From Salinirubrum litoreum (GTDB lineage: Archaea; Halobacteriota; Halobacteria; Halobacteriales; Haloferacaceae): a stretch of 64,000 bases of DNA. Positions 1-64,000 of this stretch are shown one piece after another; the stretch's first letter is position 1, and every line of letters begins with the position of its first letter. The notes below the pieces were generated by a model that had not been told where the DNA came from, searched no databases, and saw only the letters and a list, made by a program, of their open reading frames with translations. The translations under genes and the position numbers were made by a program. Location of the stretch: contig NZ_JAJCVJ010000002.1 of the NCBI RefSeq assembly GCF_020567425.1, forward strand, positions 599,068 through 663,067, given 5' to 3'.

Positions 1-1397
1 TGCTGCACGTGCTGAACCGGAACGTCGCCATCTACAACAAGTCGTCAGGGAAGCGCCAGCGACTGTTCCCACTCGAACGCCTCTGGAAGCCGGTCATCCC
101 GGAGCCACCGGGCGGGTTCGTGGACGGGACGCCGTTCGTCTTCGACCCGCGTGCTCGCTACGACCGCGGATCGGATCGGTACGTCCTCTGTGCGACCCAG
201 TTCCAAGAGGGACTCACCGAGGACGGCGAGCGCATCACCCGGGAGGACCTGGAAGAGGCGGTCGGTCCCGAATCCGAGACGGAGGGTGACGACGCGGACG
301 AGGAAGCGAGTACCGCGGTCGCTCGGCCGCCGAAAGGGTGGTTCGTCGTCGCCGTCTCCGCCACCAGCAATCCGAACGGGAAGTGGTACGTCTACCGCGT
401 CCCGCCGGAGGACGCCGACGGCCCGGACAACGAGGGGCTGGTGGACTACCCGACGCTCGGCTTCGACCGGGACGCGGTCTACATGACCCAGAACTTCTTC
501 GGCGACGTGTTCGACGTGACGATGGTCGCACTCGACAAGGCGGCGATGTACGCCGGCGAGACCGTCACCGGCTACCACTTCGACGGGATGCTCGATCCGG
601 ACGCGGACGGCCTGACCTTCACCGTCCAGCCGGCACAGCAACCCTACTCGGGCGGGAGCGACGGGACCTACTACATGGTGAACAGCGACTTCCCGGTCCC
701 GTTCCCCGGTCCGACCGGGACGCTCACGCTGTGGGAACTGGAGAACCCACTCGACAGTCCTACGCTGGAGTGTTTCACACTCGACGTGGATCCGTACGTC
801 TACCCGAACGCGGCACAGCAACCCGGCAACACGGGGTCGGTCGTCGACACGCTCGGGACGCGCGTGATGAACGCGGACTACGACGACGGCTCGCTGTGGA
901 CCGCCCACTCGACTGCGATTCCGGCGAGCGGCGGGGGGTCGGTCGCGGCGATCCGGTGGTACGAGATCGACGTCGCCTCGCGCTCGGTCGTCCAGTCGGG
1001 CACCTACGGCACGCCGGAGCGCTCGACGTTCATGCCGACCATCGGCGCGGACGACGGGACCGCGATGATCGTCCACAACGTCAGCGGCCCGGACACCTTC
1101 CCCCGGATGGACGTGGCCGGCCGAACCGCCGACCACACCGCTGGCGAACTCGAAGACTCCGTGGTCGTCGAGGAAGGGAAGTCACCGTACACCGCCCTGC
1201 CGAACGACCAGTTCGGGCCGGTCGAGCGCTGGGGCGACTACAACGGCGTCTCGGTCGATCCGTCCTCGGGGCGGTTCTGGACCGTGAGCCAGTACAGCCC
1301 GGACATCGACATCCCGGAGAGTGACCCCGAGCGTGACCCGTACTTCACCCGGATCGCCGAGGTGTCGTTCGAGGACGGACCCGGGCGCGGGAACTGA
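1..1397 (+). CDS. Beta-propeller-like hypothetical protein, 5' end missing
   Basis: The reading frame is open to the left edge, so the gene very likely starts outside the window; a GTG at 9 is only the first in-window start codon. About 463 residues are visible. The sequence is acidic and rich in short beta-strand-like segments with aromatic residues and glycine, ending in a motif (RWGDYNGVSVDPSSGRFW) of a kind seen in secreted sialidase-like or propeller proteins. I see no transmembrane segment in this part and cannot assign a substrate. It lies 87 bases before the next gene, another probable propeller protein on the same strand, so the two may be exported together. The function is inferred only from sequence texture. 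Confidence 0.6.
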   Translation, partial: LHVLNRNVAIYNKSSGKRQRLFPLERLWKPVIPEPPGGFVDGTPFVFDPRARYDRGSDRYVLCATQFQEGLTEDGERITREDLEEAVGPESETEGDDADEEASTAVARPPKGWFVVAVSATSNPNGKWYVYRVPPEDADGPDNEGLVDYPTLGFDRDAVYMTQNFFGDVFDVTMVALDKAAMYAGETVTGYHFDGMLDPDADGLTFTVQPAQQPYSGGSDGTYYMVNSDFPVPFPGPTGTLTLWELENPLDSPTLECFTLDVDPYVYPNAAQQPGNTGSVVDTLGTRVMNADYDDGSLWTAHSTAIPASGGGSVAAIRWYEIDVASRSVVQSGTYGTPERSTFMPTIGADDGTAMIVHNVSGPDTFPRMDVAGRTADHTAGELEDSVVVEEGKSPYTALPNDQFGPVERWGDYNGVSVDPSSGRFWTVSQYSPDIDIPESDPERDPYFTRIAEVSFEDGPGRGN

Positions 1398-1484
1398 GTC
1401 GGCGACGGGAGCCGAACGGCCGACTCTCACGGGTTTTCCGAACGCTTAAGCGGGCGTCCCCGGACCACACAGACGATTCACGCG

Positions 1485-2726
1485 ATGCGTCTCGATGCCT
1501 CTCTCGGGAAGCGGTTGGTCGTCGTCGGGATCGTCCTGCTCGTCGGGACGTTCGTCGTCAGCGCGGCACTCGCACCGGACCGAGCGACCGTCGGTGCCGA
1601 CAGCGGCGAACAGACCCTCGTCGGCATCCACGGCGGCGGGCCGGGCCTCCACGAGGACGGCGCGGTCGAACTCGTCCAGAACGGGAGCGTCGTCTGGGAG
1701 ACCGGCGACACGGACAGCTACTTCGACGTGACCCGACTCGACAACGGGAGCGTCCTCGCGGGCTTCATGCACTCCGGCTACGACGAGTGTGGCCCCTACG
1801 AGGCACCCTGCACGCGAACCGGCTTCCGGGTGATCGACCCGAACGACGGTGACCCGCAGATCGTCGGCGAGTACAGCTTCCCGGTCCGGACCGAGACGAA
1901 CAGCGAGGTCCACGACGTGGAGCGTCTGCCGGGCGGTGGCTACCTCTTCACCGACATGGAGTACGAGCGCATCGCCATCGTGGAGCAGGGTGAGATCGTC
2001 TGGCAGTGGAACGCGAGTTCCTTCTACGAGGCCCCGCCGGACCCGACTCGCACCGACTGGCTCCACATCAACGACGTGGACCGCATCGGCGAGGATCGGT
2101 ATCTCGTCTCGGTCCGCAACGCGAACCAACTCGTGATCGTCGAACGCGGCGAGGGCGTCGTCGACGTGATCAACGAGGACCCCGACCCGAGCGACGGCCG
2201 CGTCGGCGACCCCGACCTGATGGACCACCAGCACAACCCGCAGTGGCTCGGCGAGGGAGCGGTGCTCGTCGCCGACTCCGAGAACAACCGGATCGTCGAA
2301 CTCCACGAACAGGCCGACGGCTCGTGGGAGATCGTCTGGTCGGTCTCCTCGGCGGACGGCTACGACTTCCGGTGGCCCCGTGACGCCGACCGCCTGCCCA
2401 ACGGGAACACGCTCATCACCGACTCGGCCGGCCAGCGCGTCGTCGAGGTGAACGAGTCGGGCGCGATGGTCTGGAGTTACGTGACGCCGGGTGTCTTCCC
2501 CTACGAGGCCGAACGCCTGCCGGCTGGCGAGACGGTCGGTGCGCCCACCTACGGCGGCGACCCGATGGTCGAGGCGACCGGCGGCGTCCCCCTGCTGACC
2601 CCCGCAGTGAACCTCCTCCGGAACGCCATGCCGCTCCCCTACTGGATCGCCGAGACACAACTGTTCACGACGCTCCTCTCGCTCGGTCTCGTCGGGGTCG
2701 GCGCGGTGCTGGCGCGGCGGGACTGA
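1485..2726 (+). CDS. Arylsulfotransferase (ASST)-family membrane-anchored protein
   Basis: This 413-residue protein has an N-terminal hydrophobic segment at about residues 9-30 and a C-terminal one at about 388-408 followed by ARRD, so a large extracellular domain lies between two membrane segments. The repeated blades (VHDVERLPGGGYLFTD, WLHINDVDRIGEDRYLVSVR, RWPRDADRLPNGNTLITDS) match the six-bladed propeller of the arylsulfotransferase family, which in bacteria moves sulfate between phenolic compounds. Haloarchaeal members have no proven substrate, so the enzymatic role is inference. A CTTAAG motif at 1445-1450 lies about 37 bases before the ATG and is a possible TATA element. Confidence 0.8.
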   Translation: MRLDASLGKRLVVVGIVLLVGTFVVSAALAPDRATVGADSGEQTLVGIHGGGPGLHEDGAVELVQNGSVVWETGDTDSYFDVTRLDNGSVLAGFMHSGYDECGPYEAPCTRTGFRVIDPNDGDPQIVGEYSFPVRTETNSEVHDVERLPGGGYLFTDMEYERIAIVEQGEIVWQWNASSFYEAPPDPTRTDWLHINDVDRIGEDRYLVSVRNANQLVIVERGEGVVDVINEDPDPSDGRVGDPDLMDHQHNPQWLGEGAVLVADSENNRIVELHEQADGSWEIVWSVSSADGYDFRWPRDADRLPNGNTLITDSAGQRVVEVNESGAMVWSYVTPGVFPYEAERLPAGETVGAPTYGGDPMVEATGGVPLLTPAVNLLRNAMPLPYWIAETQLFTTLLSLGLVGVGAVLARRD

Positions 2727-2798
2727 TCAAGTTTCGACGTCTCGACACGATTCGTCGAGAGCCGTCGTGTTTTTGTCGGTCGTGCTGTACCGACGAGT

Positions 2799-3347
2799 AT
2801 GACCGACGACTCGTTGGCGTGGGAGACCACCGACTCGAAAATCGACTACACCTGCCCCGGCTTCGACGTGCGCCGGGACGACGTGCGCCTGCCCGACGGC
2901 ACCGAGACCGACTTCCACTACGTGGACGAACCGCCGGCTGTCGTCGTCCTCCCCTTTACGACCGACGGCGAGGTCGTCGTCATCGAGGAGTGGCGACAGG
3001 CGGTCGGGCGCGCCAACCGGGGCCTGCCGGCCGGGACGGTCGAACCGGACGACGACGACCTCGCGGTGGCGGCCCGCCGGGAACTGACCGAGGAGACCGG
3101 CTACGAGGCCGGGTCGGTCGAACATCTGACGACCTCCGAACCGCTCAACGGTCTCGCCAACTCGGTGCACCACGTCTTCGTCGCCACCGACTGCGTGGAC
3201 GTCGACGGCCAAGACCTCGACTTCAACGAGTCGATCCGCGTGGAGACGACCGACTACGACTCCCTGCTGTCGGCGGTGGTCGACGACGAGATCAGCGACG
3301 GCCGGACGAAACTGGCGCTGACGACCTACGAACTGACGATGCGGTAG
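2799..3347 (+). CDS. NUDIX hydrolase, ADP-ribose pyrophosphatase-like
   Basis: This 182-residue cytoplasmic protein carries a NUDIX box around residues 75-98: GTVEPDDDD, then the REL and EETGY elements, with the REXXEE metal-binding core present. The layout of an N-terminal beta domain, the box, and a C-terminal strand region (VFVATDCVDV) matches ADP-ribose pyrophosphatases, which hydrolyse ADP-ribose or related nucleoside diphosphates. The exact substrate cannot be read from sequence. A TGTTTTT stretch at 2769-2775 is centred 27 bases before the ATG, the spacing of a leaderless haloarchaeal promoter, which supports this start. Confidence 0.88.
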   Translation: MTDDSLAWETTDSKIDYTCPGFDVRRDDVRLPDGTETDFHYVDEPPAVVVLPFTTDGEVVVIEEWRQAVGRANRGLPAGTVEPDDDDLAVAARRELTEETGYEAGSVEHLTTSEPLNGLANSVHHVFVATDCVDVDGQDLDFNESIRVETTDYDSLLSAVVDDEISDGRTKLALTTYELTMR

Positions 3348-3611
3348 GCGGTCTGCCTCGCTCCCGCTTCGCCGGCCCCCTCCGTCGGCGTCGGCGTGTC
3401 GGGTCGCCTCCGTCGGTTCGCCGACGCTCGGTCGCCGGCACGCGACGCTCTGTGGGTCGCTCGTCGCTCGCCGGGGCGACACCCCGGTGTTCCTGGAACG
3501 CTCGCACCCCGGATGCCACCACCTCCACGCCCCCGGATCGCTCGTCGGGCGCGGCGTGGCCGACGAGCGATAGTGAGAACCGTTTTGCCGATCCCGCCCT
3601 GTACTCGGGAT

Positions 3612-4418
3612 ATGTCGCAGTCGTCGCCCCTCCAGATGCTCGTCGCGTTGGTCTCCGCGCTGGTCGTCGCCGGCATCGGTCTCGCCGGCGGGACACTCCT
3701 CACGCTCGCCGTGATTCTCGGTCTCCAAGCGACGGTCGGCGCACCCGGCGTCATCGTCCTGCTCGTCGTCTCGCTCGTCCTCACACAGGGCGTCGCCTTC
3801 GGCGGGACCGCCCTCGCGTTCGTGGCCGTCCGTCGGAGCGTCGTCGACTTCCTCCGGAACGAACTCGATCTCGGTGTGCGGACACCGACGCTCTCGCTCC
3901 CGGCGTCGGTGCCGACCCTGCGCGACGGTGCCATCGTCCTCGGCGGGTGGCTCCTCGCGTTCGGGCTGATCTTCGTCGCCGGCCTCGTCGTGCAGGCGAT
4001 CGGCGTCGAACCCGGCCAGAACCAGGTCGCCGAGATCGGCTTCGAGAACCCCGAGGCCCTCCTGCTGCTGATCCCGGCGTCGTTCCTCCTGATCGGCCCC
4101 GGCGAGGAACTCCTCTTTCGCGGTGTCGTGCAGGGCCGCATCCGCGAGGCGTTCGGTCCGGTGCCGGGCATCGCGCTGGCGAGTGCCATCTTCGCCGCGA
4201 TCCACTACTTCGCGCTGACCGGCGGCACCGGCGGCCGACTCGTCACCATCGCCATCCTCTTCCTGCCGAGCGTGGTGTTCGGCGTCGCGTACGAACTCTC
4301 GGAGAACCTGGTCGTCCCGTCGCTGATCCACGGGGCGTACAACGCGACGCTGTTCACCCTCCTGTACGTCGTCATCAAACTCACCGAACTGACGGGCGGG
4401 CAGTTGCCGACGAACTGA
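3612..4418 (+). CDS. CPBP family intramembrane glutamic protease
   Basis: The protein is 268 residues from the ATG at 3612. The frame is open further upstream to a GTG at 3396, but that extension is arginine- and proline-rich and unlike the family; also GTTTTG at 3582-3587 sits 27 bases before this ATG. There are about seven hydrophobic segments. The CPBP motifs are all visible: GEELLFRG (EExxxR), AAIHYFAL and HGAYNATL. Family members are membrane proteases related to Rce1, cutting CAAX-type or other membrane substrates; some haloarchaeal members may handle membrane or exported proteins. No partner gene is adjacent, so the substrate is unknown. Confidence 0.88.
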   Translation: MSQSSPLQMLVALVSALVVAGIGLAGGTLLTLAVILGLQATVGAPGVIVLLVVSLVLTQGVAFGGTALAFVAVRRSVVDFLRNELDLGVRTPTLSLPASVPTLRDGAIVLGGWLLAFGLIFVAGLVVQAIGVEPGQNQVAEIGFENPEALLLLIPASFLLIGPGEELLFRGVVQGRIREAFGPVPGIALASAIFAAIHYFALTGGTGGRLVTIAILFLPSVVFGVAYELSENLVVPSLIHGAYNATLFTLLYVVIKLTELTGGQLPTN

Positions 4419-4543
4419 GCGTGACGTCGGCGGCGGGTCGCCGACGACCCGCGCGACGCCGTCGCTGACGAGTGGAGAGACGGACGAGGACGGTCGGGCA
4501 TCGCTGAGCGGGCGGTACGCGAAGAAACCGATTCGGTCGCGGG

Positions 4544-5146
4544 CTACAGTTCCTCGACGCTGCCGCCGTCGGGACGCTCGCGGAACACCTGGCCCTCGAA
4601 CAGCGTGATCATGGTGTCGTCGTCCTGCCACGCCAGCGGCGAGATCTTCGCCTTCCGGCAGGCACGCGAGAGGAACTCCTCCTTGCTCCAGCCGTTCTCG
4701 ACCGGGAGCGTCGGGTAGAGCCACGAGTGGTTGCTGCCGGCGTCGACGGCGACGCCGTGGGTGCCGAGTTCGAGGTCCTCGACGGGGTCGTCGGTCAACA
4801 GGGTGTTACAGACGACACAGACCGAGATCTTGAGGTTCGGCAGCTCCGCCGGGTCGACCTCCGACCCGCAGGAGTCGCCCGACGCGGCCTTGATCGCCGC
4901 GTCGACGATGGCGTGACCGAGTTGGTCGTTGCCACGGTACGCGCCGGCACAGCCACGCAGACGGCCGCGACCACGGGTGGACTGGATGCGGACGAACGCC
5001 CCGGTGCGAGCGTAGAAGGCGTCACGCATGCTCCCGGGTTGTTCCCGTTGTCCGTGCAAAACGTACGATTCGACCGATTCCCGCGCTAGTTCGACCGCCC
5101 GAGCCCCGTCCTCGTAGGAGAGGCGTACGGTCTGCGCCTCGGACAT
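4544..5146 (-). CDS. AMMECR1 / TIGR00296 family protein
   Basis: This 200-residue cytoplasmic protein contains the strongly conserved LRGCAG motif at about residue 62, then SGDSCGSEVDPAELPNLKISVCVV and the C-terminal ENGWSKEEFLSRACRKA stretch typical of the AMMECR1 fold. Length and motif order agree with archaeal members. The biochemical function of the family is not established; in archaea it is often found with AmmeMemoRadiSam genes, but no partner is next to it here. The upstream 197 bases are less GC-rich than the surroundings and probably hold its promoter. Confidence 0.88.
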   Translation of the reverse strand: MSEAQTVRLSYEDGARAVELARESVESYVLHGQREQPGSMRDAFYARTGAFVRIQSTRGRGRLRGCAGAYRGNDQLGHAIVDAAIKAASGDSCGSEVDPAELPNLKISVCVVCNTLLTDDPVEDLELGTHGVAVDAGSNHSWLYPTLPVENGWSKEEFLSRACRKAKISPLAWQDDDTMITLFEGQVFRERPDGGSVEEL

Positions 5147-5343
5147 ACCTGATTAATGAGTGCCAGCCGACTTGAACGCTTCCCTTCACACAGTGAGTTT
5201 TTCGTCCACAACTATACCTCAGAATTAGTGCATCCATCGGCGAATTATGCCGGCGCGTGCCGAACGGCGGCTGCTCCGGAGGATCGTCCCGTCGGGAGAC
5301 CTATCGGTACGTCGACACCACTCGAACGGTGGGCGGCTGGCGA
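5147..5343. other. Intergenic gap between an AMMECR1 gene and an M20 peptidase gene
   Basis: The right part (about 5260-5343) is GC-rich trailer of the peptidase operon. The left part (5150-5250) is unusually AT-rich for this window, with GAGTTTTTCGTCC and AATTATGCC stretches, and probably contains the promoter of the minus-strand AMMECR1 gene. No gene was recognised. Confidence 0.4.
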
Positions 5344-6582
5344 TCAGCAGACCAGCCGCGTCGTCCCCTCGGCGACGATGCGGGCGACCTCGACCACCTC
5401 GTCGGTGTAGACGAACTCGCCCGCGCTGTGGATGTTCTCGCCGTCCGGGCCGACGATGAGCGTCGGCAGGTCTGCTCTGTCCGGGTCGCCGAAGTAGTTG
5501 AAGTCGCCGACACTGGAGAAGTACGCGACCGCCGGATCGACCCCGGCGACCGACCTCGTCGCGTCCTCGAAGGCACCGACGAGCGGGTGGTCCCGGTCGG
5601 TGACGTACGGGCCGTACTTGATGCCCGGATCGGGCGACTCCCGGAAGTCGATCTCCACGTCGCTGTCCAGGTCGAGGTCGGCGATAGCGGTCTCGGCCTG
5701 TTCGCGCACCGTCGCCTCGTCCTCGCCGGGGACGACGTGCCGGTCGGCCATCACGCGGGCCGACTCCGGCACCGAGAGCGTCTGGCTCCCGCCCTCGATC
5801 AGGAGTGGACAGACCGAGCCGTCGCCCAGCAGCGGGTGGGAGTCGACCGGCAGTTCGTCGAGTGCTTCGGCGACTCTGCCGGCGTCGACGACCGCGTTCG
5901 TGCCTTTCTCGGGTTGTGAGCCGTGGGCCGCCAGTCCGGTCACGGTCACGTCGTAGAGGAACCGGCCGCGCGCGCCGAGGATCAGCGCGGGGTTCTCGAC
6001 CTCGGACTGCGAGAGGATCGGTCCCGGTTCGGTGACGACCGCCACGTCCACCTCGTCCAGTAGCCCGTCCCGGATGAGTCGGTCCGAGCCGAGGCCGTAC
6101 GGTCCCTCCTCGTCGACGACCGCCGTGAGGAGGACGTCGCCGCGTGGCTCCACGTCCGACTCGGCGAGGGCGGCGAAGGCGGCCATGATGCCGGCGACGC
6201 CGCCCTTCATGTCGCAGGCACCCTGTCCGTACAGTTTGCCGTCCTCGATGCGACCCGAGCAGGGGTCCTCCTCCCACGCCTCGACGAGTTTCACCGTGTC
6301 GATGTGGCCGTTCAGCAGGACGGTCGGCGCGTCGGGGTCGGTGCCCTCGATGCGGGCGATCACGTTGTCGCCCTCGTACTCGGTGATGTCCGGTTCCGAG
6401 ACGTGGTGGTACTCCGGGTCGAGGCCGCGTTCGTCCAGCCACTCGTAGACGAACTCGGCACAGTCGTGTTCCTCGAAGTACGGACTCGGGATCTGGACCA
6501 TCTCCTGCAGGAGGTCGATGGTCTCCTCGGAGTCGATGGCGTCGGCGACAGCCTGTGCTGTTTCACTGGCGGAGTCAGTCAT
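5344..6582 (-). CDS. M20 family metallopeptidase (ArgE/DapE-like)
   Basis: This 412-residue cytoplasmic enzyme has the M20 metal-site motifs in order: NGHIDTV (His and Asp ligands), GQGACDMKGG (bridging Asp), DEEGPYGLGSD (catalytic Glu and Glu ligand) and a late IHSAGEFV His. A central lid/dimerisation domain (GARGRFLYDVTVTGLAAHGSQPEKG) follows. Members remove acyl groups from amino acids or cleave dipeptides. Its ATG lies inside the end of the permease gene upstream (8-base overlap), so the two are co-transcribed; a pairing with an amino-acid permease suggests uptake and hydrolysis of a modified amino acid or small peptide. The true substrate is not predictable. Confidence 0.85.
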   Translation of the reverse strand: MTDSASETAQAVADAIDSEETIDLLQEMVQIPSPYFEEHDCAEFVYEWLDERGLDPEYHHVSEPDITEYEGDNVIARIEGTDPDAPTVLLNGHIDTVKLVEAWEEDPCSGRIEDGKLYGQGACDMKGGVAGIMAAFAALAESDVEPRGDVLLTAVVDEEGPYGLGSDRLIRDGLLDEVDVAVVTEPGPILSQSEVENPALILGARGRFLYDVTVTGLAAHGSQPEKGTNAVVDAGRVAEALDELPVDSHPLLGDGSVCPLLIEGGSQTLSVPESARVMADRHVVPGEDEATVREQAETAIADLDLDSDVEIDFRESPDPGIKYGPYVTDRDHPLVGAFEDATRSVAGVDPAVAYFSSVGDFNYFGDPDRADLPTLIVGPDGENIHSAGEFVYTDEVVEVARIVAEGTTRLVC

Positions 6583-8041
6583 CGCGGACCCCCGAATCGC
6601 GGACGTCGGGATCGTACTCGTCCGACGGCACGCCCGGCAGGGTGTCGAGGATGGCCGACACGTCGGTCCCGGCCTGCTGGCCGAGATACCAGTAGACGCC
6701 GAAGACGACGCCGCCGATGACCATCCAGGGGATGTAGATCGCCAGCGTCGAGAGTGCCCCGAACTGTCCGGTGAACAGCGCGCCCCAACCGGCGGCCTGC
6801 GTCAGCAGCAGTCCCGACCCGAGCACCGCGACGAGGCCGGAGCCGACGAGCAGTCCGCCGTAGTCGAAGGCGGCCTGCGACCGGAGCCCCGGCTTCCGGA
6901 AGAAGACGTACAGCAGAGTGCCCGAGACCGTGAGGTACGCGATCAGGTAGCTGAAGGTGGCGATGGCGATGGCCTGGTTCAGGCCGGTCGTCCACAGCGT
7001 CAGGCCGGTGGCGACCGCCCACAGCGTGACCAGCGAGAAGTGGGGCGTGCCGAACCGGTCGGAGACCGACGCGAACCAGCGCGGGAACACCTCGTCCCAC
7101 GCCCACGAGTAGGGCATCTTCACGCCGGCGGCCATCACCGCGTGGACGCTGGAGGCGGTCGCCAGCAGTCCGCCGAAGGCGACGACGGCGGTCGCGTTGA
7201 ACGGCAGGAACTCGGCGGCCGCCGTCGCCAGCGGGCGGGCGGAGTTCGCCAGCACGGTGTAGTCCGCGACGACGCCGTAGATGACGGCGGCGGTCCACAT
7301 GTACAGCACGATGAGAACGAGCGTCCCGCCGATCATCGCCAGCGGGAGGTTCCGCGAGGGGTTCTTCACCTCTGCGCCCATCTGGCCCGCGACCGCGATA
7401 CCGATGTAGGCGTAGAAGAGCGGGACGGCGGCGGCGACGAAGCCGTCCAGCCCGCCGGTGAAGAACGGCTGGTAGTTCGCCATGCTGACGTTCGCCGACC
7501 CCGGAATCACGAGGACGAGGATCGACAGCATCAACACGCCGAAGATGACGTTCTGGGAGATGCTGTACCCCTTCGTCCCGAGGAGGTTGACGACGAACAG
7601 CACGAACAGCAGGCCGACCGCCGCGAGCGTCTCCAGGCCGAGACCGAACACGTTCAGCGTCACGTCCGGGTAGAACACCCGGAGGTACGACCCGAAGCCG
7701 ATGGCGAGGACGGCGTCGGCGGCCATGTACCCCAGCCACTTCGACCACGTCACCGCGAACCCGGGTAACCGGCTCTCGAAGGTCCGACTGATGTACGAGT
7801 ACGATCCGGCCGCGCCGGGGAAGATGGTCGCCATCCAACTGTAGTTGACGGCGATGGCCATCGCCACGATACCGGAGAGGGCGACGACGAGGATGACACT
7901 CGGCCCAGTCGTCGCGCTGGCGGTCCCGAGCGTGACGAACAGGCCCGCGCCGAGTGTCCCGGCGACGACGGTCGCCATCGCCGCCATGGGCCCCATGTCG
8001 CGTGACAAACTGTTGCTGTCTCTCGTATCTGCGCCTGACAT
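6575..8041 (-). CDS. APC-family amino acid permease
   Basis: The chosen ATG at 8041 gives 488 residues starting MSGADTRDSNSLSRDMG. The frame continues upstream to 8353, but that part is arginine/proline-rich and would overlap the neighbouring regulator's 3' end. About twelve hydrophobic segments are visible, and the first membrane segment carries the glycine-rich GTLGAGLFVTLGTAS helix break typical of amino acid-polyamine-organocation transporters. The C-terminal tail is short and acidic. The gene overlaps the downstream M20 peptidase by 8 bases, indicating an operon for import and hydrolysis. Confidence 0.87.
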   Translation of the reverse strand: MSGADTRDSNSLSRDMGPMAAMATVVAGTLGAGLFVTLGTASATTGPSVILVVALSGIVAMAIAVNYSWMATIFPGAAGSYSYISRTFESRLPGFAVTWSKWLGYMAADAVLAIGFGSYLRVFYPDVTLNVFGLGLETLAAVGLLFVLFVVNLLGTKGYSISQNVIFGVLMLSILVLVIPGSANVSMANYQPFFTGGLDGFVAAAVPLFYAYIGIAVAGQMGAEVKNPSRNLPLAMIGGTLVLIVLYMWTAAVIYGVVADYTVLANSARPLATAAAEFLPFNATAVVAFGGLLATASSVHAVMAAGVKMPYSWAWDEVFPRWFASVSDRFGTPHFSLVTLWAVATGLTLWTTGLNQAIAIATFSYLIAYLTVSGTLLYVFFRKPGLRSQAAFDYGGLLVGSGLVAVLGSGLLLTQAAGWGALFTGQFGALSTLAIYIPWMVIGGVVFGVYWYLGQQAGTDVSAILDTLPGVPSDEYDPDVRDSGVRDD

Positions 8042-8244
8042 ACCCGTCACAACGAGGGTAGCCCCGCTTAGCGAGGGTGCCTCACATGGTAGGGCCGCCG
8101 GTGAATCGACCGCGATGAGCCACCTCGGCGTGAGATTCCGAACACGAACCGCCGGTCTGCTGGACGAAGTCGCGCCGGGTCCGGTCCACGGTGGACGGTC
8201 CGGTCCGGTGCGCTCGCTGGGTCGTCCGGCGGTGGACGCTCCCG

Positions 8245-8928
8245 CTAGACGCCCAGCACCTTCGCCTCGGCCTTCCGGAGGTGTTCGAGGAACGTCGGCT
8301 TCGAGACTCCGACCTCCTCGGCGAGGTCGGCCGCCGACACCTCGCGGGGCCACGAGTAGTAGTTCCGCTTGCGCGCGAGTTCGAACACCTCGCGCTGGCG
8401 TTCGGAGAGGTCGTCCGTCGGCAGGACGCCCGCGCCGCCGACGGGGGTCGTGACCACTTCGACTCGCACCTCGGCGTCCATCTCCTCGCGCACCGCGTCG
8501 AGTCGTTCCTGCACCGTCTCGCGGCCCTCGCGGACGAGAACGGTCCAGTACTCCCGACCGGCGACCATCCGGACCGGTTCGTCGGGGATGAACCCCCGCG
8601 AGACGAGGGCGTCGTTGATCGACTTGTCGAGGTCGTACTCGACCAGCAGACTCCGGGTGGCCTCGCCGGGCACCGCGCCGCCGTCGGTGGCGGCCTCCTC
8701 GGCCTCCCAGACCGAGTGGGTGTGCGGCGAGTCGTCGATGGCGGTCAGGAGGTCCTCGAGGCCCTCAACCGTGTCGGCGTAGGCGGTGAACCGCCCGGTC
8801 GCCCGGCCCTCGACGGCGTGGACGCCGTGGCCCAGCAACCCCCCGTCGGTCGCGTCTGTGACCTCCAGCGTCCAACAGTCGGGGTGCCAGATGTCGAGTG
8901 TCAACCGCAGTCCCCCCTCGATTGCCAT
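8245..8928 (-). CDS. HTH-10 (Bat-type) family transcriptional regulator
   Basis: The N-terminal part is a ligand-binding-like domain of about 150 residues. The C-terminal part (LSERQREVFELARKRNYYSWPREVSAADLAEEVGVSKPTFLEHLRKAEAKVL) is the HTH-10 DNA-binding domain found in bacterio-opsin-activator-like haloarchaeal regulators. The frame allows an ATG at 8943, but the ATG at 8928 (MAIEGG) is preferred because GTTTTTAC at 8952-8959 on this strand is centred 27 bases upstream, a leaderless-promoter distance. It lies next to the permease/peptidase pair and could regulate it; this is inference from position only. Confidence 0.87.
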   Translation of the reverse strand: MAIEGGLRLTLDIWHPDCWTLEVTDATDGGLLGHGVHAVEGRATGRFTAYADTVEGLEDLLTAIDDSPHTHSVWEAEEAATDGGAVPGEATRSLLVEYDLDKSINDALVSRGFIPDEPVRMVAGREYWTVLVREGRETVQERLDAVREEMDAEVRVEVVTTPVGGAGVLPTDDLSERQREVFELARKRNYYSWPREVSAADLAEEVGVSKPTFLEHLRKAEAKVLGV

Positions 8929-8951
8929 GTGGTAGCGTCTCACGTGGAGCG

Positions 8952-8959
8952 GTAAAAAC
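8952..8959 (-). promoter_or_regulatory. TATA-like element for the HTH-10 regulator
   Basis: GTTTTTAC on the minus strand, centred 27 bases before the ATG at 8928. This is the spacing of archaeal TATA boxes on leaderless transcripts and it decides the start chosen for the gene. Confidence 0.5.
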
Positions 8960-9059
8960 GTATCTGCAGTCGGTCGCTCGATGGCTCGGGCGTCTGTGGC
9001 GGCGGTGTGGTCGCATCGACAGCCGGTGCCGTGGTCGCATCGAACGGTTTATTCGCGCG

Positions 9060-9470
9060 AGCGGAGTACGCTCGGGTGGCAGAGAGAGCCCGGCCCCCGT
9101 GCGAGAGCATGAGGAAAGTCCCCCCACCGTCCGGACAGGTGACCGGGCGCAAGCCCGGAGTCGGAGACGGCTGGCTCTGGAACAGAAACGAGACCGCTCG
9201 CCCCGACCGATGAGGTGCGCTGGCCGCCCACGGGTGGTCGGCGACACGCTTCGGCGTGTGCGAACCGACGCGCAAGCGAAGGGAGACCCCACCGAGGGTG
9301 GACGGGCGAGAACGGATGGAACGGCGAACCCTCACCGGTGCAAGTCCGCGCCCGTGCCTGCCGAGCGTGGGTCGATTCGCGACCCCGCGAGTCTGGCACA
9401 CAGGTAGTCCGGACACGGCGTGGACGCTCAGCCGAATGCCGGGTCAAAACAGAAGGGGGCTTACTCCTCT
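9060..9470 (+). ncRNA. rnpB: RNase P RNA (archaeal type A)
   Basis: This is the RNA component of RNase P, which cuts the 5' leader from pre-tRNA. The universally conserved core is plain: GAGGAAAGTCCCCCC near 9110-9125 forms the 5' strand of helix P4, and ACAGAAGGGGGCTTAC near 9450-9465 forms its 3' strand. In between are conserved single-stranded pieces such as AGAAACGAGACC, GGATGGAACGGCGAACCC and GTAGTCCGG. The ends are approximate; GGAGTA at about 9063 can pair with TACTCC at about 9462 as helix P1. A TTTATT element at 9048-9053 is nearby but its spacing is too short to fix the 5' end. Confidence 0.93.
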
Positions 9471-10376
9471 CAGCCGCTACACTGGTGAGCCGTCTGGCTG
9501 TTCTCCGTGGTGGGTGTCGATTCGGTCACATACGTCGTGGGCAGGAGTTTTGTCGAATCGGTTGGAGACGAGAACTCTGTTGGATCGGTCGTGGACTGGA
9601 ACGCTGGTGAGTCGGTCGGAGAGAATTCTAGTGAGTCGGTCGGAGAGGACGGGGGGTGAAAGCCCCCTAAGACGTGATCTCTGCCGAGTCTTCCGTGGGC
9701 AACAAGAGGTGAAAGTCCACAGCGGGGACGGATTCTGTTGACTCTCTCGCGGACGACGAGAGGTGAAAGCCCCCGACCGCTCTCCCGGTGGTCGATCGGT
9801 CGGCCCCGTTCAGTCCCACCCGGCGATTTCGCGGAGACTCGTGCAACTCGCGGTGGACCAGTCGGTTTCAGCGCGAGTGCCTCCCTGCGACCGTCGGGTT
9901 GCCTGAGCCGGGTGCATCCCGGCGAAGTGCGCGAGATGAACCCCGCCCGAGGCGGCCCCACGCCGCCGAGGTGTGGTGCCCGAGGCGACCATACGTCGCC
10001 GAGGTGTCGCGCCAGCCCACTCGACTGGTGCGTGTGACGTGAGTCGTGGTGGAAGATCGGCGAACTGTTGCAGTGCTGTCGGCGCGCGCGAGAAACGCGC
10101 GTGAGGGAGCGGGGCGCTCTCGTGCGCCCCGCGAGGCTGGGGAGGACCGAGGCGCTGTGCGGGGCTGTGCGGTCGCGGGTTGTGGTGCCGTGCTGTCGCG
10201 GGTGCGGTCGCGGTGCTGTCGCGGTCGAATAGTCCGGTTGTCCCGGATCGAGTAGCGGTGCTGTCGCTGTCGTGGTCTGCGGTGCCGTCGCTACCGAGAT
10301 CGAGGTCGTCGTCGGTCGTGTACGCGAAACGAACGAAGAACACCACCAGACTGCAAAACCCACCCGGAGAATCAGA
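9471..10376. repeat. Composite dispersed repeat, copy 1 (minus orientation), in a gene-free gap
   Basis: This 0.9 kb gap between rnpB and the 3' end of the HMG-CoA synthase gene holds no convincing gene. Read on the minus strand it contains, in order, a GC-rich module A (about 10300 to 10080), module B (about 10040 to 9835), the hairpin-forming module C (about 9832 to 9745), two further copies of its GGGGCTTTCACC-type end (near 9708-9720 and 9651-9667), and a degenerate 27-bp tandem array (about 9646 to 9515). Modules A, B and C recur at 36.4-37.1 kb; A and C recur at 17.8-18.6 kb. Long open frames across it are arginine- and proline-rich and I treat them as spurious. Confidence 0.75.
9515..9646 (-). 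repeat. Degenerate 27-bp tandem array
   Basis: Five units of about 27 bp on the minus strand follow the pattern TCTCCGACCGACTCAC plus an 11-base variable end; one unit is 24 bp. They lie just past the end of repeat copy 1. In one frame they would read as nine-residue SPTDSxxF repeats, but with no recognisable gene start, so a coding role is doubtful. Confidence 0.6.
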
Positions 10377-11714
10377 TTACTCGACGTACTCGTACTTGCG
10401 CTCGTTCATCCGACCCCAGCCGGTGAAGACGAACTCGTTCGCGGGCTGGGTGAACTCCTCCAGTTCCACGTCTTTCTCGTGGTTGTGCGCGTCGTGGACC
10501 TGCTCGTACTCCTCGAAGTCCAGATCGTAGCGCCCCGCCAACTGCTCGTCGACGTTCAGTGCCTCGATCTCGTCTCGCCAGCCCTCACGCACCGTCTCGG
10601 CGTGGATCTCCGCCTGCGCGCCGGAGCCGTACGAGCCGACGAGCAGTTGCTTGCCCGTCATCGCCTTCCCCGTCTCGTAGGCGTGTTTCAGCGCGCTGGT
10701 GCGGGCGACGTGAACCGACCCGGTGTACCAGTTCCCGACCCGGCGGGCCAGCGAGAGCGTCGGGTCGATGACGCGACCGTACCACTCGCGGTACTCGTCG
10801 GTCTCCTTCAGATCGTCCATGTAGGCGCGGATGGCCTCCTCGTAGTCGTCCCACGAGTCGAAGTCCGCCTCGCGCGGCTGGCGACCGATCCGGTCCGCGA
10901 GTTCGTCCTCCTTCTCCGTGTCGCGGATCATGTGCCGGTAGCCCAGCAGGCCCGCTTTCCGGACCATGCCGGGGAACGGCGTGTGGAACGGGATGTACTC
11001 GAAGTCCTCGACCTTCGTGCGGCCCGCGACCGACTCGTAGTCCTCGAGCGCCTCGCGCATCCGGGCGAGGTACACCTGCATCGAGCGCTTGCCGTCCACG
11101 GAGGGGAACTGCTGGTTCGGCTTCAGGAAGTCCGTCTCGTCCATGCTGCCGTACCCCTGCTCGGTCGAGAGTTCGACGACCGACGGCTCCTCGTCGATCA
11201 GCATCGCCACCGCGCCGGCCCCCTGCGTCGCCTCGCCGGGGTCGCCACGGGCGTACAGCGCGGTGTCGGTCGCGATCACGAGCGCCGCCCGACCGCGATT
11301 GCGCCCCGCCTTGATCCAGTTGTAGGCGTCGTCGATGGACTGCGTGCCGGCGACGCAGGCGAACTTGCGCTCGCCCTTGTTCGCGTGCCGGAAGTCGCCC
11401 TCGTAGGTCTGTTCGAGACAGCCCGCGATGTACGTCGAGACGGGCTTGGAGTTGTCGAACGCCGACTCGGTGGCCACGTCGATGCGGCCGATGTCGTCGG
11501 GCGTCAGCCCCCGTCGGTCCATCAGGCGCTTCGCGGCGTTCGCGCCCATCGTGACGATGTCCTCGTACACGTCGGGGAACGACGAGGTCTCGAGGCCGAG
11601 CCCCTTCGTGTACTTCGCCGGGTCCTCGCCCTTCACGGGCGCGAACGTCTCGGGCAGGTTCAGCGTCAGCTTCCCGGTCCAGATCTCGATTGCGTCGATA
11701 CCGACGGCTGTCAT
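10377..11714 (-). CDS. hmgB: Hydroxymethylglutaryl-CoA synthase
   Basis: This 445-residue enzyme condenses acetyl-CoA with acetoacetyl-CoA to HMG-CoA, the entry step of the mevalonate route to archaeal lipids and carotenoids. The ATG at 11714 starts MTAVGIDAIEIWTGKL; the open frame extends upstream but without family similarity. Catalytic features are visible: Glu in VATESAFDNSKP, the acyl-accepting Cys (about residue 120) in FACVAGTQS, and His in IPFHTPFPGM. NWYTGSVHVA and GSYGSGAQAEIH follow as expected. Length equals that of other haloarchaeal enzymes. Only 12 bp separate it from a pilin-type gene at the 5' side region's end, with convergent repeats at its 3' side. Confidence 0.95.
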   Translation of the reverse strand: MTAVGIDAIEIWTGKLTLNLPETFAPVKGEDPAKYTKGLGLETSSFPDVYEDIVTMGANAAKRLMDRRGLTPDDIGRIDVATESAFDNSKPVSTYIAGCLEQTYEGDFRHANKGERKFACVAGTQSIDDAYNWIKAGRNRGRAALVIATDTALYARGDPGEATQGAGAVAMLIDEEPSVVELSTEQGYGSMDETDFLKPNQQFPSVDGKRSMQVYLARMREALEDYESVAGRTKVEDFEYIPFHTPFPGMVRKAGLLGYRHMIRDTEKEDELADRIGRQPREADFDSWDDYEEAIRAYMDDLKETDEYREWYGRVIDPTLSLARRVGNWYTGSVHVARTSALKHAYETGKAMTGKQLLVGSYGSGAQAEIHAETVREGWRDEIEALNVDEQLAGRYDLDFEEYEQVHDAHNHEKDVELEEFTQPANEFVFTGWGRMNERKYEYVE

Positions 11715-11850
11715 GGGTGCAGATTCATGAACGACCCCCAAGAGTGTGTCGATAGGGAGTTCGACGCTTGTCGAACTACTCGCCGACGCTCTCCTCCTCA
11801 CCTCGACATCCCGCCGACGCCCCCGGCCGTATCACGTCACCACAGCGGGA

Positions 11851-14436
11851 CTACGCCACGCCGGACCCGGACGACGCGGGCAGTTCCCGGCCCTGTCGGT
11901 CCAACAGGAGTCGGATCGCCCCACCTTCGGTGACGTAGTAGAGCCGACTGTTCGAGACGAAGACCACCTCGGGTGTCGCGTCGCCAGTCACGTTCAGTTG
12001 GGCCAGCGAGGTCGTGGAGACGTCGCCCGCGTCCGCGAGCGGCGACCTGCCGTCCCGGCCGTCGGCGTCCGCCAGTGCCACGTCGCTGTTGCCGTCGACG
12101 TAGGGGACTTCGACCTCGCCGTCGTCGTCGTAGTCGGCCGGTGAGCCGATCGCGTTGATCGACGCCGGTTTCTCGCCGAGGCGGATGCGGTCGTCGGCGC
12201 TCGGATCGAAGACCGCGAGTTCGTCGTTGTTCCGCGACTCGACGTAGACGAGGTCCGGATCGCCGTCGTCGTCGAAGTCGGTCACGCCAGCGACTGCGTG
12301 ACCTTTGAGCGCTCGACCGTTTCCGTTCCCGTTGCCGGGCGTGTAGCTGATCGTCCGGACGCTCCCACCGACCTCCTTCACCGAGATGCGACTGGAGGTC
12401 CCTCGGAATATCACCGCTGGCGTCCCGTCGCCGTCCAGATCGCCGACGCCGATCCGGGTCGTCCCCGACTGAACCGCGCTGGCGTCGACGAACACCGACG
12501 ACTCGCCGGTCTGGTCGACGATCCGGAGGTTCCCGTTCCCGCCGACGTACGGGAGTTCGAGTCGGCCGTCGCGGTCCAAGTCGGCGCGGATCGGCCCGAG
12601 GACGGCGGGGTCGACAACGTCGTAGAACGCGACGCGACCCTGCGCGTCCACGGATTCGAGGTAGTTGTCGCCGGTCGAGTCCACGTAGGCGACCCCGGCC
12701 TCCGGCACCGGTCCAGCGTCCGACGTGTGGAAGGCATTCTCTTCTTGGGTCCGCCAGTCGGCGGCACTGTCCGTGTCGGTGTAGCTGCCGTCTGCGGCGT
12801 CGCGGACCGCGACCTCGCCCGCCTCGACCGGCACGGACCAACCCTCCGAAGTCGTCGCGCCCTCGTAGGCGAACTCGTCCACGACCGCGCCCGACTCGTT
12901 GCGGAGTCGGAGCGACTCCCCGTTGTTCGCCAGAAGTGTCTCCAACTCGAAGACGCGCGACCGGTTCAGGTGCCACGTCTCCGCGAAGGCGTCGGGATTC
13001 CGCGCGACGTAGTAGTCACCCGAGAGCCGGTCGCTGGGGAACGTGGTCACCTGTCCGCTGTCGGTGTCCACGAGCGTCCAGCCGGTCGTGTCCGTCGGGT
13101 CACGGACCGTCAACCGGACGAACTCGCCGGCCGAGTCGCTCATGCGCTCCGGATCGGGCTGGACCGCCGTGAGCAGTGGTGGCTGTGCCGTGGTCGGTCC
13201 GAGACGTTCGACGCGCACCGCCGAGATCTTCGCGTTGTCCACGTCCACCTGATGGAACCGGATCGTGAGCCTGCCGTCGGTCGACTGGACGGTCCGGCCG
13301 CGCACGAGGGCGGTGTCGGCACCGACCTCGTCGTACACGTCGAGGTCGGTCGCCACCGATTCGCCCTCGACGTCCACGTCGAAGACGCGCTGGCCGGCGC
13401 TGTTCCAGTAGATCTCCGCGAACTGGAGCGTCACCCGGTATCGGCCGGGATCGACGTCGAACTCGTAAGCGAAGTCGGTCCCGTAACACTCGGTCCGGTA
13501 CAGCGAATCGTCGGTCGTGTTGGCGATGGCCGTGTTCGGTCCGGCGTCGTACCGGTTCGCCCCCGCGAGAGTACACGACGGATCGCCAGCGTAGCTCACG
13601 CCGGCAGCCGACTCGTAGCTCCCGCCCCCGGCGTTGACCGCCTCGACGACTCGTGGCTCGACGCTCACCCGCCGGGTCGTCGTGTCGGTCCGGCCGTCGT
13701 CGTCGGTCACCGTGAGTTCGACGGTGTAGGTGCCCGCCGACGAGTAGGTGTGCGTCGTCGTCTCACCGGTCGCCGTCGCGCCGTCGCCGAAGTCCCACTC
13801 GTAGCTCGTGATGGTCCCGTCGGGATCGCTCGAGGGACCGGCGTCGAAGGTCGCCTGCCGGTCGACTTCGGGGCTGGCGGGCGTCACGTCGAACGAGGCG
13901 TCCGGCGACTGCGGCGTCGGCGTGGGGGTTGGCGTCGGCGTCGGGGTCGGCGTGGGGGTTGGCGTCGGAGTCGGTGTCGGCGTTGCTGTCGCCGTCGTGG
14001 TTCCGCCACCACCACCGCCGCCACCGACTGTGGGATTGACGACTTCGCGGACGAGCAGGGTTCCGGTCGGTTCGTGCGCGAGCAACACCTCGATTCGGTC
14101 GCTCGGATCGAAGGTGAAGCCGTCCTGTCGCCACTGCTCGCCCGGTTCGAAGTCGTCGTCGCCGTCGCCAGCGAGTGTCCCGTCGCCCCAGTCGGTCCCG
14201 GTGTCGGTGCCGTCCTGTCGGATCACGACCCGGAGGCTGTCGGTCGAGAGCGCCGACCCACCGTTGTGCGTCAGCGTGACCGCGTCGTCGGTGACCGTGA
14301 CGCGCACGTCGGTCGCCGGTCCGGACTCGTCGCCGAGATTCGAGAGGTAGACCGCGCCCGCGGCACTGATCGTGAGGGCGACGACTGCGACGAGGAGGAT
14401 GACGCCGACGACCTCCGACTGGGCGCGGTCGGGCAT
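11851..14436 (-). CDS. Giant pilin-leader surface protein with PKD, malectin-like, lamin-tail-like and FG-GAP-type parts
   Basis: The 861-residue protein starts MPDRAQSEVVGVILLVAVVALT, a class III (type IV pilin) signal peptide that the archaeal peptidase PibD would cut just before QSEVV. Residues 1-130 resemble the haloarchaeal pilin N-terminal domain. A Gly-rich and Thr-Pro repeat linker (about 135-172) follows, then a PKD domain (about 175-257, SYEWDFGDG and HTYSSAGTYTVELTVTD), a malectin-like sugar-binding region (about 262-415, VTLQFAEIYW), a lamin-tail-like region (about 425-545) and FG-GAP/VCBS-like repeats (IGVGDLDGDGTPAVIFRG, DFDDDGDPDLVYV) to the end. It probably acts as a pilus-tip or surface adhesin. 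It starts 3 bases past the stop of the gene upstream, so the two form an operon. Confidence 0.8.
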   Translation of the reverse strand: MPDRAQSEVVGVILLVAVVALTISAAGAVYLSNLGDESGPATDVRVTVTDDAVTLTHNGGSALSTDSLRVVIRQDGTDTGTDWGDGTLAGDGDDDFEPGEQWRQDGFTFDPSDRIEVLLAHEPTGTLLVREVVNPTVGGGGGGGGTTTATATPTPTPTPTPTPTPTPTPTPTPTPQSPDASFDVTPASPEVDRQATFDAGPSSDPDGTITSYEWDFGDGATATGETTTHTYSSAGTYTVELTVTDDDGRTDTTTRRVSVEPRVVEAVNAGGGSYESAAGVSYAGDPSCTLAGANRYDAGPNTAIANTTDDSLYRTECYGTDFAYEFDVDPGRYRVTLQFAEIYWNSAGQRVFDVDVEGESVATDLDVYDEVGADTALVRGRTVQSTDGRLTIRFHQVDVDNAKISAVRVERLGPTTAQPPLLTAVQPDPERMSDSAGEFVRLTVRDPTDTTGWTLVDTDSGQVTTFPSDRLSGDYYVARNPDAFAETWHLNRSRVFELETLLANNGESLRLRNESGAVVDEFAYEGATTSEGWSVPVEAGEVAVRDAADGSYTDTDSAADWRTQEENAFHTSDAGPVPEAGVAYVDSTGDNYLESVDAQGRVAFYDVVDPAVLGPIRADLDRDGRLELPYVGGNGNLRIVDQTGESSVFVDASAVQSGTTRIGVGDLDGDGTPAVIFRGTSSRISVKEVGGSVRTISYTPGNGNGNGRALKGHAVAGVTDFDDDGDPDLVYVESRNNDELAVFDPSADDRIRLGEKPASINAIGSPADYDDDGEVEVPYVDGNSDVALADADGRDGRSPLADAGDVSTTSLAQLNVTGDATPEVVFVSNSRLYYVTEGGAIRLLLDRQGRELPASSGSGVA

Positions 14437-14439
14437 TTG

Positions 14440-16944
<2,505 letters not shown>

Positions 16945-17076
16945 GTCCGAACACAGAGAGGCCCGAAACAAAAAGACTGCCTCACGCACACGATAGTTCG
17001 TATCAACCGGCAAGAACGTGTGCGAACACGCGTGAGACCGCTGGCGCGCACGGCGGGCCGAGTCGGCTGACAGTTC

Positions 17077-17658
17077 TTAGCCGTCGTCTTCCTCGACGAC
17101 CTCGGGGTCGGAGAGTGCGCTCTGGAGGCTGTCGAGTCCGTTGAGCCACTCGGAGACGAGTCCGTACTCGATCTCCTCGGCGACCGCCATGTCGAGTTCC
17201 TCGCCGTCGATGATGCGGGTGCCGGCCTGCACGAGGTAGCCCAGCGCGGCGTCCACGTCGTCTGCCGCCTCGGCGTCGGCGGCCGCGTGGACGTAGTCGA
17301 CCACGCTCCCCTCCTCGCTCGGACCTGCGTGGACGTACTCCTCGGCGGCGTAGAACACACAGACGAGACTCGTCTGGACGCCGTCGATCAACATGAGTTT
17401 CTCCTCGTCGTCGAACTCGACTTCCGAGAGCACGATCTCGCGAATCTCCGCCAGTTCGTCGAGGGCGGTCTCCTGCTCTAAGTCGCCGTCGTCGTAGGCG
17501 GTCAGGATCTTCGCGACCGCGATGGCGGCGTCGTCCTGGAGGTTCAGGAGGAGCCGCGCGGAGTCTTCGTTCTCGGGGTCGAGGTCTTCGTCTTCGACCC
17601 GCGTGAGCCAGTTCTGCCAGCGTTCTTCGGTGTAGAACGTCTCTTCGGGCTCGGCCAT
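17077..17658 (-). CDS. DUF2150 family protein
   Basis: This 193-residue acidic, all-helical-looking protein contains the conserved haloarchaeal DUF2150 start (FYTEERWQNWLTRV) and the SARLLLNLQDDAAIAVAKI and LDELAEIREIVL stretches. It lacks signal peptides and membrane segments, so it is cytoplasmic. The family's function is unknown. GACTTTCAC at 17681-17689 on this strand lies about 27 bases before the ATG and may be the TATA element. It stands between the surface-protein operon (same strand) and a repeat-filled gap upstream. Confidence 0.85.
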   Translation of the reverse strand: MAEPEETFYTEERWQNWLTRVEDEDLDPENEDSARLLLNLQDDAAIAVAKILTAYDDGDLEQETALDELAEIREIVLSEVEFDDEEKLMLIDGVQTSLVCVFYAAEEYVHAGPSEEGSVVDYVHAAADAEAADDVDAALGYLVQAGTRIIDGEELDMAVAEEIEYGLVSEWLNGLDSLQSALSDPEVVEEDDG

Positions 17659-18730
17659 ACCACACCCGAACGCGTGGTCAGTGAAAGTCCTTTCCTATCG
17701 GGGCCCGATCGGTGCGTGTGAACGTGGGTGAGAACCACTCACAACGTGTGAGCCCCGGTCGCTCGGCGCTTGCGCTGGTGGTTCGCGTCCGGAATCGGGA
17801 CTCGGAGCGAGACTCGTGGGGGGACTGTCGCTCCGCAGACTGCGGTGGGTATCGTGACAGTGACGACTGCCGGACCGCAGACCGCGACGACTACTGTGAC
17901 AGTGGCGAGTACTGCACCGCAGACCGCGACAGCATTGGAGACCGCACCACCACCGCTACTCGATCCGGGACAACCGGACTATTCGACCGCGACAGCACCG
18001 CCCGGCACCGCACCGCAGACAGCAACCGCAGACAGCAACCGCAGGCAGCAACCGCAGACAGCAACCGCAGACAGCAACCGCACCTCGTCCTCCCCAGCCT
18101 CGGGTCGCTCCGTACCGCGCGACCCTCCCTCGCGCACGTTCCTCGCGCGCGCCGAATCTGAGGTGGATCGCACGCCACACTCGTCACCCGACCAGTCGGA
18201 CGACAGGCCGGAACCCGACCCGGACGCGATCTGCTGGCGACCGACACCGAACAGTGTCCGAGCGACAGCGAGGACCTGCTCGCAGGTCGCGTCGTCAGCA
18301 GTCGGGGAGGCTCGGGGGCTACTGCGACTGCCGGGTTCCAGACCGACAGACGACTGTCCGGATAACCACCAGTGACGACGTGGTCTTTCGCAAAGCTCGG
18401 GTGGGACTGAATGGGGCCGGTCGGTCTCGTGAGGGAACCGAACGAGACGTTGGAGAGCTTCGCTCTCCAGAACTCGATCCTGCCCCGACGACGTAAGCAC
18501 CGGAGAGAAGGAGAGCGGGCTTGCCGGCTCTCCTGACTGAGGAGCACAGCGAGTCGCGGCCGGTCGAGCGGTCGGGGGCTTTCACCCCTCGTTGCTCACG
18601 ACCGATTCGACTGAGGTGCCGTAGCCGACGTGACCGATTTCACACTCCAACCGTATCCGACCGAATTCACATCAAAACCGTAGCTCACCGAGTCCTACCC
18701 AGCACCCACAGAATCACAGTCGCCCGCGTC
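17659..18730. repeat. Composite dispersed repeat, copy 2 (plus orientation), in a 1.07 kb gene-free gap
   Basis: No convincing gene lies here. From left to right there is a CAG/CGAC-rich low-complexity stretch (about 17840-17955), the CTACTCGATCCGGGACAA anchor of module A at 17957-17974, a 13-bp tandem array, the CTCCCCAGCCTCG anchor near 18091-18103, a middle part unlike module B of copies 1 and 3, and module C from GTGGGACTGAA at 18401 to the GGGGGCTTTCACC end near 18586. Within module C are small hairpins such as TGGAGAGC-TTC-GCTCTCCA near 18450. The downstream flank to 18730 has ACCGATTC-type motifs resembling those after copy 1. Confidence 0.75.
18013..18077 (+). repeat. 13-bp tandem array inside repeat copy 2
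   Basis: Five consecutive units of CCGCAGACAGCAA, four exact and the middle one with a single change (CCGCAGGCAGCAA), followed by a partial unit. It sits between the two conserved anchors of module A. Confidence 0.85.
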
Positions 18731-20011
18731 TCACCGGAAGTACGCCTCGTCCTCGAACGGTTCGTCCTCGCCCTCCACGGCCAGTACGTCCAGTGCCGTC
18801 ACCTCGGCCGCGACACCGAGTACCCCGGCGAGACTCGGCTCGGTTCGCCCGTCGTCACCCGAGATCAGTTCCTTGATGTAGAGCCCACCCTCGCCGTGGA
18901 CCTCGACGGTCGCGTGGTGGTCGTCGGTCAGTTCCGCCGAGATCGAATGCACGATCCGCGTCCGGGTCAGGTTCGCCCGGCGGTGGTCCACGCGCTGGGG
19001 CGTGTACTGCTCGACCGTCGCGCCGTCCAGCGCCGCGACCGCGTCGGCCAACTGTTCGGCAATCACGCGCTCGCCGAAGGCCACCTCCGCCCGGTAGGTC
19101 TTGCTGGCGTCGAGTTCTTTCACGCGCTCCACCATGTCGTAGGTCGCCAGGCGGAGTCCCTCGACCTCGACTTTCCCGTCGGCGAAGGCGTTGATGTCCG
19201 ACTCCAGTCGTTCCACGTCCACCGTCCGCCTGCGGGGTTCCTCCACTTCGATCACGAACGGACGACCCGTCCCGAGCATCAGCGCGTCGACGTCCTCCCG
19301 GCCCGCGCCGTGGAACGTCGCCGCCACGCCGTCCATCACGTCTTCCACGAGCGGCGCGGTCAGTTGCTCGACGCTCTCGTCGTACAGTAGGCCCGACCCG
19401 CCGCAGGTCTCACAGGTGCTCCGGCCGTCCCGGCCACTGCCGTCACAGTCCGAGCAGGGCCACGTCGTCTGCGGGATGTCCCGCTCCAGTTTGCGGTAGC
19501 GCCCGTAGACGAACGCCGAGTTGATCACCGTCTCCACCTCGTCCTCGGCTAAATCGAGCAGAAACTGCACGTCGGGGCGACCGAACTCGACTTCGGTGTC
19601 CGAGAGTCGCCCGACCCGCTTGCCGACCTCGCGGTTGAACTCCGACTTGAACAGTTCCCCGGCGTCCTCCGGGAGGCCCGCGCCCTCCCGCAGGAGGACC
19701 TCGTTCTCCTCGATCAGCGGCGGGGTGCGCGTCCCGACCTGGTACGTCTCGAACTCGGCGTCGCCGACCGACTCGACACAGCGTTCGGCCCACTCGTCGA
19801 ACGTGTCGCAGTAGCCCTCACACACCCAGCAGTCGGCGACGTCGACCGACTCGAAGGGGTCGTCGTCGTCGAGTGCGACCGCGACCCGGAGCGAGCGACC
19901 GCGCTCCGCGTTCGTCAGTCCGAAACTCCGATCCGCGAACACCCGGCCCACGCAGGCGTCACACACCGGCCCGTCGGCGATGACGGCCCGCGCGTCGTCG
20001 AGGATGGTCAT
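18731..20011 (-). CDS. pus10: tRNA pseudouridine(54/55) synthase Pus10
   Basis: This 426-residue enzyme makes pseudouridine at positions 54 and 55 of archaeal tRNAs. The N-terminal third is a cysteine-rich THUMP-like region with CDACVGRVF and CWVCEGYC motifs likely to bind zinc. A second cysteine cluster (CSDCDGSG and CETCGGSG, near residues 186-207) precedes the catalytic domain, where HGAGREDVDALMLGTGRPF contains the catalytic Asp. The C-terminal part (KTYRAEVAFG, RTRIVHSI, GLYIKELISGDDGRTEPSL) fits the pseudouridine synthase fold. Length is normal for haloarchaeal Pus10. The gene stands alone between a repeat-filled gap and a large subtilase gene. Confidence 0.93.
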   Translation of the reverse strand: MTILDDARAVIADGPVCDACVGRVFADRSFGLTNAERGRSLRVAVALDDDDPFESVDVADCWVCEGYCDTFDEWAERCVESVGDAEFETYQVGTRTPPLIEENEVLLREGAGLPEDAGELFKSEFNREVGKRVGRLSDTEVEFGRPDVQFLLDLAEDEVETVINSAFVYGRYRKLERDIPQTTWPCSDCDGSGRDGRSTCETCGGSGLLYDESVEQLTAPLVEDVMDGVAATFHGAGREDVDALMLGTGRPFVIEVEEPRRRTVDVERLESDINAFADGKVEVEGLRLATYDMVERVKELDASKTYRAEVAFGERVIAEQLADAVAALDGATVEQYTPQRVDHRRANLTRTRIVHSISAELTDDHHATVEVHGEGGLYIKELISGDDGRTEPSLAGVLGVAAEVTALDVLAVEGEDEPFEDEAYFR

Positions 20012-20155
20012 ACCCGACTCTCCAGGGCGGCGCGGTAACTGTCTTGCTCTTCCGCCGTCGGCCCGGTGCGTGCCGCGACCGAGGCGTTTTCAGCGTTCGT
20101 AAGTGGTAACAAAACTTGAAGTGATCGTGAGAATATCGCAACAACAGCACTCCGT

Positions 20156-23100
20156 ATGCGACAACCTTCTGCGACGCCCGACCGAACCGACGCGGGACAG
20201 CCACTCTCGCCGCTACTCGTTCTCTGCGTGACGCTCTGGCTCGTCACGGCACCGGTCGCGGGTGTCGTCGCACCGGCGGCGACGCCGGCCACCGGGACGC
20301 CCTCGGTACTCGATCCGGCACCGACCGCCGGCAACGACGCTGGCGTCGGCGCGGCCGGCAACGACGCCGGTCTCCCGCCGGGGACCGTCACCCCCGACCC
20401 GAACCAGTCGGCCATCGCACCCGCACCCGGTCCCGACCCGCACACACTCGACGCGAGCGACTACGTCTCCGCCCCGGTGAACGTCACGCTCGTCACCGGA
20501 ACGACGGTGACCGTCGTCCCCCGACCGAACGAGAGCACGTATCGCGTCCACGGGACCGCCGACACCGAGACCGTTCACACCGACCGTGGGACCTACGTCT
20601 TCCCGACGGAGACCGACCTGTCGGCGTTCGACCGTGCACTGTTCAACGTCGACCTGCTGGTCGCCCAGAACCTCACGGACGCCGAGACCGACTCGATTCC
20701 GGTCATCGTGACCGGTGCCGGCGGCGACGGCCGCGTCGGTGCCGACTCGACCACCGCGACCGCAGGTGTCCGCACCGCGACGAGCGGCGTCGAGGGCGTC
20801 AGCGTCGGCCGCTCGTTGCCGAGCATCGGCGCAGTCGCGGGGCGGATCGACACGTCCGCGTCGGGACAGCCCACGACCGTCACGACCGACAGACGGGCGG
20901 TCGGCACGACCGATGCAGGCGCGGCGACCACGACCGTCTCGCCCGCCGAGTCCCTCGGGTCGACCGACGCGGTCGGTCGCGTCTACCTCGACCAGCAGGT
21001 CCAGCCACACCTCGACAACGCGGTGAACGTCACCGGCACCTACCGCGCCCGCCGGCAGTTCGACGTGAGCGGCGAGGGCGTCCGGGTCGCGGTGCTGGAC
21101 ACCGGCATCGACGACACCCACCCCGACCTCGACGACGCGGTCGTCGCCGAGCGGGACTTCACCGGCGAGGGCCTGCAGAACGACCCGGTCGGCCACGGAA
21201 CCCACGTCGCGGGCATCGTGGCCGGTGACGGGACCGCCAGCGACGGCGACTACGTCGGCTACGCGCCGGACGCGAGCCTCCTCAACGCGCGCGTCCTCGG
21301 TACCGACGGCGGGTCCGTCTCCGACGTGATCGCCGGTGTCGAGTGGGCGGTCGCGGAAAACGCCGACGTCGTCTCGATGAGTCTCGGTGCGGACGCGTGG
21401 GCACCCTCCGACCCCCTGACGCGGGCGGTCGAGAACGCGACCGACGACGGCGTGACCGTCGTCGTCTCGGCGGGCAACGACGGCTCCTACGGGTCTGAGA
21501 CGATCGGCACGCCGGGCATCGCCGAGTCGGCGATCACGGTCGGCGCGACAGACGACGCCGACCGACTGACCGCCTTCTCCTCGCGCGGACCGACGCCGTA
21601 CGCCGAGCGCGTGAAACCCGATCTCGTCGCGCCGGGCGAGGGGATCAACAGCACCTGCTCGCCGGAGCGCGGGGACGACTGCGTGGACACCGAGACGCCC
21701 TACGTCTCGAAGTCCGGGACGAGCATGTCCGCACCGGGCGTCAGCGGCGTGGCCGCCCTGCTCGAAGAGCAGGAGGACGACGACGGCGACGCGAAGACGG
21801 ATCTCTCGCCCGCCGAGACGAAGGCCCGACTCGTCACCAGCACCGACCGCCTGTCCGGCTACACGGTCTACCAGACCGGCAGTGGTCGCCTGAACGCGAC
21901 CCGCGCACTCGAGTCCGACCTCCGACTGAGCGACGGGACGATCGACGTGGGAGCGGTCGTCGGCGAGAACGAGACCGCGACCGTGACGATCACCAACACC
22001 GGCGACGACACCGTACTCCTGCCGGTCGAACTGGTCGTGACGGACGAGGCCGGCGAGTCCCGACCCGCAGGCGCGGCGACGAACGTCTCCGGCGACAGCA
22101 TCCTGCTCGGTGCCGGCGCGTCGAAGACGGTCGGGGTCGAGGTGGACGCCGGTGCGACCGCGGGCACCTACTCCGCCCGCCTACAGTTCGGCGACGACGG
22201 GAACCACCCGGCCGAGCGTCGGACCGTCAGTCTCGGCTGGCAGACCGCGATCAAGACCGTGACGGTCGAGAAGCGCGCCGCCAGCGGTGAGCCCTCCGAC
22301 GTGTGGTCCGACGAACTCCGCGTGATCGGACAGGACACGGACGTCAGCAGAAGCGGGTGGGTCTCTCAGACCGACACGCTCTCGTTCGACGTACCGATCG
22401 GCACCTACACGCTCGCGTCGTGGGGAACCGACGAGACGACCGGTCAGCCGGTGTTGCTGGCCCGAACCGCGACAGTCGACGCGGACACGACGACCCTGAC
22501 CCTCTCGGAGAACGAAACCGTCACCTACGGGTTCGACGGTTCGAACCTCGCGCCCGAGACGGTCGACACGATCGGTGTCTTCGGCGGCATCTCGCACGGT
22601 TCGACGCCGGGCTACACGTGGACACAGCCGAGCCAGCGTGCGTCGTCGATCCGCGTCAGCGCCGGGTCGAACGTGCGGGCGACCCTGGGCGTCCTCGCGG
22701 TCGGGAAAGACAGGTACGACTACACGGAGACCGACCTCGGCGACGGCTCGGCGTACAGTCTCGGCTTCTACACCGACGGCGTGGACGGGCCCGAGACGTT
22801 CGCGCCGGGGGAGTCGTCGCTCTCGACGCTGAACTACACGCTGTACCGTGGCGGGCCGACCGCCCAGTACCGCTTCGAGACGGGCGGATTCGCGGCGAGC
22901 GACGCGGCCGTCGAATCGCTCGGCGCGAGCGTCGGGGACACACGTCGACTCGAACTGCGAACCAACCACGACGACGGGCAGTACCACGAGGTCGAGAACG
23001 TCGACGCCGGCGCGGACGACTCGTGGGCGTACTCGCTCTTCGGAGACGGGGTCGTTCCGACGAACACGGCGGAGACGACGGTCAACGAGCGACCGTTCAC

Positions 23101-25981
23101 CACGACCGTCGACTGGACGTTCGACGACACCGACGGGCGACTGACGGTCGTCGGCGAGGCGCTGTCGGAGCAGGGCGCGCACCGCACGGAACTCCGCGGT
23201 CTCGACGGCCGTGTCCGTGTCAGCAAGAACGGTGAGGTCGTCGAACGCGGCGATCTGCTCGGCGGGTTCTCCTTCGACGTGGACCGCACTGCGGGACTCG
23301 GCGACACCTACCGCGTCTCGGTCAGGACGAACGGGTCGCTCCGCCGGTCCGGCCCGCGCGCGACGACGACCCTCGAAGGCACGAACTACCCCGACGCCGA
23401 CGGGACGCCGCCGAGTGTCGAACGACTCGACGTGCCCGCCCTCGGCCTGAACGGCGGTGTGCCGGCCGAACGAGTCGCGCTGAACCTCACGCTGTCGGAC
23501 GCCGGCGAGAAGACGGCCGGCGTGGCGGACGTGCAGGTGCGGTACGCGCCCGGCGACGTGGCGACGGCGGCGTGGGAGAACGGCACGCCGACCGACGCGT
23601 GGCAGACCGCGCCCGTCGGCGAGGTCGGCGGGCCGACGACCCAGACCGCGACGCTCGACCTGCGGGAGTTCCGGGCCGAGCGCGTGAGCATCGCGGTCCG
23701 CGTGAGTGACGGCAACGGGAACTACGTCGTCCACCACGCGTACGACAGCCTCGCGGTCGGTCGGTACACGGGCGACACGGCACCGCCGCGACCCAGCCTC
23801 TCGGGGCGGATCGAGAACGCGACCGGTCCCGTCTCGACCAACGACAGCGTCCTGTACTACGAGGACGGACGCGGGAGTCGACTCGACGCCGTCGTGACGA
23901 ACGAGACCGGCAGGTTCGAGGCGACGCCCGACAACGGGACGGTCGCGTTGACCTACCTCCAGACGAACTACCCGGCGACGACGCCGCGCGACGCCGACGG
24001 GAGCGTGGACCGCTCGGGCCGGTTCTGGGAGAAGCGGTTCGCCCGCGACGGGACGCCGGACGTCTACTCGCTCGGCGAGCGTCGGGTCGACGGCCCGACC
24101 GACCTCGGCGAGACCGTCACGCTCCCCGAGGCCGGGACGCTGAACGTCTCGGTCGTGAACGAGAGCGGCGCACCGGTCGAGGGCGCCGTCGTCGTCGTCC
24201 AGCACCACGCGCCGGACGGGAGCGCGACCGCGAGCTGGCGCAACGACACCGACGCCGACGGCCTGTTCCAGAACTACGCGACCGTCCGGCCGGGTGTCGA
24301 ACTCCACGGCGACGTGACGATCACGGTGGTCCCGCCGGACGACGACGGCTACGTGAATCGGCGCTACAGCCGAGCGTTGACGATGGACGCCGGCGACGAG
24401 CGAATCGAGGTCGTGCTGGCGGAGAACACCACGATCACCGGGCGTATCGAGACGCCCGACGGAAGCGCCTCCAGCGACGACGTCGTCTCCGTCTGGAACG
24501 AGTCGGGCGACGACTACGAGTTCGACCGGACCGCCGCCGACGGCGGGTTCGCGGTGACGAACGTCTCGCCGGGCGAGTACGGCCTGTACGTCCTCCCGGA
24601 GGTGGACGACGGTGACGGTCCCGAGGTCGCACCGCGTGACGGCGTGGTCGACTTCTACACGCCCGGACTGGTGGACGCGACCGACGACGTGGACACGGGG
24701 ACGACGACGCTCCCGCGCGGCCACGTGCTGAACGTGTCGGTCGTGGACGCGTGGGGTGACCCGTCACCCGACGAGCGAGTCGTCGTCACCCACACCAACG
24801 GCGGGGCGAACCTGAGCGTCGGCTACACGACCGACGAGCAGGGGCGACTCCTCGCGGACGACGACGGGACGCTCGGGGTCGAGGTTCCCCGCGAGGTCAC
24901 TGTCTCTCCCGCCGACGAGAACTACGCTCCGGTGGGCGAGACGCGCTCGCTGACCGTGACCGAGGACCGGACCGTCTCGGTCGTGGTGCCCGGAACGGCC
25001 GACAGCCCGTTGACGGTCCGTGCGACACCGACCGAGGCGACCGTCGGCGACCCGATCCGAGCCACGCTGACCCGGAGCCGTGACGGCGCGCCCGTTTCCG
25101 GCACGGTCGAGGTGAACGGGACGACCCACGAGACCGGGCCGGACGGCGCGGTGAACGTCACGCTGAACGGTGCCGGGAGCTACCTGATCGAGGGCGAGAC
25201 CGAACTCGAGACCGGCCGCGTCGTCCGCGACTCCGTCCGCGTCGAAGTCGAGTCCGGTGGTGGCGGCGGCGGCGGGGGCGGGGGCGGCGGTGGTGGCGGA
25301 GGGACCCCGATTCCGCCGGCCGGTATCGTCGACGTGCGGCAGACCGACGCGGGTGCGCTGGTCACCGCCGAGAAGGTGAAGGGTGGCCGACTCATCCGGA
25401 ACCTCCTGCCGAACGTGGCGAGCGACGACGTGACGGTCGAACAGTTCGCGTTCAAACTGACCGAGGACGACCGGCGGTTCACTGCCGAGTTCACCGCGAG
25501 CAACGAGGTGCCCGCCGACACGGGCGCGCCAGCGTTGGACGACTCGCTCGGCTACCTGCGCGTCGAGACCGGCGGCCTGACCGACGCGCACGTGGACAAC
25601 GCGAAGTTCCGGTTCGAGGTCGCCCGGTCGGCGATGGACGACCTCGGCGCAGGCCCCGCAGAGGTGCAGTTGTACCGCTACCACGACGGCGAGTGGCAGG
25701 CGGTCGAGACCCGCCACGCGAGCGGGACGACCTTCGTCGGCGTGACGCCGGGCTTCTCGGTGTTCGCCATCGGCGTCCAGTCGCAGGACACCGGTACGCA
25801 GACCGCGACCGCGACGCCGACGCCGACCGCGACCGAGTCGTCACAGGGGACGACCGCGAGCGCCGACTCCCCGACGCCGGAGTCGACCGAGACGACCGGT
25901 CCGGGCTTCGGTCCGGCGGTCTCGCTGGTCGCGCTCCTGGCGGTGACACTGCTCGCCCGGTCGGTGCGTCGACGGGACTGA
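20156..25981 (+). CDS. Giant secreted subtilisin-like protease with PGF-CTERM anchor
   Basis: This 1941-residue protein has a signal peptide (hydrophobic LLVLCVTLWLVTAPVAG, about residues 20-37), a propeptide region to about 300, and a subtilase domain with Asp315 in VLDTGIDD, His347 in GHGTHVAG, Asn441 in SAGND and Ser523 in GTSMSAP, so the catalytic set is complete. After it come several beta-sandwich regions including carboxypeptidase-regulatory-like repeats (GTLNVSVVNESGAPVEGAVV, TTITGRIETPDGS), a long Gly linker near residue 1702, a PGF-pre-PGF domain (about 1720-1880), a Thr/Pro/Ser linker and the C-terminal PGFGPAVSLVALLAVTLLARS signal, which archaeosortase A is expected to process. 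It is therefore predicted as a lipid-anchored cell-surface protease. It is several times longer than typical halolysins. Confidence 0.92.
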   Translation: MRQPSATPDRTDAGQPLSPLLVLCVTLWLVTAPVAGVVAPAATPATGTPSVLDPAPTAGNDAGVGAAGNDAGLPPGTVTPDPNQSAIAPAPGPDPHTLDASDYVSAPVNVTLVTGTTVTVVPRPNESTYRVHGTADTETVHTDRGTYVFPTETDLSAFDRALFNVDLLVAQNLTDAETDSIPVIVTGAGGDGRVGADSTTATAGVRTATSGVEGVSVGRSLPSIGAVAGRIDTSASGQPTTVTTDRRAVGTTDAGAATTTVSPAESLGSTDAVGRVYLDQQVQPHLDNAVNVTGTYRARRQFDVSGEGVRVAVLDTGIDDTHPDLDDAVVAERDFTGEGLQNDPVGHGTHVAGIVAGDGTASDGDYVGYAPDASLLNARVLGTDGGSVSDVIAGVEWAVAENADVVSMSLGADAWAPSDPLTRAVENATDDGVTVVVSAGNDGSYGSETIGTPGIAESAITVGATDDADRLTAFSSRGPTPYAERVKPDLVAPGEGINSTCSPERGDDCVDTETPYVSKSGTSMSAPGVSGVAALLEEQEDDDGDAKTDLSPAETKARLVTSTDRLSGYTVYQTGSGRLNATRALESDLRLSDGTIDVGAVVGENETATVTITNTGDDTVLLPVELVVTDEAGESRPAGAATNVSGDSILLGAGASKTVGVEVDAGATAGTYSARLQFGDDGNHPAERRTVSLGWQTAIKTVTVEKRAASGEPSDVWSDELRVIGQDTDVSRSGWVSQTDTLSFDVPIGTYTLASWGTDETTGQPVLLARTATVDADTTTLTLSENETVTYGFDGSNLAPETVDTIGVFGGISHGSTPGYTWTQPSQRASSIRVSAGSNVRATLGVLAVGKDRYDYTETDLGDGSAYSLGFYTDGVDGPETFAPGESSLSTLNYTLYRGGPTAQYRFETGGFAASDAAVESLGASVGDTRRLELRTNHDDGQYHEVENVDAGADDSWAYSLFGDGVVPTNTAETTVNERPFTTTVDWTFDDTDGRLTVVGEALSEQGAHRTELRGLDGRVRVSKNGEVVERGDLLGGFSFDVDRTAGLGDTYRVSVRTNGSLRRSGPRATTTLEGTNYPDADGTPPSVERLDVPALGLNGGVPAERVALNLTLSDAGEKTAGVADVQVRYAPGDVATAAWENGTPTDAWQTAPVGEVGGPTTQTATLDLREFRAERVSIAVRVSDGNGNYVVHHAYDSLAVGRYTGDTAPPRPSLSGRIENATGPVSTNDSVLYYEDGRGSRLDAVVTNETGRFEATPDNGTVALTYLQTNYPATTPRDADGSVDRSGRFWEKRFARDGTPDVYSLGERRVDGPTDLGETVTLPEAGTLNVSVVNESGAPVEGAVVVVQHHAPDGSATASWRNDTDADGLFQNYATVRPGVELHGDVTITVVPPDDDGYVNRRYSRALTMDAGDERIEVVLAENTTITGRIETPDGSASSDDVVSVWNESGDDYEFDRTAADGGFAVTNVSPGEYGLYVLPEVDDGDGPEVAPRDGVVDFYTPGLVDATDDVDTGTTTLPRGHVLNVSVVDAWGDPSPDERVVVTHTNGGANLSVGYTTDEQGRLLADDDGTLGVEVPREVTVSPADENYAPVGETRSLTVTEDRTVSVVVPGTADSPLTVRATPTEATVGDPIRATLTRSRDGAPVSGTVEVNGTTHETGPDGAVNVTLNGAGSYLIEGETELETGRVVRDSVRVEVESGGGGGGGGGGGGGGGGTPIPPAGIVDVRQTDAGALVTAEKVKGGRLIRNLLPNVASDDVTVEQFAFKLTEDDRRFTAEFTASNEVPADTGAPALDDSLGYLRVETGGLTDAHVDNAKFRFEVARSAMDDLGAGPAEVQLYRYHDGEWQAVETRHASGTTFVGVTPGFSVFAIGVQSQDTGTQTATATPTPTATESSQGTTASADSPTPESTETTGPGFGPAVSLVALLAVTLLARSVRRRD

Positions 25982-26038
25982 GGCGTCGCCGGGGGCGAGC
26001 ACAGCGGCGAGACCTCGACTCGCGGCGAGGATCCAGTG

Positions 26039-26566
26039 TTACAGCGTGATACCGGCCTGCGCGAGGAGCCACAGCGCGACGAGCGTCGTCGCGGCACCGA
26101 CCGCCAGCAGACAGACGAGCAGACCGGCGGTGACGGCCAGCAGGAACCGCCGGTCGGCGGTGCCGGCGTCCGGGTCGTCGACGCGGTCGGTGAGCAGGCG
26201 GACGTTGCGCTCGTTGGCCTTCCAGACCGCGTCGAACAGGTCGCCGACGACCGGGAGCGACCCGAGCGTGGCGTCCAGCACGAGGTTCACACCCATCCGG
26301 GCCAGCGTCTCGCGCGGGACGCCCATCGCGGCCGCCTCGGCGACGATGTACGCCGAGACCGTCGCACCGGGGACGTCACCGAGGACGGGGAGCAGGCCGA
26401 GGATCGGATCGAGCCCGATCCGGTAGTCGGTCCCCGGCACGCGGATGGAGCTGTCGAACAGTCGGCTCAGCTCCCGGAGGTGCGCGATGCGGGCCTCCTG
26501 GGAGACGAGCGTGGTCGGCTCGTCGGACTGCGCCACGGCGGTCGTCGGGGGGCGCTGACTGGGCAC
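26039..26566 (-). CDS. DUF4112 family membrane protein
   Basis: This 175-residue protein carries the DUF4112 core: LSRLFDSSIRVPGTDYRIGLDPILGLLPVLGDV, then a membrane segment, then LDATLGSLPVVGDLFDAVWKANERN, and a C-terminal double hydrophobic stretch. It uses a GTG start. Family members are small membrane proteins of unknown function found in bacteria and archaea. It is convergent with the giant subtilase gene and divergent from a second subtilase gene; the 114-base divergent gap probably holds both promoters. Confidence 0.87.
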   Translation of the reverse strand: MPSQRPPTTAVAQSDEPTTLVSQEARIAHLRELSRLFDSSIRVPGTDYRIGLDPILGLLPVLGDVPGATVSAYIVAEAAAMGVPRETLARMGVNLVLDATLGSLPVVGDLFDAVWKANERNVRLLTDRVDDPDAGTADRRFLLAVTAGLLVCLLAVGAATTLVALWLLAQAGITL

Positions 26567-26680
26567 GGCTGTCCCGTCGCTCCGGAGACGGTTAGCCGTT
26601 CGTGCGTCGACGCGGCCGCCGTGGACGACAACACAAAGTTTTCTGTCGACGCCCGGGAGAGGTCACACGACGGTCCCGCC

Positions 26681-27991
26681 ATGCCCTCTCTCGACCGACG
26701 GTTCGTGGTACTCGCCTGCTGTGTCGCGGTTCTGACGGCGACGATCGGCCTCGCGGCGACGACCGACGCGCCCGTGCCGGTCGTCCCCGACGCGGGAGGC
26801 GACACCGCCGCCGACGCACCTGCGCCGACCGACGCCGTCGCCCGCCTCCACGGCGCGGGCTACACCGGCGAAAACGTCACCGTCGGCGTCCTCGACGTCA
26901 CCGGCTTCGACACCGGCCATCCGGCGCTGGCGGGGCGCGTCGCCGGGACGCGGGCGTTCGCGGACGGCGAGACGATCGCGAACGGCGGCCGGACCGACCA
27001 CGGGACCGCCGTGGCGAGCGTCGTCGCCCGGACCGCGCCTGCGGCGGATCTCTACCTCGCGTCGTTCGACACCGACGACGGCTTCCAGCAGGGCGTCGCG
27101 TGGCTCCTCGGCCGTGACGTGGACGTCGTCGTCGCTCCGGTGTCGTTCCCCGGCGCGCCCGGCGACGGGACCAGCGCGGTCGCCCGCGCGGTACAGCGGG
27201 CGGCCCGCCAGGGCGTGATCGTCGTCGCGCCGACCGGCAACGTCGGACAGAACCACTGGGAGGGTCGGTTCGACCCCGTCGACGCCGGGACGCACCTCTT
27301 CGAGCGCGGGACACGCAACTACCTCCTCCCCGGCGAGCGCACCGACGAGCGGATCCGCCTGTGGCTGTCGTGGGACGCGACGAGCGAGCGGCGCGACTTC
27401 ACGCTCGCGCTGTACGCCGTCGAGGGTGGCGAGCGCCGCCTGCTGGCCCGGTCACAGCCCTACCCGGCCGACTCCGCGCCGAACGAACGCCTCGTGGCGA
27501 CGCTGGAGGCGAACACGACCTACTACGTCGTCCTGCGCGGCCCGCCCGACGCCGCCGGGGCCCGGGTCGCGGTGACCAGTCCGACCCACCGGCTCTCGAT
27601 CGGCACCCGTGCCGACAGTCTGGTCGCCCCCGCTAGCGCGCGCCCGGTCCTCGCGGTCGGGTCGTACGACCGGGAAGGCGGCTACGTCGACCCCTTCAGC
27701 GCGGCCGGCCCGGTCGCGGACGGTCGCTCCGGCGTCGACCTCGTCGCCCCGGACGGCTACGCGGTCGCCGGCCGGGACGCGGCGTTCGACGGTACCTCCG
27801 CGAGTGCGGCCTACGTCGCGGGCGTCGCGGCACTCGTCGTCGACGCCGCGCCGGCGCGGTCGGCCGCCGAGGTCCGCCGGAGTCTCGCGGTCACGACCAC
27901 CGACACCGGCCCGCCGGGCGTCGACCCGACCGGCGGTCACGGTCGCGTCCGACCGGTCGCGGCGGTCCGGGCGGCACGGAACGCGACGTGA
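26681..27991 (+). CDS. Secreted S8 family serine protease with an inserted domain
   Basis: The ATG at 26681 starts a 436-residue protein with a signal peptide (FVVLACCVAVLTATIGLAA); the frame is open further upstream but antisense to the DUF4112 gene. The subtilase triad is visible: Asp72 in VLDVTGFD, His107 in TDHGTAVAS and Ser373 in DGTSASAAYVAG, with the oxyanion Asn in APTGNVG. Between Asn and Ser lies an extra region of roughly 110 residues (IRLWLSWDATSERRDFTLALYAVEG to TTYYVVLRG) that looks like a pre-peptidase C-terminal-type beta-sandwich inserted into the catalytic domain. No C-terminal anchor is present, so the protein is likely released. Surrounding DNA has a higher proportion of alanine and arginine codons than neighbours. 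Confidence 0.85.
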   Translation: MPSLDRRFVVLACCVAVLTATIGLAATTDAPVPVVPDAGGDTAADAPAPTDAVARLHGAGYTGENVTVGVLDVTGFDTGHPALAGRVAGTRAFADGETIANGGRTDHGTAVASVVARTAPAADLYLASFDTDDGFQQGVAWLLGRDVDVVVAPVSFPGAPGDGTSAVARAVQRAARQGVIVVAPTGNVGQNHWEGRFDPVDAGTHLFERGTRNYLLPGERTDERIRLWLSWDATSERRDFTLALYAVEGGERRLLARSQPYPADSAPNERLVATLEANTTYYVVLRGPPDAAGARVAVTSPTHRLSIGTRADSLVAPASARPVLAVGSYDREGGYVDPFSAAGPVADGRSGVDLVAPDGYAVAGRDAAFDGTSASAAYVAGVAALVVDAAPARSAAEVRRSLAVTTTDTGPPGVDPTGGHGRVRPVAAVRAARNAT

Positions 27992-28012
27992 GGCTCAAAA
28001 ATCGACTGAACC
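27992..28012. promoter_or_regulatory. Candidate operator, dyad GGCTCA-N9-TGAACC, site 1
   Basis: An imperfect inverted repeat with 6-base arms and a 9-base spacer, starting directly after the subtilase stop codon and ending 45 bases before the ATG of the winged-helix regulator. A CTTTGG TATA-like motif at 28024-28029 follows it. The same dyad with the same spacer occurs at 30480-30500. It is a probable binding site of the regulator encoded here. Confidence 0.6.
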
Positions 28013-28057
28013 GACAGGTACCCCTTTGGACCCGCCGGGCGAACACCCCACAAGCGC

Positions 28058-28663
28058 ATGTCGTCCTACATCGAACGCCTCCAGAACCGAACCGACGGGC
28101 GGGAGACGCGCCGCCGCGTGCTCACGCTGTCGGACGACGACGCCGCCGAGGTCCTCGGGACGCTCTCGTCGGACACGAGTCGGCGGGTCTACCGGTCGCT
28201 GTTCGACGCCCCGGCGACCCCCTCCGAACTCGCCGCCCGGCACGACCTCTCGATCCAGAACGTCCACTACCACCTCTCGAACCTCGACGAGGCCGGTCTC
28301 GTCACGACCGTCGACACGGTCTACTCCGAGAAGGGCCAGGAGATGACGGTGTACGGTCCCGCGAGCGACCCACTCGTCCTCGTGGGCGAGGAGGACCGCG
28401 CGTCGTCCATCGACCGGTCGCTCCGGGACGTCGTCACCGGTCTCGGGGGGCTGGCGGCCGCCAGCCTCCTCGTCCAGTGGGGCGCTGAACGACTCGCTCG
28501 CGGCGGGACGGGGGCGGCCGCCGAACCGGCCGGCCTCGGTCCGGTCACGGGCGAACCGGTCGGGACGCTGTCGTGGCTCGTCTTCGGCGTCCTCGAACCG
28601 GGGCTCGTCTTCTTCGTCGCCTGTCTCGTGCTCGCGGCCGTCGCCGTCCGGTTTCGGGCGTAG
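28058..28663 (+). CDS. Membrane-bound winged-helix (ArsR-like) regulator
   Basis: This 201-residue protein begins with a winged-helix DNA-binding domain (about residues 25-105): DTSRRVYRSLFDAPATPSELAARHDLSIQNVHYHLSNLDEAGLV, then the wing TVYSEKGQEMTVYGPA. Two hydrophobic segments follow (about 128-145 and 170-195, the second FGVLEPGLVFFVACLVLAAVAV), so the regulator is tethered to the membrane. A dyad repeat lies 45 bases upstream of its ATG, and an equal one lies upstream of the surface-protein gene on the opposite strand, suggesting that it controls itself and that gene, perhaps in response to a membrane or surface signal. The regulation is inference. Confidence 0.85.
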   Translation: MSSYIERLQNRTDGRETRRRVLTLSDDDAAEVLGTLSSDTSRRVYRSLFDAPATPSELAARHDLSIQNVHYHLSNLDEAGLVTTVDTVYSEKGQEMTVYGPASDPLVLVGEEDRASSIDRSLRDVVTGLGGLAAASLLVQWGAERLARGGTGAAAEPAGLGPVTGEPVGTLSWLVFGVLEPGLVFFVACLVLAAVAVRFRA

Positions 28664-28686
28664 GGGGGTCGGCCCCGCGCGCCGCT

Positions 28687-30309
28687 TCAGTCCCGGACGC
28701 CGCCGACGATGGCGACCAGCGCGAGGAGCGCGAGCAGTCCGCCGCCGCCGAGGGCGGCGAGCGCCGTGACCGGGAGCGACTCGTCGGTCGCGGGGTCGTT
28801 CGTCGTCTCGCTCGCGGGGGAGGGCTGGACGACGAGTGTGCCGATGTCCGCCGGGCCGTCGGTGACCGTGGCCCCACGGTGGAGCGCGAGCGAGTAGTCG
28901 CCCGCCGGCAGGCCGCGTCGTGACGAGTCGACCGCCGAGGCGTTCGTCCGCCGGACCGTCGCCTCGTCGTCGCCGGCGGCCCGCCAGGCGTCACCCTCGG
29001 CGACCGCGGTCGTGTCGAACAGGAGGCGGACCCGGCCGTCGTCGTTCGCGTCGCGGGCGGTGACGACCGCGGTGTAGTTCTCCGAGGGGCCGCCGAACCG
29101 CAGTGTCGCGGCGTCGGCGTCGCCGAGCGTCATCGCCACCCCGAAGACCTGGCCGCGACGGGTCGTCAACACGTTCCCGTCGAGGCCGAACTCGGCGACG
29201 GGAGTCGTCTCGGTGCGCCGGTCGGCGTCCGTGGCCGGCAGGACGAGCGTCCCGGTGTCGACGACCGCGCCGTCGACGAACAGCCGAACCGGGTACGCCC
29301 CGGCGTCGAGTCCGTCCTGCCCGGCGGGGAGTGCCGTCTCGTCGGTGACGGTCACGGTGTCGCTGTCTCCCCGCGCGCTCAGAGTGGGGACGCCCTCGTC
29401 GGGCGTGCCGGCGGCGGTCCGGTTCACCGCGACCCTGACGCGGCCGTCGCCGTTCTCGTCGGTCACGGTCCCGTTGACTCGGTAGTTGACCGACGCGTCA
29501 CCGATCACGATCCGTGCCTCGCTCGCGTCGGCCAGCGTCACCGGGAGACCGGGTTCCGTCCCGGCGAGCAACTCGACCGTGTCCGGCACGCCGGTCTCGT
29601 CGGCCGTCGCCGTCTGGCGGCAGTCCTCGCAGGCGGCGACGGTACGGGTCGTCTCGGTCAGGACGCCGCCGTCCCGCCGCACCGCGACCGAGAGCGTCGA
29701 GTTCGGGTCGGCGTCGGACAGGTCGACGACCGCCCGGAACCGCCCGTCACGGCCGACCGTTGCCGTCTCGGAGACGAGCAGGGCCGTCCCGCCGGTCGAG
29801 CGGACGCGGACCGTCAGGTCGGTGCCGGGGGCGACGGCGGCCCGCCCCTCGATGGCGACGCCGGGACCGGCGGGTGCCGGGTCGGTCGACGTGACGCGCG
29901 TGGTCTCCGCGGCGGCGCGACAGCCGTCACAGGCGACGACGGTCCCGGTCGTCTCGGCGACGGTCGTCCCGTTGTAGTGGACGACCGCCTCGAACTCGCT
30001 GCCCGGCGAGACCGCCGAGAGGTCAACGACGGAGCGGAACCGGCCGTCGCGGTCGACGGTCGTCGAGTCGGCCAGCAGGAACGGCGAGGCGCTGCCGCTC
30101 GACTGGAGGCGGACGCTCACCTCGGTCCCCGGCGGCAGGTCGGTCGTGCCGGCGACGACCGCGCCGGCCGTGGCGTTGACCGTGATCGACTCGCCCTCGT
30201 GGACGAACGTGGTGTCTGCGGGAGGACTCGCCGGATCTGCCGCCGTCGCGCCGCCGACCAGGGGTCCGGCGACGAGAAGGACACAGACGAGGACGGGGAG
30301 TCGACTCAT
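28687..30309 (-). CDS. BGTF-type surface protein with C-terminal membrane anchor
   Basis: This 540-residue protein has a signal peptide (LPVLVCVLLVAGPLVGGATA), two similar domains of about 100 residues (PGTEVSVRLQSSGSASPFLL with TTVDRDGRFRSVVDLS; PGTDLTVRVRSTGGTALLV with ATVGRDGRFRAVVDLS), each ending in a paired-cysteine CDGC or CEDC motif, then two similar domains of another type (NYRVNGTVTDENGDGRVRVAV; NYTAVVTARDANDDGRVRLLF). A C-terminal helix (ALAALGGGGLLALLALVAIVGG) ends in VRD and anchors it. It resembles haloarchaeal BGTF/S-layer-like surface proteins. Its ATG overlaps the stop of a small upstream ORF (ATGA), and a dyad lies further upstream. It converges on the regulator gene with 23 bases between. 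Confidence 0.82.
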   Translation of the reverse strand: MSRLPVLVCVLLVAGPLVGGATAADPASPPADTTFVHEGESITVNATAGAVVAGTTDLPPGTEVSVRLQSSGSASPFLLADSTTVDRDGRFRSVVDLSAVSPGSEFEAVVHYNGTTVAETTGTVVACDGCRAAAETTRVTSTDPAPAGPGVAIEGRAAVAPGTDLTVRVRSTGGTALLVSETATVGRDGRFRAVVDLSDADPNSTLSVAVRRDGGVLTETTRTVAACEDCRQTATADETGVPDTVELLAGTEPGLPVTLADASEARIVIGDASVNYRVNGTVTDENGDGRVRVAVNRTAAGTPDEGVPTLSARGDSDTVTVTDETALPAGQDGLDAGAYPVRLFVDGAVVDTGTLVLPATDADRRTETTPVAEFGLDGNVLTTRRGQVFGVAMTLGDADAATLRFGGPSENYTAVVTARDANDDGRVRLLFDTTAVAEGDAWRAAGDDEATVRRTNASAVDSSRRGLPAGDYSLALHRGATVTDGPADIGTLVVQPSPASETTNDPATDESLPVTALAALGGGGLLALLALVAIVGGVRD

Positions 30310-30437
30310 CGGGCCACCTCCGGCGGTGCGGGTGGTCGCGGCGACGACGCCGGCGGCGTCGTCCCCGGCGGCCGGAGGCCGATACGTCGGTGCGTGCCGG
30401 TCGGAGGTGACCGGCGTGGAGGGCAGTTGCGTCTCAT
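30306..30437 (-). CDS. Possible 43-residue leader ORF overlapping the BGTF surface-protein start
   Basis: An ATG at 30437 opens a 43-codon frame (MRRNCPPRRSPPTGTHRR at the start, proline- and arginine-rich throughout) whose TGA stop overlaps the ATG of the BGTF gene as ATGA, a classic coupling arrangement. On this strand a CTAAT motif at 30465-30469 lies about 30 bases before the ATG and a dyad operator ends 42 bases before it, matching the promoter layout of the winged-helix gene. This supports transcription starting at or near this ATG. No homology is known to me; it could be only a leader that couples translation, or untranslated. Confidence 0.4.
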   Translation of the reverse strand: MRRNCPPRRSPPTGTHRRIGLRPPGTTPPASSPRPPAPPEVAR

Positions 30438-30479
30438 GCCAGTCTCGACTACACGGGACGCCCCATTAGTGCCACTGGA

Positions 30480-30500
30480 GGCTCAAAATTCGGTTGAACC
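30480..30500. promoter_or_regulatory. Candidate operator, dyad GGCTCA-N9-TGAACC, site 2
   Basis: Same arms and same 9-base spacer as the site at 27992-28012, here upstream of the leader ORF and the BGTF gene on the minus strand. The CTAAT TATA-like motif at 30465-30469 lies about 10 bases closer to the gene, giving a layout equal to that of site 1. Confidence 0.6.
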
Positions 30501-30764
30501 GTTCCGGGGTCGCCGTCGCGCAGACCGGGTCACGAGTACAGTCGCGCGAGCGGAGTCGACCCCACGGACGGCCCAACACGGCGTCGTCACTGGCCGTGTG
30601 GATACTGTTGTCCGGAGTGGCAGTGAGTACCCCTACCCGACGTGCCCCTCCGGCGGACGTATCTAATTACTGGGGCGTCCGGTATAAGCTTTGTAGCCCG
30701 CGACAACCGTTTCGGCTTCTCCGATCCCGGCGTCTCGGCGCTCCTCTCTCCGCTCTGTGCCCGA
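30501..30764. other. Intergenic gap upstream of the dyad-controlled BGTF gene
   Basis: No gene recognised. A GGTATAAGC TATA-like motif (about 30680-30688) and an AATTACT stretch lie near 30665, so a small transcript could start here, but I see no product. The right end is the trailer of the minus-strand YdjM-like gene. Confidence 0.35.
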
Positions 30765-31283
30765 TCACGCGGTGAGCTCCGACCGAACGACGACGACCCC
30801 GACACAGAGCCAGCACCCCACTTCCAGCAGAAACGCGGGCGTGCCGACGTAGAACTGCGCGAACTGCCCCGGCGGGAGCGTCACCTGCGGCGTGTGTTCG
30901 ACGACCGGCCAGGCCAGGAAGGCCACGTCTCCCGGTCGCCCGTTCACCACCATGTGGAGCGCGTCGAGTGCCAGGTGCGACGCCCACGCGACCCAGACGA
31001 CGAGCCACGGCCGCGATTGCCCGGACCGCGACTGCCCCGCCCCGACAGCGACCCACGCGAGTGCGAGCAACCCGACCGCCACGAGTCCGACCGGCGAGTG
31101 TCCGACCGAGTGGAACGACTCGGTCACGCCGACCATCGCCAGTGGCTTGTCGAGCAGGTCCGGCAGGGCCGCGCCGAGTACGCCGAGCCACGCCGGGCGG
31201 TGCCGCCAGTCCGCGAGTCGGCTCTCGCCGAACAGGACGTGTCCGAGGACGTAGCCCGCCAGCAGATGCGTCGGAAACAGCAC
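30765..31283 (-). CDS. YdjM-like (DUF457-type) membrane metal-dependent hydrolase
   Basis: The GTG at 31283 gives 172 residues starting with LFPTHLLAGYVLGH, the conserved family start; a TTG at 31304 would add seven residues. Conserved metal-site motifs are FPTHLLAGY, LGAALPDLLDKP, HSVGHSP and ASHLALDALHMVV. Four to five hydrophobic segments make it a membrane protein. The family is described as inner-membrane metal-dependent hydrolases of unknown substrate. It lies 98 bases beyond the endonuclease III 3' end, on the same strand. Confidence 0.8.
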   Translation of the reverse strand: MLFPTHLLAGYVLGHVLFGESRLADWRHRPAWLGVLGAALPDLLDKPLAMVGVTESFHSVGHSPVGLVAVGLLALAWVAVGAGQSRSGQSRPWLVVWVAWASHLALDALHMVVNGRPGDVAFLAWPVVEHTPQVTLPPGQFAQFYVGTPAFLLEVGCWLCVGVVVVRSELTA

Positions 31284-31381
31284 GGGAGCACGGACGGCCC
31301 CCAAGCGCTACTCGGTTTCGGCTCTCGACGCGCTCCGTCCTCGCGGCTCCCACCGCACGCCGGTCCGCGTTCGACCGCCGT

Positions 31382-32086
31382 TCAACACCCCTCGCAGTCG
31401 CAGTACGCGGCACAGACCGGGTTGTCACAGTCCGGGTTCCGGGCCGAGCAGTGCGTCCGGCCGTGTTCGATCAGCAGGACGTGCAGGGGGTACGTCAACT
31501 CGTCCGGGACGACCGAGTCCAGCACGTCGTGGGCGCGGGCGTTCGACGCCGACTCGGGCACCAGGCCGAACCGCTTCGAGACGCGCTCGACGTGGGTGTC
31601 GACCGCCATCGTCGGCTTGCCGAAGTGGAAGTTGAGGACGACGCTGGCCGTCTTCGGGCCGATGCCCTTGATATCGGTGAGCCACGCCTTCGCCTCGGCG
31701 GTCGGCATGGCGTCCAGAAACGCCAGCGAGTAGGCCCCGCCGGTCTCCTCGCGGATCGCAGACAGTGCGCGCTGGATGCGGGTCGCCTTCGTCTCCGGCA
31801 GGCCCGCGACGCGGATGACCTCCGCGAGTTCCGCCACCTCGGCGGCCTCGATGGCCGCGAAGTCCGCGTAGGTGTCGAAGAGGTTCTCCGAGGCGCGGGC
31901 GGTGTTCTGGTCGGCGACGTTCTGTGAGAGGATGGTCGTCAGCAGTTGCCGGACGCCCTCGGCGGGGTCGCGGTCCGGGTCCGCGCCGTGGGCCTCGGTC
32001 GTCTCGACCGGCCCGTAGAGGTCGACGAGGTCGTCGTGCAGTGTCCGAACGCGCGTTGCCGTCCACTCGGCTCCGTCCTGCGACAT
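31382..32086 (-). CDS. nth: Endonuclease III (DNA glycosylase/AP lyase)
   Basis: The ATG at 32086 gives 234 residues (MSQDGAEWTATRVRTLHDDL). The enzyme removes oxidised pyrimidines and nicks abasic DNA in base excision repair. The helix-hairpin-helix LTDIKGIGPKTASVVLN carries the catalytic Lys and is followed by AVDTHVERVSKRFG with the catalytic Asp. The C-terminal iron-sulfur region is CSARNPDCDNPVCAAYCDC plus EGC, with six cysteines and spacing unlike the usual C-x6-C-x2-C-x5-C. The open frame extends far upstream but without similarity. It is divergent from the RDD gene. Confidence 0.92.
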   Translation of the reverse strand: MSQDGAEWTATRVRTLHDDLVDLYGPVETTEAHGADPDRDPAEGVRQLLTTILSQNVADQNTARASENLFDTYADFAAIEAAEVAELAEVIRVAGLPETKATRIQRALSAIREETGGAYSLAFLDAMPTAEAKAWLTDIKGIGPKTASVVLNFHFGKPTMAVDTHVERVSKRFGLVPESASNARAHDVLDSVVPDELTYPLHVLLIEHGRTHCSARNPDCDNPVCAAYCDCEGC

Positions 32087-32139
32087 ACCCGATGCAGGGA
32101 CTGGAGTCGCATGAAGCCGACGACTGGGACCGGGGAACG

Positions 32140-32146
32140 CTTTTGA
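32140..32146 (+). promoter_or_regulatory. TATA-like element for the RDD gene
   Basis: CTTTTGA centred 27 bases before the GTG at 32170. It decides that start over an ATG at 32092 that would lie only 5 bases from the divergent endonuclease III start. Confidence 0.45.
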
Positions 32147-32169
32147 GCCACAGGCCACCAGACGCAGAC

Positions 32170-32598
32170 GTGCCAGACGAAGTGACGCCCGCCCCGCTGC
32201 CGGTCCGGACACCCGCGTTTCTCGTGGATCAGGCCCTCGTCCTCCTCCTCGGTGTCGTCCCGGTCGTGGCACTCGGCACGCCACTCGCGGAGGTCGTCTC
32301 GCCCGGCCGGACGCGCTCGCTCGTGTTCGTCCTGCTGATGGGCATCGCGTTCGGCTACCACCTCCTGCTGGAGTGGCGCTGGGGGCAGACACCGGGCAAG
32401 CGACTGTTCGGGCTTCGGGTCGTCTCCGGCGACGGGAGCGCGCTCCGGTTCCGCGGGTCGCTCCTCCGGAACGCGCTCCGACTGGTGGACGGTCTCGGCT
32501 ACTGGAGCGTCGCGGTGGGCGTGATCCTCGTGCGTGGTGACGGCCGGCGACTCGGTGACGTGGCCGGGGACAGTCTGGTCGTCCGCGGCCGGAGCTGA
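32170..32598 (+). CDS. RDD family membrane protein
   Basis: The GTG at 32170 gives 142 residues. Three hydrophobic segments are visible: RTPAFLVDQALVLLLGVVPVVAL, RSLVFVLLMGIAFGYHLLLEW and NALRLVDGLGYWSVAVGVIL. The family signature is recognisable as R..AFLVDQ at the first helix and TPGKRLFGLRVVSGDG between helices. Function is unknown; some bacterial members act as ion antiporters. An ATG at 32092 is a possible alternative start. Its 3' end runs into the 33-bp tandem array shared with the convergent ABC permease gene. Confidence 0.82.
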   Translation: MPDEVTPAPLPVRTPAFLVDQALVLLLGVVPVVALGTPLAEVVSPGRTRSLVFVLLMGIAFGYHLLLEWRWGQTPGKRLFGLRVVSGDGSALRFRGSLLRNALRLVDGLGYWSVAVGVILVRGDGRRLGDVAGDSLVVRGRS

Positions 32599-32603
32599 CG
32601 ACG

Positions 32604-32772
32604 CGCCCTGCCACGGCGTGGGGCCGCGTCAGTAGCCTCCCTGCCACGGCGTGAGGCCGTGGCAGTACTCTCCCTCCCGCGGCGTGGGGCCGCGTCAGTA
32701 GTCTCCCTGCCACGGCGTGTGGCCGTGGCAGTACTCTCCCTCCCGCGGCGTGTGGCCGTGTCAGTAGTCTCC
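32604..32772. repeat. Five 33-bp palindromic tandem repeats between convergent genes
   Basis: Units of 33 bp follow the plan CTCCC-[arm]-GGCGTG[a/g/t]GG-[arm]-AGTA. Arms are either CCACGG with CCGTGG or CCGCGG with CCGCG, mostly alternating, so several units form their own hairpin and some changes are matched in both arms. The last unit runs over the stop codon of the ABC permease gene (minus strand), and each unit repeats the TACTGA-like end of that gene. It may work as a bidirectional terminator or mRNA-end stabiliser. Confidence 0.85.
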
Positions 32773-33564
32773 CAACACGCCGAGTTTCCGCGCACGCCGG
32801 GTCGCGTACTGGAAGACCAGATAGCCCGCCAGCAGGTAGCCGACCGCGACGCCGAACAGGAGCGCCAGATCGCCGACGGAGAACTCCCACAGTCGCGTCC
32901 CGCCGACCATCGCACGCTGGAGCATCCCGCTCCCGTGCGCGAGAGGGAGCAGTCGCGCCCAGCCAACGTCCAGTGCCGGCGCGGAGATCAACACGACGAA
33001 CCCGAACTGCAAGAGATTCAGCCAGTTGCCCACCTGCTTGTAGAGGACGGTGACGCCGCCCGCGGCGAACCCCAGTCCGAGGACCGAGGTGATCGACAGC
33101 CCCGCGATCACGACGACCGTCACGACGTTCAACTGGAGCGTGGTCCCGCTGAGCAGGAGCATGGCCGCGAGGATGACGACGCTCGTGAGGAACGTGCGGA
33201 CGATCTTGGCGACACCCTTCAGCAGGGCGACCGGCGCGAAGCCGAAGGGACTCGTCACGTGGCGCTCCAGCGTCCCCCACTGCACCTCGCTCCCGATGTC
33301 GTTCGAGATGGAGGAGTACGCACCGACCGACAGCGTCCACAGGAAGTAGCCGACGATGATCCCCGCCAGCGAGTCCGACAGGGCCTGGCCGGCGATCATC
33401 CGCCCGCCGTAAAAGAGCAGGCCGAAGAAGAACAGCGAGATCACGATGCCGCCGATAGCGTTCGCCGGGTAGCGGACGAACAGCACGAACTCGCGGTAGA
33501 GGACTGCCCGCGCGAGATCGACGTAACTCGCCGGTCGGAGCGGCGGCAGGTCCTCGTGGCTCAC
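32761..33564 (-). CDS. ABC-2 type transporter permease
   Basis: This 267-residue protein has six hydrophobic segments in the ABC-2 arrangement: YPANAIGGIVISLFFFGLLFY, LAGIIVGYFLWTLSVGAYSS, TFLTSVVILAAMLLL, VVTVVVIAGLSITSVLGLGF, WLNLLQFGFVVLISAP and LLFGVAVGYLLAGYLVF. ERHVTSPFG is the usual cytosolic loop. It starts with GTG overlapping the stop of the ATPase gene by 4 bases, so the two are translationally coupled and form an exporter. Substrate unknown (drugs, lipids or polysaccharide are common for ABC-2 systems). Confidence 0.88.
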   Translation of the reverse strand: MSHEDLPPLRPASYVDLARAVLYREFVLFVRYPANAIGGIVISLFFFGLLFYGGRMIAGQALSDSLAGIIVGYFLWTLSVGAYSSISNDIGSEVQWGTLERHVTSPFGFAPVALLKGVAKIVRTFLTSVVILAAMLLLSGTTLQLNVVTVVVIAGLSITSVLGLGFAAGGVTVLYKQVGNWLNLLQFGFVVLISAPALDVGWARLLPLAHGSGMLQRAMVGGTRLWEFSVGDLALLFGVAVGYLLAGYLVFQYATRRARKLGVLGDY

Positions 33565-34733
33565 GACTCCGACCCTCCGTCGGGCCGATGGACCGGAGTC
33601 GGCTGTTCCTCGCCTCGCGCTCGCTTCCGGTCGCTGTCGTCGCCCCCGTGCCCGCCGGGGTCGTCGTCGCCGAGTGACTCAGGAGCCGGTTCGCCCGCGT
33701 CGATGCCGGTCAGATCGACGAACACGTCCTCCAGGTCGACCTCGACCGACCGGATGCGGTCCAGACGGACCCCCGCCGACCGAAGCCGGCCGAAGAGGTC
33801 GTAGACGCCCTCGCTGTCGACCGCCACGGCGATTCGGCCGCCGGAGTCGTCGTCGAACACCTCGGCGTCGGTGACCGTGAACTCGTCCCGGAGCGCCGCC
33901 AGCAGGTCGGTGTCGAGGTCCTGGCTGGTGATCGCCAGTCCGTGGGCGCTCCCGCCGGAAAGCAGTGCCTCCACGCTATCGTCGGCGACGATCCGACCGC
34001 CGGAGAGGATGATCACGCGGTCACAGACCGTCTCGATCACGTCCATGTCGTGACTGGAGAGGACGACCGTCAGCCCCTCCTCCTCGGCGAGTCGGCGGAG
34101 TTCCCGCTGGAGGGTGCGGGAACTCTCCACGTCGAGGCCGAGCGTCGGTTCGTCGAGAAAGAGCACGGAGGCGTTCCCCGCGAGGGCACTGGCGAGCGAC
34201 ACCTTCTGTTTCATCCCGCGAGAGAGCTTCCTGACCGGGGTGTCGGCCTTGTCGAGCAGGTCCAGTCGGTCCAGCAGGCGGTCGTGGTACGGCTCCGCGC
34301 TGTCCGGGTCGACGCCGCCGATGGTGGCGAAGTACCGGAGATTCTCACGCACCGTGAGCCGCCAGTAGTCGTTGCGCGCACCCTCCAGCATCGCGTCGAC
34401 GTGGGCGTAGGCCCGTCGGGGGTGGCGGCGCACGTCGATGCCGTGGACGTGGACCTCCCCCTCGTCGGGGACGACCATCCCGAGGATCGACTTGATGAGC
34501 GTCGTCTTGCCGGCCCCGTTCGGTCCCAGCAGCCCGACGACCGACCCCGACTCGATGGTGAACGACACGTCGTCGACCGCCGTCACCGCCTCGTCGCCGG
34601 CACCGAACCGCTTCGTCACGCCGGCGACGCTGACCGCCGGGTCGGTGGTGGCTGTCGAGCCGTCGGTGGCGGGGTCAGGGTCGTCGGACGACGCCGGGGG
34701 ACCTCCCGGCACTCGTCCGTCTCGCGCTGTCAT
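33561..34733 (-). CDS. ABC transporter ATP-binding protein
   Basis: This 390-residue ATPase shows Walker A GPNGAGKTT, Q-loop region, signature LSRGMKQKVSLASAL, Walker B VLFLDEPTLGLD and switch SSHDM. A C-terminal domain of about 90 residues (TSQDLDTDLLAALRDEFTVTDAEVF) matches the accessory domain of multidrug-type ABC-2 ATPases, and the extreme C-terminus is a disordered Gly/Asp/Pro tail. An acidic N-terminal extension of about 35 residues precedes the ATPase domain. It overlaps the permease gene downstream by 4 bases. Confidence 0.9.
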   Translation of the reverse strand: MTARDGRVPGGPPASSDDPDPATDGSTATTDPAVSVAGVTKRFGAGDEAVTAVDDVSFTIESGSVVGLLGPNGAGKTTLIKSILGMVVPDEGEVHVHGIDVRRHPRRAYAHVDAMLEGARNDYWRLTVRENLRYFATIGGVDPDSAEPYHDRLLDRLDLLDKADTPVRKLSRGMKQKVSLASALAGNASVLFLDEPTLGLDVESSRTLQRELRRLAEEEGLTVVLSSHDMDVIETVCDRVIILSGGRIVADDSVEALLSGGSAHGLAITSQDLDTDLLAALRDEFTVTDAEVFDDDSGGRIAVAVDSEGVYDLFGRLRSAGVRLDRIRSVEVDLEDVFVDLTGIDAGEPAPESLGDDDPGGHGGDDSDRKRARGEEQPTPVHRPDGGSES

Positions 34734-34796
34734 CGACCGGGATACGGGACCGACCGGGATAAGCGCGGTGTCGGCCGGCCCGTGGCAGTCGGTCGC

Positions 34797-35000
34797 TCAA
34801 CCACGCAGTCGGCGCGCGGCGACGGCGAGACCGCCGAGCAGGACGACCGAGAGCGCGGCGAAGTCGGTCAGGTCCGTCAGTCCGATCTCGCCGGTCACGA
34901 CCATCAGCCCGAGAAACAGCCAGATCGCGACCAGCGCGGCGAAGACGAGTGTCAACCCGCGAACCGCCGTGTCCGCCTTCGGATTCGAAGTGTAGGCCAT
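34797..35000 (-). CDS. Small two-helix membrane protein
   Basis: This 67-residue protein has two hydrophobic segments (LTLVFAALVAIWLFLGLMVV and LTDFAALSVVLLGGLAVAA) with a short acidic linker, ending in a basic RRLRG tail. I do not recognise the family. It lies alone between the ABC exporter and the MFS gene, all on the same strand. Confidence 0.6.
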   Translation of the reverse strand: MAYTSNPKADTAVRGLTLVFAALVAIWLFLGLMVVTGEIGLTDLTDFAALSVVLLGGLAVAARRLRG

Positions 35001-35077
35001 GCCGGAACTGTGTGATTCGGTACCATAATCTTTCCGTGCAACGCAGTGTCGCCGATCCCTGCCGTCCCCGCCGCGAA

Positions 35078-36286
35078 TCAGCCTCTACCCGCGACCGCCA
35101 CGGTCGCCCCGGCGAAGAGCGCAGAGAGCGCCATCGAGACGGCGAGGAGGGTGAAGCCGGCCCGGAAGCCGAGCGTGTCGGCGACGAACCCGACCACGGC
35201 GGGCGCGACCGCACCGACGCCCATCAGCAGCGTCCGGACGAGGCCGAGGCCGCCGCCGGCCACGTCCTCCGGGAACTCCGCCGAGAGGTACGCACCCCGG
35301 ATCGGTCGGAAGCCGTGACTCCCGAGGCCGAAGACGACGACTGCGGCACCGAGCGCGAGGACGCCCGCGCCGGTCAGCGCGACCAGTCCGACGAGCGCGA
35401 CCGCCGCCAGCGAGAGCACCCCGACCGAGAGCGTGAGTCGCCCGAACCGATCCGACAGGCCGCCGCTGACGACCTGCACGACGCTCGCCGCGAAGAGGAC
35501 GCTGTAGAGCAGTGAGCCGGTCGTCTCGGTGAGGTTCCCGGCCTCGACGAGGTACAGCGGGAGGAAGGCGACCACGCCGTTGTAGGCGAACGCGAAGGTG
35601 AGCGTCACGAGGACGAACAGCTGAAACCGCCTCTCGCGGAACGGCCCGAGATACGACCGGATCGACAGTTCGCCGACCGCGTCCCGGAGGCGCTCGTCCC
35701 GCCCGGCGCGGCGCGGGACGCGCGTCCGGAGTGCGAGCACGAGACCAAGACCGATCACGCCGCAGGCGACGAAGACGGTTCGCCAGTCGCCGAGCGAGAG
35801 CGCCGCGACGACCGCCGCCGGGGCGACCACGCCGCCGACCGTGCCGAAGGTGTCGAAGACGCCCAGCGCTCTGCCGGTCCGGTCGGGGTAGAGGCGGGTG
35901 AGCAGGCGCACCGAGACGGTCTTGTGGACGCCGGTGCCGAGGCCGACGAGGACCATCCCGACGAGGAGTAGGGGGACCGAGGCCGGCAGGAGGAAGACGG
36001 CCGCACCCGCCACGGCGAGCAGTGCCCCGACCGCGACGACCCGCACGTCGTCGAGTCGGTCGGCGAGCGCGCCGCTGGGGAACTGCATCAGCGAGTAGAG
36101 GAGCATCATCACGGCGTAGGCGACCCCGAGCAGCGTGTTCGGGACGCCGAGTTGCGTCTGGAAGGTCGGGAACAGCGCGGGGAACGCGTACCGGAGCAGT
36201 TTGGCGATCAGCCAGATTCCGCCGGTGACGACCATCGGCTCGTAGCCGACGAAGTCGGTCGCTCGACGTGACCGCCCTCCGAGCAT
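35078..36286 (-). CDS. Major facilitator superfamily transporter
   Basis: This 402-residue protein has twelve hydrophobic segments. The motif between helices 2 and 3 (GALADRLDDVRV) and its partner in the second half (GGLSDRFGRLTLS) are the two conserved MFS loop-2 and loop-8 signatures. A central cytoplasmic loop (RTRVPRRAGRDERLRDAVG) splits the halves. The substrate is not predictable. The gene stands between the small membrane protein and a repeat-filled gap. Confidence 0.87.
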   Translation of the reverse strand: MLGGRSRRATDFVGYEPMVVTGGIWLIAKLLRYAFPALFPTFQTQLGVPNTLLGVAYAVMMLLYSLMQFPSGALADRLDDVRVVAVGALLAVAGAAVFLLPASVPLLLVGMVLVGLGTGVHKTVSVRLLTRLYPDRTGRALGVFDTFGTVGGVVAPAAVVAALSLGDWRTVFVACGVIGLGLVLALRTRVPRRAGRDERLRDAVGELSIRSYLGPFRERRFQLFVLVTLTFAFAYNGVVAFLPLYLVEAGNLTETTGSLLYSVLFAASVVQVVSGGLSDRFGRLTLSVGVLSLAAVALVGLVALTGAGVLALGAAVVVFGLGSHGFRPIRGAYLSAEFPEDVAGGGLGLVRTLLMGVGAVAPAVVGFVADTLGFRAGFTLLAVSMALSALFAGATVAVAGRG

Positions 36287-37097
36287 CTGAGTGGTGTGTC
36301 TGGAGACGGTGGTGATAAAGGCGGCGTGTCGCTGGTGGGAATCGGTTGGTGATCGTGGCCGGGTAGTTGGATGTGAGTGTGACGACTACCGGCTCGGTGT
36401 TCGTATCGCAGACCGCGACAACGTCAGTACAGCAGACCGCGACCGCACCAGCACAGCAGACCGCAACCGCACCAGCAACGCGACGATTGCTAGCGCGAGG
36501 AACCGCCACCGCGACAGCACCGCACCTCACCCTCCCCAGCCTCGGCGAGGGTTCTCCGCACCGCCCACCCTCGCCTCCCTCGCACGCGTCGAAGTCGCGC
36601 GCGCCGACCGCAGGGGTGGGTCGTATCGCTTCCGATGTAAAAATATAAAACGATACGTTCGTATATTTCTCAACCTGTAACCAGCCGTAACCCACCGGGT
36701 CGAACGGCCCGACACCAGTCGAACGGGCTGGCGCGACACCTCGGCGACGGGGGGTCGCCTCGGGCGAGCCTCGTGTCGCGCACTTCGCCGGGATGCACCC
36801 GGCTCAAGCAAGCCGACGGGTTCAGGTAGGCAGTCGCGCTGAAACCGACTGGTCCACCGGGAGTTGCGTGAGTCCCCGCAAAGTCCTCGGGTGGGACTGA
36901 AAGGGGCCGACCGCTCGACCCGGCCCCGACGCACTAAGCACTGGACTGAGGGCTGGCGGCCTCGGCCGCCAGCCCGAGGGAAGCGCGCAGGAAGTCGCGG
37001 CCGGTCGAGCGGTCGGGGGCTTTCACCGCTCGTCGTCCACGACCCACCCGGCAGAACCAGCCTCACGAAACCGATTCCAAGCCACGTTCTCTCTACC
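36287..37097. repeat. Composite dispersed repeat, copy 3 (plus orientation), in an 0.8 kb gene-free gap
   Basis: This is the most complete copy. The CAG-rich low-complexity start lies at about 36390-36480, the CTCCCCAGCCTCG module A anchor near 36532-36544, then an AT-rich patch (AAAATATAAAACG near 36640), module B (about 36700-36890; shares GGCTGGCGCGACACCTCGG and GGGATGCACCCGGCTCA with copy 1), and module C from GTGGGACTGAA at 36891 to the GGGGGCTTTCACC end near 37026. The module A anchor CTACTCGATCC of copies 1, 2 and 4 is missing here. No gene recognised; the AT-rich patch may be a promoter remnant. Confidence 0.75.
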
Positions 37098-38099
37098 CTA
37101 TTCGACCACAGCCACACCCCGACAGGCAGTCGCCGACAACCCATCCGGCCACGCCGAGGTCACCGGTCGCCACGAGTCACCCGCGTCGCCGGTCCGGTAC
37201 AGTCCCCGATTACTCACGGCGTACAGTTCGCCCGCCTGGTCGCCGGCGACGAACACCGGTCGAGTCACGCCCTCGCCGGTCGGCAGGCCCCGGTCGTCGA
37301 GTCGCTCCCACGACCCCGTCTCGTCCCAGTCGTCCCGCCGGTAGACGTGTGTGTCGGCCCGCGAGGCCGTGTGTGCCGCGTAGGCTCCCGACGCCGCCGA
37401 GAGCAGTACCGTGTCCGGGTCGCCGGGGTCGACGGCGACACTCCAGCAGTAGCGGTGGTCCAGGCCGGTCTGCGGGGCCGTCCAGTTCTCGCCGCCGTTC
37501 GGACTGCGAGCGAAGCCGTCGCCCCCGGCACAGTACACTGCGGCCGGGCGGTCCGGGTGGATCGCCAGACTGTGGGTGTCCCTGCGGGACCCTGGCGGGC
37601 GGTCACGCCACGTCTCCCCCCGGTCGCGGGTCGTCACCAGCGCGCCCGCTTCGACTGCGACGAACAGGTGTTCCGGATCGCGTGGATCGACTTCCAGCCA
37701 CCGGACGTGGTGGGTGTGTGGCCGGGGTGGGAACGCCCACTCGCCGCTGGACGGTAGTGCAGTCAGATCGGCCGGCGTCGACTCCCACGTCTCGCCGGCG
37801 TCCGTCGAGCGGTAGACCGCACTCGGCTCCGTGCCGGCCCACAGTTCGGTCGGGTCCTGCGGGTTCTCGGCCAGCGCGGTCACGGCGTCCGACTCGATGG
37901 TGTCCGCGCCGAGGCGGGTCCACGTCTCCCCGCCGTCGGTCGATCCGAGCAGACCGTCTTCCAGCGTTCCGACCAGCAACCGCTCCGGACTACTGGCCGC
38001 GACACACTCCAGCCGACTCGACCCCGGTCGTGTCACCCGTGGTTCGTCGCCGTCCACGACGACCAGTCGGTCGTCTATGCCGGCGAATATCGTGGTCAT
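37098..38099 (-). CDS. Asp-box beta-propeller (sialidase-like fold) protein
   Basis: The ATG at 38099 gives 333 residues (MTTIFAGIDDRLVVVD); the frame extends upstream but over the glycosyltransferase gene end. At least five Asp-box motifs (S/T-x-D-x-G-x-T-W) are visible: GSTDGGETW, RSTDAGETW, TTRDRGETW, RSPNGGENW and RTGDAGDSW, which mark beta-propeller blades of sialidase- or BNR-like proteins. No signal peptide is present, so it is probably cytoplasmic, unlike true sialidases. Function is unknown. It is next to a glycosyltransferase gene on the same strand with a 41-base gap. Confidence 0.82.
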   Translation of the reverse strand: MTTIFAGIDDRLVVVDGDEPRVTRPGSSRLECVAASSPERLLVGTLEDGLLGSTDGGETWTRLGADTIESDAVTALAENPQDPTELWAGTEPSAVYRSTDAGETWESTPADLTALPSSGEWAFPPRPHTHHVRWLEVDPRDPEHLFVAVEAGALVTTRDRGETWRDRPPGSRRDTHSLAIHPDRPAAVYCAGGDGFARSPNGGENWTAPQTGLDHRYCWSVAVDPGDPDTVLLSAASGAYAAHTASRADTHVYRRDDWDETGSWERLDDRGLPTGEGVTRPVFVAGDQAGELYAVSNRGLYRTGDAGDSWRPVTSAWPDGLSATACRGVAVVE

Positions 38100-38140
38100 A
38101 GGTGACGTAGTGCGTGGAGGGGCAAAAACGTCCCACCCGT

Positions 38141-39265
38141 TCACGCCTGCTTCGGCCCGTGGTACGTCCCCGCCGGCGCATCGACGTCCGGCGAGAGCCG
38201 GTCGCTCACCGCCGACCCGATGGCGATGCCGGGCTTGCCGGCCAGCGACGCGAGACAGAGGCCGACCGTGTAGGCGTCCCGCTGGAGCCACGCGGCGCGG
38301 GCGAACGCGGTGATCGCACCGGCCGACCACACCCTGTCGGCGAGGCGCGTCCGCCCCTCGAACAGGTAGGTCCCGACCAGCGCCTGCCGACGCACCCAGT
38401 CGGGAGAGTCGTCGTACAGATCGGCGTACTCGTCCAGGAGCTGCATCCGACCCTCGACGAGGCCGAGCGAGGAGCCGCGCGAACGTTCGCCGTCGGTCCC
38501 GCCTCCGCCGCCGTCGGCGGAGCCACGAACCACCAGCGGGTCGGCCACGAAGTCGAACTCGGTCCGCCGGGCGAGTTCGACCGTGTACGCCAGGTCGTCA
38601 CCGCCGGGGCGCTCCGGAGCGGGGAAGACGGTCGAGAGTGCCGACCGCCGGAGCAACATCGTCGTCGTCTGGCAGGGGTAGAGGTCGAACGCCAGCGCAC
38701 GGTGGAGAACCTCGCCGCGCGCCTCGGGGTCGGGTGTCACGACCCGACCGTCCTCGAAGCACATCCCGCAGTAGACGACGCCGACCTCGGGACGGGAGTC
38801 GAACGCCGCGACCTGTCGAGCCAGCTTCTCGGGCCGCAGTCGGTCGTCGTCGTCCAGCAGTTGGACGAACTCGCCCGACGTGGCTTCGACGCCGGCGCTC
38901 CTGGCGGCGTTCGACCCCCGGTTCTCGTCGAAGGCGAGATACCGGGCGTCGAAGTCGGCGACGACCGACTCGGCGTGGCGCTCGCCCGAGTCGTCCACGA
39001 CGACCGTCTCTATCGCGGGGTAGGTCTGTGCCGCCACGCTGTCCAGCGCGGCCCGGAGACGCTCGTTCCGGAAGTGCGTCGGGATCACGACCGAGACGGT
39101 CGGTGTGTCGGTAGCCGGCGAGTCGGCGGTGTCGTGCCGGGCCGCGTCGTCACCGACAGCCCCGACTGGCGCGTCGCCGGTGTTCGGCTCGTCGTCCGGC
39201 GACGACTCGCCGACCGTGTCGGTGGGCGCGTGCGAGTCGGTCGGTCGGTCACTGTCTGCTGTCAT
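38141..39265 (-). CDS. Glycosyltransferase family 2
   Basis: From the ATG at 39265 the protein has 374 residues; an upstream start at 39316 is possible. An acidic, disordered N-terminal part of about 50 residues precedes the GT-A domain: PTVSVVIPTHFRNERLRAALDSVAAQTYPAIETVVVDD, then LAFDENRGSNAARSAGVEATSGEFVQLLDDDDRL with the DDDD nucleotide-sugar/metal motif. The rest (YCGMCFEDGRV, TTTMLLRRSAL, GDDLAYTVEL) fits GT2 enzymes that act on surface glycans. The sugar and acceptor are not predictable. Confidence 0.85.
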   Translation of the reverse strand: MTADSDRPTDSHAPTDTVGESSPDDEPNTGDAPVGAVGDDAARHDTADSPATDTPTVSVVIPTHFRNERLRAALDSVAAQTYPAIETVVVDDSGERHAESVVADFDARYLAFDENRGSNAARSAGVEATSGEFVQLLDDDDRLRPEKLARQVAAFDSRPEVGVVYCGMCFEDGRVVTPDPEARGEVLHRALAFDLYPCQTTTMLLRRSALSTVFPAPERPGGDDLAYTVELARRTEFDFVADPLVVRGSADGGGGGTDGERSRGSSLGLVEGRMQLLDEYADLYDDSPDWVRRQALVGTYLFEGRTRLADRVWSAGAITAFARAAWLQRDAYTVGLCLASLAGKPGIAIGSAVSDRLSPDVDAPAGTYHGPKQA

Positions 39266-39422
39266 GGCGGTCGGTGGCTGGATCACGGCGTGTCGTCGGT
39301 CGCCGGGGGTGCTCACAGAGCGTCGAGGTGACGGCTCACTCGACCGTGACGAGGCGTCTCGCGGGTTTGGTTATCTGCGACCTACCGCGCCGTCTGTCGT
39401 CTCGCTCGTGGCTGTCAGTCGC

Positions 39423-41729
39423 TCACTCACCGTCGCCCTCTCCACCGTCTGCCACACCCTCCGGGAGTTCGACGGTGACGGTGTAGGTTCCGGGTCCGTA
39501 GCTGTCGGTCTCGGCGTCCGCGAGCGTCTGGTTCATCGACCGGGAGAAGCCCGGACCGGATTTCTCGTAGGCGGCAAAGGTGAGTTCCACGTCGTCACAG
39601 CCCTCCGCGACCGTGAAGGTCGCCGAGGCAGTCTCGCCGTCAGGACCGAGTTCGAATCGGTCCGCGAGCACACACTCGCGCAGTTCGTCCTGCGGCGTGG
39701 CGGTCCCGTGGTCCGTCAGGCCGTCCACGTCGGTCCCGTGCGCGAACCGGAGCAGTCGGTCCTCGCTCTCGGTCTCGTCGCCGTAGAAGCCGTTGTCGGC
39801 GTGGGGGCCGAGTCGCTCGTACGGTTCGCCGCCGAGCAGGTCGAGTTGGTAGTAGGTCATGACCGGACCGACATCCGCCGCGTCGGCGACGACTGCACCG
39901 GTCTCGTTCGTGAGTGGCTGGTCCTCACTTCCACCGGACGTGACGAACCGGAACTCGCCGTCCTGCGGGTCGTCGGCGTGGAGGACAGCCCAGAGTCGCT
40001 GGCCCTCGGTGAGTTCCTCGCGGTCGAAGGTCCGACCCGGCACGTCGAACAGGTCGACAGTCGTCTCGGCTCCGTCAGCGTGCGCGACACCGATCACGTT
40101 CTCCGGACCGGCCGTCGCCGGGGGTTCGTCGTAGATCGCCACGAACGCGGGAGTCGAGCGGTTGATCGCGTCCACGACGACCGTCTCGCCGTTCGTGCGC
40201 TGATCCGGGAAGCCGACCTCCGGCGGACTCGGCTCGGGCGTGTCCTGTACCGCGACGGTGATCTCGGCGGTACCGACGTTGCCGTACTCGTCGGTCATCG
40301 TCACCCGGAAGGTCAGGAACTCCTCGGCCCCCTCGGTGAGTTCCGGCGCGACGAACTGTGCGCCGTACTCGGTGCGGTCGTCGGCCGGTTCGTCGGCGAC
40401 TTTCGTCGCCTGCGGCCCCGCGATCTGTGTCGTCGTCACGTCGACTATCTCGCCACTGCGATCGAGAATATCGACGAAGATGTCGATGTCGTCTCCTTCC
40501 GTGTAGAGTTCCTCGGCGACGAACGCATCGATGTTCGGCGGTTCGCCGACCTGCACGAACGCGGTCTCGGCGACCGGTTCGCCCGCCTCGCGGTACGGGT
40601 CGTCGTCGCCGGCAGTCAGGTCGCTCACGGTCGGGGCGGGGTCGGCGGTCCCGTCACCGTCGGTGTCGCGGTAGGCGACGACCGTCGCGTTCTGACTCGC
40701 CGGGAGTTCGGTCACCGGGAACGCCACGTCGTCGGTCGTCCCGCTCGGGAGGAGGTCGCTCGTGGCGACCAGCGTCCCGTTGTCGGCGTACAGCGCGAGG
40801 AAGCCGCCGTCGCGGAGCGTCGTCGAATCGACCGTCACGAAGTCCTCCTCGATCTGGAACAGCGTCTGGTCGCGGAAGTCGATCGTCGCGTTCGGCTCGG
40901 GTTCCGGTTCGACGACGGTGACGGTCGCCGAGTCGGCGATCACCGCGCCGTTCTCGTCGGTGAACTGCTGGTCGAGTTGCCGGTTGCTCGTCAGATAGTC
41001 GAACTGGTCGTCCTCGTACAGATCGACGTGGAGCACGGCCCACAGCGTCCCGCTCTCGGTGAGATTCTCGCGGTCGAAGGTTCTTCCGGGCACGTCGAAT
41101 AGATCGACGGTCGTCGGGCCGTCCTCCTCGGCGGGTGCGACCCCGACGACGTTCTCTGGACCGGCAGTTGCGGGCGACTCGTCGTAGATGGCCACGAACG
41201 CGTCCTGATAGCTCTCGATCGACTCGACCACGACCGACTCGCCGGTCGTCGTCTGGTCGGCAAAGGAGACGGTCGGCGTCTCCGGGTTGGCCGAATCGAC
41301 GTTCACCGTGATCTCCTCTGAGCCGGTGTTCCCGACCCCGTCGGTGACGTTCACCCGGAAGGTGAGTCGTTCGGTGAGTGCGACGTCGGGGTCGTCCGGT
41401 CCCTCGACCTCGTCGGGCGCGACGAACTGCGCGACGAGACTGGGTTCGAAGCCGTCCGGCGGCACGTCGCGGAGTTTCTCCGCCTGCGTCCCGTCGACCT
41501 GTGTCGTGTTCACCGAGGTGACCCCGCCGTTCGCGGAGTCGACGTCGACGTAGATCGAGATCGTCTCACCCTCGCTGTACTCCTCTTCGAGGGTGAAGAG
41601 GTCGAACTGCGGTGGGTCGGTCGCTTGCTGGCTGGCTGTGCCCCCGGCGTCGAGTGGATCACCGACGGCCACGCCTGCCACGACGAGGGCGAGACAGAGG
41701 ACGAGGACGGCGGCTGTTGATCGGAGCAT
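39423..41729 (-). CDS. Secreted paralog 1: double DUF7282-like and shared C-terminal domain
   Basis: This 768-residue protein has a signal peptide (AAVLVLCLALVVAGVAVG) and no visible C-terminal anchor. It contains two repeat sets: an Ig-like region (FVAPDEVEG..LTFRVNVTDGVGNTGSEEITVNV), then a DUF7282-like domain (VSFADQTTTGESVVVESI..GRTFDRENLTESGTLWAVLH), then a second DUF7282-like and Ig-like region, and a third DUF7282-like domain. The last 135 residues (from YYQLDLLGGEPYERLG) are shared with the next two genes and contain two conserved Cys (RECVL, EGCDD) that may form a disulfide. It is the last gene of a three-gene tandem array, likely a duplicated surface or secreted protein family. Confidence 0.75.
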   Translation of the reverse strand: MLRSTAAVLVLCLALVVAGVAVGDPLDAGGTASQQATDPPQFDLFTLEEEYSEGETISIYVDVDSANGGVTSVNTTQVDGTQAEKLRDVPPDGFEPSLVAQFVAPDEVEGPDDPDVALTERLTFRVNVTDGVGNTGSEEITVNVDSANPETPTVSFADQTTTGESVVVESIESYQDAFVAIYDESPATAGPENVVGVAPAEEDGPTTVDLFDVPGRTFDRENLTESGTLWAVLHVDLYEDDQFDYLTSNRQLDQQFTDENGAVIADSATVTVVEPEPEPNATIDFRDQTLFQIEEDFVTVDSTTLRDGGFLALYADNGTLVATSDLLPSGTTDDVAFPVTELPASQNATVVAYRDTDGDGTADPAPTVSDLTAGDDDPYREAGEPVAETAFVQVGEPPNIDAFVAEELYTEGDDIDIFVDILDRSGEIVDVTTTQIAGPQATKVADEPADDRTEYGAQFVAPELTEGAEEFLTFRVTMTDEYGNVGTAEITVAVQDTPEPSPPEVGFPDQRTNGETVVVDAINRSTPAFVAIYDEPPATAGPENVIGVAHADGAETTVDLFDVPGRTFDREELTEGQRLWAVLHADDPQDGEFRFVTSGGSEDQPLTNETGAVVADAADVGPVMTYYQLDLLGGEPYERLGPHADNGFYGDETESEDRLLRFAHGTDVDGLTDHGTATPQDELRECVLADRFELGPDGETASATFTVAEGCDDVELTFAAYEKSGPGFSRSMNQTLADAETDSYGPGTYTVTVELPEGVADGGEGDGE

Positions 41730-41898
41730 GGGAAGTGACGACCGAGTGCTCGGCGTGGCTGCCGCCCGCAGATCGTCGGTCGGTCGACACGAAGCGAGAG
41801 AGGGGGATAGTTATCCGACTGTTACTGTCGGAAAACGCTGTCTTTATGCCTCGCTGGCCGGCGAGCAGTGTGGCGAAATCCGCGTCGGTAGTCGCTGG

Positions 41899-43551
41899 CT
41901 ACTCTTCGTCGTCGGGCAGTTCGACGGTGACGGTGTAGGTCCCTGGCCCGTAGCTGTCGGTCTCGGCGTCCACGAGGGTCTGGTTCATCGACCGGGAGAA
42001 GCCCGGACCCGGTTTCTCGTAGGCGGCGAAGGTGAGTTCCACGTCGTCACAGCCCTCCGCGACGGTAAACGTCACCGAGGCGGTCTCCTCGTCTGCGGTC
42101 ACTTCGAGCCCCGTCTCGACACAGGCGCGGAGGTCGTCGTTCGGCCACGCGGCGTCGACCAGCGTCAGGCCGTCGACGTCGTTCCCGTGGGCGAACCCGA
42201 GGAGTCGGTCCTCGTTCTCGGTCTCGTCGCCGTAGAAGCCGTTGTCGGCGTGCGGGCCGAGTCGTTGGTACGGCTCGCCGCCGACGAGGTCGAGTTGGTA
42301 GAACACCTGCGGCTCCGGCACGAACGTGAACTGTCTCTCGTCCGACACGGGGCCGTCGTCACCGACGTACGGGCCGTCGTCCGCGCCGTCGCTGGTCGCG
42401 AAGTCGAACGTCCGGTCGTCGTCCGTGTCGCGGTGGAAGACCGCGTACAGCGTCTGCGTCTCGGTGAGGGTCTCGCGGTCGAAGGTCCGGCCCGGCACGT
42501 CGAACAGCGGGAACGTCGTGCGGAACGAGGTGCCGTCCGGCGTCCCCGGCCTGACGATTCCCTCGTACGTTCCCGGCCTGATGTAGTTCGTCACGCCGAT
42601 CACGTCCTCGGGACCGGCCGTCGTCGGTGGCTCGTCGTAGATTGCGACGAACCCACCCTCGGTCGAGGAGATATCCCCGAGCGTGGCGTTCCGGCCGTCG
42701 GCGTCTACCGAACGGAAATCAACCGAGGCGGTCGGGGTCGCGGGTGCCGGTTCGATCACCACGTCGATGGTCTCGGTGACGGTGTTGCCGTAGATGTCGG
42801 TGTACGTCGCCCGGAAGACGAGTGTCGTCGGCTGCTCGACCGCCGGGGCGACGAACTGTCCGCCGCCGTACCCGATAGCCCCGGGGGCTTCGTCGGAGAT
42901 GCGAGTGGCGTTCGGTCCGGCGACCTGCGTGACCGGGACGCCCTCGTTAGAGATGACGTAGTTGCTCACACGTGCGGTGATAGTCACGATGCTCCCCTCG
43001 ACGAAGGCGTCCGGCCCATAGGTGTCGAGGTAGGTGTCGAGATCGAGTCGCGTGTTCACGAACAGTGTGACAGCTGCCTCCTCGGTCACTGGCACGCCGT
43101 CGACTCGATACGGGTCGTCTTCGGCGGTCCCGAGATCGGTGCGGTTGCCGGCCGCCTCGGCAGTCCCGTCGCCGTCGCTATCCCGGTATGCGACGACCGT
43201 GACGTTCTGTGTCCGGTCCAAGAGATCCCGTTCGAACGCGACGTCGGTGTAGTCACCCGGTGGACTCGGGTCGGTGGTGTCGACGAGGCCGCCGTCCTCG
43301 TCGTACAGCGCGAGGAAGCCGCCGTCCGGCAGGGTGGCCGAGGCGACGCGCACCCGGTCGGAGTAGACGAAGGCGTTGACCTGCTGATCACGGATGTCGA
43401 CTGTCGCCGTCTCCGCTTGGATCGTCGCGTCCCCGGAGAGACCGAGGTCCGTTAGGCCGATCGCGTGTGTACCGCCGACGGCTCCAGCAACAGGAGCGAG
43501 TACCAGGAGGAGCGTGAGTGTGACCGCGAGCGAGGCTCTGTGTGGGCGCAT
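41899..43551 (-). CDS. Secreted paralog 2: DUF7282-like and shared C-terminal domain
   Basis: This 550-residue protein has a signal peptide (SLAVTLTLLLVLAPVAGAV), a DUF7282-like domain with internal DGGFLALYDEDGGL, an Ig-like region (RLDLDTYLDTYGP..VAGPNATRISDE), a second DUF7282-like domain (SVDFRSVDADGRNATLGDISSTEGGFVAIYDEP) and the C-terminal domain (from FYQLDLVGGEPYQRLG). That domain is nearly identical in places to paralog 1 (GPHADNGFYGDE, VAEGCDDVELTFAAYEK, GPGTYTVTVELP). The gene ends with TAG and its ATG is 27 bases after an upstream TTAGC-type promoter motif. Role unknown; extracellular. Confidence 0.75.
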   Translation of the reverse strand: MRPHRASLAVTLTLLLVLAPVAGAVGGTHAIGLTDLGLSGDATIQAETATVDIRDQQVNAFVYSDRVRVASATLPDGGFLALYDEDGGLVDTTDPSPPGDYTDVAFERDLLDRTQNVTVVAYRDSDGDGTAEAAGNRTDLGTAEDDPYRVDGVPVTEEAAVTLFVNTRLDLDTYLDTYGPDAFVEGSIVTITARVSNYVISNEGVPVTQVAGPNATRISDEAPGAIGYGGGQFVAPAVEQPTTLVFRATYTDIYGNTVTETIDVVIEPAPATPTASVDFRSVDADGRNATLGDISSTEGGFVAIYDEPPTTAGPEDVIGVTNYIRPGTYEGIVRPGTPDGTSFRTTFPLFDVPGRTFDRETLTETQTLYAVFHRDTDDDRTFDFATSDGADDGPYVGDDGPVSDERQFTFVPEPQVFYQLDLVGGEPYQRLGPHADNGFYGDETENEDRLLGFAHGNDVDGLTLVDAAWPNDDLRACVETGLEVTADEETASVTFTVAEGCDDVELTFAAYEKPGPGFSRSMNQTLVDAETDSYGPGTYTVTVELPDDEE

Positions 43552-43634
43552 ACCGTGACACGAGCCATCGGAGACAAAGCTAATCGGTCGTTAGTGTCGA
43601 AAGAAGTCGGGTCGGGCGAGCGACCCGGAGGTGC

Positions 43635-46013
43635 TCAGGCCGATTCCTCGCCGTCGGGCAGTTCCACGGTCAGCGTGTAGGTGCCGGGGCTGAAGGTGCC
43701 GGAGTCGCTCTCGACGAGCGTCTGGGTGGCACCCGGATCGAAGCCGGGACCGGGCTTCTCGTAGACCGCGAGCGTCAGCGTCTCCTCACAGCCGTCTTCG
43801 ACCGTGAAGGTGATCGACGCCGTGTCGCCGTCCTGGTTGATGTGGCCGTAGGTCACACACTGCCGCAGTTCCTCGCTGGGCCACGCGGTGTCCTTCGAGG
43901 TGATGCCCTCGTCGCTGTTGCCGTGCGCGAACCGGAACAGGCGGTCCTCCTCGGCGTAGAAGTCGTTCCCGGACTCCGGGCCGAGTTGCTGGTAGGCCGA
44001 GCCAGCGACGAAGTCGAGTTGGTAGTACACCGTCTCCGGTTCCTCCGCCTCGACCGTCACCTGTGCCGTGTCGATCACCGGTCCGTCCACACCGAGGTAC
44101 GGGCCGTCCACGTCTGCGCCGGTCGCCACGAAGTCGTAGACCTCGTCGCCGTCGCTGTCGAAGTGCGGCATGGCGATCAGCGTCTGCTCGCCGGCCGGCA
44201 GGCTGTCGTCGCCGAACGTCGCGCCGGGCACGTCGAACAGCGTCACCTCGACGTTCTCGTGAGTCCCGGGCGAGAGGTAGCCCGAGACGCCGACGACACT
44301 GCCGAGTGCGTCGCCGTCGAACAGGCTGTCGTTGTGGATGGCGACGAAGCCACCCTCGGACATCGTGACCGACTCGACCACGACGGTCGTCCCGTCGCTC
44401 GTCTGGTCCGCGAAGGTCACGTCCGCGCTCGGTTCCGGCGGTGCCGCGTCGTCTTCGACGGTGACGTTCACCGTGTCCGTGTCGCTGTTGCCGGCGGTGT
44501 CGGTGACGGTCAGCTCGAAGCTGACGACGGTGTCGTCGCTGACACTCGGGGCCTCGAACTCCGGCGTCGCGGTGTCGCCGTCGGTCAGCGCTCCCACGTC
44601 GGGGCCGGCGGTCTGCTCCCACGCGTAGGTCAGATCGTCACCGTCCGGGTCGCTAGAGCCGGTGCCGTCGAGTTCGACGGTGTCGTCCTCCTCGACGGTC
44701 TGGTCGTCGCCCGCGTCGGCCATCGGCGCGGCGCCGACGGTCACGTTCGCGGACTCGGTGACGGGTTCACCCTCGACCGAGTACGGGGCGTCGTCGCCGC
44801 CGAGTTCGGGGGTGCCATCACCGTCGTCGCGGTAGGGGATGACCGTCAGTTCCTGTGACTCGGTGAGCGTCGGACTCACCGGGACGGCGACGTTCTCGCT
44901 CGCGCCGACTGGCAGGAGCGCGGACGTGCCGACCAGCGCGTCCGACTCGTTGTAGACGCCGAGGAAGCCGCCGTCGGGCAGGAACACCGAGCTGATCTCG
45001 ACGCTCGTGCCGTCGGTGGACTGGTCCTCGAAGACGAGGTTCAGCGTCTCACTCCCCTCGCCGGGTTCGCCGACGCCGTACTCGGTGGAGACGGTCGTCG
45101 ACGCGCCCGGGTCGAGGGTGCCGAGGTCGTAGTAGAGCAGGCCGGCGCTGTCGCCGGACTCTTGGCTCACGTTGTAGAACTCGGTGTTCGGATTGGTCGT
45201 GTAGTCGTAGGGTGTCGAGAAGGCGAAGCCCCAGTCGACGAACTGGACGCGCGTCGGCTGGGTGATCGTGTTCGCCTGCCCGACGAGGGTCGGTTCGGGG
45301 ACCGTGTCGTAGGTCTTCCACGAGTCGAACGCCGGGTCGTCGTACGTCACCTCGTTGGTGACGACTTCGCCCTCCAGCCAGATCGGACTGCCGTCCTGTT
45401 CTGCGACCTGGTAGTCGAACAGGAACCGCGTGTTCACGTCGTGGGCCGTGTCGTCGGTGTTCTCGACGTCCACGTCGAACCGGGCGAGTTGGCCGTCGAG
45501 CGTGATCGTCTGCGTGACGACGACGCCCTCGGGCAGGGTCCACTCGGTGACGATGGTGTTCTCGTCGACGGCGGTCGGGCGCTGGGTCACGTACGGATCC
45601 ATCGACTCGCTCGCGCCGAAGATGTCGGCACTGGTGTAGTTCGTCCCGTCCACCTGCACCGTCAGGTACGAGGTGCCGGGGAAGCCGGAGCCGAACAGCA
45701 GGTCGGCGTTCTCACCCTCCAGTTCGGTCTGGAGGGTGAACGTCCCGACGTCGACCGAGCCGTTGTTCACGTAGAGCACCAGGTCGTCGTTCGAGACGTT
45801 CAGGCCGGTGAACGGCTCCGGCGAGACGTCGAGTGGTTCCGGGTTGGTCTGTACCGCGCTGGACTGTACTGTCGCGGGACCGGTGAGTGGCTCACCGTCC
45901 GCGTTCGCGGGAGCCGCGACCACGCCTGCCGTGGCTCCGGCCGTGAGGAGACCGAGGCAGACGAATGCGACGAGTACCCCGCGCAGCGTCTGAAAGGATG
46001 TATCGTGTGTCAT
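43635..46013 (-). CDS. Secreted paralog 3: PKD-like, DUF7282-like and shared C-terminal domain
   Basis: This 792-residue protein has a signal peptide (GVLVAFVCLGLLTAGATAGVV). Residues about 40-330 form a large, unrecognised N-terminal beta-rich region (LTVQVDGTNYTSADIFGASESMDPYVTQRP, FDSWKTYDTVPEPTLVG). A DUF7282-like domain, a PKD/cadherin-like region (ADAGDDQTVEEDDTVELDGTGSSDPDGDDLTYAWEQTAGP) and a second DUF7282-like domain (ADVTFADQTSDGTTVVVES) follow. The final 130 residues (YYQLDFVAGSAYQQLG on) match the C-terminal domain of paralogs 1 and 2, with cysteines in RQCV and DGCEE. It is the most diverged of the three and the first of the array. Confidence 0.75.
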   Translation of the reverse strand: MTHDTSFQTLRGVLVAFVCLGLLTAGATAGVVAAPANADGEPLTGPATVQSSAVQTNPEPLDVSPEPFTGLNVSNDDLVLYVNNGSVDVGTFTLQTELEGENADLLFGSGFPGTSYLTVQVDGTNYTSADIFGASESMDPYVTQRPTAVDENTIVTEWTLPEGVVVTQTITLDGQLARFDVDVENTDDTAHDVNTRFLFDYQVAEQDGSPIWLEGEVVTNEVTYDDPAFDSWKTYDTVPEPTLVGQANTITQPTRVQFVDWGFAFSTPYDYTTNPNTEFYNVSQESGDSAGLLYYDLGTLDPGASTTVSTEYGVGEPGEGSETLNLVFEDQSTDGTSVEISSVFLPDGGFLGVYNESDALVGTSALLPVGASENVAVPVSPTLTESQELTVIPYRDDGDGTPELGGDDAPYSVEGEPVTESANVTVGAAPMADAGDDQTVEEDDTVELDGTGSSDPDGDDLTYAWEQTAGPDVGALTDGDTATPEFEAPSVSDDTVVSFELTVTDTAGNSDTDTVNVTVEDDAAPPEPSADVTFADQTSDGTTVVVESVTMSEGGFVAIHNDSLFDGDALGSVVGVSGYLSPGTHENVEVTLFDVPGATFGDDSLPAGEQTLIAMPHFDSDGDEVYDFVATGADVDGPYLGVDGPVIDTAQVTVEAEEPETVYYQLDFVAGSAYQQLGPESGNDFYAEEDRLFRFAHGNSDEGITSKDTAWPSEELRQCVTYGHINQDGDTASITFTVEDGCEETLTLAVYEKPGPGFDPGATQTLVESDSGTFSPGTYTLTVELPDGEESA

Positions 46014-46428
46014 TGTGGTTGGTACTCCCCCGTCGGCCTGCCTCCCGTGGTGACCGCCGCCGGACTACCGCGACGATCACGAGCGACCGCCGCGACACCC
46101 CGCCGGCCGTCGGCCCACCCGACTGCAGTGCCGGCCGGCTGGCTACCAGCCATCCTGTTTCCGACCCAACTGGATTGTTATGGACGGACTACCGGGGGCT
46201 CACGCCCGCACTACGGGCTGTAGGCTCGATAGCACCGGCACCGACCGGGACGCCAGCGCCGGCCGCCAAGCGAGCAGGATCGCGGGCCCGGCGACACGGG
46301 ATCGGATAAGCAGACCTTTCGGGCGACGCCGAGCCGATCAGAAGTCGCGTCGCTCGCCCGGCAATCGATCGATTAGCTCGACTGGCGGAGCACTGAACGA
46401 GTCGTGTGTGAAATGAAAAGTGCCGTTC
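46014..46428. other. 415-base gap between secreted paralog 3 and uvrA
   Basis: Most is GC-rich and featureless. On the minus strand, CCATAACAATCC near 46172-46183 could be the promoter of secreted paralog 3. The right end (about 46380-46428) is the trailer of uvrA. No gene recognised. Confidence 0.4.
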
Positions 46429-49377
46429 TCAGTCGTCGCTCGGAGCCTTCGCGGGCTTCCGCCGGTCGGAACGCGGCCCCTCCATCTCCACGTCGGGGAG
46501 CAGATCACGCAGGTAACGACCGGTGTAGGAGTCCTCGCTCCGGGCGACCGCCTCGGGGGTGCCGGTGGCGACGACCTGGCCGCCGGCCTCGCCGCCCTCG
46601 GGCCCGAGGTCCAGCACGTTGTCCGCGTTCTTCACCAGGTCCAGTTCGTGTTCGATGACGACGACCGTGTTCCCGTTGTCGGTCAGGCGGTGGAGCACGT
46701 CGATCAGCTTTCGCTCGTCTTCCTTGTGGAGGCCGGTCGTCGGTTCGTCCAGCAGGTAGAGCGTGTTGCCCGAATCCTTCTTGCCGAGTTCCTCCGCGAG
46801 TTTGACGCGCTGGGCCTCCCCGCCAGAGAGCGTCGTGGAGGGCTGGCCGAGTTGCATGTAGCCGAGTCCCACGTCCTTCAGCAGTTTGAGTCGACGGCGG
46901 ATCTGTGAGTTCGACTCGAAGAAGTCGTGGGCCTCGTCGACCTCCATCTGGAGCACGTCGGCGATGGTCTTCCCTTTGTACGTCACGTCCAGCGTCTCGT
47001 CGTTGTACCGGTCGCCGTCACACTCCTCACACGGGACGTACACGTCCGAGAGGAAGTTCATCTCGATCTTCACCGTGCCCTGCCCGCCACACTCCTCACA
47101 CCGGCCGCCCTTGACGTTGAACGAGAAGCGCCCCTTCTTGTAGCCGCGCTGTTTCGAGAGCTTCGTCTCGGCGAACAGTTCCCGGACGTAGTCGAAGACG
47201 CCGGTGTAGGTCGCCGGGTTCGACCGCGGCGTCCGGCCGATGGGCGACTGGTCGATGAGCCGGACGGTCTCGATCTCCGCTATTCCTTCGATGGCGTCGT
47301 GCTCGCCCGGATCGACCGACGTGTTGTCGTTCATCTCGCGGGCGAGTCCCTTGTAGAGGATGTCGTGCATCAGCGTCGACTTGCCCGACCCGGAGACGCC
47401 CGTGATGGCGGTGAACTGCCCCAGCGGGAGCGACACGTCCAGATCCTTCAGGTTGTGTTGGCGCGCGCCGAGGATGCGGAGTTCGCCGTCCGCCTCCCGG
47501 CGCTCTTCGGGCACCGGAATCTCCTTGCGACCCGAGAGGTAGTCGGCCGTCACCGAGTCGTCGCTGGCGACGATCTCGTCGAAGTCGCCGTGGGCGACGA
47601 TCTCGCCGCCGCGCCGACCGGGACCGGGGCCCATGTCGATCACGTTGTCCGCCCGGCGCATCGTCTCCTCGTCGTGTTCGACGACGAGCAGGGTGTTGCC
47701 GAGGTCTCGCAGGCCTTCGAGGGTGTTCAGCAGGCGGTCGTTGTCGCGCTGGTGCAGTCCAATCGAGGGTTCGTCCAGCACGTACAACACGCCGACCAGC
47801 CCGGAACCGACCTGCGTGGCGAGGCGGATTCGCTGACTCTCGCCACCCGAGAGGGTGGAGGCCTCCCGGTCGAGCGTGAGGTAGTCCAGCCCGACCTCAC
47901 ACATGAAGCCGAGGCGGGCGCGAATCTCCTTCAGAATCTCCTCGGCGATGGTCCGTTCCCTGTCCGTGAGGTCGGCTTCCATCTCCTCGAAGTGCTCTAA
48001 GGCGTCGCCGATGGACAGTTGGTTGACCTCGGTGATCGAGGTGCCGTCCACGAGGACGGAACGGGACTGTGGCTTGAGGCGCGTGCCCTCACAGTCGGGG
48101 CAGGTCGTGACGGCCATGTACTCCTCGATGTGCTCGCGGGTGCCCTTCGAGTCCGTCTCGACGTGCCGGCGTTCGAGGTTCGGGATGACGCCCTCGAACC
48201 GCTTGGTCTTCCGGCGCGTCCCGTTCTTCGTCTGGCGGGTGAACTCCACCTGTCGGTCGGTGCCGTAGAGGAACTGCCGCTGGACGTCGTCGGCCAGTTC
48301 GTCCCACGGCGTCGAGACCGAGACGCCGAAGTGTTCGGCGACGTTGTCGATGCGGGTCCGGTAGTACGATCGGTTGTAGCTCCACGCCTCGAAGACGTGT
48401 TTCAGGGGCTTGGTGGGGTCGGTGACGACGAGGTCCTCGTCGACCTCCTTCGTCTCGCCGATGCCCTCACACTCCGGGCAGGCCCCGTGGGGGCTGTTGA
48501 ACGAGAACGACCGTGTCTCGATCTCCGAGAAGTCGATGCCGCAGTGCGTGCAGGCGAGTTCCTCGGAGAACTCGACGACGAGACGCTCGTCGTCGTCGCC
48601 CGCGAGGTCGCCGGTCGCGCGGGCTTCGGTGCCGAGGTGGAACCCTTCCGGCGGGTCGGGGAGGATGACCTTCAGCACGCCGTCCGCTTCTTCGAGGGCG
48701 GTCTCCACGGAGTCGGTGATCCGTGATCTGGCTTCGACGCTGACCTTCACGCGGTCGACGACCACGTCGACGGTGTGGTCGTAGTTCTCGTCCAGATCGG
48801 GTTTGTCGACGGTCAGGTCGTACTCCTCGCCGTCGACCTCGACGCGGGAGTAGCCCTCGCTCACGAGGTCGTCGAACAGGTCCTCGAAGGCCCCCTTCTG
48901 GTCGCGGACGACCGGCGCGGCGATCTTGGCGCGGGTGCCCTCCGGGAGTTCGAGGATGCGCGTCACCATCTGCTGGGCGGACTGCTCGCCGACCTCGCGG
49001 CCGCACTCGGGGCAGTGCGGCGTCCCGACGCGGGCGTACAGCAGGCGCAAGTAGTCGTGGAGTTCGGTGACGGTCCCGACCGTCGAGCGGGGGTTGTTGG
49101 CGGCGTTCTTCTGGTCGATGGAGATGGCCGGCGAGAGCCCCTCGACCGACTCGACCTGCGGTTTGTCCATCTGCCCGAGGAAGTTCCGGGCGTACGCGGA
49201 CAGCGACTCGATGTACCGGCGCTGGCCCTCGGCGTAGACGGTCTCGAACGCGAGCGAGGATTTGCCCGACCCCGACAGCCCCGTGACGACGTTGAACTTC
49301 TCCCGTGGGATTCGCACGTCGAGGTCCTTGAGGTTGTGTTCCTCGGCACCTCGAACCTCGATGTAGTCCTTGCTCAT
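46429..49377 (-). CDS. uvrA: Excinuclease ABC subunit A
   Basis: This 982-residue protein is the damage-recognition ATPase of UvrABC nucleotide excision repair. Both ABC ATPase halves are present: Walker A GLSGSGKSSLAFET near residue 31 and GVSGSGKSTLMHDI further on, signatures LSGGESQRIRLA and LSGGEAQRVKLAEEL, and Walker B pairs. Zinc-finger cysteines are seen in CPECG and CTHCG, CPDCEG, and CEECGGQGTVK with CEECDGD. Length is normal. It stands between the secreted paralog array and sepF, all on the same strand. Confidence 0.96.
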   Translation of the reverse strand: MSKDYIEVRGAEEHNLKDLDVRIPREKFNVVTGLSGSGKSSLAFETVYAEGQRRYIESLSAYARNFLGQMDKPQVESVEGLSPAISIDQKNAANNPRSTVGTVTELHDYLRLLYARVGTPHCPECGREVGEQSAQQMVTRILELPEGTRAKIAAPVVRDQKGAFEDLFDDLVSEGYSRVEVDGEEYDLTVDKPDLDENYDHTVDVVVDRVKVSVEARSRITDSVETALEEADGVLKVILPDPPEGFHLGTEARATGDLAGDDDERLVVEFSEELACTHCGIDFSEIETRSFSFNSPHGACPECEGIGETKEVDEDLVVTDPTKPLKHVFEAWSYNRSYYRTRIDNVAEHFGVSVSTPWDELADDVQRQFLYGTDRQVEFTRQTKNGTRRKTKRFEGVIPNLERRHVETDSKGTREHIEEYMAVTTCPDCEGTRLKPQSRSVLVDGTSITEVNQLSIGDALEHFEEMEADLTDRERTIAEEILKEIRARLGFMCEVGLDYLTLDREASTLSGGESQRIRLATQVGSGLVGVLYVLDEPSIGLHQRDNDRLLNTLEGLRDLGNTLLVVEHDEETMRRADNVIDMGPGPGRRGGEIVAHGDFDEIVASDDSVTADYLSGRKEIPVPEERREADGELRILGARQHNLKDLDVSLPLGQFTAITGVSGSGKSTLMHDILYKGLAREMNDNTSVDPGEHDAIEGIAEIETVRLIDQSPIGRTPRSNPATYTGVFDYVRELFAETKLSKQRGYKKGRFSFNVKGGRCEECGGQGTVKIEMNFLSDVYVPCEECDGDRYNDETLDVTYKGKTIADVLQMEVDEAHDFFESNSQIRRRLKLLKDVGLGYMQLGQPSTTLSGGEAQRVKLAEELGKKDSGNTLYLLDEPTTGLHKEDERKLIDVLHRLTDNGNTVVVIEHELDLVKNADNVLDLGPEGGEAGGQVVATGTPEAVARSEDSYTGRYLRDLLPDVEMEGPRSDRRKPAKAPSDD

Positions 49378-49458
49378 CTGAAGCGTGCTATGGGCGGTAG
49401 CTCCGAATACCCATCGGTTCCGGTACCGCGTCGAGAAGAGACCGCGCGGCGACCGTGC

Positions 49459-49812
49459 TCAGGACAGCTTCTGTCGGGCGATGTTGATGCCGGTCGGGGT
49501 GATGATGAGCTGGTCGTCACCCTTCTGGACGATGTCGCCGTCCACCTCGGCGGCGACCTGCTGGAGTTCGTCGATGATGTGCTCGGCGGTGGAGTCCTGC
49601 GTCCGCAGGCGCGTGATGTCCGCGATGACGAAGTCGCCGTCATAGACGGCGTCCTTGATGGCGATCACGTCGCGCTGGTCGCCGATCTCCGCGATGTGTA
49701 CCTGCATCCCCGCTTCCCCCCGGGCGGTGTCGAAGTCGTCGAGGTCGAGTTCGACGTAGTCCTCAGTGGAGTGGTTCTCTCCGTTACTGAGGATTTTGCT
49801 CATAATTCCCAT
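49459..49812 (-). CDS. sepF: Cell division protein SepF
   Basis: The 117-residue protein from the ATG at 49812 (MGIMSKILSNGENHSTEDYVELDLDD) matches haloarchaeal SepF, which anchors FtsZ at the division site. An N-terminal amphipathic stretch is followed by the SepF core (VHIAEIGDQRDVIAIKDAVYDGDFVIADITRLRTQDSTAEHIIDELQQVAAEVDGDIVQKGDDQLIITPTG). An ATG at 49803 is a possible alternative start. A CTAATG motif about 29 bases upstream fits a leaderless promoter. The open frame continues upstream but without similarity. Confidence 0.9.
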   Translation of the reverse strand: MGIMSKILSNGENHSTEDYVELDLDDFDTARGEAGMQVHIAEIGDQRDVIAIKDAVYDGDFVIADITRLRTQDSTAEHIIDELQQVAAEVDGDIVQKGDDQLIITPTGINIARQKLS

Positions 49813-49913
49813 AGCAACGATACCGGGCAGTGGGACATTAGTTCTTACGTCAGACGGAGGGATGACACCGGCTGTGGGCGGTTCTGTCGAGGCGGTGCCT
49901 TCGTCTCTCGGGA

Positions 49914-50405
49914 TCACGCACAGAAGCGCTCGCCGCCCGGATAGAGCTCCTGTTGTACACTCACGAGTCGCGTCTCCTCCGGCGAGACGAGGTACCGGGT
50001 CTCGGTGGCCGCCCCGTCCACGGCGTCGGTCGGGTCGTCCGACGGGCCGCAGGCGAACTCCATGCTGTACCCGACCTGGACCGACACGAGCACGCCGGAC
50101 TCGGTTCGGTTCACGACCGAGTAGGTCGCCGGTCGCAGGATGCCGAAACTGAGGTCCGTCAGGTCCTCCCAGTCGCTCGTCTCGGCGCTGATGCGCTGCT
50201 TCTCGGCCGCGATGGCGCGCTCGCCCGCCGTGGCGTTCGAGAGTTGCACCGTCGGCGTGGGTGAACTGGTCGGGGGCGCCGTCGTCTGTGACTGAGTGGG
50301 CGTCGGGGTCGTCTCCGATTGGGTGGGCGTCGCCGGCGGGCCGCCGGCACAACCGGCGATCAACACCAGGAGACAGAGGAGCAACGACAGTCCGGAGCGG
50401 TGCAT
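49914..50405 (-). CDS. Small lipoprotein, unknown function
   Basis: The ATG at 50405 gives 163 residues with a lipoprotein signal: MHRSGLSLLLCLLVLIAGC, the lipobox LIAGC placing the modified Cys at about residue 19. A Thr/Pro/Ser linker follows (ATPTQSETTPTPTQSQTT), then a compact domain (ATAGERAIAAEKQRISAETSDWEDLTDLSFG, SVQVGYSMEFACGPSDD). The open frame extends upstream into a non-similar region. I do not recognise the domain. It is on the cell surface, next to the GAPDH gene. Confidence 0.7.
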   Translation of the reverse strand: MHRSGLSLLLCLLVLIAGCAGGPPATPTQSETTPTPTQSQTTAPPTSSPTPTVQLSNATAGERAIAAEKQRISAETSDWEDLTDLSFGILRPATYSVVNRTESGVLVSVQVGYSMEFACGPSDDPTDAVDGAATETRYLVSPEETRLVSVQQELYPGGERFCA

Positions 50406-50469
50406 CGATCGGTCGGTCTTCGCTCGGGAGTAAATCTCTTCTGGGCCACCCGCACCGTCACCGGCCTCG

Positions 50470-51528
50470 CTACGACCGGGGCACCACTCGCTTCCGGGGC
50501 CCGTCGAACAGACTCTCCAGTCCGACACCCAACCGGTCGTCGGTGATCGCCATGCTCTCGGCCTGCTCCGCCGTGCCGGTGATCGCCCGCACCGCGTCCA
50601 CGTTCTCCGGGATCACGTCCGATTCCTGGTGGATCGACTGGAACAGGTACAGATCACGCCCCTCCATCGAGATGGAGCGCTCCCAGATGCAGTTCTCCCA
50701 GAGGTCCCCGCGCGGCCGACCGGTGTCCATGGCGAACTCCTTCAGTTTCCCCGTGCCGTCGATACGGGCCACTTCCGGGACGACGAACAGGCGCGGTTCC
50801 TCGCTGAGCAGGCGGCGGACCTCCTCGGCGTCTGGCGCGGACTCCAGCGTGACGTTGACGCTGTGGAGGTGCATCAGGGTCGCCGGGACCTTCACGCCGA
50901 GGGTGTCGATTGCCAGATCGGGGAAGATGGTCTGCACGTCCGGGCCGTGGTGAGACGGAATCTCGACCGGGTCGGGGAGGATGTCGTTGATCGGGCCGCG
51001 TGAGGTCTGGCCGGGGTCGCCGCCCCGCCGGACGAGCGTGACGCGCGCCTTCTCGACGCCGTACTCCTCGCGGAGCGGTGCGAGCAGGCGGGAGAGTCCG
51101 GTCGTGTTGCAGGAGACGACGCGGACGAACTGGGCACCCTCGGCGTCGTCGTAGTTCGCACGGGCGACGAAACTCGTGTCGGCGACGTCGGCGTCCTCAC
51201 CCCCTTGAAAGATCGCCGGTGTGTCGTACCGGTCGTACAGTTCGCGGTTGGCCGCACCGATGCCGGAGGGCGTCGTATCCACGACCACGTTGCTCTTGAT
51301 GACGAGGTCTTCCACGTCGCCCGCGAGATCGACACCGGCGTCGTGGAATCGGTCGGCTCTGTCGGGGATCGCGGCGTACAGCGGGTAGCCCTTGCGGACG
51401 GCGGCCTCTGCCTCGTAGTTCGGTCGGGTCTTGGCGACGCCGGCTAAGGTCATGTCGGGTTGCGCCTCCACCGCGTCGGCGACGCGTTTCCCGATCGTGC
51501 CGTAGCCGTTGACGCCTACCTGTAACAT
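50470..51528 (-). CDS. gap: Glyceraldehyde-3-phosphate dehydrogenase, archaeal type II
   Basis: The ATG at 51528 gives 352 residues ([20 protein letters not shown], the Rossmann glycine motif). The catalytic Cys is residue 140 in [11 protein letters not shown], as in archaeal type II enzymes, with RRGGDP and HHGPDVQTI nearby. The enzyme works in glycolysis/gluconeogenesis and uses NADP or NAD. On the minus strand CCCGAAAGTATTATC at 51553-51567 is a BRE plus TATA element 29 bases before the ATG, giving a leaderless transcript and supporting this start. Confidence 0.95.
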
Positions 51529-51552
51529 ACGACCGACTCTGCGGACCACCCC

Positions 51553-51567
51553 GATAATACTTTCGGG
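51553..51567 (-). promoter_or_regulatory. BRE/TATA promoter of the GAPDH gene
   Basis: CCCGAAAGTATTATC on the minus strand combines a CGAAA BRE-like element with a TATTAT TATA core, centred about 29 bases before the ATG at 51528. It is the clearest archaeal promoter in the window. Confidence 0.7.
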
Positions 51568-51742
51568 CGATCAGAAAAGAAATTAACTACCCCACGAGTA
51601 AGCACCTCGTTGATTCGCCGTCGTCGTCTGTGGATTTTTCTCGACGGTGGCAGTTCGAGTGTGGCTTAGAGCGATCACGTCGGGCGAGCGACCTGACCGT
51701 CGAGTAAGAAGAACTAACGCACCCCGTCACGAAGCGAGCGAC

Positions 51743-52696
51743 ATGAGCGACCCGACACGCCGGGAGGCGGCCGAGACGGCCGTCCGGCAGTGTATGAACC
51801 TCGCCGACGACGAGTCCTGTGTCGTCGTCACGGACGACGAACGCGTCGACATCGGCGAGGCGTTGTACGAGGTGGCGAGCGAGATCACCGACGACGCCGT
51901 GATCGCCCGCTACCCGCCGGGCGACCAGCACGGCGAGGAACCGCCGGGACCGGTCGCGGCCGCGATGGCCGGGGCCGACGTGGTGCTCGCGCCGACGACC
52001 AAGAGCCTGAGCCACACCCGAGCACGGGGCCGGGCGAACGAGGCCGGTGCCCGCGTCGCCACCCTGCCGGGCATCACCGAGGAGGTGTTCCTGACGGGAC
52101 TGGACGCCGACTACGAGACCATCGCGGCCCACTGCGAGTCGGTCCGCGAGCAGGTGGCTGGAGCCGAGGAGATCCGCGTCACGACCGAGGCGGGCACCGA
52201 CATCACCTTCGAACCGGGCGACCGCGAGTGGCTGATGGACACCGGCATCGTCCACGAACCGGGGCAGATGTCGAACCTCCCGGCCGGCGAGACGTTCGTC
52301 AGTCCCGAGACGGCGAACGGGACCTTCGTCGTCGACGGGACGATGATGCCCCACGGCCTGCTGGACGCGGGACAGGAACTCCGCTTCGAGGTCGAAGACG
52401 GCTCCGTCACGCACGTCTCGGACGACGCGATCCGAGGGCAGATCGAGGACGCCGCCGAGGAAGTCGGTCGGGACGCCTACAACCTCGCGGAACTGGGTAT
52501 CGGCACGAACGTCGGTGTGACCGAACTCGTGGGATCGGTCCTGCTGGACGAGAAAGCCGCCGGCACGATCCACATCGCCATCGGGGACGACGCCGGCATC
52601 GGCGGCGACACCGACGCCCCCCTGCATCTGGACGGCATCGTCCGCGACCCGACCGTCACCGCAGACGGCACCCCGGTCGACCTCCCACAGCCGTAA
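51743..52696 (+). CDS. Aminopeptidase T-like (M29-type) leucyl aminopeptidase
   Basis: The ATG at 51743 gives 317 residues; the frame extends to 51647 without similarity. The protein matches archaeal aminopeptidases related to the M29 family: TLPGITEEVFLTGLDADY, EIRVTTEAGTDITFEPGDREWLMDTG, the NLPAGETFVSPE motif with acidic metal ligands, ELGIGTNVGVTELVGSVLLDEKAAGTIHIAIGDD with conserved Glu, and a C-terminal HLDGIV. It would remove N-terminal amino acids. The next gene starts at its stop codon (TAATG overlap), so the two are translated together. Confidence 0.82.
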   Translation: MSDPTRREAAETAVRQCMNLADDESCVVVTDDERVDIGEALYEVASEITDDAVIARYPPGDQHGEEPPGPVAAAMAGADVVLAPTTKSLSHTRARGRANEAGARVATLPGITEEVFLTGLDADYETIAAHCESVREQVAGAEEIRVTTEAGTDITFEPGDREWLMDTGIVHEPGQMSNLPAGETFVSPETANGTFVVDGTMMPHGLLDAGQELRFEVEDGSVTHVSDDAIRGQIEDAAEEVGRDAYNLAELGIGTNVGVTELVGSVLLDEKAAGTIHIAIGDDAGIGGDTDAPLHLDGIVRDPTVTADGTPVDLPQP

Positions 52697-53463
52697 TGCT
52701 CGGTGCCAGCGACGTGGAGAACCGGATCGCCCGCCACCAGCGCCGCTTCGAGGAGCGCGAGCAACTGTTCGCGGACGACCGCATCGACGACGCCGGCGTC
52801 CCGCAGTACCACGCCCGCCAGCACTCTGTCTGCCGGACACTCGGCAGTGACCACCTCGTCCTGCGGGAGGTGCCCGTCGCCCGCGTCTGGTGGAAGCGGT
52901 CGGCGCTCCACGCGCGGGACAGCGTGATCGAGTCCCGGAAGCGCCGGGTCGCCGGGAAGGACCCCGACTGGCCGACCGAACCGCAACTGTGTCAGAACGG
53001 TCTCCACGCGGCTACCGTCTCCCGGCGCGAGGAGGTCCAGTCGGAACTGGCCGAGACGGCCCGCGAGATGGATTCGAGTTACCTGCTGGCGTTCGACAGC
53101 GCTCTGCTCCGGACGAAGTACTTCCGCGCCCGGTTCACGGCCGCGCTGGTGACCGACGACGACGAGTGGCGCTGGCTCAGAAAGTACCGGTCGCTGGTCG
53201 CGGAGTTACCCGACGAGAAGCGCCCGTACTTCGAGCGCCGGACGAAGGTGTTCGCGGGCATCGCCAACCGGAACACGGCGACGGTGGAGGCGGGCATCGC
53301 GGACTTTCTGGACCTTCATCGCCGGGGGTTCGAGGGCGGGCCGGAGGACCCACGCGAGTTGGTGAATCTGCCGGCGACGTCGCTGACTCTCTTGGCGCGT
53401 GATCGCGGACTGGACGTGTCTGTGGACGCGCCGTTCGTGCCGGACTGCGCTTTTGCGGAATGA
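52696..53463 (+). CDS. Hypothetical protein coupled to aminopeptidase gene (weak Imm49-like resemblance)
   Basis: The ATG at 52696 shares its A with the aminopeptidase stop (TAATG), so it is very likely translated with it. The 255-residue protein is charged and helical-looking, with runs of Arg and Glu (HQRRFEEREQLFADDRI, SRKRRVAGKDP, RREEVQSELAETAREM). An LLRTKYFRARFTAALV segment is the most hydrophobic part. I noted a weak likeness to Imm49-type immunity proteins but no motif proves it. Function is unknown; the coupling suggests it works with the aminopeptidase. Confidence 0.65.
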   Translation: MLGASDVENRIARHQRRFEEREQLFADDRIDDAGVPQYHARQHSVCRTLGSDHLVLREVPVARVWWKRSALHARDSVIESRKRRVAGKDPDWPTEPQLCQNGLHAATVSRREEVQSELAETAREMDSSYLLAFDSALLRTKYFRARFTAALVTDDDEWRWLRKYRSLVAELPDEKRPYFERRTKVFAGIANRNTATVEAGIADFLDLHRRGFEGGPEDPRELVNLPATSLTLLARDRGLDVSVDAPFVPDCAFAE

Positions 53464-53945
53464 TGTTTTGATGCATCTGGTTTCGGCTGGTTCGTTCGAG
53501 GTTCGAGAGCGACTGTAGTCACGGTCGTCGCGGCGACAGCATACCAGACTTTGGGAGCGCTCGGAGCCGCGACCGCGACGAATACCGCACTGCAGACCGC
53601 GACCGCGACGAATACCGCACCGCAAGCCGTGACCGCGATAGCAACCGCGACGACACCGCAGGCCGCAACCGCGACAGCAACGCTACTCGATCCGGGACAA
53701 CCGGAACATTCGACCGCAGACCGCGACAGCACCAGCACCGCGACAGCACCAGCACCGCACCTCGTCCTCCCCAGCCTCGAATCGCTCTCCACACCGCCCG
53801 CGATTCTCCCTCGCGCGCGTCAGTCGCACGCGCCGAATTCTGTGTCGAGTCGGACGATTCGGGATACCTGTCGCTCGGCGCACTGGCATCGCAGAAGAAA
53901 GGTCGCGCGTCTGCGGTGCTATCTGGGTGTCGTCTGCCGACTCGA
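53464..53945. repeat. Composite dispersed repeat, copy 4 (module A only, plus orientation)
   Basis: This gene-free gap between convergent genes holds module A only: a CGACGAATACCGCA-type degenerate low-complexity stretch (about 53560-53680), the CTACTCGATCCGGGACAA anchor at 53683-53700, more CAG/CGAC repeats, the CTCGTCCTCCCCAGCCTCGA anchor near 53761-53780 and a CCCTCGCGCGCGTC end near 53808. Modules B and C are absent, so module A can occur alone. Confidence 0.72.
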
Positions 53946-56030
53946 TCAGGCGACCACTGCGGTCGCAGTCGCGGTCGGGGCGGCGACTGCGTTCTGCTTG
54001 CCGTTGCCTGCGTTGCCCTTCTGCGTCCCCTTTTCGGCCGACTCGACCGTGATGTCGGCGTTCAGGCGGGCGTGCTCGAAGTAGACGAACTCGTACTGCG
54101 AGGACTCGTACTCGCCGTAGAGGTCGAGTTCCGCGTCGTCGCCGTTCACGTAGTTCGCGAGTTGGGCGTCGTCGAACCGGACGACGAGACGGTCGTCCTC
54201 GGCGTCGAAGACGACCTTCTCTGCTTGGACACTGCCGACACCGGCGGCCTTCGCGGTCAGGGTGAAGCTGTCGGCCTCGACCGACTCGACGTCGCTCGGG
54301 GCGTCCAGCGTCAGCACGACCTTGCCGTTGCCGTCGGCGCGGACCTCGGCGTCACTGGCGTCGCTGTCGACGCGTTCCATCCGGCCTTCGACCTGCGGGT
54401 TCACCGTGTCGCGGGCTTCCAGATAGTCGACGACGACCGTGGCGATCAGTTTGTCCGACTCCTCGACGCGGGGTTCGTCCGCGAGCGGGTAGCCCGAGCC
54501 ACCGGCCGCCATGAAGTTGTTGACGGCGACCTCGTAGGTCGCGTCCTCGTCCAGTTTCTCCCAGTCGGCCGGTTCGTCCGGCCCGGCGCGGTTCACGTAC
54601 ACGTCACGGATCTGCGGGCTGGCGTTCTCGTGGGGGACCCACTCGAAGCGAACCCCGGAGGTCTGCTGGCTGATCTCCTCGCCGAACTGCTGGCCGGTGT
54701 CGGACTCCAGCGTCACGACCTGACTGGCCAGCGTCTCCTTCAACTCCGCGCCGGTCAGTTCGACCGTGACCAGCGTGTTCGGGAACGGGAGCGTGTTGAA
54801 CACGTCACCGCCGGTGATCGGACCGGGACCGTACTGCGAGTTGGACCGGATGCCGCCGGCGTTCGTGATCGCCACGTCGGCGTCCGCCTCGGCGCGCATC
54901 GCGTCGGTGATCAGGTTACCGTAGTTGCTCTCGCGGTGGTAGTTCGTGGCGAATCGGGCGTCGAGTTTCGTCTCGCTGACCGTGACGGTCGAGTCGAGAC
55001 TCACCTCGCTACGGTAGTCGGTGATGATCCGCGAGGCGGTCTCGTTTTTCGCGTACGTCGAGGTGTCGATCAGGCGACCGTTCCACGCGGTCACGTCGCC
55101 GTTCTCGACGGTGAGGTTCAGTTCGCCGAGGTAGTCCGCGCGGGCCTCGGCTTCGGTGATGACCGTCCCGGAGGTCTCCTGTGGCGGGTAGAACTGCTCG
55201 TCGTCACCGACCGCGATCACGTCGATGGCTCCCTCGTCGGCACGAGCGAGTTCCTTCGCGTCCGGGACGCCGGTGTGGGCGAGCGCCACGACCACGTCGA
55301 CGTCTTTCTGCTGCTTGAGGTAGCGGGCGGTCTCGGGACCGTCCTGCGTGTAGTCCTCCAGCGTGATGCCCTCCGCGGCGAAGTCGATGTTCGTCTTGCC
55401 GTAGGTCGCGCCACGGTCGACGAGACCGATGAAGCCGACTTTCACGCCGTCACGCTCGACGACGGTGTAGTTCTCCGTGCCGGAGAACGGTTCGCCGGTC
55501 GTGGAGTTGACGAGGTTCGACGCGAGCCACGGGAACTCAGAGTCCCGCGTGACGTTGTCGATCTCCTGCAGGCCGTAGTCGAACTCGTGGTTCCCGATCA
55601 CGTCGGCGTCCGGTTGGACCGTGTTCAGCACGTCGACCGGCGCGCGGTAGGCGCTGATCGGCGAGAGTGCGTGCGGACCGATCTGGTCACCCGCACCGGC
55701 CACGACGGTCGGGTTGTCGGTGGCCGCGCGGCGCTCCTCGATCGCCGTCACCATCCGGGGGAAGCTCCCGTCTTCGGCGGCGGCGGTCTGGACGTCGTTG
55801 TAGGTCAACAGCGTCACCGTCTGCGTCTCAGTCGCGGACGCGTCCGCCGTCGAGGCGTTCGTCGTGTTCGTCGTCGTGTCGGCCGCGACCGGCGCGGGCG
55901 AGACGTCGGTCGCGGTCGGGGTCTGGTGTGTAGTCGAGGCGTCTGTCGCGATCGCCGTCCCGGCGACCGGGGCGAACCCGGCCGTGACGAGACAGCCGAT
56001 CAGAATCAGGTGGACGAGTGTGCGTCGCAT
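53946..56030 (-). CDS. Secreted 5'-nucleotidase/metallophosphatase-like protein with altered metal site
   Basis: This 694-residue exported protein has a signal peptide (LVHLILIGCLVTAGFAPVAG) and a Thr/Ala/Asp-rich linker, then a UshA-like metallophosphatase domain: LLTYNDVQTAAAEDG (the usual DxH is DVQ), GAGDQIGPHALS, VIGNHEFDYGL, ALAHTGVP and VGDDEQFYPP (the usual GHDH is GDDE). The 5'-nucleotidase C-terminal domain is intact (SNYGNLITDAMR, NAGGIRSN, FPNTLVTVELTGAELKE). The end (VRADGNGKVVLTLDAPSDVE) is a further beta region; no membrane anchor is visible. Metal ligands are thus substituted at three places; I recall haloarchaeal relatives with the same changes, so the subfamily may differ in activity. 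Confidence 0.85.
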   Translation of the reverse strand: MRRTLVHLILIGCLVTAGFAPVAGTAIATDASTTHQTPTATDVSPAPVAADTTTNTTNASTADASATETQTVTLLTYNDVQTAAAEDGSFPRMVTAIEERRAATDNPTVVAGAGDQIGPHALSPISAYRAPVDVLNTVQPDADVIGNHEFDYGLQEIDNVTRDSEFPWLASNLVNSTTGEPFSGTENYTVVERDGVKVGFIGLVDRGATYGKTNIDFAAEGITLEDYTQDGPETARYLKQQKDVDVVVALAHTGVPDAKELARADEGAIDVIAVGDDEQFYPPQETSGTVITEAEARADYLGELNLTVENGDVTAWNGRLIDTSTYAKNETASRIITDYRSEVSLDSTVTVSETKLDARFATNYHRESNYGNLITDAMRAEADADVAITNAGGIRSNSQYGPGPITGGDVFNTLPFPNTLVTVELTGAELKETLASQVVTLESDTGQQFGEEISQQTSGVRFEWVPHENASPQIRDVYVNRAGPDEPADWEKLDEDATYEVAVNNFMAAGGSGYPLADEPRVEESDKLIATVVVDYLEARDTVNPQVEGRMERVDSDASDAEVRADGNGKVVLTLDAPSDVESVEADSFTLTAKAAGVGSVQAEKVVFDAEDDRLVVRFDDAQLANYVNGDDAELDLYGEYESSQYEFVYFEHARLNADITVESAEKGTQKGNAGNGKQNAVAAPTATATAVVA

Positions 56031-56297
56031 CCACGTAGGTAGTGCGAAATCTACGACATAAACCTAACTGTAAGATATAGATACGACAACTGTTCTGCAC
56101 CGAGGAACTACCGGGTGGTACGGAGTGGTAGATAGCCCACGGCAGGGCTTCGACTGGAGCGTCGTCTGGAGGCTGTCGAGACACAGACGGAGTCGGGTAC
56201 GGTGGCAGTGCGGCGACAGTGCGGTAGCGGTACGGTGGCGGTACGGTGACAGTGCGGTAGCGGTACGGTGACAGTGCGGTAGCGGTGAGCCGACTCT
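56031..56297. other. Gap between the nucleotidase-like and ROK genes
   Basis: The left part (56040-56095) is AT-rich (ATAAACCTAACTGTAAGATATAGATAC) and probably carries the promoter of the minus-strand nucleotidase-like gene. The right part holds an 11-bp tandem array (see next feature). Confidence 0.4.
56198..56285. repeat. 11-bp degenerate tandem array
   Basis: Eight adjoining 11-base units based on T(A/G)CGGT(G/A)(G/A)C(A/G)G, two alternating subtypes giving a strong 22-base period (TACGGTGACAG then TGCGGTAGCGG). It lies downstream of the ROK gene's stop (minus strand) and upstream of the nucleotidase-like gene. Confidence 0.85.
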
Positions 56298-57266
56298 TCA
56301 CATCCGACTGCGGTCGCCGGTGCCGGCCGTCAGCGCACTGGCGATGGCCCCCTTCAGCACCACGTCGTCGCCGAGCGTCGTGAGTTCGAGTTGCGGGATG
56401 TTCGACATCACCATGTCCGGGAGGTGCTCGCGGATCGGGTCCAGCGTCAACTCGGGGTTGTTCAGCGCGACCGCGCCGCCGACGAAGACGATCAGGGGTG
56501 CGAAGGCGTGGACGATGTTGGCGACGCCCATCGCGTTCCAGTAGGCCACCTGGTCGATCACGTGGTCGGCGAACTCGTCCCTGCCGGCGTGCTCGAACAC
56601 GTCGACTGCCGAGAAGTCGGGGTCTTCGACCGGCAGGGCGGTCTCGACCGGGTCCTCGGCGTGGAGTTCGGCGGCGTATCGGGGGATGTTGTTCCCCGAG
56701 CAGTAGCCCTCCCAGTGACCCTCGTGCCCACAGCCACAGGTCATGAACCCGTGCGGGTCGAGCGTCATGTGGCCGACCTCGCCGGCGTTGCCGTCCCACC
56801 CCGAGAGGACGTTGCCGTCGACACAGACGCCGGCACCGACGCCCGAAGAGATGGTGAGGTACACCATGTCGTCGGGGTTGCGCTCGCTGTGGAAGCGTTC
56901 GCCGATGACGCCCGCGTTGGTGTCGTTGTGCAGGTAGACGCGGTCGGTCTCCAGCAGGTTCGACAGCGGTCCGGTCAGCGGGATGCGGTCGATGGTGTCG
57001 GGCAGGTTCGCCGGGTTCTCGACGACACCCTCGGCGAGGTCCAGCGGGCCGATGGCACCGATCCCCGCAGCACGCGCCTCCGACGGGTCGATCCCGGCCG
57101 CGTCACACGCCCCGCGCGTGACCGACAGGACCGCCTCCGTCACGGTGATACCGGTCGGGCCGCGCGGCGTGCCCGCGTCGCTCCGTCCGAGGATTGTTCC
57201 CTCGCCGTCGGCCACCGCCGCCCGGACGTTCGTCGCCCCGAGGTCGACGCCCACGTAGTAGGCCAT
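56298..57266 (-). CDS. ROK family sugar kinase (glucokinase-like)
   Basis: The ATG at 57266 gives 322 residues (MAYYVGVDLGATNVRAAV, the phosphate-1 motif). LHNDTNAGVIGERF and LTISSGVGAGVCVDG are ATP/sugar-site segments, and GNAGEVGHMTLDPHG leads to the zinc motif CGCGHEGHWEGYCSG, where His replaces the third Cys of the common CGCGxxGCxE form. C-terminal VFVGGAVALNN completes the ROK fold. It would phosphorylate glucose or a similar sugar. GGTTAAGTGG on this strand is centred about 30 bases before the ATG, a leaderless promoter. Confidence 0.88.
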   Translation of the reverse strand: MAYYVGVDLGATNVRAAVADGEGTILGRSDAGTPRGPTGITVTEAVLSVTRGACDAAGIDPSEARAAGIGAIGPLDLAEGVVENPANLPDTIDRIPLTGPLSNLLETDRVYLHNDTNAGVIGERFHSERNPDDMVYLTISSGVGAGVCVDGNVLSGWDGNAGEVGHMTLDPHGFMTCGCGHEGHWEGYCSGNNIPRYAAELHAEDPVETALPVEDPDFSAVDVFEHAGRDEFADHVIDQVAYWNAMGVANIVHAFAPLIVFVGGAVALNNPELTLDPIREHLPDMVMSNIPQLELTTLGDDVVLKGAIASALTAGTGDRSRM

Positions 57267-57442
57267 TCCTGTTTCCCACAGCGACACGCCACCACTTAAC
57301 CGTGTTTACTCCGGGGGGTGGCGGGACGGAGTCGTCGGCGGCCGAACGACCGACCGAGAGAGCCGACCCCACTTCAAAACCGACAGAGGTGAGGTGCCCC
57401 GACTACCGCGGTAGAGTCCCTATGCCGGCGTGGTGACAGACG

Positions 57443-58543
57443 ATGGGCGTCGAGACACGCACACCCCACTCCACCCACGTTCGGTCGCTGGTCGTCGGCG
57501 AGAATCGCCCGCTGACCGTCTCCCGACTCGCACTCGTCGGTCTCGCGGTCGCTTTCCTCGGCCTCCGGGCCGCCGAGGTGACGATCCCGATGCAGTGGCA
57601 GGCCGGGGTCTACCTGCTCGGGATGGTCGCCATGAACCTCCCACACGGCGGCTACGAACACTTCTCGAACCTCCGACGACGTGGTATCGCCTTCCAGTCG
57701 ACGTACCTCGCGCTGTACCTCGGCGGCATCGGGGCGTTCGTCGCCCTGTTCTTCCTCTCGCCGGTGCTCGGCCTCGCGGTCGCCTGTGGCGTCGCGGTGG
57801 CGAAGGGCGGCCACGGCGGCCTGCACGTCATGGACGCGACGACCGGCACGGGCCACCTGCAGAGCCGGGTCCAGCGCGCGCTCGCCGCCGCCGTCCGGGG
57901 CGGCGCGGTGATGGTCGTGCCCCTCTTCGCGTTCCCGGGGACCTTCCACACGTTCAGTTCGCTGATGGTCGGCATCTTCGAACCGGGCGCGCTCGGCCCC
58001 TACGCCGCGAATTTCGAGACCACGCGCCTGCTGGCCGGCGGGGGCTACGCGCTGGCGCTCGGGACCCACCTCGGCCTCGGCTTCGTCCGCCGCGACGGGA
58101 GTGGCTCGTGGGTCGCCGACGCGGTCGACAGCGTCCTGCTCGCGGGCTACTTCCTCGTCGTGCCGGTCGTCGTCGCGGTCGGCCTGTACTTCCCGTTCTG
58201 GTACTCGGCCCGGCAGGTCGCTCGCGAGGTCGAGATCGACGGGCGGGACAGCCGACTCGACCCCGACGAGTCCGACGAGACGGCCGACCTGCTCGGCTTC
58301 CTCGATTCGGAGGATACCCGCGTCGTCACGCTCGGCGCGTGGGGCGTCCTCGTCGTCGGGAGCGTCGCCACCTTCGGCCTCGCGGCACTGCTCTACACGC
58401 TCTCGCCGAACCCGCTCGGCGGGAGCACACTGCTGGTCGGGGGCGTCGCGTTCTGGAGCGTCTTCGTCTCGATCATCGCGCTCCCGCACGTCGTCGTCGG
58501 CTCGTGGTTCGACCACGACGGCGGCATCTGGTACGTGCCCTGA
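57443..58543 (+). CDS. Brp/Blh-like carotenoid-cleavage membrane protein
   Basis: This 366-residue protein has about ten hydrophobic segments. Conserved-looking elements are NLPHGGYEHFSNL, AKGGHGGLHVMD, GTHLGLGF, YFPFWYSARQVAREVE and IALPHVVVGSWFDHD; they resemble Brp/Blh family proteins, which split beta-carotene to retinal for rhodopsins. The usual WHxxRH histidines are WYSARQ here, so it is an atypical member and the cleavage activity is unproven. The carotenoid desaturase gene follows 75 bases downstream on the same strand, which supports a carotenoid role. A soluble loop (EIDGRDSRLDPDESDETADLLGFLDSEDTR) lies in the middle. Confidence 0.6.
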   Translation: MGVETRTPHSTHVRSLVVGENRPLTVSRLALVGLAVAFLGLRAAEVTIPMQWQAGVYLLGMVAMNLPHGGYEHFSNLRRRGIAFQSTYLALYLGGIGAFVALFFLSPVLGLAVACGVAVAKGGHGGLHVMDATTGTGHLQSRVQRALAAAVRGGAVMVVPLFAFPGTFHTFSSLMVGIFEPGALGPYAANFETTRLLAGGGYALALGTHLGLGFVRRDGSGSWVADAVDSVLLAGYFLVVPVVVAVGLYFPFWYSARQVAREVEIDGRDSRLDPDESDETADLLGFLDSEDTRVVTLGAWGVLVVGSVATFGLAALLYTLSPNPLGGSTLLVGGVAFWSVFVSIIALPHVVVGSWFDHDGGIWYVP

Positions 58544-58618
58544 GCACGCCGCCGGAACGACTGTCGACCACCACTCCCCACGGATCGACTGCGGAGTACC
58601 CTCCACGCACACACCACG

Positions 58619-60169
58619 ATGTTCACCGACACAGGAGACACGACCACCACGGACGAGTCACGCCCGCTCGCGGGCGAGCAGATCACGGTCGTCGGGAGCG
58701 GCTTCGGCGGCCTCTCGACTGCCTGCTACCTCGCGGACGCCGGCGCGGACGTGACCGTCGTCGAACAGCACGACCACCTCGGCGGGGTCGCCGGCACCAT
58801 CGAACGCGACGGGTTCACCTTCGACACGGGCCCGTCGTGGTACCTGATGCCGGACACCTTCGAGCGGTTCTTCGGCCACTTCGACCGCGACCCGGCCGAC
58901 TACTACGACCTCGTCCACCTCGACCCGCACTACCGGGTGTTCTGGAAGGACGGCGACAGCGTCGCGCTGTCGGACGACCTCGACCACGTCCGGTCGACCT
59001 TCGAGTCCTACGAGACGGGCGCGGGCGGGGCCTTCGACGACTACCTCGCCGAGGCGCGCCACACCTACGAGGTCGGGATGGAGCGGTTCGTCTACGAGGA
59101 CCGCCAGCGCCTGCGGGACTTCCTCGACCCCGAGGTCGTGAAGTCCGCGCGGGGACTGACCTTCTTCGGGTCGATGCAGGACCACGTCGAAAAGTACGTC
59201 GACCACCCGAAACTCCAGCAACTGCTCCAGTACACGCTGGTCTTCCTCGGCGGGTCGCCGTACAACACGCCCGCACTCTACAACCTGATGGCGCACGTCG
59301 ACTTCGACCTCGGCGTCTACTACCCCGAGGGTGGCATCCACGCGGTCGTCGAGGGCATCGCCGAGATGGCCCGCGAACTGGGCGTCACCTTCGAGACGGG
59401 GACGCCGGTCGAGGGCATCGAGGTCGACCCGGAGGGCGTCGGCGTCATCACGCCCGACGACTACCGGGTCGCCGACCGCGTCGTCTCGAACGCGAACCCG
59501 GCCCACGTCGAGCGTGACCTGCTCCCGCCGGACCACCGGAGTCACGACCCCGGCTACTGGGACGAGCAGACCTACGCCCCCTCGGCGTTCATGCTGTACC
59601 TCGGCGTCGAGGGCGACGTGGGGCCGCTGGAACACCACAGCCTGGTCCTGCCGACCGACTGGGAGGCGCACTTCGACGCCATCTTCGAGGAGCCGCGCTG
59701 GCCGGAGGACCCCTCCTACTACCTCAGCGTCACCTCGCAGACGGACGACACGGTCGCGCCCGAGGGCCACCACGCGGTCGTGATCCTCGTCCCCATCGCG
59801 CCGGGCCTGCCCGACGGCGAGAAGGTCAGGACGGAGTACCGCGAGAAGATTCTGGCCGACCTCGCCGAGAACGTCGGCGTCGACCTACGCGACCGCATCG
59901 TCGTCGCGGAGTCGGCCTGCGTCAGCGAGTACACGGAGCTGTTCGGCGCGCCGAAGGGCACCGCGCTCGGACTCGCCCACACCCTGACGCAGACCGGGCC
60001 GCTCCGACCGGGCCACCGCGACGACTCGCTGGACGGACTGTACTACGCCGGGTCGTTCACGACGCCCGGTATCGGGATGCCGATGACGCTCGTGTCCGGT
60101 GAGCACGCGGCCGAAGCCGTGGTCGAGGACGCGACGGAGCAGGGCGTGTTCGGCGGGTTGTTGAACTGA
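58619..60169 (+). CDS. crtI: Phytoene desaturase (CrtI-family) carotenoid oxidoreductase
   Basis: This 516-residue FAD enzyme has an N-terminal dinucleotide fold (ITVVGSGFGGLSTACYLADAGADVTVVEQ), the FDTGPSWYLMPDTFERFF CrtI segment, GSPYNTPALYNLMAHVDFDLGVYYPEGGIHAVVEGIAEMA with the family YPxGG motif, and the C-terminal LTQTGPLRPGHRDDSLDGLYYAGSFTTPGIGMPMTLVSGE. It introduces double bonds into phytoene or later carotenoid intermediates on the way to lycopene or bacterioruberin; which step cannot be told. It is on the same strand as the Brp/Blh-like gene, likely an operon. Confidence 0.92.
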   Translation: MFTDTGDTTTTDESRPLAGEQITVVGSGFGGLSTACYLADAGADVTVVEQHDHLGGVAGTIERDGFTFDTGPSWYLMPDTFERFFGHFDRDPADYYDLVHLDPHYRVFWKDGDSVALSDDLDHVRSTFESYETGAGGAFDDYLAEARHTYEVGMERFVYEDRQRLRDFLDPEVVKSARGLTFFGSMQDHVEKYVDHPKLQQLLQYTLVFLGGSPYNTPALYNLMAHVDFDLGVYYPEGGIHAVVEGIAEMARELGVTFETGTPVEGIEVDPEGVGVITPDDYRVADRVVSNANPAHVERDLLPPDHRSHDPGYWDEQTYAPSAFMLYLGVEGDVGPLEHHSLVLPTDWEAHFDAIFEEPRWPEDPSYYLSVTSQTDDTVAPEGHHAVVILVPIAPGLPDGEKVRTEYREKILADLAENVGVDLRDRIVVAESACVSEYTELFGAPKGTALGLAHTLTQTGPLRPGHRDDSLDGLYYAGSFTTPGIGMPMTLVSGEHAAEAVVEDATEQGVFGGLLN

Positions 60170-60170
60170 C

Positions 60171-60851
60171 TCAGTTCCCGCTGTTCGTCGAGGGGAGTTT
60201 CGGGATGAGCCACGCGAGCAGGGCGTCCTGACTCCGGGTCTGGAGCCAGACCTTCCCCGGCCCGGTGAAGGTGCAGACCAGTCCCTCACCGGAGAACAGC
60301 GTCGACTTCAGGCCGCCGACGCGCTCCACGTCGAAACTGGCCGTCTCCTCGAAGGCGACGATGTGGCCGGTGTCGACCGTGTAGCGTTCGCCCTCGCTCA
60401 GTTCGACCTCGTGGATCGCGCCGTAACTGGAGAGGTACACCGGTCCCGTGCCGGTGGCTTTCAACAGGAACAGTCCCTCGCCGCCGAAGAAACTCCGGCC
60501 GCCGCCGAACTTCGTGTCGAGTTCGATGTCCGGGTGAGAGGCCATGTACGACCCGGACTGGATAAGCAGGCTCTCGCCGTGCAGTTCGTGTTCGACGACG
60601 TCGCCCGCCAGCGGCGGCGCGAGGGTGACCTCGCCGCCGGTCTCGGTCGAGAAGGTGTTCTGGAAGAAGCTCTCGCCGCCCATCACACTGCGTTTCAGGG
60701 AGCCGAGAATCCCGCCGTTCGCGCTCGTCTCGACGGTCACGCCGTCGCTGTAGGAGACCATCGCGCCCGCCTCCGCCCGGACCGACTCGCCCGCGTCGAG
60801 CGAGAGGGTCAGGAGTGCAAAGGACGGTCGATAGTCGATGTCGTGGTGCAT
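60171..60851 (-). CDS. AIM24 / TIGR00266 family protein
   Basis: The ATG at 60851 gives 226 residues (MHHDIDYRPSFALLTLSLDAGESVRAEAGAMVSYSDG). The glycine-rich repeated segments (NGGILGSLKRSVMGGESFFQNTFS, GGEGLFLLKATGTGPVYLSSYG, VGGLKSTLFSGEGLVCTFTGPGKVWLQTR) match the TIGR00266/AIM24 trimeric beta-helix family. Function is unknown in archaea. It is convergent with the desaturase gene (1-base gap) and divergent from the small acidic protein gene; CATATC at about 60880 on this strand is 29 bases before the ATG. Confidence 0.88.
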   Translation of the reverse strand: MHHDIDYRPSFALLTLSLDAGESVRAEAGAMVSYSDGVTVETSANGGILGSLKRSVMGGESFFQNTFSTETGGEVTLAPPLAGDVVEHELHGESLLIQSGSYMASHPDIELDTKFGGGRSFFGGEGLFLLKATGTGPVYLSSYGAIHEVELSEGERYTVDTGHIVAFEETASFDVERVGGLKSTLFSGEGLVCTFTGPGKVWLQTRSQDALLAWLIPKLPSTNSGN

Positions 60852-60905
60852 GATCGCCCAGAAGACGCGCCGCGGCGATATGTAGCTTCGCCAAGTGGAC
60901 GCAAC

Positions 60906-60925
60906 ACACTTGTCGTGGTAAGTGT
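60906..60925. promoter_or_regulatory. Inverted repeat ACACTT-N8-AAGTGT in the divergent AIM24/acidic-protein promoter
   Basis: A perfect 6-base inverted repeat with an 8-base spacer lies 12-31 bases before the ATG at 60937, over the position where its TATA element should be, and between two divergent starts. It is a candidate operator for that gene. Confidence 0.45.
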
Positions 60926-60936
60926 TACCGGAAAGC

Positions 60937-61431
60937 ATGGCATCGACACCGACAGACGAGCCGACCGAGCGACACGACGTGGACAGCGAGGACGACGTGG
61001 GACACGACGAGTCGGCACCGACCGCCGGGGACGACGACCCCGAGCGACTCGACCTCACGGCGATGGAGACCGAAGCCCTCCACGAGGTCGAACTCGCCAC
61101 CGAGTGGACCCAGCGCGCTCACGGCCACCTGCTGGCCTTTCACCACGCGGTCGGTCACGGGATGGACCACCTCGACAGCGCGGAACCGAAACTCCGGGAG
61201 TCGGGTCACGAACGACTCGCCGACCGCCTGCGGGACGACCTCCTCCCGCGCGGGGTGACGGACGACGACCGGTGGAGCTACGACATCGTCGAGGCGTTCC
61301 AGACCGCGTTCCTCGCGGACGTGACGAAGTTCGGCCAGGACGCCCACGACCGTCTCGCGGACGGCCAGCGCCACGTCGCGGAACGGTCACAGGAGACCAC
61401 GTGGCGCGACCGGGCACGCGACGAGGAGTGA
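60937..61431 (+). CDS. Small acidic helical protein, unknown function
   Basis: The ATG at 60937 (MASTPTDEPTERHDVDSED) is preferred to 60922. The 164-residue protein has a disordered acidic N-terminus of about 45 residues followed by helical-looking segments rich in His (WTQRAHGHLLAFHHAVGHGMDHLDSAEPKLRESGHERLADRLRDDLLP, FLADVTKFGQDAHDRLADGQRHV). No known domain is recognised. It is divergent from the AIM24-like gene and lies upstream of the thermosome gene on the same strand. Confidence 0.7.
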   Translation: MASTPTDEPTERHDVDSEDDVGHDESAPTAGDDDPERLDLTAMETEALHEVELATEWTQRAHGHLLAFHHAVGHGMDHLDSAEPKLRESGHERLADRLRDDLLPRGVTDDDRWSYDIVEAFQTAFLADVTKFGQDAHDRLADGQRHVAERSQETTWRDRARDEE

Positions 61432-61531
61432 GTCCGGTACGCCGCGAGACGCAGAGTGAGTCCGGCACGTCGGCCGATCGCTGGGAGTCCAGCACGACAG
61501 GTCGGCGCGCCGGGCGGCGACCGCGACGGAG

Positions 61532-61539
61532 TATATAAA
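61532..61539. promoter_or_regulatory. Isolated TATA element with no assigned gene
   Basis: TATATAAA on the plus strand is TTTATATA on the minus strand, a near-consensus archaeal TATA box. In the plus direction it would start a transcript about 155 bases before the thermosome ATG; in the minus direction it would produce an RNA antisense to the small acidic gene. No gene fits its minus-strand product. Confidence 0.4.
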
Positions 61540-61682
61540 CCACCGTGTGATCGCCTCACGCACCGACCCGAGAGACGTGGTAACGAGACGCATAGATTCG
61601 GACAGATCGGGGCTACGTCGGACAGTTTTCGTGGACGATGTACGTGACGACAGCGTCGGCGTCGTTCGATGCCAGCAACGGA

Positions 61683-61690
61683 TTTATATA
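61683..61690 (+). promoter_or_regulatory. TATA box of the thermosome gene
   Basis: TTTATATA at 61683-61690, about 31 bases before the ATG at 61718, fits a leaderless or nearly leaderless transcript of a heat-responsive chaperonin gene. Confidence 0.65.
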
Positions 61691-61717
61691 GAAGCACAAA
61701 CAATCAGCGGGTGAACC

Positions 61718-63382
<1,665 letters not shown>

Positions 63383-63591
63383 GATAGGCCACGAGCCTCT
63401 CACTCTCCCGTCGACCGCACCGGCCGACTGCCGTTCCATCGAAACGCCTCGCACCGGACGACCACGAACCCGATTTCTTTCGACGCCGACCGACCAGCGA
63501 CGGTGCGCTGCCGCGTCACCGGGGCGGATACGAGACGGGCACGCCCGCCCGATTCAGAACACTGACGTACCGGCCGGCAAAATCTGCGAGC
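63383..63591. other. Gap between thermosome and the last gene
   Basis: Left end: a T-rich CCGATTTCTTTCG near 63470-63482 that may act as the thermosome terminator. Right end: GGCAAAATC at about 63577-63585, close to the next gene's ATG but too near to be a clear TATA element. Nothing else recognised. Confidence 0.35.
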
Positions 63592-64000
63592 ATGCAGACA
63601 CTCCTCCTCAACAGCGAGGACGTTCACCGGAACACGCAGATGCCCGAGTTGATCGCGGCAATCGAGGACGCCTTCGCCGCCTACGAACGCGGCGACGCGC
63701 AGATGCCCCCGAAGTCGTACATCGACCTCCCGCAGTACAACGGCGACTTCCGGTCGATGCCCGCCTATCTCGACGCGGGCGACTGGGACGCCGCCGGCAT
63801 CAAGTGGGTCAACGTCCACCCCGACAACCGCGAGGAGTACGACCTCCCGACCGTGATGGGGACGATGATCTACTCCGACCCCCGGAACGCGTTCCCGCTG
63901 GCGGTGCTGGACGGCACAGAACTCACCATGCAGCGAACCGGCGCGGCGGCGGCGGTCGCCACCGACCACCTCGCAGTCGAGGACGCCTCGTCGCTCGGGA
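63592..64000 (+). CDS. Ornithine cyclodeaminase / alanine dehydrogenase (mu-crystallin) family enzyme, 3' end missing
   Basis: The frame opens at ATG 63592 and runs to the window edge, giving 136 residues. The sequence MQTLLLNSEDVHRNTQMPEL, then MPPKSYIDLPQYNGDFRSMPAYL, GIKWVNVHPDN, LPTVMGTMIYSDPRN and LDGTELTMQRTGAAAAVATDHLA is typical of the mu-crystallin/ornithine cyclodeaminase family; archaeal relatives include NAD-dependent alanine dehydrogenases. The Rossmann domain and the rest lie beyond the window, so the substrate cannot be settled. Confidence 0.88.
   Translation, partial: MQTLLLNSEDVHRNTQMPELIAAIEDAFAAYERGDAQMPPKSYIDLPQYNGDFRSMPAYLDAGDWDAAGIKWVNVHPDNREEYDLPTVMGTMIYSDPRNAFPLAVLDGTELTMQRTGAAAAVATDHLAVEDASSLG

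Follow-up and report, generated by a model that had tools for sequence, protein, structure and literature searches.

We find that a dyad present twice within a single haloarchaeal locus is likely to be the operator of REG, a winged-helix regulator with a predicted membrane tether; its paralogs probably use the dyad as well. The dyad lies in the promoters of both the regulator and a BGTF surface protein, which REG would most likely activate upon an envelope signal. Operators have been identified for only a small number of archaeal transcription factors, and ArnR provides most of what is known about the membrane-bound kind. In the literature that we searched, mostly outside subscription journals, we came across no paper on HVO_1552 and none on the BGTF module. 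For a large haloarchaeal regulator family, the analysis thus predicts an operator, describes a promoter geometry that is fixed and points to a conserved target module of surface protein and protease, so that envelope sensing and adjustment can be tested directly in Haloarcula or Haloferax strains amenable to genetics.

Two promoters of one locus share a dyad

Within the window, the whole 64,000-nt stretch of Salinirubrum litoreum DNA analysed here, the original prediction had placed GGCTCA-N9-TGAACC at 27992–28012 and 30480–30500, and both matches are exact, with coordinates right to the base (Table 1). The promoter features it described around these sites were likewise recovered: 45 nt separate site 1 from the ATG at 28058 and 42 nt separate site 2 from the ATG at 30437, a TATA-like motif lies just outside each site (CTTTG at 28024–28028; CTAAT at 30469–30465 on the minus strand), and site 2 is followed by a small ORF that overlaps the BGTF ATG at 30309. 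The two 21-mers share 18 of their 21 bases, and their outer arms form an imperfect inverted repeat (GGCTCA versus GGTTCA). The register kept in relatives is 20 bp long, TCAAA-N6-TTTGA, corresponding to 27993–28012 at site 1 and 30481–30500 at site 2, and the right half-site in the window has drifted to GGTTCAR.

Table 1 Features of the regulator and surface-protein locus in the window
Feature	Coordinates	Strand	Description	Evidence
SUB	26681..27991	+	Secreted or membrane-anchored S8 (subtilase) protease	PF00082; N-terminal hydrophobic segment; synteny
Site 1	27992..28012	+	Regulator-promoter dyad, GGCTCAAAAATCGACTGAACC	Exact match; homologous dyad in orthologous promoters
TATA-like CTTTG	28024..28028	+	Regulator promoter, +12 to +16 after dyad; estimated TSS ~28053	
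REG	28058..28663	+	Winged-helix regulator, predicted to be membrane-tethered, 201 aa	Pfam; model; hydrophobic segment
BGTF	28687..30309	-	Surface protein, 540 aa, BGTF surface domains and DUF7827	NF045517, PF25162
Leader ORF	30306..30437	-	43 aa, start near estimated TSS, overlaps BGTF start (ATGA)	
CCCTCC element	30417..30425	-	TGCCCTCCA, near BGTF transcript 5' end	CCCTCC conservation
TATA-like CTAAT	30465..30469	-	BGTF promoter, +12 to +16 after dyad; estimated TSS ~30440	
Site 2	30480..30500	-	BGTF-promoter dyad, GGTTCAACCGAATTTTGAGCC	Exact match; matrix score

In Pfam, REG matches HTH_20 (PF12840; 46.9 bits against a gathering score of 27, residues 36–85) and HVO_1552_C (PF24267; 29.9 bits against 27, residues 110–197). 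Its AlphaFold model comprises a confident winged helix–turn–helix (wHTH), a long helix (112–148), a disordered loop and helices at 170–200; in this tail, one hydrophobic segment is strong (174–192) and the helix at 112–148 is weaker, TM1 being only moderately hydrophobic. The S8 protease gene SUB, a conserved member of the module, lies directly upstream of REG and ends right at the dyad, site 1 being immediately 3' of its stop codon. Upstream of the module, positions 20156–25981 (+) encode another S8 protease, secreted and 1941 aa long, which has repeat domains together with a membrane segment at its C terminus.

The BGTF protein scores 126.4 bits against NF045517, for which the curated cut-off is 40, and carries hydrophobic segments at residues 6–24 (signal peptide) and 517–535 (C-terminal membrane segment). 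Against the ArtA-dependent S-layer glycoprotein equivalog NF041335 it reaches 128 bits where 1100 are required, and it is therefore not assigned to that class. Two further, longer BGTF-domain genes of the same genome, at C1:1468–1472 kb, are probably S-layer glycoproteins; a scan with a looser pattern found no dyad at either, and we therefore rejected dyad control of these two genes. Relatives also have comparable leader ORFs upstream of BGTF.

The dyad is conserved at orthologous promoters

The module of S8 protease, regulator and BGTF protein is conserved in more than 40 haloarchaeal genomes, and REG orthologs neighbour the protease and BGTF genes in most genomes examined. The layout of BGTF varies: it may face REG convergently, lie co-directionally on the upstream side of the protease, or diverge from the protease; that the genes keep company even though their order is rearranged argues for a functional link. 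At four Halonotius loci, REG has a dyad and neither a protease nor a BGTF gene was found nearby, and the module was not found in Haloferax.

Absence of the dyad from orthologous loci had been named in advance as the outcome that would tell against the original prediction; instead, a homologous dyad is kept in the regulator promoter and mostly also in the BGTF promoter. Orthologous regulator promoters carry the 20-bp dyad GSTCAAA-N6-TTTGASC. At the module loci of the window's family, 27 of 28 REG promoters have a TCAAA-N6-TTTGA-like dyad, mostly 57–75 nt upstream of the start, and outside this family the dyad occurs in the REG promoter of nearly all named module loci.

We built a half-site matrix solely from REG promoters of one family, with each genus excluded in turn, and used it to scan 15-kb loci. 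In 11 loci, scored by a matrix that excluded the genus in question, the BGTF promoter came first or second within the 15 kb, and in most loci with a convergent or co-directional layout the top two sites were those of the REG and BGTF promoters. In a 12-kb stretch of the window, site 2 obtained the top score (17.8), followed by site 1 (14.3) and then by a next-best match at 5.6. When named genomes from further families (Haloarcula, Halosimplex, Halorussus, Natrialba and others) were scanned with this matrix, REG sites ranked first or second at nearly all loci. At 19 of 31 named loci, the best non-REG site lay in the zone upstream of BGTF, and 12 of 14 genera were positive by majority (binomial p 7e-11, which is somewhat overstated because genera were treated as independent). 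Among the 12 exceptions, Haloarcula and some relatives have a higher-scoring site upstream of the protease gene or of a lipoprotein gene, with BGTF usually next. The idea that regulator and surface protein are under shared control survived this comparison. Loci in which BGTF now lies on the upstream side of the protease keep the dyad too.

Divergent REG paralogs, which served as a negative control, mostly lack a dyad upstream, the exceptions being the paralog at locus L141 and two others. In a Halobellus-like clade (L049–L057, L066, L067 and L114), BGTF promoters carry at the dyad position only a weak variant, GCGTAAA-N6-TYGAAGC, which is conserved within the clade.

Promoter geometry favours activation

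Among orthologs, A/T content peaks at +13 to +15 after the dyad (CTTTG, CTATA, CTTAG) and again at +31. The TATA/TSS spacing is constant, and both window sites fit this register exactly. From these A/T peaks the TSS is predicted at around +41, so that the dyad would span about −61 to −42; because REG starts at +41 or slightly later, its mRNA is predicted to be leaderless or nearly so. The dyad would therefore sit just upstream of the BRE and TATA box, as do the GvpE upstream activating sequence (UAS) and the ArnR boxes, and on this geometry we favour activation with moderate confidence. In the proposed mechanism, a REG dimer would occupy the dyad, adjoining the BRE, at both the REG and the BGTF promoter, and bound REG would most likely recruit TBP/TFB to weak TATA boxes. 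The envelope signal would be relayed by the predicted membrane tail, perhaps with a part for the S8 protease, the conserved neighbour of REG.

Bacterial regulators of the ToxR/CadC type resemble REG, as predicted here, in combining a DNA-binding domain and a membrane sensor in one polypeptide and in targeting envelope genes, and differ from it in their unrelated OmpR-type domain, single-pass topology and large periplasmic domain. The closest precedent is ArnR/ArnR1 of Sulfolobus acidocaldarius, a membrane-bound one-component regulator with an N-terminal HTH, a HAMP and a sensing domain, whose boxes (TCGAC-N5-GTCGA, two per promoter, −43 to −84) serve archaellum and pilus genes (PMC6396743). 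Both are archaeal regulators, and REG is predicted to share with ArnR a membrane-bound location, inverted-repeat sites upstream of BRE/TATA and surface-structure targets. In contrast to ArnR, however, REG has no HAMP or sensing domain detectable by Pfam, and ArnR has no adjacent protease or BGTF module, so REG would work like ArnR without being a member of its family. The haloarchaeal GvpE UAS is a 20-nt activating element next to the BRE for which close spacing is essential for activation (PMC4390858). The dyad likewise comprises two half-sites within 20 nt that adjoin the BRE at strict spacing, whereas GvpE is soluble and leucine-zipper-like, has no membrane tether, acts on gas-vesicle genes and uses 8-nt half-sites placed 4 nt apart.

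Alternative readings and the wider regulon

Raw counts of the dyad are unimpressive. Matches with up to two mismatches number 10 in the window against 3.7 expected, and GGYTCA-N9-TGARCC occurs at 3 places in the 4.06-Mb genome against 2 for a control pattern; two of the 3 are the window sites, and the third (C1:1528876) lies inside an ORF and was taken as chance. A looser 20-bp pattern occurs at 11 places in this genome, two of them at this locus, these genome scans having used IUPAC patterns rather than the matrix. Because the raw number is weak, the case rests on position and comparative conservation. Match numbers barely above controls would suit a constitutive promoter element or a chance repeat without a dedicated regulator, but this reading is highly improbable: in many genera the dyad recurs at a constant place in both promoters of the locus, and it is rare elsewhere in the genome and absent from most divergent paralog promoters; a chance repeat, in particular, was rejected on the positional conservation. 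The solved folds nearest the REG wHTH in the PDB are ArsR-type regulators, the closest structures being Pyrococcus PH1932 and the heat-shock regulator Phr (1uly, 2cwe, 2p4w), both of which differ from REG in lacking the HVO_1552_C membrane tail, and the repressor CzrA is also among them. These similarities would fit a REG that represses both its own gene and BGTF until a membrane signal lifts the repression, a possibility that we take seriously but consider doubtful, since the site is clear of the TATA box and TSS and abuts the BRE from upstream over weak TATA boxes, which is the position of an activator.

Which protein occupies the dyad is a separate matter. The genome encodes five members of the regulator family whose recognition helices are near-identical by inspection, similar dyads precede lipoprotein starts and some paralogs by 39–44 nt, Haloferax included, and one dyad lies just 3' of a MADLLPSR-type paralog. 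The dyad could thus be bound mainly by one or more paralogous membrane regulators, perhaps in competition, with REG and BGTF belonging to a larger envelope regulon. Genomes that lack the module carry dyads too, so paralogs may bind, and the presence of dyads before lipoprotein and paralog genes leads us to keep this reading as a substantial, if tentative, rival. REG, however, is physically linked to two dyads across families and its promoters almost always carry a site, which points to REG as the main binder there. Because the operator is probably family-wide, binding by REG itself rather than by a paralog is what we infer from this linkage.

In 170 genomes of the window's family, a strict pattern of the dyad occurs at about 105 places, against about 40 for a reversed control (table summed by hand). 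At many sampled sites, which were picked by eye and not randomly, the start codon of a lipoprotein, BGTF-like or REG-paralog gene falls at +39 to +44. Judged from these sequence patterns, the dyad is probably an operator common to the whole HVO_1552_C family, with a regulon that reaches lipoproteins. In the S. litoreum genome, dyads lie 40–41 nt before two lipoprotein-like genes (L156, G000:C1:1165676; L163, G000:C3:376981), both of which are likely regulon members of a REG-family regulator. At L179 and L180, a REG paralog and an adjoining lipoprotein gene each have a dyad, constituting a second regulator-plus-envelope-protein arrangement. At three other loci (L075 4781, L082 4777 and L090 4705), an extra secreted lipoprotein gene (MASLR/MALLR...C) is flanked by a dyad of its own on one side and by the protease gene on the other, and starts at +40/41 after that dyad.

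A CCCTCC element accompanies BGTF promoters

In 23 of 45 BGTF promoters, a CCCTCC motif follows the dyad at a distance of 40–60 nt (shuffled mean 0.7, maximum 4). It is found in none of 64 REG transcripts and in 8 of 12 transcripts 3' of paralogs. The BGTF leaders of L034–L132 also have TGCCCTCCA or CCCTCC near their 5' end. Two explanations for the motif were rejected. As leader-peptide residues it would be read in a frame that varies by clade (CPP, MPS, LQ), and in some cases it lies within coding sequence; because the reading frame differs between clades, conservation at the nucleotide level is likelier. Masking of the BGTF Shine–Dalgarno (SD) sequence in cis is predicted from pairing in only a few leaders and not in that of the window, and CCCTCC is kept where BGTF starts without an SD (L043, L046, L098 and L106), which argues against cis sequestration.

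A broader scheme, which we offer as speculation and rate as rather unlikely, would make envelope sensing two-layered: membrane regulators with a common operator would activate surface-protein and lipoprotein genes when a signal is sensed or cleaved on the cell surface, a step in which the S8 protease would take part, and CCCUCC in surface-protein transcripts and in short C-rich transcripts, which the common operator would drive next to regulator paralogs, would add control at the RNA level.

A strong dyad lies just 3' of MADLLPSR-type REG paralogs at L155 (G000:C1:180487, in the S. litoreum genome), L122, L136, L139, L143, L145, L147 and L148. A search of seven loci with candidate C-rich transcripts 3' of such paralogs gave no Rfam match at gathering scores. 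The paralog-adjacent dyads are followed by a TATA-like box and then by GGCCCTCC repeats with no obvious ORF, and we regard this region as a candidate small C-rich RNA.
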